Below, piece by piece: positions 1 to 47,083 of a stretch of 47,083 bases of DNA; position 1 is the stretch's first letter, and every line of letters begins with the position of its first letter. The translations under genes were made by a program, and so were the position numbers. Source of the DNA: an uncultured Hyphomicrobiales bacterium (GTDB taxonomy: Bacteria > Pseudomonadota > Alphaproteobacteria > Rhizobiales > Xanthobacteraceae); the NCBI GenBank assembly GCA_903892675.1, contig CAITJJ010000106.1, positions 1-47,083 on the forward strand, in the 5' to 3' direction. The notes beneath the pieces were generated by a model. The model was not told where the DNA came from. It worked only from the letters and a program-made list of their open reading frames with translations, and ran no database searches.

Positions 1-507
1 CTCCCCGCTCCCGATATCGCGCGCATGGGCATCGGCTATGTGCCGCAGGGCCGAGGCCTGTTTGCCGGCATGACGGTGGCAGACAATCTTGCGCTCGGCC
101 GCCTCGCCCGCAAAACCGATGGCAGCGACGGCGTCGTCTGGGACGAGGACAGGATATTCGACTACTTCCCGCGCCTGAAGGAACGAATCAACATATCCGC
201 CGACTATCTATCTGGCGGTGAACAGCAAATGGTCGCAGTCGCCCGCGCGCTGTCCGGAAACGTCAAGCTGTTGCTGCTGGACGAACCGTTTGAGGGCCTG
301 TCGCCTGCTATCGTCCTCGAACTTTTCAAGGTGTTCGACGCGCTGCGCAAGGAAATTCCGATTGTCATCGTCGAACACAATCTCGATCTTGTGCTGGCAT
401 TGGCCGATCGCGTTTTTGCACTTGAACGTGGCGCTGTGTTCCACCAAGGACCGGCTCAGCCGTTGTTAGACGACCTGAGCTACCGAAAAAAGATATTGTG
501 GATTTGA
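1..507 (+). CDS. livF: ABC transporter ATP-binding protein, LivF type (5' end cut off)
   Basis: This is the C-terminal two thirds of an ABC ATPase of the branched-chain amino acid/HAAT class; the reading frame is open to base 1, so the start and Walker A lie outside the window. Visible are the Q-loop region (GIGYVPQGR, typical of LivF), the signature LSGGEQQM, Walker B LLLLDEPFEGLSP and the switch histidine in IVEHN. LivF proteins power import of branched-chain amino acids, short amides or urea together with LivG, two permeases and a periplasmic binding protein. The rest of that operon should lie to the left. The stop is followed by a 68-bp convergent gap before the dioxygenase on the other strand. 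The substrate cannot be read from the ATPase alone. The family is clear; the gene symbol denotes the class only. Confidence 0.9.
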   Translation, partial: LPAPDIARMGIGYVPQGRGLFAGMTVADNLALGRLARKTDGSDGVVWDEDRIFDYFPRLKERINISADYLSGGEQQMVAVARALSGNVKLLLLDEPFEGLSPAIVLELFKVFDALRKEIPIVIVEHNLDLVLALADRVFALERGAVFHQGPAQPLLDDLSYRKKILWI

Positions 508-575
508 CCGGCGCTCGCGACCTGCTGTTCACTTACTTTAAGCGCATCGCTACATACATGATCGCGCATGCTCGC

Positions 576-1556
576 TTATGGCGCGACAATCGGCTGGCCG
601 GCGAGCGTCGGCTCCTTTACGTCAAGCCCCTCGAACAGGCTGCCTTCTTCGAACCATGACCTCGGAGCCGGCGCGCCCCACAAGGTCTGGCGCTGGGGGT
701 CCTTGAGATCCCATTTGATCGGCTCAAGGTCCGGATCGACGGTCTGGTAATCCGAGCAGTAGATTTCAATGCGATGGCCATCCGGATCGCGCAGATACAG
801 AAAGAAGGCGTTGGAGATGCCGTGCCGGCCCGGCCCGCGCTCGATGTTGCCGAGGTATCCGGTCGTCGCCATCAGATCGAGCAGGTCGATGATGGCAATC
901 GGGTGCGGCACCCAGAACGCGACGTGATGCAAGCGCGGACCGCGCCCATTGGTAAAGGCAATGTCGTGTACGCCGCCCTTGCGATGCGTCCAGGCCGCCC
1001 AAAGGCGGTGGGAAACTTCATCTTCCGTGTATTCGGTGACGCGGAATCCGATCTCGTTGTAGAAGGCAACCGCCTCGTCGACATCCGGCGAGAAACAATT
1101 GAAGTGATCGATGCGCAACGGCTTGACGCCTTTATACAGAGCATATTTCTGATGGATCGGCGGCAGCCGGTCCATATGCGCATACAGCTCCAGCGGCACG
1201 CCTTGGACATCGCAGGTCCGCAAGGTGCGCGACTGAAACGGACGGTCGATCCATTCAATCGGTAAATCCTTCGCCTTAAAGAACGCTTCAGCTCTATCGA
1301 GATCACTCTCGTCAAACACTTTGAAGCCGAGATGGCCGGCGCACGGCGTGCTTGCGTGGCGCAGAACGATGCAATGATGGCCGCGCTCTTCGAGCGCTCG
1401 CAAATGAATTTCGCTCTTATCCTCGTAGGTGACCTGCAAGCCGAGCGTGTCGACGTAAAAAGCGCGACTCTTGCCGAGATCTGTCACCATCAGCTCGACG
1501 TGGCTCAAGCGGACGATATTGAATGGCGGGTAGAGATTGGGTGCGGGAACGGGCAT
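576..1556 (-). CDS. Extradiol ring-cleavage dioxygenase, homoprotocatechuate 2,3-dioxygenase type
   Basis: A two-domain vicinal-oxygen-chelate protein of 326 residues resembling the Fe(II)/Mn(II) 3,4-dihydroxyphenylacetate 2,3-dioxygenases of Brevibacterium and Arthrobacter, which open the ring of homoprotocatechuate proximally. Expected metal ligands are present as His151, His211 and Glu264, with the acid-base His197 (VHDIAF) and Tyr254 also in register. An SD (GGAGACAG) precedes the ATG. It lies 29 bp downstream of a semialdehyde dehydrogenase, and the product of that ring cleavage is the classic substrate of such a dehydrogenase. A close paralogue with the same active-site numbering is at 32793-33797. 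The family call is strong; the exact catechol is inferred from the neighbours. Confidence 0.88.
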   Translation of the reverse strand: MPVPAPNLYPPFNIVRLSHVELMVTDLGKSRAFYVDTLGLQVTYEDKSEIHLRALEERGHHCIVLRHASTPCAGHLGFKVFDESDLDRAEAFFKAKDLPIEWIDRPFQSRTLRTCDVQGVPLELYAHMDRLPPIHQKYALYKGVKPLRIDHFNCFSPDVDEAVAFYNEIGFRVTEYTEDEVSHRLWAAWTHRKGGVHDIAFTNGRGPRLHHVAFWVPHPIAIIDLLDLMATTGYLGNIERGPGRHGISNAFFLYLRDPDGHRIEIYCSDYQTVDPDLEPIKWDLKDPQRQTLWGAPAPRSWFEEGSLFEGLDVKEPTLAGQPIVAP

Positions 1557-1585
1557 GACTGCTGTCTCCGATGACTAGCTTGGCT

Positions 1586-3103
1586 TTAACCGCCTAATTT
1601 CGAGATCTTGTGCGGCGCTGTCGCGATCGCGATATTCTTTGTTTCCATGTAGAAGTCGAAGGACCAGTCGCCGCCGTCGCGACCGACGCCTGAATTCTTG
1701 ACGCCGCCAAACGGCGTCGGCAGATGCCGAATATTCTCCGAATTCACCCAGATCATTCCGGCCTCCACGTTTTCGGTGAAGCGCAAGGCTCTGGTCACGT
1801 CGGACGTCCAGACATAGGCGGTCAATCCGTAGTCGACGTCGTTGGCGATCTGCAATGCGTCGGCTTCGTCCCTGAACGGAATGGCGGTCAACACCGGGCC
1901 GAAGATTTCCTCGCGCGCTATGCGCATCGATTGACTGGCGTCCATAAACAATGTCGGCTCGACATAGCAGCCGCCTCCTGCGCCGTCGGCTTTTCTACCG
2001 CCGGTCGCGATCGTGGCTCCCTCGGCGCGCGCAATGTCGAAATAGGATAGCACCTTTTTCTCGTGGAGCGGATGAATCAACGGACCAATGACGGTGTCGG
2101 GGTCGAGCGGATGGCCGATTTTGATGCACGCGGCTTTCTCTGCGACTTTTTTGGTGAAGGCATCATAAATGCTTTCTTCGACCAAAAGTCGCGATGATGA
2201 CGTGCAGCGCTCGCCGTTGAGCGAATAGATCATGAAGACAGCGGCTTCGGCGGCGCGCTCCAGATCCGCGTCGGCAAAGACGACAACCGGGTTTTTGCCG
2301 CCGAGCTCGAAATGCAATCGCTTCAATGTCCTGGCGCCCTGCGCCATGATCAGCGAACCGGTGCCGCTTTCGCCGACAAAGCCGATGGCCTTGATCGCCG
2401 GATGCTCGGTCAGCGCCTTGCCGGCCTCCTCTCCCAAACCGTTGACCAGATTCCAGACGCCCTTCGGCAGACCGGCCTCTTCGGCGATTTCCACCAGCAG
2501 GCGGGCGGTCAGCGGCGACAGTTCGGCCGGCTTGTGGACCACTGTGCATCCGGCCGCCAGCGCCGGCGCTATCTTCCACGTCGAGAGCATAAAAGGCGTA
2601 TTCCACGGCGTGATGATTCCGACCGGCCCAATCGGTGTTCGCGTGGTGAAGTTCAATTGATCCGGCGCCCGCAGCGCCCGGCCGTCACGCGCCTGCGGCG
2701 CCAAATCGGCAAAGAAGCGAAAGTTCTCGGCGCCGCGCAGCGCCGCCTTCGACATGAAGCGATAAGCCTGGCCGGTATCCATACATTCGACCAGCGCGAT
2801 TTCCTCCGCGCGCGCGACAATCGCATCGGCAACCTTGTGCAGCAACGCCTTGCGCTTGTCGCCATTCAACGCCGCCCAGGCCGGAAACGCCGCCTTGGCC
2901 GCCTTGGCGGCGCGATCGATATCCTCGGCCTTGCCGCGCGCGACTCTGGCGAGAGGCTTGAGGTCGACCGGAGAAATGGTTTCAAACGTCTCGCCGGAAG
3001 CGGCATCGACCGCCTCTCCCGCGATCTGGTTCTTGACGCCGTCGCGCGCGAAACGCTCCAGGTACGTCGCGGCTTTCCGTTGATTGTCCTGAAAACTGCT
3101 CAT
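1586..3103 (-). CDS. hpaE: Aldehyde dehydrogenase, likely 5-carboxymethyl-2-hydroxymuconate semialdehyde dehydrogenase
   Basis: A full-length NAD(P)+-dependent aldehyde dehydrogenase of 505 residues. Asn168 in PWNTP, Lys191 in HKPAE, Glu266 in FELGGKNP and nucleophile Cys300 in NGERCTSSS are all present. Overall character (start region, MDTGQ segment, GERCTSSSR) matches HpaE/HpcC, which oxidises the ring-cleavage product of homoprotocatechuate to 5-carboxymethyl-2-hydroxymuconate. Its ATG overlaps the stop of the upstream MarR gene by 4 nt (ATGA), indicating translational coupling, and the dioxygenase follows 29 bp downstream. A related 2-hydroxymuconate semialdehyde dehydrogenase is the main alternative. 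The downstream isomerase, decarboxylase and hydratase genes of the full pathway are not in this window. Confidence 0.82.
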   Translation of the reverse strand: MSSFQDNQRKAATYLERFARDGVKNQIAGEAVDAASGETFETISPVDLKPLARVARGKAEDIDRAAKAAKAAFPAWAALNGDKRKALLHKVADAIVARAEEIALVECMDTGQAYRFMSKAALRGAENFRFFADLAPQARDGRALRAPDQLNFTTRTPIGPVGIITPWNTPFMLSTWKIAPALAAGCTVVHKPAELSPLTARLLVEIAEEAGLPKGVWNLVNGLGEEAGKALTEHPAIKAIGFVGESGTGSLIMAQGARTLKRLHFELGGKNPVVVFADADLERAAEAAVFMIYSLNGERCTSSSRLLVEESIYDAFTKKVAEKAACIKIGHPLDPDTVIGPLIHPLHEKKVLSYFDIARAEGATIATGGRKADGAGGGCYVEPTLFMDASQSMRIAREEIFGPVLTAIPFRDEADALQIANDVDYGLTAYVWTSDVTRALRFTENVEAGMIWVNSENIRHLPTPFGGVKNSGVGRDGGDWSFDFYMETKNIAIATAPHKISKLGG

Positions 3104-3687
3104 GATCGCTGCTTCCGCTCAAGCGCGCGCGTCTGCGCATGGATTGCGTGCTTCTTCGGAAAAGCCGCTGGCGTCGGTTCCGCCAGCGAATGCTCGAGCA
3201 ACTCGAGAAGCCGGTGCAGCGCACGCAGTTTATCGGCGCCGAAGCGCCGGGCTATCTCGCTATAGATTGCTTCGGATTGCGTCCCGACCGTCTCAATCAT
3301 CGCCATGCCGCGCGGCGAAATCGACACCAGACCTCGCCGCAAATCCTCTGGAATGGTACGGCGCAGGATCAGCTTGCGCTCTTCCAGGTCGCGCAGGATA
3401 CGCGAGAGCGAAGGCGGCAGTAGAAACGTGACGTCCGCCAGCGCCAGAATTTCGATTTCATCCCTGGCGGTCAGCGCCCGCAACACCCGCCATTGCTGTT
3501 CGGTCATGCTGTGCCGCCGCAGCGCAGCCCTGAATTCCCGCATGACGGCCTCGCGCGCCCTCAGTAGCGCCATCGGCAAAGACCGGTCGAAACTGCGCAA
3601 TTGCTTCGACGTCGATCCCGACTGCGATGAGGCGCTATGCGATCGTGAAGCATTTCGCACGCCTGCTACTTCCCCGTTTCGAGCCAA
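3100..3687 (-). CDS. hpaR: MarR-family regulator, HpaR-like
   Basis: A winged-helix regulator whose core (LLRAREAVMREFR, then TEQQWRVLRAL, then LPPSLSRILRDLEERKLILR) resembles HpaR/HpcR, the repressor of the homoprotocatechuate operon. The annotated 195 residues include about 35 N-terminal residues not usual for HpaR. The ATG at 3687 overlaps the preceding gene by 22 bp, so a later start (TTG codons around 3597, or ATG at 3573) is possible. It sits between a SnoaL-like gene and the dehydrogenase it probably controls. A 12-bp palindrome upstream of the operon (4374-4385) is a candidate operator. The ligand is probably an aromatic acid or catechol; that is inference from the family and context. 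Confidence 0.82.
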   Translation of the reverse strand: MARNGEVAGVRNASRSHSASSQSGSTSKQLRSFDRSLPMALLRAREAVMREFRAALRRHSMTEQQWRVLRALTARDEIEILALADVTFLLPPSLSRILRDLEERKLILRRTIPEDLRRGLVSISPRGMAMIETVGTQSEAIYSEIARRFGADKLRALHRLLELLEHSLAEPTPAAFPKKHAIHAQTRALERKQRS

Positions 3688-4292
3688 CGCTTCTCGCCGG
3701 CATAAAAGGTCTCAAGCAAATCGGGGCGATCTTCGCCAAGCAAATCGGGATTAACCGCATAGCCGCGCTGCAACTGCGTATAGGCCAAAAATTTGTAGGA
3801 CGGCCGCAAGGTTTTAACGAGATCCCAGTCGACCGGCAAAGTCTCCGCCGGATTCACAGCCCTGATATGATCGCGCTGATAAATCCCTTCGAACGAGGCC
3901 AGCCGCCAGCCCGCCTCCGTGCGCTGCACGCGCGAGACAAACCGGCAATACTGAAACGAATCGAACTCGACATTGTCAAATGTCAGGCGGTCGAAAATCG
4001 TGGCTTGGCTTTCGATCAGCGCGCGATCGCCGTTAATCTGAAGCACGGTCGGCATGATCCAGTGCTTCGGCGAACTGATGATCGCGCCGGTCCGGCTCAT
4101 TTTCTTGCGCGAGGCCTCAACGAACTCGGCCGCCGTACCCTCAAACCATGTTGTGCGAACGATCGCGCCGGGCAGAAAACTACCCAACAGGCCATCCCAG
4201 TTCTTCACATCGCGATAATGCCTCTCAAGCCTGACGAGATCGAATATCTCGGTGCGATCGAGCAGCCGCTGGAGGCGTTCGTCTTGCATCAT
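3666..4292 (-). CDS. SnoaL-like / NTF2-fold protein
   Basis: A 208-residue soluble protein with the SnoaL-like pattern: an N-terminal helical stretch (LLDRTEIFDLVRLERHYRD), then a WDGLLGSFLPGAIVRTTWFEG strand region and alternating strands ending in WRLASFEGIYQRD. Such NTF2-fold proteins act as small hydrolases, isomerases or dehydratases, or simply bind aromatic ligands; function cannot be deduced here. A good SD (AAGGAG) lies before two adjacent ATGs at 4292 and 4289, the second being better spaced. It is the first gene of the module that continues into MarR, dehydrogenase and dioxygenase, so a role in handling the same aromatic compound is likely. No signal peptide or membrane segment is visible. 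Confidence 0.7.
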   Translation of the reverse strand: MMQDERLQRLLDRTEIFDLVRLERHYRDVKNWDGLLGSFLPGAIVRTTWFEGTAAEFVEASRKKMSRTGAIISSPKHWIMPTVLQINGDRALIESQATIFDRLTFDNVEFDSFQYCRFVSRVQRTEAGWRLASFEGIYQRDHIRAVNPAETLPVDWDLVKTLRPSYKFLAYTQLQRGYAVNPDLLGEDRPDLLETFYAGEKRWLETGK

Positions 4293-4373
4293 CTTCTCCT
4301 TGAGATCCCGTCATATGTTTTTAATGGACGCGGCCGCTCCAGGCGCAGCGCCAACAATGCTTTTCAGTTATGA

Positions 4374-4385
4374 TTAACATGTTAA
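4374..4385. promoter_or_regulatory. Perfect 12-bp palindrome, candidate MarR operator
   Basis: TTAACATGTTAA is a perfect palindrome 82 bp upstream of the first gene of the MarR-containing operon. It lies between outer inverted arms AATGCTT (4356-4362) and AAGCATT (4384-4390). Size and AT-rich symmetry suit a MarR-family dimer. The assignment to the MarR protein at 3100-3687 is inferred from position. Confidence 0.5.
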
Positions 4386-4455
4386 GCATTTGCCGGTCAA
4401 TCCGCGCCTGCAGAATTTCGTTGTTCAATTGCAATTCAGGCCGCCGTAACAGGCG

Positions 4456-5145
4456 TCAGCTCTCGGCGATCCGATAGCCGATTCCTGGCTCGGTCAGAAT
4501 AATGCGCGGATCGTCGGCGTGTTCTTCGACTTTCTGCCGCAGCTGGCCGACATAAACGCGCAGATATTGCGTATCCTCGGTATGCGCCGGGCCCCAGACC
4601 GCGGTGAGAATCTGCCGGTGCGTCAGCACACGGCCGGCGTGCTTCGACAGGAACGACAGCAGCTCGAATTCTTTCGGCGTCAGCTTCAGCTCCACGCCGG
4701 CGCGGGTGGCCCGGTGACGCACAGCATCAACCTCGAGATTGCCGACGCGCAGCACCGGCACTTCCGCCTTGCGTTGCATGCGGTGGCGCAAGGCGGTGCG
4801 CATGCGCGCCAGCAACTCACCGACATTGAACGGTTTGTTGATGTAATCGTCGGCGCCGAGATCGAGCGACTCGATTTTCTCGGTCTCGCGCTCGCGCGCC
4901 GACAGAACGATGATCGGCACGTCCGACCATTCGCGCGCGCGCCTGATGACGTCTTTGCCATCGCCGTCGGGCAGGCCGAGATCGAGCAGAACGATATCGG
5001 GCGACTCGGCGGCGATGCGCTTGGTCGCCTCCGCAACGGTGCCGGCGCTCGTCATCTCGTAGTTGTTGGCTTCCAGCGCGGGTTTGAGAAAGCGTAGGAT
5101 AGCGGCCTCGTCATCGACGACCAGGACCTGTGTCTTGCTGCTCAT
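4456..5145 (-). CDS. kdpE: Response regulator KdpE
   Basis: An OmpR/PhoB-type response regulator of 229 residues. The receiver domain has acidic DDE near residue 11, phosphoacceptor Asp55 in DIVLLDLGLPDGDG, Ser/Thr switch in VLSAR and Lys in NKPF. The winged-helix effector domain includes LTPKEFELLSFLSKHAGRVLTHRQ and ends in GIGYRI. It is last in the kdp operon and its ATG overlaps the kdpD stop by 4 nt. KdpE activates kdp transcription when phosphorylated by KdpD at low K+ or turgor stress. A TTTATA-N5-TTGATA element upstream of the operon (12644-12660) is a plausible target. The order kdpFABC-D-E is the classical one. Confidence 0.97.
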   Translation of the reverse strand: MSSKTQVLVVDDEAAILRFLKPALEANNYEMTSAGTVAEATKRIAAESPDIVLLDLGLPDGDGKDVIRRAREWSDVPIIVLSARERETEKIESLDLGADDYINKPFNVGELLARMRTALRHRMQRKAEVPVLRVGNLEVDAVRHRATRAGVELKLTPKEFELLSFLSKHAGRVLTHRQILTAVWGPAHTEDTQYLRVYVGQLRQKVEEHADDPRIILTEPGIGYRIAES

Positions 5146-7811
5146 GCCGGAACGTCCTGGCGGGGAAATGTCAAGACAATGCGTGCGCCGGGCCCGGCCG
5201 CGTGCGGACTTTCCGCTGCGATCGAGCCGCCATGCGCCTCCATGATGCCCTTGGCTATGGCCAGCCCCAATCCGGTACCCTGCCCGCCATCCGCCAGCGT
5301 ATCGGCCTTGATGAATTTCTCGAACACCCGCGGCAACGCCTGCGCCGGAATGCCCGGTCCGTCGTCGGTGAACTGCAACGCCACTGTATCGGTACCGACC
5401 GCCGCATCGACCAGCAACTTGGACGACGGCGGCGTGTGCGCGATGGCGTTGCCGATCACGTTGCCGATCGCCTGCTCGACCAGGGCGGCGTCAGCGCGAA
5501 CCAAAGGCAGGTCGGCCGGAAGCGCGACCTCGAATTGCTGTCTGGCGCCGCGGCGTCGCGAAGCGCTGACGACGCGATCGACGATCTCGCGCAAGTCGAT
5601 CCAGTCGCGCCGCAACTCAAGCGCGCCGGCGTCGATGCGGGTGATGGCGAGCAGGTTGCGCACCATCTCATCGAGCCCCTCGGTTTCCTGCTTGATCTGC
5701 AACAACATGTCTTTCTTGACGGTCTCGTCCAGCCGGTCGCCATAGTCGATCAGGCTGGTAGCCGAACCGAGGATCGACGACAGCGGCGTGCGAAAATCGT
5801 GCGAGATCGACGCCAGCAGCGTGTTGCGAACGCGCTCGGTCTCGGTCGCGGTTTTCGCGCTGACCATGTCGCGGGCCAGCGACGCGCGCTCGAGAGCGGC
5901 GGCGGCCTGCTCGGAAAGCGCGTCGAGCAGCGCGCGCCCTTCCGAATCCAGCGCACCCAGACCCTCCGGCTTGGCGATGCCGATGACACCAAGCGTCTTG
6001 TCGCCGATACGCAGCGGCACGAAGTACCACGGCACGGTCGGCAACGTACCGGTATCGGCGCCGGCCGGCTCGCCATGCGTCAGCGCCCAGTGCGCCGCCA
6101 TCATCGGCGCGGCGTCGAGCGCATCCTCCGGCGGCCAGGCGGCGGTCAAGACGAGATTGCCGTCGCTTTCAAGGAGGACGACCACGGCGCGGCCGAGACT
6201 GGCATGGATTTCACTCGCCGCGCCTTCGGCCACCGCATCGAACGACGCCAGCCCGGACAGGCGGCGGGTGAATTCATAGAGCCGGCGCATTGCCCGCATG
6301 CGGCCGGCGGCTACCGTGGCCTGCTCGCGCACGCGGCCGCCGAGCGCCGAGGTGATGACCGCCACGATCAGGAAAATGACCAGCGCCAGAAGCTCGTAAG
6401 GCTCGGCGATGGTGAACGTGTAGACCGGCGGGATGAAGAAGAAATTGAAGGTGAGGAACGACAGGACCGACGCATAGATCGCCGGCCAGATGCCGAAGTT
6501 CACCGCCATCAACACGACGGCGACAAGAAACAGCATCGACAGATTGGGAATCGGCGTCAGAGGGGTCAGCAACTTGCCGATAGCGACGGCGGCGACGATC
6601 GCCAAGGTTGCATAGACGAAAGGCAGCGGCGCGAGCGCGGATCCGGCGCGCCGGCGCAACGGTGGCGGCGCCGCTTCCGACTGCCGCGTCACCAGATGAA
6701 TGGCGATATCCTGGGCGCGGCGCGCCAGCTCGATCGGCAGCGATCTGTGCAACAATTCGCTGAGAAAGCGGCCTTGCGAGCGGCCGATGACGATCTGCGT
6801 CACGTTCTCGAATTTGGCGAAGCGCAGCACCTCCTCCGGCAGATCGTTGCCCGTCAGCGTCTGGGTTTCGCCGCCGAGCGTCTGCGCCAGCTTCATCGCC
6901 TCGTCGATTCGCACCCTTGCGGAATCGTCGAGATGGCCGCCCGGGCGCTCAACCGTCACGGCAAGCCACGGCGCGTCCATCAGATCGGCGAGCCGTTTGG
7001 CGGTGCGCACCACGGCCGGCGAATTGGAATCTGGCCCGATGCAGGCGAGAATGCGTTCGCCGGCCGCCCACGGCCCCTCGATGGCATGAGCCTGCATGCG
7101 CGACACGAGATCCGCGTCGATGCGCTCGGCGGCGCGCCGCAACGCCAATTCACGCAACGCGGTCAGGTTCTGCGGCTTGAAAAAGCTTTCGACCGCGCGC
7201 GCCGCGGTGTCCTGCACATAGACCTTGCCTTCGGCCAGCCGCTTGAGCAATTCATCGGGCGGGAAGTCGACCAGGATGATTTCATCGGCCTTGTCGAACA
7301 CCGTGTCTGGCACGGTCTCGCGCACCCGCACCTTGGTGATTTTCAGCACCACATCGTTGAGGCTTTCGAGGTGCTGGATGTTCAGCGTCGTCCACACATC
7401 GATGCCGGCGGCGAGCAATTCGTCGATGTCCTGCCAGCGCTTCGGATGGCGGCTGCCCGGCACATTGGTGTGCGCGTATTCGTCGACCAGCAGCAGGCCG
7501 GGACGGCGCTTGAGCGCCGCGTCCAGATCGAACTCCTTCATGATCTGATTGCGATAGACGATCGGCAGGCGCGGCAGAACGTCGAAGCCTTCGAGCTGAC
7601 GCTCGGTTTCGCGGCGGCCATGCGTCTCGATCAGTCCGGCGACGACATCGCGGCCGCCCGCCTTTTCCGACTGGGCGGCCGAGAGCATGGCGAAGGTTTT
7701 CCCGACCCCAGGCGCAGCGCCGAGAAAGATCTTCAAATGGCCGCGCCCTTCCTTGCGGGCGAGCGCAAGAAGGGCGTCGGGGGAAGCGCGTTGCTCGGGA
7801 TCGAAGGCCAT
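5142..7811 (-). CDS. kdpD: Sensor histidine kinase KdpD
   Basis: A full-length 889-residue KdpD. The N-terminal KdpD domain carries a Walker A (GAAPGVGKT) and the conserved VDEYAHTN and LNIQHLESLND segments. A universal-stress-protein-like domain follows, then four membrane segments around residues 395-495, a GAF-like region, a HisKA box (SISHDFRTPLSSILGSATSL, phospho-His in SHDFRTP) and an HATPase domain with N and G boxes (NVIGNAIAHTP, DDGPGIP, GTGLGLAI). In the inner membrane it senses low K+ and related stress and phosphorylates KdpE. It begins 24 bp downstream of kdpC. A very long open frame runs antisense through this gene; it is a high-GC artefact. Confidence 0.97.
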   Translation of the reverse strand: MAFDPEQRASPDALLALARKEGRGHLKIFLGAAPGVGKTFAMLSAAQSEKAGGRDVVAGLIETHGRRETERQLEGFDVLPRLPIVYRNQIMKEFDLDAALKRRPGLLLVDEYAHTNVPGSRHPKRWQDIDELLAAGIDVWTTLNIQHLESLNDVVLKITKVRVRETVPDTVFDKADEIILVDFPPDELLKRLAEGKVYVQDTAARAVESFFKPQNLTALRELALRRAAERIDADLVSRMQAHAIEGPWAAGERILACIGPDSNSPAVVRTAKRLADLMDAPWLAVTVERPGGHLDDSARVRIDEAMKLAQTLGGETQTLTGNDLPEEVLRFAKFENVTQIVIGRSQGRFLSELLHRSLPIELARRAQDIAIHLVTRQSEAAPPPLRRRAGSALAPLPFVYATLAIVAAVAIGKLLTPLTPIPNLSMLFLVAVVLMAVNFGIWPAIYASVLSFLTFNFFFIPPVYTFTIAEPYELLALVIFLIVAVITSALGGRVREQATVAAGRMRAMRRLYEFTRRLSGLASFDAVAEGAASEIHASLGRAVVVLLESDGNLVLTAAWPPEDALDAAPMMAAHWALTHGEPAGADTGTLPTVPWYFVPLRIGDKTLGVIGIAKPEGLGALDSEGRALLDALSEQAAAALERASLARDMVSAKTATETERVRNTLLASISHDFRTPLSSILGSATSLIDYGDRLDETVKKDMLLQIKQETEGLDEMVRNLLAITRIDAGALELRRDWIDLREIVDRVVSASRRRGARQQFEVALPADLPLVRADAALVEQAIGNVIGNAIAHTPPSSKLLVDAAVGTDTVALQFTDDGPGIPAQALPRVFEKFIKADTLADGGQGTGLGLAIAKGIMEAHGGSIAAESPHAAGPGARIVLTFPRQDVPA

Positions 7812-7835
7812 GCCGCTCCTTTTTAGAGCGGCATT

Positions 7836-8438
7836 CTACGACTTCAAGGCATCGAGCGCGAGGTTGAGCTTGAGCACATTGACCCGGGGCTCACCGAGCA
7901 GGCCCAAAGTGCGGCCCTCGACCTGACCCTCGACCAGTGTACGCACGCTGGTTTCCGGCAGGCCGCGCGCCTTGGCAACCCGCGACACCTGGAACAGGGC
8001 CGCCGCCGGGGAAATGTCCGGGTCGAGACCGCTGCCCGAGGTGGTCACCAGATCGACCGGCACCGCCGCGTTCGGGTTCTCGGCCTTGAGCCGGTCGACG
8101 TCGCCTTTGAGACGGTCGGCCAGCGCCTTGCTGGTAGGTCCGAGGTTGGAGCCCATCGAATTGGCAGCATTGTACGGCGCGTCAATGGTCTTGGTGGAAT
8201 CCTTGGGGTCCGGCGCATTGGTTGCGGACGGGCGACCCTGGAAATATTTGTCGCTGGCAAAGGCCTGGCCGATCAGCGCCGAGCCGATGACCTTGCCGTC
8301 CTTCTCGATCAGGCTGCCTTGCGCCTGGTTCGGGAAGATCGCGCCGGCGATGCCGGTCATGGCCAGTGGGTAGGCCAGGCCGGTGATGAGCGTCAGCAGG
8401 ACGAGGACGACGATGGCGGGGCGGATTTCTTTAAGCAT
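7836..8438 (-). CDS. kdpC: K+-transporting ATPase subunit KdpC
   Basis: KdpC is the small single-span subunit that helps ATP binding by KdpB. The 200-residue form begins at ATG 8438, preceded by a strong SD (AAGGAGAG); an in-frame ATG 48 bp upstream lies inside a palindromic repeat and lacks an SD. An N-terminal membrane helix ([21 protein letters not shown]) is followed by the family block [19 protein letters not shown], then the GSNLGPT segment and the C-terminal [23 protein letters not shown] motif. It is in the usual place between kdpB and kdpD. The 70-bp gap to kdpB contains a 47-bp palindrome. Confidence 0.97.
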
Positions 8439-8455
8439 GACTCTCTCCTTAATTG

Positions 8456-8502
8456 CGCGTGATCTTTTCCGAAAACCGGTATCCACTTTTCGGGATCACG
8501 CG
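8456..8502. repeat. Rhizobiales-type palindromic repeat between kdpB and kdpC
   Basis: Outer arms CGCGTGATC / GATCACGCG and inner arms CCGAAAA / TTTTCGG surround a short centre (CCGGTATCCAC). From memory, palindromes built on CCGAAAACCGG...CCACTTTTCGG are abundant in Bradyrhizobium and related genomes. Only this copy was noticed in the window. When transcribed it would form a strong hairpin inside the kdp mRNA, just ahead of the kdpC SD. Confidence 0.75.
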
Positions 8503-8508
8503 AGTCTC

Positions 8509-10581
<2,073 letters not shown>

Positions 10582-10606
10582 TGCCGTAACTCCAATTAAA
10601 ATCCGT

Positions 10607-12310
10607 TTAGAACACGGTGCCCGCGAGCATCGCGAGATGCTCGACGATCGGCCCGAGCGCGAGCACGGGGAAGAACGTAAGGCCGCCGACAACCAGGATG
10701 ACGCCGACGGTGAGACCGACGAACAGGCCGCCGGTGGTCGGGAACGTGCCGGCCGAGGGCGCGATGATCTTCTTCTCGACCAGCGAGCCGGCAATCGCCA
10801 TGGCAGGAATGATCATGAAAAATCGGCCGACGAACATCGCCACCGCGCCGGTGATGTTGAAGAACATCGTATTGGCGGTGATGCCGCCGAACGCAGAGCC
10901 GTTATTGGCGGTGCTCGAGACGTAAAGGTAGAGCATCTCCGAGAAGCCATGCGGCCCGGAATTGCCAAGTTGCGGCAGCGCCTGCGGATTGACAGCGGCA
11001 ACCGCAGTCCAGCCCAACATCATCAGTGGCATTGCCAGGATGGCGAGCATGGCCATCTTGACTTCCTTTGCCTCGATCTTCTTGCCGACATATTCCGGCG
11101 TGCGGCCGACCATCAGCCCGGCGATGAAGATCGTCACGATAACGAACAGCAACATGCCGTAGAGGCCGGCGCCGACGCCGCCGATGACGATTTCGCCAAG
11201 CTGCATGTTGATCAGTGGGATCATGCCGCCGAGCGCGGTGAAACTGTCATGCATGGCGTTGACCGCGCCACACGACGCCGCCGTGGTGATGACGGCGAAC
11301 AGCGCGGATGCGACGATGCCAAAGCGGACTTCCTTGCCTTCCATATTGCCGCCGGAAATTCCGAGCGCATTGAGCGTGGCGGTACCGTTGGCTTCGGCCC
11401 AGTAACAGAAGGCAACGCCGGCGACGAACAGGATGCCCATCACCGCGAGGATCGCCCAGCCCTGACGCTGGTTACCGACCATGCGACCGAACACGTTGGT
11501 CAGCGCCGCGCCGAGGAGGAAGATCGACAGCATCTGGACGAAGTTCGACAGCGCGGTTGGATTTTCGAACGGATGCGCGGCATTGGCATTGAAGAAACCG
11601 CCGCCATTGGTGCCGAGCATCTTGATCGCGACCTGCGAGGCCACCGGGCCGACCGCGATGGTCTGCTTGGCGCCTTCAAGCGTTGTAGCGTCGACGTAAG
11701 CGCCAAGCGTTTGCGACATGCCCTGCCACACCAGGAACAAGGCATAAGCGATGCAGATCGGCAGCAGGATGTAGAGCGTGCAACGGGTGATATCGACCCA
11801 GAAATTGCCGACGGTCTTGGCCGAGGCGCGGGCGAAACCGCGAATCAGCGCGACCGCCAGGACTATGCCGGTCGCCGCCGACAGGAAATTCTGGTGCGTC
11901 AGACCAAGCATCTGCGTGAGGTATGACATCGTCCCCTCGCCGCCGTAGTTCTGCCAGTTGGTGTTGGTGATGAAGCTGACCGCCGTGTTGAAGGCGAGAT
12001 CCGGCGCGACGTTGGCTTGCTCGGCCGGATTAAACGGCAGCGAGGCTTGAACGCGCAGCAATGCATAGAGGAAGAGGAAACCGGCGACATGAAACAGCAG
12101 CATGGCGACCGTGTAGGTCAGCCAGTGCTGTTCGCGTTTGTCATCGACGCCGCCGACCCAATAAATGGCGGCTTCCACCGGCCGCAGCACCGGAGAAAGA
12201 AAGGTGCGCTCGCCGGCAAAGACGCGCGTCATATAGCCGCCAACGAGCGGCGTCAGCGCGACAAGAATCGCACAGAAAAGAAGAATTTGAATCCAGCCAA
12301 TAACAGTCAT
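10607..12310 (-). CDS. kdpA: K+-transporting ATPase subunit KdpA
   Basis: The K+-channel-like subunit, 567 residues with about ten membrane helices. The four selectivity-filter-like segments of this superfamily are present: [21 protein letters not shown], a third around [12 protein letters not shown] and [12 protein letters not shown]. The start ATG at 12310 has an SD-like AAAGAGG. KdpA binds and conducts K+ while KdpB hydrolyses ATP. It follows kdpF by about 39 bp and precedes kdpB by 25 bp. Full length and intact. Confidence 0.98.
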
Positions 12311-12349
12311 GACACGCCTCTTTGATTGCGCACGAATTTCTTCCGCGCG

Positions 12350-12439
12350 TCAGAATTTCTCCGGCCGCACCAGCGCGTAGGTGAGATAAAACAGCAATCC
12401 CGCGGCAACGATGGCGGCGAGTGTGTAATCTAGGGTCAT
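12350..12439 (-). CDS. kdpF: K+-transporting ATPase subunit KdpF
   Basis: A 29-residue single-helix peptide beginning MTLDYTLAAIVAAG and ending in ALVRPEKF, the typical KdpF length and C-terminal PE(K/R)F signature. The SD GGAGAACCCT precedes the ATG. KdpF stabilises the KdpFABC complex in the membrane and lies directly upstream of kdpA as expected. The longer open frame reaching 12676 in this register is not coding. Confidence 0.95.
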   Translation of the reverse strand: MTLDYTLAAIVAAGLLFYLTYALVRPEKF

Positions 12440-12473
12440 AGGGTTCTCCGATTTTCTTGCGCCTGATCGCGCG

Positions 12474-12557
12474 TCAGAGCCTGTCGCAGGCGTAGGCGTA
12501 GCCGATCGACAACGCGAACAAGCCAATTCCAAGTGCCAGTAAGATGAGATCGAGCAT
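12474..12557 (-). CDS. 27-residue hydrophobic peptide ahead of kdpF
   Basis: A tiny ORF starting MLDLILLALGIGLF and ending in YAYACDRL. It is almost entirely a single membrane helix with an acidic N-terminus and a CDRL tail. It is co-directional with kdpF, 34 bp upstream, and would be the first cistron of the kdp message. No strong SD is visible (the preceding bases read AAGGGCGCAGACC). Short hydrophobic ORFs in this place are, as far as I recall, seen in other proteobacterial kdp operons and usually go unannotated. It could be an extra KdpFABC-associated peptide. Function unknown. Confidence 0.6.
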   Translation of the reverse strand: MLDLILLALGIGLFALSIGYAYACDRL

Positions 12558-12643
12558 GGTCTGCGCCCTTCAAATGAATTCCGGAGCGAGCTTGCACGTA
12601 GGCTTTGCACCGTAAGGAAGCGATGCGAAATGCGGTTGCGCTG

Positions 12644-12660
12644 TATCAAGAAGATATAAA
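12644..12660 (-). promoter_or_regulatory. KdpE-box-like element upstream of kdp
   Basis: On the minus strand the sequence reads TTTATA-TCTTC-TTGATA, 87 bp upstream of the 27-residue ORF. The E. coli kdp promoter carries a T-rich KdpE site of the form TTTATA-N5-TTTACA. Similarity in spacing and sequence suggests a KdpE binding site; this is pattern matching only. Confidence 0.45.
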
Positions 12661-12684
12661 GATCGCGGGTTGCCACTGTTTGCC

Positions 12685-12701
12685 GGGCAAATAAATTGCC
12701 C
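12685..12701. promoter_or_regulatory. Inverted repeat GGGCAA-N5-TTGCCC in the kdp divergent region
   Basis: Perfect 6-bp arms around an AT-only centre (ATAAA), in the 254-bp region between the kdp operon and the divergent small genes. It abuts the 41-bp duplicated element that begins at 12701. The layout suits a regulator acting on either promoter. No U-run follows on either strand, so a terminator is unlikely. Confidence 0.4.
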
Positions 12702-12741
12702 TTTATGAAGCGTTTACGCGCAGGCCCCTATTTCCCAATCG
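12701..12741 (+). repeat. 41-bp duplicated upstream element, copy 1
   Basis: This stretch recurs at 14532-14572 with identical spacing: CTTTAT at the 5' end, GCGCA in the middle and CCTATTTCCCAATCG at the 3' end, with scattered differences between. Each copy lies shortly upstream (70-76 bp) of a tiny gene with an AAGGAG SD. It is probably a shared promoter or operator rather than a mobile repeat. Confidence 0.6.
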
Positions 12742-12811
12742 CATTCCTATGCGGCACCGCACACATTGCCGGCATGGAGGCAGCAAGCCTCTGCGAAAAG
12801 GAGTGGCCACC

Positions 12812-12967
12812 ATGGTCGCCCTGCTGGTTGAGCACCTCAAGCTCGTCATTCTGGCCCTGCTGATCGGCTCACTTATTGGCCTTTGGCATCTCGGTGGGCC
12901 GCAGGCCACGCCGCGGCGTCGCGTTGTGCGCCGGCGTCAGGCCCGCCTGGCCTCGGCTCGCCATTAA
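12812..12967 (+). CDS. Small membrane protein (51 aa), unknown function
   Basis: I do not recognise this protein. From ATG 12812 (SD AAAGGAG, optimal spacing) it has a hydrophobic helix (HLKLVILALLIGSLIGLWHLGG) at residues 8-29 and a strongly basic tail rich in Arg (RRRVVRRRQAR). An N-out or N-in single-span topology with a cytoplasmic basic tail is likely. It is first in a run of small genes diverging from kdp, with copy 1 of the 41-bp element upstream. The next gene starts 13 bp after its stop, so co-transcription is likely. A role in K+ or envelope stress would be a guess from position. Confidence 0.65.
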   Translation: MVALLVEHLKLVILALLIGSLIGLWHLGGPQATPRRRVVRRRQARLASARH

Positions 12968-12979
12968 AGGAGACGGACA

Positions 12980-13237
12980 ATGTCTGTCATCACACATAGG
13001 AATTCGCCCGAATCGCGCGCTTTCGGACGGACCGAGCGCGATTTCGCCTCAGAGGGCGCTACCGCATCGAATCTCACTTTCGCACGGCAGAACTCAAACC
13101 GGCATTTCTGGCGACGCGCCCGGGCTTTGATCCGGCGCGCCTATGGCCCGCTGATCGTCTACGCCATTCTCATCATCGCTCTGGTAACAGCCATTGCACT
13201 CCGCGTGGCGGTCTGGGTGCCGATGTATTGGCGCTGA
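12980..13237 (+). CDS. Small C-terminally anchored membrane protein (85 aa), unknown function
   Basis: Not recognised. ATG 12980 follows a strong SD (AAAGGAGA). The first half is polar and charged (ESRAFGRTERDF), followed by an Arg-rich patch (RRARALIRRAYG) and one hydrophobic helix near the C-terminus (PLIVYAILIIALVTAIALRV) with a short tail ending in MYWR. By the positive-inside rule the polar N-terminal half should be cytoplasmic. It lies between two other small genes with 12 and 41 bp spacing, so it is probably in one transcript with them. Confidence 0.65.
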   Translation: MSVITHRNSPESRAFGRTERDFASEGATASNLTFARQNSNRHFWRRARALIRRAYGPLIVYAILIIALVTAIALRVAVWVPMYWR

Positions 13238-13278
13238 GTGGTTTTGATATTCGTCACTCGTGTTAACGGAGAAGTATC

Positions 13279-13521
13279 ATGAAGCATACGGAACCTCCCT
13301 CGTTGAAGGACTGTTCGAAGACTTTGCAATTTCGCATTGGCCGCAACAGCCGCGGTCAATGGGTGGTGCAAGACGAGAAATGCACCTGCGGCGGTTTGTT
13401 TATCGACCGCACACAAGCACTCCGCTTCGCCATGTTTGAGAATGGGCGCAATCCGCAAGCTGTCGTCATGGTCCCCGGCGTGATCGAGCTTGATTTGAAC
13501 CGCACCGCCAAGGCGGCTTGA
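13279..13521 (+). CDS. Small soluble hypothetical protein (80 aa) with CTCGG motif
   Basis: A compact 80-residue protein with FRIGRNSRGQWVVQDEKC, then CTCGGLFIDRTQALRFAMFENG and a VVMVPGVIELDL C-terminal strand. I recall similar short proteins in Bradyrhizobium relatives, annotated without known function. Two cysteines spaced CxC, plus Cys13, might bind metal, but no established motif is complete. SD-like GGAGAAG precedes the ATG. It ends 28 bp before the DapA-like gene and is probably co-transcribed with it. Confidence 0.65.
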   Translation: MKHTEPPSLKDCSKTLQFRIGRNSRGQWVVQDEKCTCGGLFIDRTQALRFAMFENGRNPQAVVMVPGVIELDLNRTAKAA

Positions 13522-13549
13522 GTCGCCAACGTCGCAAGAGGCTAAGACC

Positions 13550-14515
13550 ATGCCCATTGGCCGCCACATCGCCAAGCTATCAGGCTACGCCCCAGCCTTG
13601 CCGACGCCGTTCGACCTGGACGGCGGCGTCGACATCGCCGCGTTCGAGAATTTATGCGGCCTGCAGATCGCGCGAGGCGCCACCGCACTGGTGGTCGGCG
13701 GCACGACCGGCGAAGCGCCCACGCTGAGCCCGGCTGAACACGTCATGCTGATCCAGATCGCCGTCGGCGTTGCGCGCAGCCAGGTCCCGGTGATCGCCGG
13801 AGCCGGCTCCAATTCCACAAGCCACGCCATCGAACTGACCAGAGAAGCGGAAGCCGCCGGCGCCGACGGCATTCTCTCGGTCGTGCCCTATTACAACAAA
13901 CCGACGCAGACCGGCATGTATGAGCATTTCCGCGCGATTGCCCAAGCGACCGCTTTGCCAATCATTCTCTACGATGTGCCGTCGCGCACGGTCTGCGGTC
14001 TTGCCGACGAGACCGTCGCACGCCTAGCGGAGTTGCCGCGAATTATCGGCCTCAAGGATGCTACCGGTGACATTGCCCGCCCCGCGCGGCTGCGCGCGCT
14101 GCTCGGCCAGGATTTCAGATTGCTGACCGGCGACGACGCCACCGCGCTGGCCTTCATCGCGCAGGGCGGCAATGGCTGCATTTCCGTTACCTCGAACATC
14201 GCACCCGGCCTCTGCCGCAACATGTTCCTGGCTTGCCGGCAGGGGCAGATCGCAACCGCGCAGCGGTGGGCGGCGCCGATTGCGCAATTGACCACCCCGC
14301 TCTTTCGGGAAACCAGCCCGGCACCGCTCAAATATGCGCTCAGCCTGCTCGGATTGATGTCGCCTAAAGTTCGTCTGCCACTCGTTGAACCGACCGACCA
14401 AACCCGGGCGGAAGTCGCCGCCGCTGTCGTTCAACTCAATGAGCAGTATGCCGACCTCATGATCGGATCCTTCGGCACCGCCGCCAACCGCAGGCGCGCG
14501 GCGCGGGCCAACTAA
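13550..14515 (+). CDS. dapA: DapA/NAL-family class I aldolase (4-hydroxy-tetrahydrodipicolinate synthase-like)
   Basis: A (beta/alpha)8 pyruvate-dependent aldolase of 321 residues. Motifs include GGTTGE (residues 50-55), YYNKP (Tyr115), YDVPSRT (Tyr141, Arg146) and Schiff-base Lys169 in GLKDATGD, then GGNGCISVTSN. The Arg after YDVPSRT is the feature that usually marks true DapA, which condenses pyruvate with aspartate semialdehyde for lysine and murein synthesis. It is about 25 residues longer than E. coli DapA because of a basic C-terminal tail. Its setting among tiny membrane-protein genes, not lysine genes, suggests a paralogue; a housekeeping copy may exist elsewhere. Related sialate or keto-acid lyases are less likely given the Arg. 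Confidence 0.85.
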   Translation: MPIGRHIAKLSGYAPALPTPFDLDGGVDIAAFENLCGLQIARGATALVVGGTTGEAPTLSPAEHVMLIQIAVGVARSQVPVIAGAGSNSTSHAIELTREAEAAGADGILSVVPYYNKPTQTGMYEHFRAIAQATALPIILYDVPSRTVCGLADETVARLAELPRIIGLKDATGDIARPARLRALLGQDFRLLTGDDATALAFIAQGGNGCISVTSNIAPGLCRNMFLACRQGQIATAQRWAAPIAQLTTPLFRETSPAPLKYALSLLGLMSPKVRLPLVEPTDQTRAEVAAAVVQLNEQYADLMIGSFGTAANRRRAARAN

Positions 14516-14531
14516 TTCCTGCTGCGCCACA

Positions 14532-14572
14532 CTTTATACCTCGCTTATGCGCAAGCTCCTATTTCCCAATCG
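14532..14572 (+). repeat. 41-bp duplicated upstream element, copy 2
   Basis: This is the second copy of the element at 12701-12741, with the same length and the same order of conserved blocks (CTTTAT, GCGCA, CCTATTTCCCAATCG). It lies 16 bp after the DapA-like gene and 76 bp before the next tiny gene, so it probably marks a separate promoter for that gene. Confidence 0.6.
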
Positions 14573-14648
14573 AATCCTTGCGCCGCCGCCCTCACATCAG
14601 GGGCGCGGCGGCGTCGCGTCGCCGCAAGACCAATAAGGAGTGACGGCA

Positions 14649-14843
14649 ATGACTGCCCTTGTCCTCGAAAACCTCGCAACGCTGCCGGCTCAGGCGCAAA
14701 GCCTGCGCGTGCTGCTGGCGCGCTGGGCGCGGACGCTCAATAGACTCGTCAGCGCGCGGGCCGCGCGCCATGTCCCGGAGTGGCGGATCCAGGAAGTTAA
14801 GAGCCAGATCAAGCGCTATCGGCGGTCTTGTTCGCCACGTTGA
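14649..14843 (+). CDS. Small basic helical protein (64 aa), unknown function
   Basis: Not recognised with certainty. ATG 14649 has an ideal SD (AAGGAG at 14635-14640); an in-frame GTG at 14640 overlaps that SD and was rejected. The protein is helix-rich and strongly basic toward the C-terminus (VPEWRIQEVKSQIKRYRR), somewhat like short stress-linked alphaproteobacterial proteins but without a clear family signature. Upstream lies copy 2 of the 41-bp element, linking its control to the small genes beginning at 12812. A 20-bp inverted repeat (TTGTTC/GAACAA, 14828-14847) spans its stop codon. Confidence 0.55.
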   Translation: MTALVLENLATLPAQAQSLRVLLARWARTLNRLVSARAARHVPEWRIQEVKSQIKRYRRSCSPR

Positions 14844-15019
14844 ACAATGCCGCCGCGTCCCGCCAGCGAATGGCCCGCAAGATACGACCGACCTAGGTAG
14901 CTTTTTTCGGCATTTATCTGTGAGCGGCTTGTCCATGATCTGGCTGCGGCGGTCGTCACCACTGGCGCAGCAATCCGATGGCCCATAGGATTGACTCGCT
15001 TTGAAAGGGACACCGCCGC

Positions 15020-15967
15020 ATGGGCGCTCACCATCTCTTATCGGCGGACGCCGGCACCGTGCATCGCGGCACATTCGATGCCGCTTTTCCCGCCGTCCTG
15101 ACGATTAATTCCGGCGACACGGTCGAGGTAACGTCCCTATCGGGCGACGTAGCCGACCTCCCGGCAGCCGGCTCCGGCTTCACCATTTCCGCCGCCCATC
15201 GCAACGTGCTCGATCAGGTCGCGCCAGGGCTTGGTCCGCATTTCATGACCGGGCCAATTGCCGTCAAAGGCGCGATGCCGGGCGACGAATTGATCGTCGA
15301 TATCCTGGCCGTCGAACTGGCCTTCGACTGGGGCTGGAACCTGATCCGGGCCGGCAAAGGCACTCTGCCCGACGACTTTCCCAACGAGCGCCGCATGCAT
15401 ATCGGCATCGACCGCGAGCGCCGGATCGTGAAGATGCCGTGGGGCCTCGAACTTCCCGCCGCACCGTTTTTTGGCATTGTCGGCGTCGCGCCGCCGCCGA
15501 GCGACGGGCCGCAGACCTCGGTCATCCCGCGCGCCTGGGGCGGCAATATCGATTGCAGGCATCTCGGCGCCGGCGCGCGGCTGCATCTGCCGGTGTTCAA
15601 CGAAGGCGCGCTGCTGTCGGCGGGCGACGGGCACGCGGCGCAAGGCGACGGCGAGGTATGCCTCACCGCGGTCGAGACCGGTCTGCGCGGCACGTTGCGC
15701 CTCTCGGTCGCCGAGGGCACCGGCATTACCGGTCCCTGGGCCGAGACGCCAACGCATATCATCGCGATGGCGTTCGACCCCGATCTCGATGTCGCGGCGC
15801 AATCGGCGGTGCGCAACATGGTTCGGCTGATCGAACGCTTCGGCGGACTGGCCGCCGCCGACGCCTATACACTTTGCAGCGTCGCTGCCGACGTGCATGT
15901 GACACAGCTCGTCAACGTCCACAAAGGCGCGCATGTCATGCTGGCGAAGTCGGCGCTGGGGATTTAA
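15020..15967 (+). CDS. Acetamidase/formamidase family amidohydrolase
   Basis: A 315-residue FmdA/AmdA-family protein. Recognisable parts are the N-terminal strand with HRGTFDAAFPAVLTINSGDTVEV, the GPIAVKGAMPGDELIVDI loop, the PPSDGPQTSVIPRAWGGNIDCRHL core and the GDGHAAQGDGEVCLTAVE segment that is near invariant in the family (metal/substrate pocket). Members release ammonia from formamide, acetamide or similar small amides. GAAAGGGA precedes the ATG. It converges on the ring-opening amidohydrolase, and the two stop codons overlap by 4 bp. With the surrounding heterocycle-degrading enzymes it fits nitrogen recovery from small amides. The exact amide is unknown. Confidence 0.87.
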   Translation: MGAHHLLSADAGTVHRGTFDAAFPAVLTINSGDTVEVTSLSGDVADLPAAGSGFTISAAHRNVLDQVAPGLGPHFMTGPIAVKGAMPGDELIVDILAVELAFDWGWNLIRAGKGTLPDDFPNERRMHIGIDRERRIVKMPWGLELPAAPFFGIVGVAPPPSDGPQTSVIPRAWGGNIDCRHLGAGARLHLPVFNEGALLSAGDGHAAQGDGEVCLTAVETGLRGTLRLSVAEGTGITGPWAETPTHIIAMAFDPDLDVAAQSAVRNMVRLIERFGGLAAADAYTLCSVAADVHVTQLVNVHKGAHVMLAKSALGI

Positions 15968-17055
15968 CCGCGATTCACAATCAGCGCCACCGGCCCGCCA
16001 CCATCCGGCCCCTGATGTTCGGCGCCGCCGGATACATAAATTTCCGCGTGACCAACAAGCCCCGCCAAAGCGCCGCAGACAAAGGCTCGCGCATGCCGCG
16101 TCGAGGATATATCGCTGTCGTCGAGCATGGTGTGGCGGTTGCCGCGCAGTCGGCCATCATGGCTGGCCTCGGCTTTGCCAAGCACGGCGACGAGACGCTG
16201 GCGGTCGGCGGCGTTGAGTTGCCCAGACGAGGATAGCCCAAGCCGGGACAACGCCTCGCGCACCGGCTCGATGTCGATGGCGTCACGCATCACCGCGTGA
16301 TCGATCGTGAGCGGCCCGGAACATTGCGCCGACATGCCGAGAACGACAATCTCATGATTGGTCAGTTCGATGCCCGCCGATGTACTGGCCCGGCCAGACC
16401 ACAGATCCCAGTTCGCGCCGATATCGGCATCGCTGACGCAGGCTGCGTCAATTTCACCGAGCGCCACCGCGGCGCCGAGGGCGCTGGCCGCTCGCGACAG
16501 GCCCATCGATCTCAATGTGTCTCGCGTCGCGACGCTGCCGCCTCGCGCATCGACTTCGGCCAGCCTTTGGGCCGACAGCAACGGACACTTGATCTGGACA
16601 AAATGAACGTCGTTCGCGTTGGCAATGCCGGCATCGCGCATCGCAGCCCGCACGCCGGCCGCGACCTGCTCGACTTCGCCCAGGCGCCCCAACTGCTCGA
16701 ATGGCAGTGCGTCAGTATGCGCACGGCCGATGGCCAGCGCCGGCGAAGCGCCACTTTCGCCCTCGCCGCGCTCGAACACGACCCAATGCGGCGCCATCGC
16801 GCCTTCGGTGCCGCCGGACATCACCAGGCAAATTCGATCGGCAATGTCCACGGGCAGGTACCGTCGAAACAGCGCGATCAGGCTCGACGTCGCCAGACCG
16901 CGGCTGAAATCATTGACCAGACCGTTGCCCTCGGTCTTGCCCAGAACCGCGAGCACGCCCCCTGGCTCGATGCGCCCGGCGGCAATCGCGGCAGCGATGC
17001 CGCTGACATCATCCGGCGACCGCGCGGCGATACGATGCACTTTCGCGACGGGCAC
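15964..17055 (-). CDS. Ring-opening amidohydrolase (cyanuric acid hydrolase / barbiturase family)
   Basis: This 363-residue protein belongs to the small AtzD/TrzD/barbiturase family, built from three repeated domains each giving a Ser-Lys pair. Candidates visible are Lys40 (LGKTEGNG) with Ser80 (VMSGGTEG), Lys156 (QIKCP) with Ser224 or Ser226 (ASTSAG), and Lys294 (LGKAEASHDGRLRG) with Ser342 (VSGGAEHQGPDGGGP). These enzymes open cyanuric acid to carboxybiuret, or barbiturate to ureidomalonate. The neighbouring pyrimidine genes favour barbiturate or a related pyrimidine, but the sequence alone does not separate the two activities. It ends the minus-strand operon that begins with the NMT1-like binding protein and begins 3 bp after the permease stop. 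Confidence 0.88.
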   Translation of the reverse strand: MPVAKVHRIAARSPDDVSGIAAAIAAGRIEPGGVLAVLGKTEGNGLVNDFSRGLATSSLIALFRRYLPVDIADRICLVMSGGTEGAMAPHWVVFERGEGESGASPALAIGRAHTDALPFEQLGRLGEVEQVAAGVRAAMRDAGIANANDVHFVQIKCPLLSAQRLAEVDARGGSVATRDTLRSMGLSRAASALGAAVALGEIDAACVSDADIGANWDLWSGRASTSAGIELTNHEIVVLGMSAQCSGPLTIDHAVMRDAIDIEPVREALSRLGLSSSGQLNAADRQRLVAVLGKAEASHDGRLRGNRHTMLDDSDISSTRHARAFVCGALAGLVGHAEIYVSGGAEHQGPDGGGPVALIVNRG

Positions 17056-17058
17056 GGC

Positions 17059-17832
17059 TCAACCCATCGCAAATTCGTCTTTGCGATGCGCCCATCCGGT
17101 GATCTTCGATTCGATCAGCGAGAAAATCGCATAGAGAGCGACGCCGAGGAACGCAAGGATGATCAGTCCGGCAAAGACCAGCGGCACATCGAAATTCGAC
17201 GATGCGATCATCATCACGTTGCCGATGCCCCGGTTGGAGGCGACCGTTTCCGAGATTACGGTGCCGACAAAGGCCAACGTCACCGCGACTTTCAAGGAGG
17301 CGAAGAAGAACGGCATGGTCCGCGGCAGGCCGACATTCCACAGAATATCCAGTTTGGTCGCCCTTAGCGCGCGCATGACGTCTTCGAGTTCCGGTTCGGT
17401 GGTGGCAAGGCCGGTCGCCACGTTCACGACAATCGGGAAGATGCACATGATCATCGCCGTTAGCACGGCCGGAACAGTGCCGGAGCCGAACCACAGCACG
17501 AAGATCGGCACTACGGCGACTTTGGGAATCGAGGCGAAACCGACCAGCAGTGGATAGGCGACATCATAGGCAAGCCGCGACGATCCGATCAGCACGCCAA
17601 GCGCGATGCCGATGAATATCCCGAAGCCGAAACCGACAAGCGTTGTGTAAAGAGTCTGCAACGTATGCGGCCACAGCGCCGGTCCGCGCTGCACCAGTGT
17701 CACAATGATCTGGCTGGGCTTCGGCACAATGATATCGCTGACGTTAAACAGCCAGCACAGCGCCTCCCACAGCACAAAGAAGCCAACAATAAGAACGGCG
17801 GACCAGACTTTCCGGCGGGCTTGCGGACTCAT
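17059..17832 (-). CDS. ABC transporter permease, SsuC/TauC type
   Basis: A 257-residue inner-membrane permease of the taurine/sulfonate/nitrate/pyrimidine-precursor importer class. About six hydrophobic helices are visible, with the EAA cytoplasmic loop (ELEDVMRALRATKLDILWNVGLP) that docks on the ATPase. The ATG at 17832 shares one base with the TAA of the ATPase gene (TAATG), a sign of tight coupling; the longer frame upstream is a shadow of the ATPase gene. It works with the ATPase at 17832-18665 and the binding protein at 20998-22038. Substrate is inferred as a pyrimidine-like or other N-heterocycle from the operon. Confidence 0.92.
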   Translation of the reverse strand: MSPQARRKVWSAVLIVGFFVLWEALCWLFNVSDIIVPKPSQIIVTLVQRGPALWPHTLQTLYTTLVGFGFGIFIGIALGVLIGSSRLAYDVAYPLLVGFASIPKVAVVPIFVLWFGSGTVPAVLTAMIMCIFPIVVNVATGLATTEPELEDVMRALRATKLDILWNVGLPRTMPFFFASLKVAVTLAFVGTVISETVASNRGIGNVMMIASSNFDVPLVFAGLIILAFLGVALYAIFSLIESKITGWAHRKDEFAMG

Positions 17833-18665
17833 TACACGGTCTCCTTTACCGGCCGCTGCGCCACGATCAGTTCGCGCAGCCGCTGCGTCATGGATACGAA
17901 AGTCGGCGTGTAGGACATGTCGATGGTACGGGGCCGCGGAAACGGCACTTCGGCATCGTCGACGATCTGGCCAGGCCGCGTCCGCATGACGCAGATGCGG
18001 GTGGCGAGATAGCCGGCCTCCTTCAGGTCGTGAGTAACCAGCAGCACCGTGGGCTTGAGTTTCATCCACAATTCCTGCATCACCGCCCACAATTCCTCGC
18101 GCGTGAACTGGTCGAGCGCGCCGAACGGTTCGTCGAGCAGCAACAATTGCGGCTCATGAATGAGCGCACGGCACAGCGAGGCGCGCTGCAACATGCCGCC
18201 GGACAATTGCCAGGGATGCTTGTCGCCGAAATTGGCAAGACCGACTTCCTTCAGCAGCGCGTCGGCCCGATCGCGAAACTCTGTTTTCTTCTTGCTGCCG
18301 TATTCCTGCCGGAACGGCGGTACGATCTTGAGCGGCATCATGACATTGTCGCGCACCGTGAGCCACGGCAGCATGGTCGGATTTTGAAACGCCATGCCGA
18401 CGCGAATTGGCGTCGCGCCAACCTCACGTCCGGCGACATAGACGTAGCCTTCCGAAGCAGTGATCAGCCCGGTGACCAGCTTGAGAATCGTCGACTTGCC
18501 GCAGCCGGACGGCCCGACCAAAGCGACGAAATCGCCCTGGTTGACGAGCAAGTTGGTCAGGCCGAGCGCGGTCACCTGCTTGTCAGCGCGCCCATAAGTG
18601 AGCGTGACATTTTCCAGCTCAATAAAGGTCTCATCCGTTCTTGGCAGTTCGGTCGCGGTCATCAT
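17832..18665 (-). CDS. ABC transporter ATP-binding protein, SsuB/TauB type
   Basis: The ATPase subunit of 277 residues with Walker A (GPSGCGKST), Q-loop (GMAFQNPTMLPWLTVRDNV), signature LSGGMLQR, Walker B LLLLDEPFGALD and switch His in LVTHDLKEA, all of the SsuB/TauB/ThiZ kind. The start is ATG 18665, overlapping the TGA of the upstream amidohydrolase by 4 nt; an ATG at 18662 directly follows. The signature has GGMLQR where GGMQQR is usual, a tolerated change. The long frame extending to 19115 in this register is a shadow of the upstream gene. Partner permease follows with a 1-nt overlap. Confidence 0.93.
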   Translation of the reverse strand: MMTATELPRTDETFIELENVTLTYGRADKQVTALGLTNLLVNQGDFVALVGPSGCGKSTILKLVTGLITASEGYVYVAGREVGATPIRVGMAFQNPTMLPWLTVRDNVMMPLKIVPPFRQEYGSKKKTEFRDRADALLKEVGLANFGDKHPWQLSGGMLQRASLCRALIHEPQLLLLDEPFGALDQFTREELWAVMQELWMKLKPTVLLVTHDLKEAGYLATRICVMRTRPGQIVDDAEVPFPRPRTIDMSYTPTFVSMTQRLRELIVAQRPVKETV

Positions 18666-20131
18666 GCAATCTGTTCCCTTCGCCCGGCAGAGCGTTGAGC
18701 GGTGATCGCCTGCATCGTATGTTCGGCGTTGCGGACTTGCGGCTTTGGCATTTGCTGGATTTTGTGCACCGACTGGCCCCAGCCTTTGGTGTCCATCAGC
18801 TTGCGGTCCTTCATAACGAAGCGGCCGCGCACAATCGTGTGGATCGGCAGCCCTTTCACCTTGCGGCCGTCCCAGGGCGATATCTTCGATCGCGACTGAA
18901 TGTCGGCGTCGCGGATCGTGTGCTCGCGGCCGAGATCGACAATGGCGATGTCCGCGTCGGAGCCCGGCAGCAACGCGCCCTTGCGCGGATAGAGGCCCCA
19001 GATGCGCGCCGGATTGTACGCACTCATGCGCACATAGGCGGAAATCGACATGCGGCCGGCGTTCACCTCGGTCAGCATCAAGGGCATTTGGGTTTCGACA
19101 CCGGGAAATCCGCAATCGACGGTCCAGATATCGTTGCGGGTTTTTTCCTCCGGCGCATGCGGCGCGTGATCGGTGGCGATGACGTCGATGGCGCCATCGA
19201 TCAGCGCCCGCCAGATCGGCTCCTGGTTACGGCTCTCTCGCACCGGCGGATTGACGGCAATAACGCCGGGCACGCGCGTGTAGTCGTCGGTCGACAGCAT
19301 TAAGTAGTGCGGACAGGTTTCGCCGGTGATATCGACGCCACGCGCCTTGGCCTCGCGCAGCGGCCGTAACTCGTCAGCGCTCGAAATGTGCAACACATGA
19401 ATGCGGGCACCGGTCCATTCGGCAAGAATGGCGGCGCGGCTGACCGCTTCGATCGCGACCACCGGCGGCCGCGCCGCCAGATGCGCGAACTGATCGTGAA
19501 TGCCGGCGGCCATCAGCCGCTTCTGCCGCCGCTCCATGATGTCGTTGTTCTCGGCGTGCAGCGAGACGCGCTTGCCGCTTGCCGCCGCCACCTCGAAGAG
19601 CTCCAACGTCGCTCCGGTGTCGGGCGACGCGATCTTGCCGAATGTGTTGCCCATATAAAGCTTGAAACCAATGATGCCGCCATCGAGCAGTTCTGGCACC
19701 GTCGCGAGGTTTTCATCGCCGAGAAGGCCGTAAAGGCCGAAGTCTATATGCGCCTTCGACGCGGCAATGGCATGCTTGGCGGCGAGGATGTCGCCATCGG
19801 CGGTCGGTGGAATGGTGTTCGGCATGTCAAACACGCAGGTCACGCCACCGAAGGCCGCTGCCGCGGTGCCGCTTTCCCAGTCCTCCTTGTGCGGATAACC
19901 CGGATCGCGGAAATGAACGTGGTCGTCGATGGCGCCGGGCAAGATGTGCATGCCGGCTGCGTCGAACACTTCTTTCGCCGGCGGCATAGCGCTGTCGGCG
20001 CCGATGGCGAGGATCCGGCCATCCTTGATAGCAATGCTGGCCTCGATTACTGCATCCGGCGACACCACTTTGCCGTTGCGGATCACAAGGTCGGCGGTCA
20101 TGGCTGTCATCGCGTTCATCGTGTCACTCAC
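18662..20131 (-). CDS. Dihydroorotase-like cyclic amidohydrolase (allantoinase/hydantoinase group)
   Basis: A 489-residue amidohydrolase-superfamily TIM barrel. Metal ligands are visible as His71 and His73 (DDHVHFRDPG), a carboxylated lysine Lys157 (GFKLYMGNTFG), His192 (LHAEN), His248 (VLHIS) and Asp321 (ATDHAPH). The N-terminal block VHFRDPGYPHKEDWESGT and FDMPNT are typical of allantoinases and class I dihydroorotases. The enzymes open or close cyclic ureides such as dihydroorotate, allantoin and dihydropyrimidine. It begins at a GTG overlapping the SDR stop (GTGA); an ATG at 20119 is an alternative. Its place in a transport/ring-opening operon argues for catabolism over UMP synthesis. Exact substrate unknown. 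About 40 C-terminal residues are extra and polar. Confidence 0.83.
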   Translation of the reverse strand: MSDTMNAMTAMTADLVIRNGKVVSPDAVIEASIAIKDGRILAIGADSAMPPAKEVFDAAGMHILPGAIDDHVHFRDPGYPHKEDWESGTAAAAFGGVTCVFDMPNTIPPTADGDILAAKHAIAASKAHIDFGLYGLLGDENLATVPELLDGGIIGFKLYMGNTFGKIASPDTGATLELFEVAAASGKRVSLHAENNDIMERRQKRLMAAGIHDQFAHLAARPPVVAIEAVSRAAILAEWTGARIHVLHISSADELRPLREAKARGVDITGETCPHYLMLSTDDYTRVPGVIAVNPPVRESRNQEPIWRALIDGAIDVIATDHAPHAPEEKTRNDIWTVDCGFPGVETQMPLMLTEVNAGRMSISAYVRMSAYNPARIWGLYPRKGALLPGSDADIAIVDLGREHTIRDADIQSRSKISPWDGRKVKGLPIHTIVRGRFVMKDRKLMDTKGWGQSVHKIQQMPKPQVRNAEHTMQAITAQRSAGRREQIA

Positions 20132-20922
20132 AGCATCGCCCAGCCGCCATCGACCGGCAAATCGATGCCGGTGAGCTGACGAGAAACATCGCTCGCAAGA
20201 AACAAGCAGGCATTGGCGACGTCGGCATCCTCCGTGACGCGCTTGAGCGCGTAGTCGGCGGCATGGCGCTCCATCGCTTCTTCAAGCGTGATGCCGAGGC
20301 GCTTGGCCATGTCGGCGCAGACTTTGTCGCGGAAACGTGGCCCGTCGACCATGCCGGGCGCCACGTTGTTGACGTTGATGTTGTACTGGCCGACTTCGAG
20401 GGCAAAACTCTTGGTAATGCCGCGCAGGCCCCATTTCGACGCCGAATAGGCCATGCGGCCGGCGCGCCCGCGCATGCCGAACGTGCCGCCGACATTGACC
20501 ACCTTGCCGTAGCGTTGCGCGATCATGGTCGGCAGAACGCTGCGCATCGTATGAAAACAGCCATTCATGTTGAGCGTGACGATCTCGTCGAATTCCTCCG
20601 GCGTCGTCTCGACGCCGGTTTTGCCGACCGGACCGGAACCACCGGCGACATTGACCAGAATGTCGATGCGGTCGCCGAAGGCTTCCCTGGTTCTGGCGGC
20701 GGCAACATCGCATTGCGCCGGATCGGTCAGATCGCACGGCACGATGATCACCTGCGCGCCCATCTTCGCAACTTCAGCGGCGACCGGCTCGATCGCTGCG
20801 ACATCGCGGCCGAGCAGCGCCAATTTCGCTCCTTCCGCGGCGAAAGCCGTGGTGATCGCCGCCCCCATCCCCTTGGCCGGGCCGGTGATCATCGCGACTT
20901 TGCCTTGGAGCTTCAGTTCCAT
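20128..20922 (-). CDS. SDR-family oxidoreductase
   Basis: A classical short-chain dehydrogenase/reductase of 264 residues. The cofactor motif is TGPAKGMG (residues 13-20), the NxAG element is NVAGG, and the catalytic pair Tyr159/Lys163 sits in AYSASK. The usual catalytic serine position is occupied by Gly146 (NVGGT), with Thr147 adjacent as possible substitute. The end GIDLPVDGGWAML is family-typical. It is directly downstream of the binding-protein gene and translationally coupled to the cyclic amidohydrolase, so it may oxidise or reduce an intermediate of the heterocycle pathway. Substrate cannot be predicted. Confidence 0.85.
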   Translation of the reverse strand: MELKLQGKVAMITGPAKGMGAAITTAFAAEGAKLALLGRDVAAIEPVAAEVAKMGAQVIIVPCDLTDPAQCDVAAARTREAFGDRIDILVNVAGGSGPVGKTGVETTPEEFDEIVTLNMNGCFHTMRSVLPTMIAQRYGKVVNVGGTFGMRGRAGRMAYSASKWGLRGITKSFALEVGQYNINVNNVAPGMVDGPRFRDKVCADMAKRLGITLEEAMERHAADYALKRVTEDADVANACLFLASDVSRQLTGIDLPVDGGWAML

Positions 20923-20952
20923 CGCCGCACCTTGGGAAAAATCGGGAAGGCA

Positions 20953-20980
20953 GCCGCTCCTCTCGCAAAAGAGGAGCGGC
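20953..20980 (-). terminator. Strong hairpin between binding-protein and SDR genes
   Basis: Perfect 11-bp arms (GCCGCTCCTCT / AGAGGAGCGGC) with a 6-nt loop, followed on the minus strand about 10 nt later by a T5 run. Located 18 bp after the binding-protein stop. It likely ends most transcripts or protects their 3' end, allowing more binding protein than downstream ATPase and permease. Confidence 0.6.
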
Positions 20981-20997
20981 CGAGTTTGCGGGTCGTC

Positions 20998-22038
20998 CTA
21001 GAACAGCTTGTGCGGCAGTTCCGTTGCCGGCGGCAGGAACGAGCCATCCCAGACTTCGCTGATCGCCGGCGAGCGCGGCAGGGAAAGCGCATCGACCATG
21101 ATGTCGATCGACTTCTTCAAGCGAACTTCGTCGATGCTGCCGAGACCGATCTTCTTGATCTCGGGATGGTTCATCTCGTCGGCGAAGGTCGCGTCAAAAC
21201 GCTCGCGCTCGAGTTTGCCGTTGATCAGCGGCTCGCGCTTGGCGACCGCGGCGACCGAGGCTTCCGGGTCCTTGATCGAGTCCTGCATGCCTTTGTTGAG
21301 CGCGCGCAGGAAGCCCTTCACCAGTTCCGGCTTTTCCTTGGCCATCTTTTTCGGAACGATGATGGCGTTGGAATAGAGATCCATGCCGTAATCGCCGTAC
21401 TTGATGTAGCGGATCTTGTCCTCGTCGATCTTGGCGAGCTTGGCCGAGAAGCGGATGGTGTTCACGTAGCCGAACACGCCATCGACCTGGCCCTGCATCA
21501 GCATGTTTTCGCGCAGGTTCGGCTGCATGTTGCTGAGCTTTACCGTCGTGCAATCGATCTTGGCGATCTTGCAGAACGCCGGGAATAGCTTGAGCGCGCC
21601 GTCATTGGCCGGGCCGCCGATCGATTTGCCTTCGAGGTCCTTGGCGGTCTTGATCGGGCTATCGGCCTTCACCGCGATTGTGAACGGCGGCTGGTTGTAC
21701 ATGACGTAGACGGCAATCGGCGCGTCTTCCGGTTTCTTCGCCGCCATTTCGATCAACGCATTCATGTCGCCGAAGCCGACGTCATAGGTGCCGTTGCCGA
21801 CCAGCGCGGGCACGCCGCCGGAGCCGTTGCCCTGGTCGAGTTGCACCTCGATACCTTCGGCTTTGAAATAACCGCGGTCGTCGGCGAGGAAGAACATCCC
21901 CTGCGGACCCTGATATTTCCAGTTCAACACGACTTTGAGCTTGGTTTGGGCGGCCGCGGGCGTAGCCGAGGCGAGCGAACCGGCAATGCCGATCGCAGCC
22001 GCGGCGGCAATCAGCAAGGAACGGGAAGAAATAGTCAT
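20998..22038 (-). CDS. NMT1/THI5-like ABC substrate-binding protein
   Basis: A periplasmic binding protein of 346 residues. ATG 22038 has an SD (CAGGAG), and the product begins with a Sec signal (MTISSRSLLIAAAAAIGIAG, cleavage near ATPAAAQ). The mature start TKLKVVLNWKYQGPQGMFFLADDRGYFKAEGIEV is the NMT1/THI5 signature of proteins binding pyrimidine precursors, riboflavin-like or sulfonate ligands. A longer in-frame upstream stretch is rejected because it would bury the signal peptide. It leads the minus-strand operon and is divergent from the LysR regulator. The strong hairpin after it suggests elevated expression relative to the transporter subunits. A pyrimidine or cyclic ureide ligand is inferred from context. 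Confidence 0.92.
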   Translation of the reverse strand: MTISSRSLLIAAAAAIGIAGSLASATPAAAQTKLKVVLNWKYQGPQGMFFLADDRGYFKAEGIEVQLDQGNGSGGVPALVGNGTYDVGFGDMNALIEMAAKKPEDAPIAVYVMYNQPPFTIAVKADSPIKTAKDLEGKSIGGPANDGALKLFPAFCKIAKIDCTTVKLSNMQPNLRENMLMQGQVDGVFGYVNTIRFSAKLAKIDEDKIRYIKYGDYGMDLYSNAIIVPKKMAKEKPELVKGFLRALNKGMQDSIKDPEASVAAVAKREPLINGKLERERFDATFADEMNHPEIKKIGLGSIDEVRLKKSIDIMVDALSLPRSPAISEVWDGSFLPPATELPHKLF

Positions 22039-22171
22039 TGGCGTACTCCTGTTGAGCATCTGAAGCTTTTGCGCGCACGTCCGGCCCGGCCTGCCGGCTG
22101 CCCGCGGTGTGTGTCGGCGTCGCCGAAGGGTTTTCGTCTCGGCGCGACCATGAATTGGTCCATGCAAGTGT

Positions 22172-22200
22172 GGTGCCGGAAAATCCTAGCCCGGGGCACC
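22172..22200. promoter_or_regulatory. Inverted repeat GGTGCC...GGCACC, candidate LysR site 1
   Basis: Six-bp perfect arms separated by 17 bp in the divergent region. The left half lies in GTGTGGTGCCGGAAAA, nearly the same as the half-site at 22229 (GAGTGGTGCCGAAAA), 61 bp away. Repeated GTGGTGCC sites between a LysR gene and its likely target operon suggest regulator binding. Confidence 0.45.
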
Positions 22201-22228
22201 GTTGCCATCTGCCGCTGATTTTTTGCTA

Positions 22229-22253
22229 GAGTGGTGCCGAAAAGGCATCACTC
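22229..22253. promoter_or_regulatory. 25-bp inverted repeat before the LysR gene, candidate operator
   Basis: GAGTGGTGCC-GAAAA-GGCATCACTC: ten-bp arms with one mismatch around a 5-bp centre, 20 bp before the LysR ATG. No T-run follows, so it is unlikely to be a terminator. Autoregulation by the adjacent LysR protein is a reasonable reading. Confidence 0.55.
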
Positions 22254-22272
22254 TCTTTCCCATGGCGAGCCG

Positions 22273-23175
22273 ATGAAACACCTGCGCATCCTGGATTACG
22301 TTGACGCCGTCGCCCGCGCCCGCTCGATCCGCAAGGCGGCCGAACAGCTCAACGTCACGGCATCGGCGGTCAATCGCCGCATCGCCGACCTCGAAGAAGA
22401 GCTGGGCGCGCTGCTGTTCGAGCGCCTGCCGCGCGGCGTGCGGCTAACCGCCGCCGGCGAAGTCTTCGTCAATTACCTGCGCAAGCAAGGCGGCGAAGCC
22501 GAGCGGATGAAATCGCAGATCGAAGACCTCAAGGGCCTGCGCCGCGGCACGGTCCGGCTCGCCTGCAGCCAGGCAATGGCGCTCGATTTTCTGCCGCGCG
22601 CCATCGCCGAATTCCGCAAGACGCATCCAAAAGTCGAATTCGACGTCAAGGTGGTCGACCACGAATATGCGATGGCGGCGCTGTCGGCTTTCGAAGTCGA
22701 TCTGGTAATGGTGTTTCGCCCGCCATTCATGGCTAATTTTCAACCGTTAATGACGCTCGAACAACGGCTGGTCGCGGTGATGGCGAAGAACCATCCGCTC
22801 GCCAAACTGCGCAAACTTCGACTGCGCGATTGCGCCGCGCATCCGGTCGCGCTGCCCGAACGTTCGATCGGCGGCCGCCAACTTCTCGACCAGGTCGCGG
22901 CCCGCACCGGCCTGACTTTCAATATCGCCGCCGAATCCAACTCCTTTGAAATGCTGCGTGGCCTGGCTATCCATGCCGGACTGCTGTCGTTTCAGATCAA
23001 GATCGGCACCCTGCTGGACGGCAACAGGCTGGGACTGGTGGCGCGCGAGATCGACGACCGCGACGTACCAAGCGCCAAGCTCGTGTTCGGCCAGTTGCGC
23101 GAACGCAATCTGCCGGTGGCGACCGCTGTGTTTGCCGAACACATCACGCGCCGCCTGCGAGCGATGCTTGGCTAA
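22273..23175 (+). CDS. LysR-family transcriptional regulator
   Basis: A 300-residue LysR protein. The N-terminal winged helix reads RSIRKAAEQLNVTASAVNRRIADLEEELGALLFERLPRGVRLTAAG, followed by a linker helix and an inducer-binding domain (GTVRLACSQAMALDFLPRAIAEFRKTHPKVEFDV). ATG 22273 places the helix-turn-helix at the normal distance; an upstream GTG at 22231 falls inside the inverted repeat and was rejected. It is divergent from the binding-protein/amidohydrolase operon and precedes the URC genes, so it may control both. The inducer is probably a pyrimidine or breakdown product; this is inference. Confidence 0.93.
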   Translation: MKHLRILDYVDAVARARSIRKAAEQLNVTASAVNRRIADLEEELGALLFERLPRGVRLTAAGEVFVNYLRKQGGEAERMKSQIEDLKGLRRGTVRLACSQAMALDFLPRAIAEFRKTHPKVEFDVKVVDHEYAMAALSAFEVDLVMVFRPPFMANFQPLMTLEQRLVAVMAKNHPLAKLRKLRLRDCAAHPVALPERSIGGRQLLDQVAARTGLTFNIAAESNSFEMLRGLAIHAGLLSFQIKIGTLLDGNRLGLVAREIDDRDVPSAKLVFGQLRERNLPVATAVFAEHITRRLRAMLG

Positions 23176-23221
23176 ACATCATGCATTTGGCTGCGATGCC
23201 AATTCCGCCATCCTCATGGTC

Positions 23222-23249
23222 TTGCGCTTGTGAAATTAGGGGTTATACT
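23222..23249 (+). promoter_or_regulatory. Candidate sigma70-type promoter for the URC leader
   Basis: TTGCGC (23222-23227), 16-bp spacer, TATACT (23244-23249). A start site about 7 nt downstream would put the transcript 5' end just before the structured region at 23260. The -10 is good and the -35 only partial. Confidence 0.4.
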
Positions 23250-23259
23250 TTTCTTTTAA

Positions 23260-23371
23260 GGGACGGCCTCATCCAGCCCATTGCGGGCCGGGTTAACGAA
23301 CGCCGGCCTTTAAAACCGAGTAAGCGCTGAAACGTACTGGCCCGTCCTCCTTGGCGGGCCATATCCTTTTT
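23260..23371 (+). promoter_or_regulatory. Structured 5' leader of the URC operon, candidate riboswitch or attenuator
   Basis: A closing stem can form between GGACGG (23261-23266) and CCGTCC (23342-23347), extendable by two more pairs around a bulge. It encloses a hairpin GGCCGG-GTT-AACG-AAC-(G)-CCGGCC (23286-23308) and a weaker one, AGTA...TACT (23319-23338). The 3' strand of the closing stem is also the 5' arm of a second hairpin TGGCCCG / CGGGCCA (23338-23361) followed by T5 at 23367-23371. The two folds exclude each other, the usual logic of an attenuator or riboswitch. I cannot match it to a known class. Confidence 0.5.
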
Positions 23372-23401
23372 GCTTCGGCTTATGCTTATGGTTTTAAAAC
23401 A

Positions 23402-24658
<1,257 letters not shown>

Positions 24659-24683
24659 GCGAACCTGTGAGCGGACCTTCCTC

Positions 24684-25919
24684 ATGAATCCCGAGACGGC
24701 CGCGGCCTTTTCACTTCTCAGCGCCGAGGCCGTCCGCACGCGTGCGCACCATATGCTCGCGCTCGGATTGGACGGCAAACTGCCGAACTTCCGCGTCGAT
24801 CTTTCGCAATTGGACTCCACCGCCGAACGCGTGATTGCCGTCACACGGCAAAACTATCCGTCACTCGAAATTCCCTTTCATTCCCGTTGGCGGCATTTCG
24901 TTGTTGGCGGCGTCGATCGTTTTGACGGGATTGCCAAGGCGGCCGCGTTCAAGGACGCCGCCGCCCGCGCGCGCGCCGAATTCGATCTTGCCATTGTCAG
25001 CGTTTTCCTCGATGCCGGCGCTGGCCCGCAATGGCGCTATGCCGACCGCGAAAGCGGCCAGAGCATCGGCCGTTCCGAAGGCTTGGCGCTGGCCAGCCTC
25101 GACATGTTCATGCGCGGCGCGTTCTCGGCCGATCCATCCCGCCCGTTGCGGGTCGATGCCGCGGTGCTGGCGCATCTCAGCGCGGACCAGTTGGCGCAAG
25201 GGTTTCAGGTAAACGCGGACAATCCGCTGGTCGGTCTCGAAGGCCGCGCCGCCTTGTTGCGCCGCCTCGGCGCGTTGATTGCCGAAAGTCCCGGTGTCTT
25301 CGCCCAGAACGACAGCGCGCGGCCCGGCGGCCTTTTCGATCATCTCGCCGCGTTGGACGACGGCAACACGATCGCCGCGCCGGACATCCTGTCCGAATTG
25401 CTGCACGAACTCGGGCCGATCTGGCCGTCGCGCATCTCACTAGGAGGCATCCCACTCGGCGATTGCTGGCGACACCCGGCGATGAAGACCACCGATGCCA
25501 CCAATGGCATTGTGCCTATCCACAAGCTGTCGCAGTGGCTGGCCTATTCGTTGATCGAGCCGCTGCAGCGCGGCGGCATCGCTGTCACCGATATCGATGG
25601 CCTCACGGGTCTCGCCGAATACCGTAATGGCGGTTTGTTTATCGACAGTGGCGTCCTCGCCTTGCGCGACCCATCGCAATTGACGCGCGCACATGAGGCC
25701 GGCTCCGAACTCGTCGTCGAATGGCGCACGCTGACCGTCGCCCTGCTCGACCGCCTCGCCGCCACCATTCGCGAACGATTGAACATGGACGCCGTCGCTC
25801 TGCCATTGGCAAAAATTCTCGAAGGCGGCACCTGGGCGGCCGGTCGCGCCATCGCCCGCGAAAAGCGCGCCGACGGCGCGCCGCCGATCAATGTCACCAG
25901 CGACGGCACGGTCTTTTAG
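24684..25919 (+). CDS. DUF1688 family protein, URC4-like
   Basis: A 411-residue protein matching the DUF1688/URC4 family, whose members occur with URC1 and uracil phosphoribosyltransferase in fungi and bacteria and are required for uracil catabolism, though the reaction is unproven to my knowledge. Typical segments are [15 protein letters not shown], the [19 protein letters not shown] stretch, [13 protein letters not shown] and the [24 protein letters not shown] block near residue 270. It starts 25 bp after the URC1-like gene at ATG 24684; the longer frame upstream is shadow. It ends 16 bp before the phosphoribosyltransferase gene, so the three form one operon. No signal peptide or membrane helix. 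Confidence 0.85.
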
Positions 25920-25935
25920 GTATCAGGAGAGATTT

Positions 25936-26565
25936 ATGGAAGGCGTTACCGTCGTCGGCCACCCATTGGTCCAGCACAAGCTGACCTTGATCCGCGACAA
26001 GAACCTGTCGACCAAATCGTTTCGCGAATTGTTGAGCGAAATCGGCATGCTGCTCTGCTACGAGGTGACGCGCGATCTGCCGCTGGAAATGGTGGACATC
26101 GAGACGCCGCTGGCGCGCATGAAATCCCCGGTCCTTGCTGGCAAGAAGCTGGTCTTCGCGCCAATCCTGCGCGCCGGGCTGACTTTCGCCGAAGGCATGC
26201 TCGACCTCGTGCCGGCGGCGCGCATCGCGCATATCGGCCTTTACCGCGAACCGGAAACCTTTGCCGCGGTCGAATACTTTTTCAAAGCACCGTCCGACAT
26301 CGCCGAGCGGCTGGTCATCGTCATCGTGCCGGTACTTGCCACCGCCAACACGGCGGTTGCCGCTGTCGACCGCCTGAAAGAACACGGCGCGAGGGAAATC
26401 CGCGTCGTATGCCTGGTTGGCGCGCCGGAGGGGATCGAACGCCTGCGCGGCATTCACCCGGATGTGCACATCTGGACGGCCGCCATCGACAGTGGATTGA
26501 ACGAGCAGGCATTTATTGTCCCCGGCCTTGGCGATGCCGGAGACCGCGCCTATGGGACGAAATAG
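25936..26565 (+). CDS. upp: Uracil phosphoribosyltransferase-like protein (URC6-like) with altered PRPP loop
   Basis: A 209-residue homologue of Upp, which converts uracil and PRPP to UMP. The start is at ATG 25936 with SD AGGAGA. The N-terminus ([27 protein letters not shown]), [19 protein letters not shown] and the C-terminal uracil-binding motif [14 protein letters not shown] are well kept. However, the PRPP-binding loop, canonically VDPMLATGGS, reads [10 protein letters not shown] (residues 130-139): the Asp is a Val and GG is AN. Activity as a normal UPRT is therefore uncertain. In the URC pathway this enzyme makes the nucleotide substrate. It is the last gene of the URC operon. Confidence 0.88.
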
Positions 26566-26595
26566 TTCTTGAAATCGTCCTTGCGCTGACGCCGC

Positions 26596-27576
26596 CTATT
26601 TCCGCAAGCCCGCCGCGGTCAGCGCCGTGACCCATTTTTCGATGTCGGCATGGATGAAGTCGGCGAATTCCTTCGGCGTACTGCCGAGGGGATCGGTGCC
26701 CTGGCTCTTCAACGCCGTTTGCACTTGCTCGGATTTGAGACCCTCATTCGCTGCGTCTGCGAGTTTTTGAATGATGGCCGGCGGCGTCTTGGCCGGCGCC
26801 AGAAGGCCAATCCAGATGCCTGCGTCATAACCTGTCGTACCGGCTTCCGTTAGTGTCGGCACGGTCGGCATGATGGTCGCGCGTTTCGACTGCGCCACCG
26901 CCAGGGCCTTGAGGCTGCCGGCCTGAACGTGCGGCGCCAAAGTCGCGGCGACATTGAACATAAGGGTAATGCGGCCCGCCAGCAGATCGGTGACGGCCTG
27001 ATTGCTGCCGCCTTGATAAGGCGCGATGACGATCTTTGTCCCCAATTTCTGATTGAACAGTTCGGCCGCCATGTGACTTGCCGTACCCGCGCCGGAGGAC
27101 CCGAAAGTCAGGCTTTCCGGCTTGCTTTTGGCCAGGGCAATCAATTCCTGCAAATTATTTGCCGGGACCGACGGATGCGCCACCAGCACGTTAGGAACGA
27201 CGGCGAGCAAGGAGATCGGCGCGAGTTCTGTGCCGAGATTGAATGGCGAGTTTGTCTGCGCCGGGTTGAGCGTATTGGCTACCGTCGCCATGAATAGCGT
27301 GTAGCCATCGGCGGGAGCGCGCGCGACGAACTCCGCGCCGATCATACTGCTGTTGCCCGGCCGGTTTTCCACGACGACCGGCTGGCCGAGTTTGGATTCC
27401 ATGTGCTTGCCGATAAGGCGGGCAAGAATATCGGCGGCCGATCCAGGTCCGAACCCAATGATGATTTTGATCGGCTGCGCCGGATAGATTTGCGCCGCGA
27501 CCGGCGCTGCGCCGGCTAAGACATTAATCGCAACGGCTATGCAAGCCCCGACAATCGTCGAATATCGGCTATTCAT
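26596..27576 (-). CDS. Bug/TctC-family periplasmic binding protein
   Basis: A 326-residue substrate-binding protein of the tripartite tricarboxylate transporter family, with an N-terminal signal (CIAVAINVLAGAAPVAAQ) followed by YPAQPIKIIIGFGPGSAADILARLIGKHM and VVENRPGNSSMIGAEFVARAPADGYTL, both hallmarks of Bug proteins. These bind small carboxylates or aromatic acids in the periplasm. No TctA/TctB membrane partners are nearby, which is common for these widely expanded proteins. GGGGGAACG precedes the ATG. It converges on the URC operon with a 30-bp gap and diverges from the carboxymuconolactone-decarboxylase-like gene. The ligand is unknown. Confidence 0.92.
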   Translation of the reverse strand: MNSRYSTIVGACIAVAINVLAGAAPVAAQIYPAQPIKIIIGFGPGSAADILARLIGKHMESKLGQPVVVENRPGNSSMIGAEFVARAPADGYTLFMATVANTLNPAQTNSPFNLGTELAPISLLAVVPNVLVAHPSVPANNLQELIALAKSKPESLTFGSSGAGTASHMAAELFNQKLGTKIVIAPYQGGSNQAVTDLLAGRITLMFNVAATLAPHVQAGSLKALAVAQSKRATIMPTVPTLTEAGTTGYDAGIWIGLLAPAKTPPAIIQKLADAANEGLKSEQVQTALKSQGTDPLGSTPKEFADFIHADIEKWVTALTAAGLRK

Positions 27577-27709
27577 CGTTCCCCCAACTGATTCACGTCG
27601 CGGTTTTCCCGCATATCGCTTTGTTGACGCTTGCCGACCCCGGCCCTACAGCTTGACCGCTTTCTTGCCGTCCAATTCTTAACGCAGCCGACGACGAAAG
27701 GAAACCAGC

Positions 27710-28096
27710 ATGCATTCCGATCCCGAACGCCGGGCGCGCGGCGCGCAAAAACTCGGCGAAATCCTGGGCCAGGCCCCGGAACAAGTCGAGCGGTCATTGG
27801 GCGATATTGCACCGCAATTGGCGGCCTATGTGATCGAGACGATCTATGGCGAGATCTATCAAAGCCCTGTGCTCGATTCACGCACGCGGCAGATTGTCAC
27901 TGTCGCGGCACTGGCGACGCTCGGCACCGCCGCACCGCAACTGCGAACCCATATTGGCGGCGCGCTTCGCTGCGGCGTCACGAAAGAAGAGCTTGTCGAA
28001 ATCATGATGCAGCTCGTCCCCTATGTCGGCGTTGCCGCGGCGATCAATGGCGTCGCCGCCTGCCGCGAGGTTTTCGCCGCCGCCGACAAAAAATAG
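27710..28096 (+). CDS. Carboxymuconolactone decarboxylase-family protein
   Basis: A small alpha-helical protein (128 residues) of the CMD/AhpD superfamily: VYQSP-like segment IYQSPVLDSRTRQIVTVAALATLGTAAPQLRTHIGGALRCGVTKEEL and IMMQLVPYVG fit PcaC relatives. PcaC decarboxylates 4-carboxymuconolactone in protocatechuate degradation; many relatives are uncharacterised. The AhpD CxxC redox motif is absent, so peroxidase activity is not expected. SD AAAGGAAA precedes the ATG. An alpha/beta hydrolase follows 108 bp later, a pairing reminiscent of PcaC/PcaD, but the hydrolase is not obviously PcaD. Confidence 0.85.
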   Translation: MHSDPERRARGAQKLGEILGQAPEQVERSLGDIAPQLAAYVIETIYGEIYQSPVLDSRTRQIVTVAALATLGTAAPQLRTHIGGALRCGVTKEELVEIMMQLVPYVGVAAAINGVAACREVFAAADKK

Positions 28097-28204
28097 GCGG
28101 CGCGATCGCGGATTCCTTTCGTCGCCTCCACGGCATGGGATATGGCGCCCGAACGACCGCTCGGCTAGCATTTGGTTCTGGACAAGACGCTTTGGGGGGC
28201 GAAC

Positions 28205-28966
28205 ATGATTTGGCACAAGGCAGTCGGCAACGGCCCAGTCAAGGTCGTGGTCGTTCACGGCTGGATCTGGGACCACAGGGTATTCACCCCGATCCTCGAT
28301 GCGCTCGACACCGACAAGCACACTTATGCCTTTGTCGACATCCGCGGTTACGGCAATTCGCGCGATGTCGCCGGGTCATACTCCATCGGCGAAGTCGCAT
28401 CGGATGTAATCGCCTTGGCCGACCAGTTGGGCTGGCGCGATTTTCATGTCGTAGGCCACTCGATGGGCGGCAAGGCCGCGCAGAAAGCAGCGATCGATGC
28501 CGCCGGGCGGGTCCGATCCATTGTCGCGGTGACGCCGGTGCCGGCCATCGCCCTGCCCTTCGACGACGCGACATTCGGTTTCTTCACGTCCGCTTGCGAC
28601 AGTGATGAAGCGGCGCTGGCAATCATGGGCGATTCAGTCGGCAACCGGACGTCCAAAGCCTGGCTGAAATTGATGCTGCGCCGCGCCCGCGAAACCGCCC
28701 GCGCCGAGGCTTTCAAAAGCTATATGCGTTCGTTCATCAAGGACGACCTGTCGGCCGACGCCGCCAAGGTCAAGGCGCCAATGCTTGTGCTGTACGGCGA
28801 ATTCGACAACGGCGTCAGCGAGGCCATGGTGAAGGCTGTGTTTCCGGGCCTGTTTCCGCACGCCGAGATAGAAAGAGTCGACAGGTCCGGCCATTATCCA
28901 ATGCTGGAAGTGCCAGTCGCGTTTGCCACGCGAATGGAATCGTTCATCGATCAACACGCCGGCTGA
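28205..28966 (+). CDS. Alpha/beta hydrolase
   Basis: A 253-residue alpha/beta-hydrolase-fold enzyme: oxyanion-hole HGWIWD near residues 18-23, nucleophile Ser86 in GHSMGG, the probable acid in YGEFDNGVS and His230 in SGHYPMLE. This is the esterase/meta-cleavage-product hydrolase type. ATG 28205 follows a G-rich SD (GGGGGGC). It could act on an enol-lactone or ring-cleavage product given the nearby CMD-like gene and the second dioxygenase, but esterase activity is equally possible. The lid region (residues 110-165) carries several Arg/Lys, suggesting a negatively charged substrate; that is only a hint. Confidence 0.87.
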
Positions 28967-29010
28967 TTGAGTCGCCGGAAGATCCCGCGGCAACACCTTG
29001 ACCCAACAAT

Positions 29011-29790
29011 TCAAATCAGCGCGGGATACGACCCTCCATCGAGATGCATATTTTGCCCGGACATGAAACCGGCAAAGGCGCTGCATAAAAACGCGCAGGT
29101 GGCGCCGAATTCCTTCGGATCGCCGAGGCGTTTGGCGGCGATGCTTTCCACCTGACGCGCGCGCGCTTCTTCATAGGAGATATTGTCGCGTGCCATCGCC
29201 GCCTTCGCCATCTGAACCTGGCGATCGGTATCGAAGCGCTCCGGCAGCATATTGTTGATCGTGACATTGTAGCGGGCGACGTCGAGCGCCAGCGCTTTCA
29301 TCGCCCCGGTCAATCCGGCGCGCGCGCCGGCCGACGGCGCCATATGCGGGCGCGGCGTCGTCACCATCGCCGAGGTGATGTTGACGATGCGGCCGAACTT
29401 GCGCTCCTTCATGCCGGCCAGCACGCCGCGCGTCAGCATGATCGGCGCCACCATGTTGGCCTCGATCACGCGCATCCAGGTATCGTGATCGATGTCGGCG
29501 AAGTTGCCCGGCTTCGGTCCGCCATTGTTGTTGACGAGAATGTCGCAGGTGGGCGCCGCGGCGATGAGACGGTCGCGGCCCTCAGGCGTGGCGATATCGG
29601 CGGCAACCGCAGTGACGGTGGCTTTCGTGCCGGCGCGCAAGGCCGCCGCGGTCTTTTCCAGTTTGGCCGCGTCACGCCCGTTGATAATGACGTTGACGCC
29701 TTCCCGCGCCAGCGCCTCCGCGCAGGCAAGGCCCAGTCCCTGGCTCGAGCCACATATAATGGCGGTGCGGCCTTCGATGCCCAGATTCAT
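29011..29790 (-). CDS. SDR-family protein lacking the YxxxK catalytic pair
   Basis: A 259-residue Rossmann-fold SDR starting at ATG 29790 (SD GGGGGAAA). Cofactor-binding CGSSQGLG (13-20) and the NNNGG element are intact, as is Ser140 (NITSAM). The catalytic Tyr is replaced by Ser153 and the Lys by Arg157 (APSAGARAGLTG). This pattern occurs in a recognised subset of bacterial SDRs annotated as 3-oxoacyl-ACP-reductase-like, whose chemistry is unclear. It is divergent from the TRAP transporter operon and shares its control region with two copies of a 12-bp palindrome. It may bind NAD(P)(H) without classical dehydrogenase activity. Confidence 0.8.
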   Translation of the reverse strand: MNLGIEGRTAIICGSSQGLGLACAEALAREGVNVIINGRDAAKLEKTAAALRAGTKATVTAVAADIATPEGRDRLIAAAPTCDILVNNNGGPKPGNFADIDHDTWMRVIEANMVAPIMLTRGVLAGMKERKFGRIVNITSAMVTTPRPHMAPSAGARAGLTGAMKALALDVARYNVTINNMLPERFDTDRQVQMAKAAMARDNISYEEARARQVESIAAKRLGDPKEFGATCAFLCSAFAGFMSGQNMHLDGGSYPALI

Positions 29791-29837
29791 CGGTGGTTTC
29801 CCCCTGCTCGCGCGTTGCCGTTCCGGCATGCGGTACA

Positions 29838-29849
29838 ATAGTCGATTAT
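29838..29849. promoter_or_regulatory. Operator-like palindrome, site 1 (ATAGTCGATTAT)
   Basis: This differs by one base from the perfect palindrome ATAATCGATTAT at 29867-29878. The sites are 29 bp apart, close to three helical turns, in the region between the SDR and the TRAP operon. A regulator in that operon (GntR, 33807) is the obvious candidate binder. Confidence 0.5.
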
Positions 29850-29866
29850 ATACAAATTTCGTCTTG

Positions 29867-29878
29867 ATAATCGATTAT
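29867..29878. promoter_or_regulatory. Operator-like palindrome, site 2 (ATAATCGATTAT)
   Basis: A perfect 12-bp palindrome, second of the pair with 29838-29849, located 82 bp upstream of the dctP-like ATG. The stretch between the sites is AT-rich, unlike the surrounding DNA, as expected of a promoter core. Confidence 0.55.
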
Positions 29879-29959
29879 TTCTGTATCACCGTCCAGCCAA
29901 TGCCGCCGGCCGCTTAGCCGTGAGACGGCACGCCCACAGGGATGCAAGGGAGGTTTTCA

Positions 29960-30967
29960 ATGAACAAGATTTTCGCAGCCGCGCTGCTGACGCTCGCGGC
30001 CTTTGCGCCGGCGACAGCCAGCGCCCAGCCCGTCACGCTCAAGCTCGCCTTCTTCGCGTCTGACACCGAGGTCAACTACGCCAAAGCGATCAAGCTCTGG
30101 GCCGACGCGGTCAATGCCGACCCGGCCGGCGCGGTGAAGATCGACGTCTTCCCGAACGGTGCGCTAGGCAAGGCGCTGCCGGCCCAGCCGCAAATGGTGC
30201 TCGACGGCATCGCCGACATCGCCTTCGTCAATCCGGCTTTGGTGCCCGGACGATTCCCCGACGACCAGGTCTTCGAAGTCCCCGGCCTCGTCGGCAATAT
30301 CAAGGAAGGCGTCGCGCTTTATCAGGCGCTGCTGAAGGCGAACTTGCTGCGCGGCTATTCCGATTATTACGTCATCGGCTCTTTCATGAACGCCAACGCG
30401 CATGTGTTCTCGCGCAAAGCCATCAAGTCGGTCAACGACCTCAAGGGCATGAAGGTGCGCATCAGCGGCGCCGTCATCGGCCAGACGGTGAAAGAACTCG
30501 GCGTCGTGCCGGTGCTGATGCCGCCAAACGAAGTCGTCGAAGCCATGGGCCGCGGCACCATCGACGCCACGACGACAGTCCCCGCCGCGGTCGTCGACTT
30601 CGGCATCGACCGAGTCACGCAGCACGACTACCTGATCCAGCTCGGCACCAATCCTTTCGCCGTGCTGATGAACCGCAAGAAGTTCGAGTCGATGCCGAAG
30701 GCGGCGCAGGATCAGATCGCCAAGTATTCGCCCGGCTGGATCAACGATACCTATATCAAGAACCTCAGCGCCTATAACGAAGAGGTGATCGGCCAATTCC
30801 GCGCCGACAAGAAGCGCACGGTGGTGACTCCCGCCGACGCCGATTTGCCGGCGATCAAGGCGGCGTCCGAAAAGGTCACCGCCGACTGGGCCGCCAAGAG
30901 CCCGGAAAACGCCCAGCTTCTGGCCAAGGCCCGCGCCTTGCTCGCCGAGATCCGGGCGAAGAAGTGA
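29960..30967 (+). CDS. dctP: TRAP transporter substrate-binding protein, DctP family
   Basis: A 335-residue periplasmic binding protein. ATG 29960 follows a strong SD (AAGGGAGG) and starts a Sec signal (MNKIFAAALLTLAAFAPATASA). The mature protein starts VTLKLAFFASDTEVNYAKAIKLWADAVN, and the internal FSRKAIKSVNDLKGMKVRISG and Arg of the ligand-carboxylate clamp region match DctP. TRAP binding proteins deliver organic acids, often aromatic or keto acids, to the DctQM membrane pair. The gene overlaps dctQ by 4 nt (GTGA). Downstream ring-cleavage genes make an aromatic acid the likely ligand. Confidence 0.92.
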   Translation: MNKIFAAALLTLAAFAPATASAQPVTLKLAFFASDTEVNYAKAIKLWADAVNADPAGAVKIDVFPNGALGKALPAQPQMVLDGIADIAFVNPALVPGRFPDDQVFEVPGLVGNIKEGVALYQALLKANLLRGYSDYYVIGSFMNANAHVFSRKAIKSVNDLKGMKVRISGAVIGQTVKELGVVPVLMPPNEVVEAMGRGTIDATTTVPAAVVDFGIDRVTQHDYLIQLGTNPFAVLMNRKKFESMPKAAQDQIAKYSPGWINDTYIKNLSAYNEEVIGQFRADKKRTVVTPADADLPAIKAASEKVTADWAAKSPENAQLLAKARALLAEIRAKK

Positions 30968-31473
30968 ACCGACTGGAAAAAATCGTCACCGGCACGGCGA
31001 ATGGTCTCGCCGTCGCCGGGTTGACGATCTTGCTGGTGCTCGCGGTATGCACGTTGTTCGACGGGCTGCTGCGGGCGCTCGCCAACTACCCGCTCGATTT
31101 CGTGCGGGAAATTGGCGATCTGATCGCCGCGATCTGCGCCGCTTGCACCCTGCCGATCGTGCTGCTGCACAAGAACAACATCACCTTGCGCATCTTCGAG
31201 AAATTCCTGCCGAAGGCCGGCGCCCAGCTATTTGACGGGTTTGCCGATATCCTCATGGCCATCGTGATGATCGCGATGGCTTGGCAGTTCTACCTGTTCA
31301 GCCACAAGACCGCGATGGCCAACGACGTGACCTGGATGATGAACGTGCCAAAGGCGCCGTTCTGGTACGTCGTCGATGTCATTCTGTGGATCGCCGTCAT
31401 CGTCCAGCTCTTCGTCACGGCGCAGACCCTCACCGGCACAGCGCGACTGCGTGACTCGGAGACACCGGTATGA
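30964..31473 (+). CDS. dctQ: TRAP transporter small permease, DctQ family
   Basis: A 169-residue membrane protein with four predicted helices, including GLAVAGLTILLVLAVCTLFDG and WYVVDVILWIAVIVQLFVTA, the size and layout of DctQ. It starts at GTG 30964, overlapping the dctP stop, and its TGA overlaps the dctM ATG (ATGA). It pairs with DctM to form the sodium-driven TRAP carrier in the inner membrane. The tight overlaps support a single coupled translation unit. Confidence 0.88.
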   Translation: MNRLEKIVTGTANGLAVAGLTILLVLAVCTLFDGLLRALANYPLDFVREIGDLIAAICAACTLPIVLLHKNNITLRIFEKFLPKAGAQLFDGFADILMAIVMIAMAWQFYLFSHKTAMANDVTWMMNVPKAPFWYVVDVILWIAVIVQLFVTAQTLTGTARLRDSETPV

Positions 31474-32774
31474 GCGCGACCGCAATTGGCGTTGGCGGGA
31501 TCATCGCACTGTTCGTGCTGGTCGCGCTGCATCTGCCGCTGGCTTTTGCCATGATCGTCGTCGGCATCGTCGCGTTCGCGCTGCAAACCGACTGGGGCCC
31601 GGCGCTGACGTTTCTCGCCAGCGAGCCGTCGCAGGTGCTCGGCAGCACCGATATCGCCGCCGTGCCGCTGTTCCTGATGATGGGCGCCTTCGTCAACGTC
31701 TCCGGTTTTTCCAAAGACCTCTACACGGCGGCCGCGGCCATGCTCGGCCATCGTCGTGGCGGGCTGGCTTACGCCACCATTGGCGGCAGCGCCGCCTTCG
31801 GCGCCATTTGCGGCTCTTCGCCCGCCACCGTCGCCACCTTCACCCGCGTCGCGTTGCCGGAAATGCTGCAACGCCATTACTCGCCAGCCTTTTCGGGAGC
31901 GACCATCGCCGCCGGCGGCGCGCTGAAAGCGCTGATCCCGCCCTCGCTGAGCATGATCCTGTATTGCGTCGTCGCGCGGACTTACATCTTCGACGTCTTT
32001 ATCGCCGCCGTCATCCCCGCCCTCATCACCATCGCCGCCAATATCGCGGCGATCGCGCTGGTCGTGCGGTGGAATCCATCGATCGCGCCGGTGGCCGAAC
32101 AGGTGTCACGGCAGGAAAAGCTGATCGCCCTGTGGCGCGCCGCGCCGGCCATCCTGCTGATCGGTGTCATCTTCGTCGGCCTGTATAGCGGCATCTTCAC
32201 CGTCAGCGAAGCCGCGTCGGTCGCCGCCGTTGTGTCTTTCGTGTTCGCGCTGATGCGTCGCACCATCACCGTCAACAACTTCGTCACCGGCATGCGCGAC
32301 ACGGCGCTCACCGCCGGCATGATCTACTTCGTGCTGATCGGCTCCTCGGTCTTTACTTATTTCATCAGTCTGGCGAAAGTCCCCGAACAGCTCATCGCCT
32401 TCCTCGGCCATGTCGACCTGCCGCCTGTCGGCATTATCGTCCTGATGCTCGGCGGCTATCTTGTGCTCGGCGCTGTGTTCGACGAACTGGCGGCGATGAT
32501 CGTGACTTTGCCTTTCGCGCTGCCCGTCATCGTCCATTTTGGCTACGACCCGGTCTGGTGGGCGATCATCAACGTCATCATTGTCGAACTTGGCCTGGTC
32601 ATTCCGCCGATCGGCCTGGTGATCCTGATCCTGCATGCGATGCGGCCGGATATTCCTTTGCACCGCCTCTATAAAAGCATCGTGCCGTTCGTCGTCGCGG
32701 ATATGTTCGTGCTGGCCTTGCTGACCGCCTTCCCGTCGATCGCGCTCTGGCTGCCGGCATTGTTGCGCGGCTGA
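31470..32774 (+). CDS. dctM: TRAP transporter large permease, DctM family
   Basis: The 434-residue transport subunit with about twelve hydrophobic helices. Motifs include LFLMMGAFVNVSGF, GGSAAFGAICGSSPATVATFTRVALPEM and GGALKALIPPSL, which form the conserved SSPATVA and PPS signatures of DctM/SiaM proteins, and LGAVFDELAAMIVTLP near the C-terminus. Na+ coupled import of an organic acid delivered by DctP is expected. The dioxygenase gene follows 18 bp after the stop, suggesting that import and degradation genes share a transcript. Confidence 0.93.
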   Translation: MSATAIGVGGIIALFVLVALHLPLAFAMIVVGIVAFALQTDWGPALTFLASEPSQVLGSTDIAAVPLFLMMGAFVNVSGFSKDLYTAAAAMLGHRRGGLAYATIGGSAAFGAICGSSPATVATFTRVALPEMLQRHYSPAFSGATIAAGGALKALIPPSLSMILYCVVARTYIFDVFIAAVIPALITIAANIAAIALVVRWNPSIAPVAEQVSRQEKLIALWRAAPAILLIGVIFVGLYSGIFTVSEAASVAAVVSFVFALMRRTITVNNFVTGMRDTALTAGMIYFVLIGSSVFTYFISLAKVPEQLIAFLGHVDLPPVGIIVLMLGGYLVLGAVFDELAAMIVTLPFALPVIVHFGYDPVWWAIINVIIVELGLVIPPIGLVILILHAMRPDIPLHRLYKSIVPFVVADMFVLALLTAFPSIALWLPALLRG

Positions 32775-32792
32775 ACATTGGAGAACTGCGCT

Positions 32793-33797
32793 ATGTCGCT
32801 GCCCGCCGTCAATCTCGACCCGCCGTTCCGGATCACCCGTTCAAGCCATGTCGTGCTGACGGTGAAGGACCTCGCCGCCAGCAAGCGGTTTTATTCGGAA
32901 GTGCTCGGTCTGGTGCTGAGCGCCGAAGACAGCGGCGCGCTGTACTTTCGCGGCGTCGAGGAAGCCTGCCACCACAGCCTGGTGCTGCGCAAAGGCCTTG
33001 AGCCGGCCTGCCGGCGCATCGGCATGCGCATGCTGACCGAAGACGATCTTGAACGGGCGAAGCGTTATTTCGAATCGCAGGGCTGCGCCGCCGCCTTCAT
33101 TGAAGCGCCCTATCAGGGCCGCACGCTGCAGGTGACAGACCCGGTCGGCACGCCGATGGAATTCTGCGCCACCATGCCGGTGATGCCGCGCATGATTACC
33201 GCCTTTTCGCAGCAGCGCGGCGGCTGCGCGCTGCGCCTCGACCATTACCAGGTTCTGACGCCGGAGGTGCGCAAGGCCTGTGAGTTCTACATGGCGGCCG
33301 GCTTCCGCCTCAGCGAATATATCGCGCCGAAGGGCACCACCGATCTGCGCGGCGTATTTCTGCAACGCAAGGGCAATCCGCACGACATCGTGTTCTTCAA
33401 CGGCACCGGGCCGCGCCTGCACCACTTCGCCTATCTTGCCGCCGAGGTGCACCATTTGCTGCGCGCCTGCGACATTGCCGGCGAGTTAGGCTACGGCAGC
33501 ACGGTCGAACGCGGCCCCGGCCGGCACGGGCCAGGACATGCGATGTATGTCTATTTCCGCGATCCCGATGGCCACCGCGTCGAATTGTTCAACACACATT
33601 ACCAGGTGATGGACATCGAGAACGAACCGGTGGCGTGGGATCCGACCGACCATAATGTTTCGTTCCCATGGGGCCTGCCGGCGCGCCAGGACTGGTTTAC
33701 GCAAGCGACCTTGTTCGAGGGGGCGAGCCTGCACGAGCCGCAGATCAAGCCCACGCCAATGACGTTGGAAAGACTTCTCTCCAAGCAGACTTCCTGA
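32793..33797 (+). CDS. Extradiol ring-cleavage dioxygenase (second copy)
   Basis: A 334-residue paralogue of the dioxygenase at 576-1556 with the same residue numbers for all key positions: metal ligands His151, His211 and Glu264, acid-base His197 (PHDIVF) and Tyr254. It is clearly diverged elsewhere, so substrate may differ. ATG 32793 follows an SD (GGAGAACT). It lies in the TRAP operon with a GntR regulator and an MhpA-like hydroxylase that could make its catechol. No dehydrogenase partner is present here, so the ring-opened product may go to a hydrolase (perhaps 28205-28966) or elsewhere. Confidence 0.88.
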   Translation: MSLPAVNLDPPFRITRSSHVVLTVKDLAASKRFYSEVLGLVLSAEDSGALYFRGVEEACHHSLVLRKGLEPACRRIGMRMLTEDDLERAKRYFESQGCAAAFIEAPYQGRTLQVTDPVGTPMEFCATMPVMPRMITAFSQQRGGCALRLDHYQVLTPEVRKACEFYMAAGFRLSEYIAPKGTTDLRGVFLQRKGNPHDIVFFNGTGPRLHHFAYLAAEVHHLLRACDIAGELGYGSTVERGPGRHGPGHAMYVYFRDPDGHRVELFNTHYQVMDIENEPVAWDPTDHNVSFPWGLPARQDWFTQATLFEGASLHEPQIKPTPMTLERLLSKQTS

Positions 33798-33806
33798 GGA
33801 AAGGCC

Positions 33807-34505
33807 GTGCCCAGCCTTCATCTCGCTCCCACCGACGAGCCGAAAGAGACCTTGGCGTCCGCCGCCTACGACCGGCTGCGACAGGAAATCCTCACGGTCG
33901 CTATTGCACCCGGCGAGAAGCTGCACATCCGCGCGCTGTGCGACCGCTTCGGCGTCGGTTTGAGCCCGATGCGCGAGGCATTGAGCCGGCTGTCCACCGA
34001 AGGACTGGTATCGCAGAGCGACCATCGCGGTTTCGCGGTCGCCGGCATGAGCGAAGACGATCTGGTCGACCTGACGCGGGCTCGCTGCTGGGTCAACGAA
34101 CTGGCGATGCGCAACTCGATCGCCAATGGCGACGCGGCCTGGGAAGAATCGGTAGTGCTCTCCTTCCATAGGCTGTCGCGCACGCCGCGTTTCGAGCCGG
34201 ACAGCGCCGAGACCCGCAGCGCGGAATGGGAGCGCGCGCACCGGGTTTTCCACTCAAGCCTGATCGCTGCTTCCGGTTCACGTCGGCTGGAACTGTATTG
34301 CGAGCAGCTGTTTGAAAGTTCGGAGCGGTACCGGCACGTTGGCCGCAAGGCCGGCATCAAGGGCGAAAACCGCGATCACGAACATCGCGCACTGATGGAA
34401 GCCGCGGTCGCACGCGACGCCGATGCTGCCGCCAAACTGATCAGGGCGCATTTCGAGCACACCGCCGAACTGGTGCGCAAAGTGCTCAAAGCCCGCGCGC
34501 TGTAA
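33807..34505 (+). CDS. GntR-family regulator with FCD domain
   Basis: A 232-residue regulator. The N-terminal winged helix (AAYDRLRQEILTVAIAPGEKLHIRALCDRFGVGLSPMREALSRLSTEGLV) is GntR/FadR type. The C-terminal FCD domain shows its metal- and ligand-binding Asp/His pattern (DLTRARCWVNELA, HRVFHSSLIAASGS, EHRALMEAAVARD). It starts at GTG 33807 with GAGGAAAGG upstream. Such proteins usually repress transport and catabolic genes until an organic acid binds. The twin palindromes at 29838 and 29867 are candidate operators. Confidence 0.92.
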   Translation: MPSLHLAPTDEPKETLASAAYDRLRQEILTVAIAPGEKLHIRALCDRFGVGLSPMREALSRLSTEGLVSQSDHRGFAVAGMSEDDLVDLTRARCWVNELAMRNSIANGDAAWEESVVLSFHRLSRTPRFEPDSAETRSAEWERAHRVFHSSLIAASGSRRLELYCEQLFESSERYRHVGRKAGIKGENRDHEHRALMEAAVARDADAAAKLIRAHFEHTAELVRKVLKARAL

Positions 34506-34525
34506 CCCGTCCGAAATGATAAGCA

Positions 34526-36109
34526 ATGCCGCAAGCCGATGCCACCATCTATGACGTTGCCATTGTCGGCTATGGCCCGGCCGGCGCGACCTTCGCCAAT
34601 CTGCTGGCGAAATATGGGCTTCGCATCGCCGTCATCGATCAGGCCGCGGCGATTTACGACAAGCCGCGCGCCATCACCATCGACCATGAAGTGCTGCGCG
34701 TGTTTCAGGCCTGCGGCCTGGAAGACACGATCGCCGCCCACACCGCGCCGCATCCCGGCACGCATTACCTCGGCGTCGATGGCGGCATCATCAAGAAATT
34801 CGATCCGATGCCGCCGCCCTTCCCGCTCGGCTGGGTGCCGACCGCTACTTTCCTGCAGCCTGCTTTCGAGCAGGCGTTGCGCGACAGGCTTGCCGCCTAT
34901 GACAAGGCCGATGTTTTCCTTTCGGCGCAGGCCGTCGACATCGCGCAGGATAATGACGGTACGACGCTGACGATCAAAACCGGGGACGGCGAGGTGCAAA
35001 TTTTGCGCGGGCGCTATCTCGTCGGCTGCGATGGCGCCAACAGCTTCGTCCGCAAGTCACTCGGCATAGGTCTCACCGATCTGGCCTTCGACGAATGGTG
35101 GATGGTCGTCGATGCGCTGGAACACGGCGCATTCAGGCGGCCGGAGAAATGTTTCCAGTATTGCCGGCCGTCGCGGCCGGGCACCTTTCTGCCCGGTCCG
35201 GGCGAACTGCGGCGCTGGGAAATCAAGCTCTTGCCGGGCGAAGATCCGGCCATGTTCAGCGACCGCGAGAATGTACTCAAGGTGCTGGCCGATTTTACCG
35301 ATGTCACCAAGGTCGAAATCTGGCGCACCGCGGTTTATCGCTTTCACGCGCTGCTGGCAGAGAACTGGCAATCGGGTCGCGTTTTCCTGATGGGCGACGC
35401 CTGTCATCAGACCCCGCCATTTCTCGGACAAGGGCTGTCGGCGGGGATTCGCGATGCAGTTAATCTGGCCTGGAAGCTCGCACTGGTGCTGCGTGGCGAT
35501 GCGCAGCCATCGATCCTCTCAACTTACGCGCAAGAACGCGCGCCGCATGTCGGCGCCATTGTCGCGCTTGCCAAGGATTTCGGCCTTATCATCGGTGAGC
35601 TCGACCTGGAAAAGGCCAAAGCGCGCGACGCGCGTCTGCGCGAGGAACTGACTTCCGGCAAGGCCGAAACGATCCGGCAGAAATTCATTCCCGATCTTTC
35701 CGGCGGCTTGATCGCGGCGGATACGCCTATGGCGGGCAGCTTATTCCCGCAGCCGTTCATCGACACCGCGAACGGCGTTGTTCGCCTCGACGACCTGATC
35801 CCGCCTGAGTTCATCATTGTTGCGGCTTCATCCAAGATAATTGATGCGCTGACGCGGCGCTTCAGCGACATCTGGGCGAGACTTCACGGCGCGCGTGTCG
35901 TGATCGGGAGTTCCCGATCCAGTGCCGCGGCGCACGACACGTTGACCTTCCGGGAAACCGGCAACCTGTTCGCCGACTGGCTCGACCGCAACGGCATCGT
36001 CGCCGCCCTGGTACGGCCGGACCGCGCCGTCTTCGGCGGCGCCCGCGATGCCGGTGAGTTGAACGCGCTGATCGCGACCCTCGCCGGGAAACTCGGCCGC
36101 ACGCTCTAG
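34526..36109 (+). CDS. FAD-dependent aromatic hydroxylase, MhpA-like
   Basis: A 527-residue class A flavoprotein monooxygenase. The FAD-binding GxGxxG is GYGPAG (15-20), the DG motif lies in VGCDGANSFVRKSLGI and the GD motif in FLMGDACHQTPPFLGQGLSAGIRDAVNLAWKL, the latter typical of 3-(3-hydroxyphenyl)propionate hydroxylase MhpA and related phenol hydroxylases. These use NAD(P)H and O2 to add a hydroxyl ortho to a phenol, giving the catechol needed by an extradiol dioxygenase. It is 21 bp after the GntR gene. A C-terminal thioredoxin-like domain is present in MhpA relatives and fits residues 410-527. Specific substrate unknown. Confidence 0.9.
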   Translation: MPQADATIYDVAIVGYGPAGATFANLLAKYGLRIAVIDQAAAIYDKPRAITIDHEVLRVFQACGLEDTIAAHTAPHPGTHYLGVDGGIIKKFDPMPPPFPLGWVPTATFLQPAFEQALRDRLAAYDKADVFLSAQAVDIAQDNDGTTLTIKTGDGEVQILRGRYLVGCDGANSFVRKSLGIGLTDLAFDEWWMVVDALEHGAFRRPEKCFQYCRPSRPGTFLPGPGELRRWEIKLLPGEDPAMFSDRENVLKVLADFTDVTKVEIWRTAVYRFHALLAENWQSGRVFLMGDACHQTPPFLGQGLSAGIRDAVNLAWKLALVLRGDAQPSILSTYAQERAPHVGAIVALAKDFGLIIGELDLEKAKARDARLREELTSGKAETIRQKFIPDLSGGLIAADTPMAGSLFPQPFIDTANGVVRLDDLIPPEFIIVAASSKIIDALTRRFSDIWARLHGARVVIGSSRSSAAAHDTLTFRETGNLFADWLDRNGIVAALVRPDRAVFGGARDAGELNALIATLAGKLGRTL

Positions 36110-36113
36110 CAAA

Positions 36114-36128
36114 TTGCCCTGCGGGCAA
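36114..36128 (+). terminator. Possible intrinsic terminator after the hydroxylase gene
   Basis: A 6-bp hairpin TTGCCC-TGC-GGGCAA four bases after the stop codon of the FAD hydroxylase, followed by an AT-rich stretch (GTTATTGTTTTC) about 13 nt on. The stem is short and the T-run not adjacent, so it is a weak call. The remaining 210 bp up to the ABC ATPase gene hold no gene I can support. Confidence 0.35.
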
Positions 36129-36338
36129 GCGGCTAAGTTATTGTTTTCACATCGTCAAATGAAGTTCGGCCTGTTCTCGCAAGAACGCGGAGAACACGAC
36201 TTCGTGGCGTGCCCGGCTCTGCCGGCCATAGACAAGCCGGGTCAGTTCGGGAATTGTGATAATGCGCCGACAGACCGGCTTCGTTCGGGCGCCAGATCAT
36301 AATAGTCGCAAGAAAGCGGCTGCGCGCAGGGGGGAAGT

Positions 36339-37403
36339 GTGGCTTCGGTCGAGTTACGCAATCTGACAAAGCGATACGGTCCGCTCGCAGTGGTAGACGA
36401 TATCTCGCTCACCATCGAGCACGGCAAGCTTGTTTGCCTGCTCGGGCCGTCCGGCTGCGGCAAGACCACAACGCTGCGGCTCTTGGCCGGATTCGTCGAT
36501 CCGAGTGCCGGCGAGATTCTCGTTGGCGACCGGCTGATTTCCTCGCCGGCCAACACGGTTCCGCCCGAGCGGCGCAACATGTCGATGATATTCCAGAGCT
36601 ACGCGCTCTGGCCGCATATGACCGTGGCCGAGAACATCATCTATGGCCTCAAGCTCCGCAAGTTGCCGCGCGACCTCATCGGCGCGAAGCTCGACGCCAT
36701 CCTCGCCACCACCAAGCTCGCCGCTTTGGCCGAACGTTATCCCGGCGAATTATCCGGCGGCCAGCAGCAGCGCGTGGCGCTCGCCCGCGCGCTGATCGTC
36801 GAGCCAGAAACCTTGCTGCTCGACGAGCCTCTGTCCAACCTCGACGCCAATCTGCGCGAGGAAATGCGCTTCGAGGTGCGCCGCCTGCACGACACCTATC
36901 GCTACACCACGGTCTATGTCACGCACGACCAATCGGAGGCGATGACGACCGCCGACGTGATCTGCGTCATGAACGGCGGCAAGATCGAACAGGCCGGGTC
37001 GCCGGAAGAAATCTACGACCGGCCCCGTTCGGAATTTGTCGCGCGCTTCATCGGCTCCAGCAATGTCGTCAAGGGCAAGGGTCTTGACGGCGGCCGCATC
37101 GAACTCGCCGGCATCGCCCTGCAATGCAGCGGCGAACGCGTTGTGCCCGGCGCGCCGACCGCGGTGTCGATCCGCCCGCATGGCATTACGCTGACCGCCA
37201 CGCCGCCGCAAAAAAATGCCGATAACGTCTTGCCCGCCACCGTGGTGCGCCAGGTCTTTCTCGGCGACAGCCGTGATTATATGGTTGAACTCAAGGACGG
37301 CACCCAATTGCGCACCGTCACCGCGCCGGCCGATAATATCCCGCATGGCAGCGCCGTATGGCTGCATCTGCCAGCCGAACGTTGCCGTGCGCTGACGGGT
37401 TAG
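36339..37403 (+). CDS. ABC transporter ATP-binding protein, PotA/FbpC type
   Basis: An importer ATPase of 354 residues. Walker A GPSGCGKTTT, Q-loop FQSYALWPHMTVAENI, signature LSGGQQQR, Walker B LLLDEPLSNLD, switch His THDQSEAM, and a C-terminal TOBE-like regulatory domain (residues about 240-350) are clear. It starts at GTG 36339 after a G-rich SD. This class drives uptake of polyamines, Fe3+, sulfate or carboxylates. It precedes two related binding proteins and a fused permease, making a full system at 36339-41323. The gene is separated from the hydroxylase by a 229-bp gap. Confidence 0.92.
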   Translation: MASVELRNLTKRYGPLAVVDDISLTIEHGKLVCLLGPSGCGKTTTLRLLAGFVDPSAGEILVGDRLISSPANTVPPERRNMSMIFQSYALWPHMTVAENIIYGLKLRKLPRDLIGAKLDAILATTKLAALAERYPGELSGGQQQRVALARALIVEPETLLLDEPLSNLDANLREEMRFEVRRLHDTYRYTTVYVTHDQSEAMTTADVICVMNGGKIEQAGSPEEIYDRPRSEFVARFIGSSNVVKGKGLDGGRIELAGIALQCSGERVVPGAPTAVSIRPHGITLTATPPQKNADNVLPATVVRQVFLGDSRDYMVELKDGTQLRTVTAPADNIPHGSAVWLHLPAERCRALTG

Positions 37404-37463
37404 ACGATTTCGCGGGGGCGAGAAACAAAGGCCACACTGGGCCGCGACCTGGAGGAGACCTCG

Positions 37464-38531
37464 ATGAGACTCTCAAAGCTGACACGCCGCGACGTCCTGA
37501 TCGGTTCGAGCGCCCTCGCCATGGGCGCGGCGTTTTCGACCGGGGTCATGTCGGCCGCTCCGCCGGCCAGCGCCATCACGCCGGAGCTGATCGCGGCGGC
37601 AAAGAAGGAAGGCAAGGTCGTCTGGTACACGTCGGTCGATCTGCCGCTGGCCGAGAAAGTCGCCAAGGCTTTTGAAGCCAAATATCCCGGCGTCGTCGTG
37701 CGCGTCGAGCGCTCCGGCGCCGAGCGTGTGTTCCAGCGCATTGGCCAGGAATACGGCAGCAAGATCTATGCCTGCGACGTGGTCAACTCCTCCGACGCCG
37801 CGCATTCGATCGTGTGGAAAAAGCAGAACATGCTCGAGGCCTTCGTCCCGGAGGACGTCGCCAAATTCTATCCGGCCGAACACAAGGACGTGGACGGGCA
37901 ATTCGCCAGCTTCCGCATCTGGGTGTCGATCATCGCCTACAACACCGACCTGGTGAAGAAGGAAGACGCGCCGAAAAGCTTCGCCGACCTGCTCGACCCG
38001 AAATGGAAAGGCAAGATGGTCAAGGCGCATCCGGGCTATAGCGGCACCATCATGACCGCGACCTTCCAGATGCAGCGCGATCTCGGCTGGGGCTATTTCG
38101 AGAAGCTGGCGGCGCAGAACGTCATGCAGGTGCAGTCTTCCGCCGACCCGCCGAAGCGTCTGGCGCTTGGCGAACGCGCGGTCATGGCGGACGGCAATGA
38201 ATACAACATCTTTGAAATTGGCGAAAAAGGCGGCCCCGTCGCCCCGGTCTATGCCACCGAAGGCTCGCCGCTGATCATCGGCCCGACGGCGGTGTTCAAG
38301 GCCGCGCCCAATCCGAACGCCGCCAAACTGTTCACCGCATACAGCTTCTCACAGGAATGCCAGCAGCTGATTATCGACGTCGGCGGCCTGCGCTCCGTTC
38401 ACCCGCAGACCAAGGACAAGCCCGGCCGCATTCCGTTCAAGGACATCAAGGTGATGAAGGACGACCCGGCCGGCGTCGAAGCCATGAGCGACGAGATCAA
38501 GCAGAGATACAGCAAGATCTTCAAGGTCTGA
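37464..38531 (+). CDS. ABC substrate-binding protein, Fe3+/spermidine-like, Tat signal (copy 1)
   Basis: A 355-residue periplasmic binding protein. The N-terminus has a twin-arginine signal (LTRRDVLIGSSALAMGAAF) followed by a cleavable region ending near PPASA. The mature protein (KEGKVVWYTSVDLPLAEKVAKAFEAKYPG, AYNTDLVKKEDAPKSFADLL, PKWKGKM) is type II binding-protein fold as in AfuA/FbpA and 2-aminoethylphosphonate or putative iron binders. The Tyr residues that chelate iron in FbpA are not obvious, so a carboxylate ligand is possible. It is followed 3 bp later by a paralogue. The Tat signal suggests export in folded form. Confidence 0.9.
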   Translation: MRLSKLTRRDVLIGSSALAMGAAFSTGVMSAAPPASAITPELIAAAKKEGKVVWYTSVDLPLAEKVAKAFEAKYPGVVVRVERSGAERVFQRIGQEYGSKIYACDVVNSSDAAHSIVWKKQNMLEAFVPEDVAKFYPAEHKDVDGQFASFRIWVSIIAYNTDLVKKEDAPKSFADLLDPKWKGKMVKAHPGYSGTIMTATFQMQRDLGWGYFEKLAAQNVMQVQSSADPPKRLALGERAVMADGNEYNIFEIGEKGGPVAPVYATEGSPLIIGPTAVFKAAPNPNAAKLFTAYSFSQECQQLIIDVGGLRSVHPQTKDKPGRIPFKDIKVMKDDPAGVEAMSDEIKQRYSKIFKV

Positions 38532-38534
38532 GCC

Positions 38535-39608
38535 ATGGTCGCACCTATCAGCAAACGCGCCGTCCTCAAAGGCGCTGCGGCCCTTGGTATAAGTTCGTTT
38601 GGCCTCGGCGCCCTCGCCGCGCGCGCCGTCGCCGCCCCCGCTGCGGAAGCGGTGACGCCGGCTTTGATCGAAGCCGCGAAAAAGGAAGGCAAGCTCACAT
38701 TCTATACGGCGATGGACCTGCAGTTTGCCGAGCGCCTCGGCAAGACTTTTGAAGTGACGTATCCCGGCATCGCTGTGCGCGTCGAGCGTTCCGGCGCCGA
38801 GCGCGTTTTCACCCGCATCGGCCAGGAATACGCCTCCAACATCCGAACCGTTGACGTCGTCAACACCGCCGATCAGGCCCATTGCATCGTCTGGAAGAGC
38901 AACGGCTGGCTCGCGCCCTACCTGCCGGAAGAGGTCGTGAAGCACTACGACAAACGCTTTTACGATCCGGATGGCTTGCACGTCACGACGCGCATCCTGA
39001 TTTCACCGATCGCCTACAATACCGACCTGGTGAAAAAGGAAGACGCACCGAAGAGTTTCAAAGACCTGCTCGATCCGAAATGGAAAGGCAAACTGGTCAA
39101 GGCGCATCCGGCCTATAGCGGCACGATCATGAATTCGACCTTCCAGATGCAGCGCGATCTGGGCTGGGATTATTTCGTGAAGCTGGCCGCGCAGAACGTC
39201 ATGCAGGTTCAGTCGGCGACCGACACACCGAAACGCATATCGCTTGGCGAACGCGCCGTCATGGTCGACGGCGCCGGCTATCTTGTCATTCGCGACAAGG
39301 AAGCCGGCCGGCCGGTCGATGTAGTCTATCCGGAGGAAGGCACCCCCCTCGCCACCAGCCCGAGCGCGGTCTTCAAAGGCGCACCGAACCCGAACGCGGC
39401 GCGGCTGTTCCAGAACTGGATGCATTCGCGGGAAGCCCAGCAACTGCTGGTCGACTTCGCCCGCCAGTATTCGCCGCACCGGGAAACGATAGAAAAGCCA
39501 GGCATCCGCAATCTCGCCGACATCAAGCTGATGAAGGAGGATCCGGAAGGCATCCTGACGCAGGGCGACGCCGTCAAGCAGCGCTACGCGGAGATTTTCA
39601 AGGTATGA
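38535..39608 (+). CDS. ABC substrate-binding protein, tandem paralogue (copy 2)
   Basis: A 357-residue homologue of the preceding gene, with long shared blocks (RVERSGAERVF.RIGQEY, AYNTDLVKKEDAPKSF, TFQMQRDLGW, KLAAQNVMQVQS), clearly a tandem duplication. The signal has SKRAVLKGAAALG, with KR in place of the RR pair, so it might use a weaker Tat signal. Sequence differs in the mid-region (EYNIFEIGEKGG in copy 1 against GYLVIRDKEAGR here) and near the C-terminus, which may alter ligand choice. Its stop overlaps the permease start by 4 nt (ATGA). Confidence 0.9.
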   Translation: MVAPISKRAVLKGAAALGISSFGLGALAARAVAAPAAEAVTPALIEAAKKEGKLTFYTAMDLQFAERLGKTFEVTYPGIAVRVERSGAERVFTRIGQEYASNIRTVDVVNTADQAHCIVWKSNGWLAPYLPEEVVKHYDKRFYDPDGLHVTTRILISPIAYNTDLVKKEDAPKSFKDLLDPKWKGKLVKAHPAYSGTIMNSTFQMQRDLGWDYFVKLAAQNVMQVQSATDTPKRISLGERAVMVDGAGYLVIRDKEAGRPVDVVYPEEGTPLATSPSAVFKGAPNPNAARLFQNWMHSREAQQLLVDFARQYSPHRETIEKPGIRNLADIKLMKEDPEGILTQGDAVKQRYAEIFKV

Positions 39609-41323
39609 CGACAGCAGCCCTTTCGGCCGCGCCGGCGCCGCGCAAATTCGGCGTCGATGTTTCGAAACCCGTCCTCTATGCCTTCGCGGCGGCGCTGTGC
39701 GTCCTGATCGTGCTGCCGTTGTCCTGGCTGGTTCTCTACAGCTTCACCGACGCCCAGGGCGCGTTGACGTTTTCCAATTTCTATCGGCTGTTCACCGAGT
39801 CTACCTTCCTCGAACCGCTGATCACCACCTTCATTATCGCGACATCGTCGGCGACGATCTGCTGCGCGGTGGCGGCGCCGATGGGTTGGCTGGTGGCGCG
39901 CACCGACCTGCCTTTCAGCTCGGTCGTCCGCGCGCTGGTCACCGCCTCCTTCGTGACCCCGCCTTTTCTCGGCGCGATCGCCTGGGAGATATTGGCAGCG
40001 CCCAATAGCGGCCTTCTGAACAAGACCTACCGCGCCATCACCGGCGCCGGGCAGGACTCGCATCTGTTCAATATCTATTCGATCGAAGGCATCGTTTTCG
40101 TCATCTCCTGCTACACTTTCCCCTACGTCTTCGTTCTGGTTGCCAATTCGCTCGACCGCACGCCCGGCGAACTGGAGGACGCCTCCTCGATTCTCGGCGG
40201 CGGCCGCTGGTACACCGCGCGCCGCGTCACTATTCCGCTGGTGCTGCCGGCCTTGCTCGCCGGCGCCCTCGTTGCATTCCTGCAGGCGATGACCTTGTTC
40301 GGCTCGCCGGCGATCCTGGCGCTGCCGGCCGGCTTCCACACCATGACCACCAAGATCTGGAGCCTGTTCCAGTTTCCGCCCAAGCCAGAACTCGCGGCCG
40401 CGGCATCGTTGCCGCTTCTCATCCTCACGGTATTTCTGCTGCGCGCCGAGCATATGATCCTCGGCCGGCGCGGCTTTTCGGTTGTCGGCGGCAAATATGG
40501 CGCGCCGCGGCTGATTCCGCTGCACCGCTGGCGCTGGCCGGCCTCGATCCTGTGCCTCATGGTGCTGATGCTGCCGGTGTTCCTGCCCTATGCGGCGCTT
40601 TTGAACGCGACCTTCTCGCCGGTGGCGACGACCTTCGTCACTTTCAAGAACGCCACCATGCACAATGTCCACTTCGTGCTGTTCGAACTGTCGGCCGCCT
40701 CTTTGGCGCTGAAGAACACCGTCATTCTCGGCACCGCGACCGCCACCATCGGCACCGCCATCGCCCTGGTGATTGCTTACGTTGCGGCGCGTCAGGCAGT
40801 CCCCGGCCATCGCCTGCTCGGCTTCCTTGCCACCGCGCCGATCGCCATCCCAGGCATCGTCCTCGGCGTCGGCCTGTTTCTCAGTTATACGCGCCCGCCC
40901 TTCGTGCTCTATGGCACGCTGTGGATTCTGTTGATCGCCTTCGTCACCATTGCGCTGCCGTCGGCCTATCAGCAACTGCGCGCGGCGATCCGCTCCATCC
41001 ATCCGGAACTGGAAGACGCCAGCCGGATTCTCGGCGCGACGCGGCTGCGCTCGCTGTGGCAGATCACTGCGCCGCTGCTGCGCACCGGCGTCATCGCGAC
41101 GTGGTGCTTTGTCTTTGTCGGCGTCATGCGAGAATTGTCCGCGGCGATCATTCTGTTCACCTCCGAGACCAAGGTGATCTCGGTGCTGATCTACGATCTG
41201 AACGAAAGCGGCGACCTCGGCGCCATTTCGGTGATCGGCATCGGCATGTTGATTATCACTTTCGCCGTGGTGATCGCGGTCAACCGCATTCCCGGCTTCG
41301 GCAACGTGCGCTTCCGCACCTAA
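39605..41323 (+). CDS. ABC transporter permease, fused two-domain type
   Basis: A 572-residue inner-membrane protein with about twelve helices in two binding-protein-dependent permease halves, like FbpB/ThiP. Two EAA loops are present, ELEDASSILGGGRWYTARRVTIPL near residue 190 and ELEDASRILGATRLRSLWQITAPL near residue 465. It completes the ABC system with the ATPase at 36339-37403 and either or both binding proteins. The ATG overlaps the copy-2 binding-protein stop. A long antisense frame across it is not coding. Confidence 0.93.
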   Translation: MTTAALSAAPAPRKFGVDVSKPVLYAFAAALCVLIVLPLSWLVLYSFTDAQGALTFSNFYRLFTESTFLEPLITTFIIATSSATICCAVAAPMGWLVARTDLPFSSVVRALVTASFVTPPFLGAIAWEILAAPNSGLLNKTYRAITGAGQDSHLFNIYSIEGIVFVISCYTFPYVFVLVANSLDRTPGELEDASSILGGGRWYTARRVTIPLVLPALLAGALVAFLQAMTLFGSPAILALPAGFHTMTTKIWSLFQFPPKPELAAAASLPLLILTVFLLRAEHMILGRRGFSVVGGKYGAPRLIPLHRWRWPASILCLMVLMLPVFLPYAALLNATFSPVATTFVTFKNATMHNVHFVLFELSAASLALKNTVILGTATATIGTAIALVIAYVAARQAVPGHRLLGFLATAPIAIPGIVLGVGLFLSYTRPPFVLYGTLWILLIAFVTIALPSAYQQLRAAIRSIHPELEDASRILGATRLRSLWQITAPLLRTGVIATWCFVFVGVMRELSAAIILFTSETKVISVLIYDLNESGDLGAISVIGIGMLIITFAVVIAVNRIPGFGNVRFRT

Positions 41324-41336
41324 AGACGTAGAATTC

Positions 41337-42710
41337 ATGGCCGACACGCCTGCAACGCTTTCCGTCGCCGAGCAATTGGCCGAGCGCATCGTCGCGCTGC
41401 GCGCCGGCGCCTTGCCGCCGGCGGTCCACCTGAAATGCGAGGACCTGCTGATCGATGTGGTCGGCCTCTGCCTCACCGCGCGCAACGAAGACTATATCGA
41501 AAGCGCGCTGGCCGGCTGCGACGACGACGGCCCCTGCACCGCGATCGGCCACGCACGCACCTTCAGCAGCGCCAGCGCCGCCTTCGTCAATGGCACGGCC
41601 GCGCATGGCGAGGATTTCGACGATACGTTCGAGGGCGGCCCGGTCCATGCCGGCGCGGTAATCGTGCCGGCTGTGCTGGCGGCGTGCGAACGGCATGGCC
41701 GCGACGGCGCATCGGCTTTGCTCGGCATTGCCATCGGCACCGAGACCATGTGCCGCCTGTCCACCGTTGTGCCGAAAGCCGTGCATAAGGCCGGATTCCA
41801 CCCGACGGCAATCTTCGGCGTCATGGGCGCGGCCGCCGGCGTCAGCGCCACGCTCGGCCTCAACGCCAAACAGACCGTCGATGCGCTCGGCATTGCCGGC
41901 AGTTTCGCCGGTGGCATTATCGAATATCTGACCGACGGCGCCTGGACAAAAAGGCTGCATCCGGGCTGGGCGGCGCAGTCCGGCATCCGCGCCGCGCTGC
42001 TGGCGCGTGGCGGCTTCTTTGGACCGCGCACCGTGTTCGAAGGCGTGCATGGCCTGTTCCATGGTTTCGCGCACACGACCAAGGGCGACTACGAGGCGCT
42101 TACCGGCGATTTCGGCACGCGGTGGGTGACCGAGACGCTTGCGTTCAAGCCCTACCCGTGCGGAACCATGGCGCACCCTTACATCGATTGCGCCAGACGC
42201 CTGGCGGCGCGCGGCATCAAGGCCGCCGACATCAAGGAAATGGTTTGCGAAGTGGCCGAAGGCACCGTGCATCGCCTGTGGGAGCCGCTCGCCGCCAAGC
42301 AACGCCCGCCGAACGGCTACGCGGCGAAATTTGCCACGCCGTATATTCTCGCCACCGGCTTTGTGAAGGGCGGCGTGGGCTTAAGCGATTTCACGCCCGA
42401 AGCGGTACACGATCCGGACGTCCTGGCGCTCGCCGCCAAGGTCCGTTACGTGATCGACCCGGACAATCTTTATCCAAAGGCGTTTACCGGCCATATCCGC
42501 TGCGTCCTTAATGACGGCACGGTGACCGAAGACCGGCAGCCGCATTTCAGAGGTGGCGCCGACGAGCCGCTGACGCGCGCCGACATTGTCGAGAAATTCA
42601 CCCTCAACGCGCGCCATGGCGGCTGGGAAGAAGCGCGCAGCAGCGCAGCGTTAAAGCTTCTGGCAACATTATATCAGGGCAGGATCGATCTTTCGCCCTT
42701 GCGCGGCTGA
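41337..42710 (+). CDS. MmgE/PrpD family protein
   Basis: A 457-residue member of the MmgE/PrpD family, represented by 2-methylcitrate dehydratase, cis-aconitate decarboxylase and iminodisuccinate epimerase. Typical blocks are the N-terminal helical CEDLLIDVVGLCLTAR, FVNGTAAHGEDFDDTFEGGPVHAGAVIVPAVLA, the GFHPTAIFGVMGAAA motif and the FKPYPCGTMAHPYIDCARRLA segment. It starts 13 bp after the permease. It probably acts on a tricarboxylate or related acid brought in by the ABC system. The family is functionally diverse; no reaction is proposed. Confidence 0.88.
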   Translation: MADTPATLSVAEQLAERIVALRAGALPPAVHLKCEDLLIDVVGLCLTARNEDYIESALAGCDDDGPCTAIGHARTFSSASAAFVNGTAAHGEDFDDTFEGGPVHAGAVIVPAVLAACERHGRDGASALLGIAIGTETMCRLSTVVPKAVHKAGFHPTAIFGVMGAAAGVSATLGLNAKQTVDALGIAGSFAGGIIEYLTDGAWTKRLHPGWAAQSGIRAALLARGGFFGPRTVFEGVHGLFHGFAHTTKGDYEALTGDFGTRWVTETLAFKPYPCGTMAHPYIDCARRLAARGIKAADIKEMVCEVAEGTVHRLWEPLAAKQRPPNGYAAKFATPYILATGFVKGGVGLSDFTPEAVHDPDVLALAAKVRYVIDPDNLYPKAFTGHIRCVLNDGTVTEDRQPHFRGGADEPLTRADIVEKFTLNARHGGWEEARSSAALKLLATLYQGRIDLSPLRG

Positions 42711-42719
42711 GGAGAGACC

Positions 42720-43478
42720 ATGTCCGATTCAAAAGAACTTCTCGGCAAAGTCGCCATCGTCACCGGCGCCGGCCGCAATATCGGCCGCGCCATCGCACTT
42801 CAACTCGCGCAGGCCGGCGCATCTGTGATCGTCAATGCCCGCTCGAATAAAGACGAAGCTGGCGACGTCGTCGCCGCGATCGAAGCCGCCGGCGGCAAGG
42901 CAATCGCCGCGATCGGCGACATCGCCGACCCCGCCGCGGTCGCCGGCATCGTGGACACGGCGCTGAAAAGCTTCGGACGTATCGATATACTCGTGAACAA
43001 TGCCGCGCTGCGCCGCGAAAAGCCCGTCGATCAGATGACCTATGCCGAATGGCGCGAAGTGATGAACACGACGCTCGATTCCGCCTTTCACGGCGTCGCC
43101 GCCTGCATTCCGGCGATGAAAAAGGCCGGCGGCGGCACCATCGTCAATATCGGCGGCATGAGCGCGCATATCGGCTCCGCCGGCCGCGCGCATGTCATGA
43201 CCGCCAAGGCCGGCCTGGTCGGGTTCACGCGGGGTCTCGCGCATGATCTCGCCGCTTACCACATCACCGCCAATTGCGTCGTGCCGGGCGCCATCGACAC
43301 CGCCAGACCCGGAACGTCACTGAAACCGGCGCATCATCTCACCCACGGCACGATCACCGGCGAGCGCGGCAAGCCCGACGACGTCGCCGCCATGGTCTGC
43401 TTTCTGTGCGGCCCCGGCGCGCGCTACGTGACCGGCCAGACCATCCATATCAATGGCGGCGCCTATCTCGGCGTATAG
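42720..43478 (+). CDS. SDR-family protein lacking the catalytic Tyr
   Basis: A 252-residue SDR with intact cofactor site TGAGRNIG (15-22) and NNAA element. The active-site Tyr position is Val159 while Lys163 is kept (HVMTAKAGL), and Gly146 stands where the catalytic Ser is expected. This GRAHVxxAKxGL form recurs in a set of proteobacterial SDRs of uncertain reaction. The end YVTGQTIHINGGAYLGV is standard. SD GGAGAG precedes the ATG, and it follows MmgE/PrpD by 9 bp, ending the plus-strand island. Confidence 0.85.
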   Translation: MSDSKELLGKVAIVTGAGRNIGRAIALQLAQAGASVIVNARSNKDEAGDVVAAIEAAGGKAIAAIGDIADPAAVAGIVDTALKSFGRIDILVNNAALRREKPVDQMTYAEWREVMNTTLDSAFHGVAACIPAMKKAGGGTIVNIGGMSAHIGSAGRAHVMTAKAGLVGFTRGLAHDLAAYHITANCVVPGAIDTARPGTSLKPAHHLTHGTITGERGKPDDVAAMVCFLCGPGARYVTGQTIHINGGAYLGV

Positions 43479-43501
43479 AGCCGTCAGCACGCAAGCGCGC
43501 T

Positions 43502-45718
43502 TTATTTGCTGTCCAGCGCGAAGACCCCGTTCCAGTCGCTCGGCGGGGCATCTTTTTGAAAGCCGCCGATGCGCAGGGAATAGATATCGAACAGCCGATT
43601 GAGCGTGAATCCTTCGCCGGCAGCGCGGCAACGGACGATCGCCTCGCCGGCGCCGGCGAAATCCTGACGCCGGTATAAAGCGAGCATCTCGTTGAACAGC
43701 GCTTCCATGCGCAAGAAACTTTCGCTTTGGGCCACGTCCGCGCGGCCAAGGATCGTATAGATCGTCTCCGGTTCGGTTTTTCCCTTCACCGTGATGCAAT
43801 CCAGTTCCAGCAAAGCGAATTTTCCGCGCGCCGCCTGCGCCGTCCTGGAACCGATGATGATCGGGACATCATAGGACTTGGTTTGCCCCTCCAGCCGCGA
43901 CGCCAGATTGACGCAATCGCCCAGCACCGAATAATTGAAGCGCAGGTTGGACCCCATATTGCCGACAACGCAGCGCCCGCTATTGAGGCCGACCCCGATC
44001 TTCAGCGGAATAAAGCGCTGTCCGGTCAAAGCAGCCTCTTTTTCCCGCTGCTCATTGAGCAGATCGACCCGCGCCAACATTTCCAAAGCGGCGGCGCAGG
44101 CATTGATCTCGTGGGCGGGATCGTGCAGCGGCGCGCTCCAGAAGGCCATGATGGCGTCGCCGATATATTTGTCGATTGTGCCGTTCTTCTCGACGATGGC
44201 ATTGGTCATCGGCGTAAGAAAATTATTCATCAAGGCCGTCAGGCCTTGCGGGTCGTCCTTGTAGAGTTCGGAAATCGACGTGAAGCCGCGCACGTCGCTG
44301 AACATGATGGTCATGTTGCGGTCTTCGCCACCGAGCACCAAAGTCTCGTGGCTATGCGCAAGTTTGTCGACCAGCGACGGCGACAGATATTGACCGAAGG
44401 CGGAGCGGATGCGGCGGCGCTGCAACTGCTCGCGAAAATAATTGATGAAGATCAGCGTCAGATAGATCAGGAAGGTCGCCAGAAGCGGAAACGTGGCGTC
44501 GAGCAAAATCAGATGCTGGGTGTAGAAATACCACGAACCGGCCGCCAACCCGGCAGCCACCAGCGCGCCCAGGCCCAGCATCATCGACGCGCCGAGGATC
44601 GGCCCGACAGCGATGATGGCCAGGCCGAACAACATCGCGGCGGCAAGCTCCGCGCCAATCGCGTAATTCGGATAGACCAGCATCGATTTGGTCAGGACGT
44701 TTTCCAGTACCTGCGCATGCACCTCGACGCCGGACATCGCCGGATCGATCGGCGTCGCCTTGATGTCGCGCAGTCCGACCGCCGACGTGCCGATCAGCAC
44801 CAGCCTGCGGCCGATGCGCCCGGGCGGAACGCGGTCCTCCAGAACGTCCTTGGCCGACACGTAACGGTTCTGGTCGTAACGCGCGTAGTGAACCCAGAGC
44901 TGGGCATTGCGGTCGGTCGGCAATTCAAGGCCCGGAATGGCGACGCTGTTGACGCCGGCCGCGTCCGTCTTGATCCGGATTGCGCCGGCGCCGGTGGCAA
45001 CGCGCAGCATTTCCAGACTGATCGCCGGCACTAGAGCGTCTTGCGCCATCATCACCATGGGTACGCGGCGCACGATGCCGTCCGGCTCGGACTTGATGGT
45101 CACCATGCCGCGTCCGGCGGCGGCCTGCTCGAGCGGCGGAACGTTGTTGATCACGCCGGGAAAGGTAATCAGAAAGCGGCGCGGATCGGGACCCATCATG
45201 GCAAAGCCCACGCCCGGCGGCCGCGTCGCCGACGGTGGCGACGCCAGATGAAAGCCGGATTCGCCGATCACCACCCGCGTGCGGCGCATGACATCGGCGA
45301 GCACGTCATCGTTGCTCGGCAATTTCATGAGCTGGGCGCGCGTCTCGGCGTCCAGATTGCGGAAGCTCTCCGCCGCCACCGAAGGCGACATCCGGTCCGG
45401 TTCGGCGAAGATGATATCGAACGCGATCACCGCGCTGCCGAGCCGCGTCAGCTTGGTCACCAGATCAGCCAGCAGCGTGCGCGGCCAGGGCCATTGACCA
45501 TAGGCCTTCAGGCTGGCCTCGTCGATGTCGACAATGACGGCCGGCTGCACCGTCGCCTGGCGCGGCTTCACGGCCTGATAGAAATCGAAAGTGCGAACGC
45601 GCATCGATTCGAGCGGCGCCGGATTGGCGATGCGCAGGGCGACCAGCGCGCCAAGCAAGATCAGGCAGACCACCCGGCCAAGCCCGAAACCCTTCGCGAA
45701 GCGCTTAATCCTGTTCAT
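43502..45718 (-). CDS. CHASE2-domain class III adenylate/guanylate cyclase
   Basis: A 738-residue membrane-bound nucleotide cyclase. An N-terminal helix (VVCLILLGALVALRIA) leads to a periplasmic CHASE2 sensor (about 38-335, with VIVDIDEASLKAYGQWPWPR and RLVLIGTSAVGLRDIKATP), then three helices (about 352-428) and a class III cyclase domain. Metal Asps are Asp475 (MFSDVRGFTS) and Asp521 (YIGDAIMAFW), with LGDCVNLASRLEG following. CHASE2 cyclases make cAMP (or cGMP) in response to an unknown extracytoplasmic signal. It lies 37 bp downstream of the secretion adaptor on the same strand and converges on the SDR gene with a 23-bp gap. Confidence 0.92.
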   Translation of the reverse strand: MNRIKRFAKGFGLGRVVCLILLGALVALRIANPAPLESMRVRTFDFYQAVKPRQATVQPAVIVDIDEASLKAYGQWPWPRTLLADLVTKLTRLGSAVIAFDIIFAEPDRMSPSVAAESFRNLDAETRAQLMKLPSNDDVLADVMRRTRVVIGESGFHLASPPSATRPPGVGFAMMGPDPRRFLITFPGVINNVPPLEQAAAGRGMVTIKSEPDGIVRRVPMVMMAQDALVPAISLEMLRVATGAGAIRIKTDAAGVNSVAIPGLELPTDRNAQLWVHYARYDQNRYVSAKDVLEDRVPPGRIGRRLVLIGTSAVGLRDIKATPIDPAMSGVEVHAQVLENVLTKSMLVYPNYAIGAELAAAMLFGLAIIAVGPILGASMMLGLGALVAAGLAAGSWYFYTQHLILLDATFPLLATFLIYLTLIFINYFREQLQRRRIRSAFGQYLSPSLVDKLAHSHETLVLGGEDRNMTIMFSDVRGFTSISELYKDDPQGLTALMNNFLTPMTNAIVEKNGTIDKYIGDAIMAFWSAPLHDPAHEINACAAALEMLARVDLLNEQREKEAALTGQRFIPLKIGVGLNSGRCVVGNMGSNLRFNYSVLGDCVNLASRLEGQTKSYDVPIIIGSRTAQAARGKFALLELDCITVKGKTEPETIYTILGRADVAQSESFLRMEALFNEMLALYRRQDFAGAGEAIVRCRAAGEGFTLNRLFDIYSLRIGGFQKDAPPSDWNGVFALDSK

Positions 45719-45755
45719 GATGGCGCGCGGCTTTTCTTTTGGTCATAGCGGCGCA

Positions 45756-47083
45756 TCATCGTTCACGAAACGCCCGCATGAACTGATCGCGCAGCGGCTT
45801 CATCAAATAGGAGATGACTGTGCGCTCGCCGGTCTGCACGAAAGCTTCCACCGGCATTCCCGGCAATAGCCTGACATCGCCGAGCAGCGCTACTTTCTCT
45901 GGCGGCAGCGCAATCCGGATCGTGTAGTATGACTGGCCGGTACGCTGGTCGGTCGAGGTATCGGCCGATACGCGCGTCACCTTGCCATCTATTTCCGGCG
46001 TGGTGCGGCTGTTGAAAGCGGAAAATCGCAGCACCGCGAGCTGACCGATCTGCAATTGATCGATGTCCTGCGGATTGACTTTGGCCTCGACCTGCAACTT
46101 GTCGGCATCGGGCACGATCAACATGATCGGATCGCCGGCGGTGATGACGCCGCCGACGGTATGAACCGCCGACTGGAAGACGGCGCCGGTCTGCGGCGCT
46201 CGAATGTCGGTACGGCGAAGCTGATCTTCGGCTGTCACCTTGCGCTCGACGAATTCGCCGATCTTGCCGTCGATGTCGCGCATTTCCTTGGCGACTTCGC
46301 TGCTGAGATTCTGGTCGATCTGGATGATCTGCAGGTTGATCTCGGCGATCTTGCCCTTGGCTTGCGCCGCCGAAGCGACCAGTTGCGCGCGTTCGCCGCC
46401 CAGCCGCGCCGCTTCCCGCTCAAGCTGGGTCAGTCTCGTCAATTGCACCAGATTCTTGGCATAGAGATCGCGCACGCCGGTCAGTTCACGCTCGATCAGG
46501 ACGAGTTCCTGGCTTTTGGCGGCCTGCTGCGCCTCGATGCCGGCGATTTCCTCGTTCGACTGCGCCATGCGTTGCTGTAATTGCGCTTTCTGGCCGGATC
46601 GTTCGGTGCGGCGAAGCTCGAACAATTTCCGCTCGCTGCGCACCGCCGAAACGGCGTCCGGATCGCCGGTCCGCGCCAGAAGCGCGGGCGGAAACGCGAT
46701 CTCGTCGGCGCCGTCGCGCTCGGCCTCGAGACGCGCTTTGCGGGCGGTCAGTTCGTTGAGGCCCTTGGTGATGATGGCGAGATTGGCGCGCATGACCGTT
46801 TCGTCGAGCCGCACAAGAATGTCGCCGGCCTTGACATGATCGCCATCCCGCACGCGCAGTTCGCCGACGATGCCGCCGGTTGGATGCTGCACCTTTTGCA
46901 CATTCTGATCGACGACGATCGAACCTTGCGCGATCAGAGCGCCGGAAATCTGGATCGTCACCGCCCAGCCGCCGACGCCGCCGCCGAGCAGCAGCAGGAT
47001 GGCGACACTGGCGAGAAGATGGCGGCGGATCGACGCGCGCGATCCGGTTGGCCGCGCCGCAAACTCACTTTTAGCGGCCTGCC
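45756..47083 (-). CDS. HlyD-family type I secretion membrane fusion protein (5' end cut off)
   Basis: The gene runs off the right edge. Reading back from the internal GTG at 46961 the frame stays open to the window end and encodes a single N-terminal membrane helix (HLLASVAILLLLGGGVGGWA), so the true start is beyond 47083. Visible parts are the lipoyl-like strand GALIAQGSIVVDQNVQKVQHPTGGIVGEL, a long coiled coil (about residues 110-240 of the visible part), and the C-terminal beta region ending in GERTVISYLMKPLRDQFMRAFRE, as in PrtE/LapC proteins. It bridges an inner-membrane ABC exporter and an outer-membrane channel; those partners should lie to the right. Confidence 0.92.
   Translation of the reverse strand, partial: QAAKSEFAARPTGSRASIRRHLLASVAILLLLGGGVGGWAVTIQISGALIAQGSIVVDQNVQKVQHPTGGIVGELRVRDGDHVKAGDILVRLDETVMRANLAIITKGLNELTARKARLEAERDGADEIAFPPALLARTGDPDAVSAVRSERKLFELRRTERSGQKAQLQQRMAQSNEEIAGIEAQQAAKSQELVLIERELTGVRDLYAKNLVQLTRLTQLEREAARLGGERAQLVASAAQAKGKIAEINLQIIQIDQNLSSEVAKEMRDIDGKIGEFVERKVTAEDQLRRTDIRAPQTGAVFQSAVHTVGGVITAGDPIMLIVPDADKLQVEAKVNPQDIDQLQIGQLAVLRFSAFNSRTTPEIDGKVTRVSADTSTDQRTGQSYYTIRIALPPEKVALLGDVRLLPGMPVEAFVQTGERTVISYLMKPLRDQFMRAFRER

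Follow-up and report, generated by a model that had tools for sequence, protein, structure and literature searches.

A conserved terminator-like hairpin upstream of URC1 suggests transcription attenuation of a pyrimidine-degradation operon

Background

The question raised by this locus is whether an operon of the bacterial URC pathway of pyrimidine degradation is controlled in the leader that precedes its first gene. Control of this pathway seems little described: our searches of the literature on bacterial URC genes found no paper on attenuation, a result that is bounded by those searches and does not prove absence. The first-pass annotation of the window (the whole stretch of 47,083 nucleotides) had proposed mutually exclusive hairpins ahead of URC1 and read them as a candidate uncharacterised riboswitch or attenuator. 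According to that proposal a stem between GGACGG (23261-23266) and CCGTCC (23342-23347) encloses two further hairpins, one of them a 9-bp helix with an AACG tetraloop, and the same CCGTCC bases are needed for a second hairpin followed by T5 (23367-23371). All of these motifs are indeed found in the window, including the AACG hairpin (23286-23308), which carries one bulged G.

Materials and methods

In total 108 URC1 loci were collected, 28 from a genome search (the window's own included) and 80 from named genomes; the latter are the best 80 of 368 and hence mostly near relatives. L029 and L030 were excluded because they are weak matches and not URC1. Merging of identical upstream regions left 93 distinct leaders. 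The close set holds 17 leaders, ten of the window's type (type A) and seven of type B. One genome bin (G012) contains two URC1 copies with divergent leaders (G012:C125 and G012:C116; L004 and L036) and may be a mixed bin.

The terminator hairpin was located with a loosened pattern (GGCCCGTC, a loop of 5 to 20 nt, GGCGGGCC, six or seven nt, TTT) and with a pattern-free scan of the 120 nt before URC1, which required a stem of at least 7 pairs with at least 5 G-C pairs, a loop of 3-10 nt and TTT at most 8 nt further on. Other ORF starts of the same loci, chosen heuristically, served as a control. Two models were searched against 60 genomes: R1 describes the 5' domain, and R2 is a covariance model of the terminator hairpin that rests on 70 distinct copies. 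It omits four loci in reverse orientation; three of these have a forward duplicate and one (L019) has none. For the antiterminator and alternative-fold tests, leader starts were guessed from a loose -10 pattern; for the 13 of 77 leaders without a match 70 nt were taken instead, and in L006 the guessed box fell within the leader, which was consequently folded in shortened form. The alternative-fold test allowed the 5' arm of the terminator to pair with upstream partners only.

Results

The operon and its presumed promoter

The first gene of the operon is what we take to be URC1, a name carried over from the first-pass annotation, and the DUF1688 gene behind it is presumably URC4 (Table 1). The order URC1, URC4, UPRT is maintained in relatives with enough flanking sequence, apart from loci where UPRT lies elsewhere (L107), further away (L077) or not within reach (L024 and L026), and one without a URC4 match (L100).

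The promoter was read from the sequence. In an alignment of the 17 close leaders it is retained with small changes, and a loose -10-like pattern lies upstream of the hairpin in 64 of 77 hairpin-bearing leaders; a strict consensus promoter scan of positions 20000-30000 listed none. The transcript would probably start near 23256-23258, so that the first Ts of the P1 5' strand (TTTT) may be outside the RNA. By eye, T runs of 3 to 6 are seen just past the -10-like boxes of several distant URC1 genes (L204, L208, L213, L216, L217 and L218), and the window has a T run as well (23250-23257) in its presumed initial transcribed region. T-rich initial transcribed regions are reminiscent of the nucleotide-sensitive starts of pyrimidine genes. 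At the other end of the leader a five-codon frame, ATGGTTTTAAAACAATGA (23388-23405), has a stop that overlaps the URC1 start codon; by eye, it is absent from L002 and L006.

Table 1. Features of the URC1 locus, in coordinates of the window
Feature	Position	Strand	Remarks
LysR-type regulator gene	22273-23175	+	upstream neighbour of URC1, same strand
Presumed promoter	23222-23249	+	-35-like TTGCGC 23222-23227, 16-nt spacer, -10 TATACT 23244-23249
P1, 5' strand	23254-23267	+	TTTTAAGGG (P1a, 23254-23262) and CGGC (P1b, 23264-23267)
P2 hairpin	23273-23291	+	23273-23279 with 23285-23291
P1, 3' strand	23302-23315	+	P1b 23302-23305 and CCTTTAAAA (P1a, 23307-23315)
AAAACCGAGTAA after P1	23312-23323	+	partly complementary to translation start region
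Leader intrinsic terminator (putative)	23338-23371	+	TGGCCCGTC-CTCCTT-GGCGGGCCA (hairpin, 23338-23361), 5-nt spacer, TTTTT (23367-23371)
GGTTTTAAAA	23390-23399	+	just 5' of URC1 start codon; possible partner of CTTTAAAACC
URC1	23402-24658	+	GTP_CH_N and GTP_cyclohydro2 (Pfam PF12471, PF00925); first operon gene
URC4-type gene, DUF1688	24678-25919	+	PF07958; start approximate
Uracil phosphoribosyltransferase (UPRT)	25933-26565	+	PF14681; start approximate

A terminator-like hairpin is conserved ahead of URC1

That the hairpin at 23338-23361 and its T5 form an intrinsic-terminator-like element inside the URC1 leader is well supported by comparison of relatives. Within positions 20000-30000 it is the first-listed and longest of 12 terminator-like sites (9 pairs, 7 of them G-C), and 11.3 sites of any quality are expected there by chance. 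With the loosened pattern the hairpin is kept in 77 of the 93 distinct leaders (a sample that includes the best 80 of 368), 19 to 92 nt upstream of URC1. TTT is found at a fixed position in all 77 and is often followed by GG; the T run is usually short (3 to 5) and starts 5-7 nt past the core stem. The loop measures 5, 6, 8 or 20 nt, and the 20-nt loop of L006 is itself able to lengthen the stem. The pattern-free scan, which missed L006, gives a similar outcome: a hairpin with TTT is found on the sense strand of 76 of 93 leaders, but on the antisense strand in only 11 of the 93, and at 6 of the 344 other ORF starts. When TTTT is demanded these counts are 56, 1 and 2.

Read as RNA, all 560 cells of the core stem (70 copies) are free of mismatches, with variable pairs of the kinds G-C/G-U/A-U, C-G/U-G and U-G/C-G/U-A. 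This complete pairing is partly built in, because rows were selected with a pattern that tolerates some changes only; shuffles average 99.7% paired, and two-sided change is limited to one cell. In the window's genome the exact stem pattern has a single match. A search of 36 genomes with it gave 21 matches, of which 10 lie in URC1 leaders and 11 at other places, and the pattern read backwards gave 18; hence it is not a dispersed repeat. In the R2 search of 60 genomes the top 21 matches are URC1 leaders, and only thereafter is one last URC1 leader mixed with other sites. Five of these lower-scoring sites outside URC1 were inspected; L193 and L195 lie directly behind rpoZ and L194 directly behind ftsZ, before lpxC, with a similar spacing to the T run (the other two are L196 and L197). 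The neighbours were named from Pfam matches (PF01192, PF12327, PF03331), and that of L195 by its likeness to L193. Judging from their sequence, these three sites, which belong to sister genomes, share the terminator-like form of the leader hairpin. A linker of the form GA-N-CGTC was seen by eye about 12 nt before the hairpin in L010, L011, L047, L055, L056 and L060.

The hairpin is absent from 16 of the 93 leaders: seven belong to more distant URC1 genes (L022-L028), and the other nine are mostly from Bradyrhizobium (L080, L081, L085, L088, L091, L093, L097, L098 and L107). All nine show a -10-like CATACT and have URC4 behind URC1; eight also have UPRT and thus carry the window's three-gene operon, the ninth being L107. 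Among 23 more distant URC1 genes from 289 searched genomes, a hairpin with TTT was found in two and one with TTTT in none, so the leader hairpin is not class-wide. By eye, another kind of hairpin, with TTTTT behind it, stands shortly downstream of a TATATT-like box in the last 90 nt before URC1 in L023 and L025 (URC1 of about 70% identity); it is absent from the results of the pattern-free scan and possibly represents an independent leader terminator.

The 5' domain is detected only in close relatives

Upstream of the terminator the 17 close leaders share P1a, of which 99.3% of cells are paired (L036 is imperfectly aligned); one UA pair is exchanged for CG, and another occurs as G-U, G-C and A-U. 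An unguided RNAalifold consensus contains the terminator and P1a, the latter with two pairs adjoining it, and also a short outer stem. P2 is paired in 98.3% of cells in the ten type-A leaders, with one two-sided change, and the seven type-B leaders have, by eye, a register-shifted hairpin in its place. The loops of the domain differ between the two types, and AAAACCGAGTAA is found in 16 of 17 leaders, L036 having GAAACCGAGTAA. Over the 17 rows P1a and P2 reach a covariation score of 0.121, which none of 500 shuffles attained; related sequences can beat shuffles on such a score without any structure. A shift of the 3' partners by one column raises the score slightly, to 0.128, but lowers the fraction of paired cells from 85.7% to 66.5%. 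Covariation over the whole structure in the ten type-A leaders is not clearly above shuffles (85 of 500).

With R1, the 5' domain is detected in 16 URC1 leaders of the 60 genomes, all from the window's genus. Further matches under strict filters are weak, the next best having an E-value of 0.007 and the others 0.1 or more; the match at 0.007, in G012, lies where a coding ORF ends, between ORFs that converge, and was rejected as chance. At E-values up to 1 nothing was found in the 76 other URC1 loci, 60 of which have the terminator. Eleven leaders of a japonicum-type group contain an unrelated 5' hairpin with two-sided changes at four of its twelve pairs, and a consensus fold of six xanthobacterial-type 5' regions (L076 left out) gave no convincing hairpin. 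Three leaders of other groups (L073, L084 and L102) open, by eye, with a TTTAG-type stem (in L102, TTTAGTGGG with CCCACTAAA) that is P1-like in place, different in sequence and missed by R1. Overall the leaders fold somewhat more stably than their shuffled versions (mean z -1.0 over 77 leaders with guessed starts).

Competing pairings

What became of the proposed stem enclosing two hairpins? As a single sequence, the region 23240-23405 folds modestly better than its shuffles (z -2.0, with 9 of 200 shuffles as good). The check for compensatory changes that the first-pass annotation had suggested separates its elements: the terminator is conserved, whereas neither the enclosing stem nor the 23286-23308 hairpin shows a two-sided change. 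For the GGACGG/CCGTCC stem this holds in the ten as well as in the 17 leaders. The innermost pair is lost in nine of these 17 relatives and the outermost in three (part of L036 is gapped), four inner positions hardly vary, and GGACGG is absent from L006 and L036. In the AACG hairpin of the ten closest relatives 87.8% of cells are paired, which does not exceed the level of shuffles. The enclosing arrangement is thus not the conserved fold.

Competition of two structures for CCGTCC is thermodynamically possible in the window and in some close relatives. Since GGACGG overlaps P1, that stem and P1 are mutually exclusive. An RNA of intermediate length (23256-23347) folds with GGACGGCC paired to GGCCCGTCC, which is the enclosing stem plus two pairs, and the longer RNA (23256-23372) folds as P1 and the terminator. 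For nine of the ten type-A leaders the alternative fold lies 0 to 7.5 kcal/mol above the terminator fold (L006 on its shortened leader); in L004, a close relative, the terminator-free fold is 12.2 kcal/mol worse. Costs are 5.9 to 11.4 kcal/mol in type B, and the median over 77 leaders is 11.3. Complementarity between leader and terminator arm is not above that of shuffled leaders (mean z -0.08 over all 77; z -0.3 to -1.3 in type A). On this evidence we treat a switch between P1 and an antiterminator in the window's own group as possible and unproven.

Discussion

Attenuation is the simplest reading of a conserved leader terminator. Since many relatives keep a terminator-like hairpin in the leader, the operon is probably throttled there, and we assign a probability of about 0.68 to a transcription attenuator in the leader of URC1-URC4-UPRT. 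Of the two options in the first-pass annotation, the attenuator has thus gained from the terminator-like hairpin found between promoter-like sequence and URC1 in most leaders. RNA polymerase starting from the presumed promoter at 23222-23249 would first make the 5' stem-loop domain and then meet the hairpin and its T5; part of the transcripts would end near 23371 as leader RNAs some 115 nt long, and operon expression would be set by those that read through. Termination may be regulated, for which a protein, nucleotide supply or a small ligand are candidate triggers. In the window's lineage, opening of P1 might conceivably free GGGACGG to pair with CCGTCC and so suppress the terminator, in which case P1 would be an anti-antiterminator.

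The hairpin might instead be a passive damper, or a terminator that works more or less efficiently according to nucleotide supply or an RNA-binding protein, with a 5' stem-loop that only guards the 5' end. A family-wide antiterminator is lacking, the japonicum-type hairpin keeps its structure while its sequence changes, and an ATG or GTG leader ORF of at least 4 codons is found in 30 of 77 leaders and not in the window, all of which suits such a damper. It leaves the conserved AAAACCGAGTAA of the window's lineage unexplained, however, and the six xanthobacterial-type sequences yield no consensus hairpin; we consider it rather unlikely, yet worth keeping in mind. Another reading is control at the level of translation, where CTTTAAAACC...GTAAGC and the start region of URC1 would form a duplex that competes with P1. 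CTTTAAAACCGAGTAAGC (23308-23325) is complementary to GCTTATGGTTTTAAA in the start region, the duplex is part of the minimum-energy fold of the read-through RNA, and in the regions searched (32-81 nt) it beats the mean of its shuffles in each of the 17 close leaders and ends at most 3 nt from the ATG in 16 of them. Taken singly these duplexes are weak, however (1 to 84 of 300 shuffles are as good), and by eye the GTAAGC half is incompletely complemented in L006, L007, L037 and type B. Both strands barely vary within a subtype, and so the pairing shows no covariation. Its effect would oppose the logic of P1 and antiterminator, and at most one of the two is likely to matter. Translation control is, in our estimate, an unlikely account of the leader. 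A metabolite riboswitch, the other option of the first-pass annotation, would have P1 and P2 bind uracil, UMP or a pathway intermediate and thereby choose between P1 and the antiterminator stem. Conservation of P1, P2 and AAAACCGAGTAA in the close leaders, the low cost of the alternative folds in most of type A and the occurrence of the 5' domain before URC1 only (60 genomes) might be cited in its favour. Nonetheless, an aptamer with helices that covary across lineages was not found: P1a covaries within one genus-level group, beyond which the domain is undetected, including in the 76 other URC1 loci. Its loops differ between subtypes, the switching stem does not covary, Rfam has no match, and the japonicum-type lineage retains the terminator behind an unrelated hairpin. 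On these comparisons the riboswitch reading is unsupported and we hold it to be improbable. The same low standing applies to the fuller version, in which the leader would sense a pyrimidine or URC intermediate directly, with P1 as anti-antiterminator and a translational layer via AAAACCGAGTAA; to our knowledge no natural uracil riboswitch has been described.

Three further readings were rejected. The first assigns the hairpin to the end of the LysR gene upstream and places the start of URC1 transcription behind it. In its favour, the LysR gene of the window is on the same strand and ends at 23175, and the nearest upstream ORF (chosen heuristically) is co-directional in 40 of the 72 scored hairpin loci. 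In the other 32 it is divergent, so there the hairpin is not that gene's terminator. Promoter-like sequence is also retained upstream of the hairpin in the 17 close leaders, and in many relatives the gap between hairpin and ATG is 19-26 nt, so that a downstream -10 box would sit in the GC stem; this leaves the reading very improbable. A palindromic DNA operator for a repressor would account for the strong sequence conservation of both arms, yet the distance between them ranges from 5 to 20 nt, as is easier to reconcile with an RNA hairpin, and in 58 of 70 copies one position has T against G, a wobble pair in RNA and an imperfect palindrome in DNA. We give it hardly any weight. Finally, a leader peptide finds no conserved ORF: with ATG and GTG starts, no short ORF before the terminator is family-wide in the 77 leaders. 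A GTG frame beginning VT(R/G)PV is present in nine leaders and not in the window, and it recurs because it runs into the conserved stem.

The hairpin in genomes named Pseudolabrys, Bradyrhizobium, Tardiphaga and relatives, set against the nine mostly Bradyrhizobium leaders without it, offers a ready comparative system for how the operon is switched.

Comparison with known systems

The first-pass annotation could not place the RNA in a class, and at the gathering threshold Rfam has no match to the window. This includes the NMT1 motif/xanthine riboswitch and THF-II (folE motif), which occur in nucleobase or cyclohydrolase-type gene neighbourhoods. A permissive search of 301 bases (23150-23450) gave a single match, to the ROSE_2 heat-shock thermometer (RF01832, 23326-23388); at 19.2 bits (E 0.11) the similarity is weak and far under the gathering score of 65, and URC1 is not a heat-shock gene. 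With terminating riboswitches the URC leader shares a structured 5' domain followed by a terminator, but here the domain was not found outside one genus-level group. ANTAR targets consist of two hairpins whose hexaloops carry A1 and G4; judged by eye against this consensus, the URC leader lacks such a pair, with terminator loops such as CTCCTT, CGAGC and TGTCCA. Unlike leader-peptide attenuators, the window's leader has no leader peptide (ATG and GTG starts only), and in comparison with PyrR-controlled leaders, the UPRT of the URC operon is known here only as a UPRTase match (PF14681). The URC leader resembles those of operons that are attenuated at an intrinsic terminator, such as pyrBI, trp and those with PyrR- and ANTAR-controlled leaders: here too a terminator-like hairpin stands between promoter and first gene, with a possible competing pairing in the 5' region.
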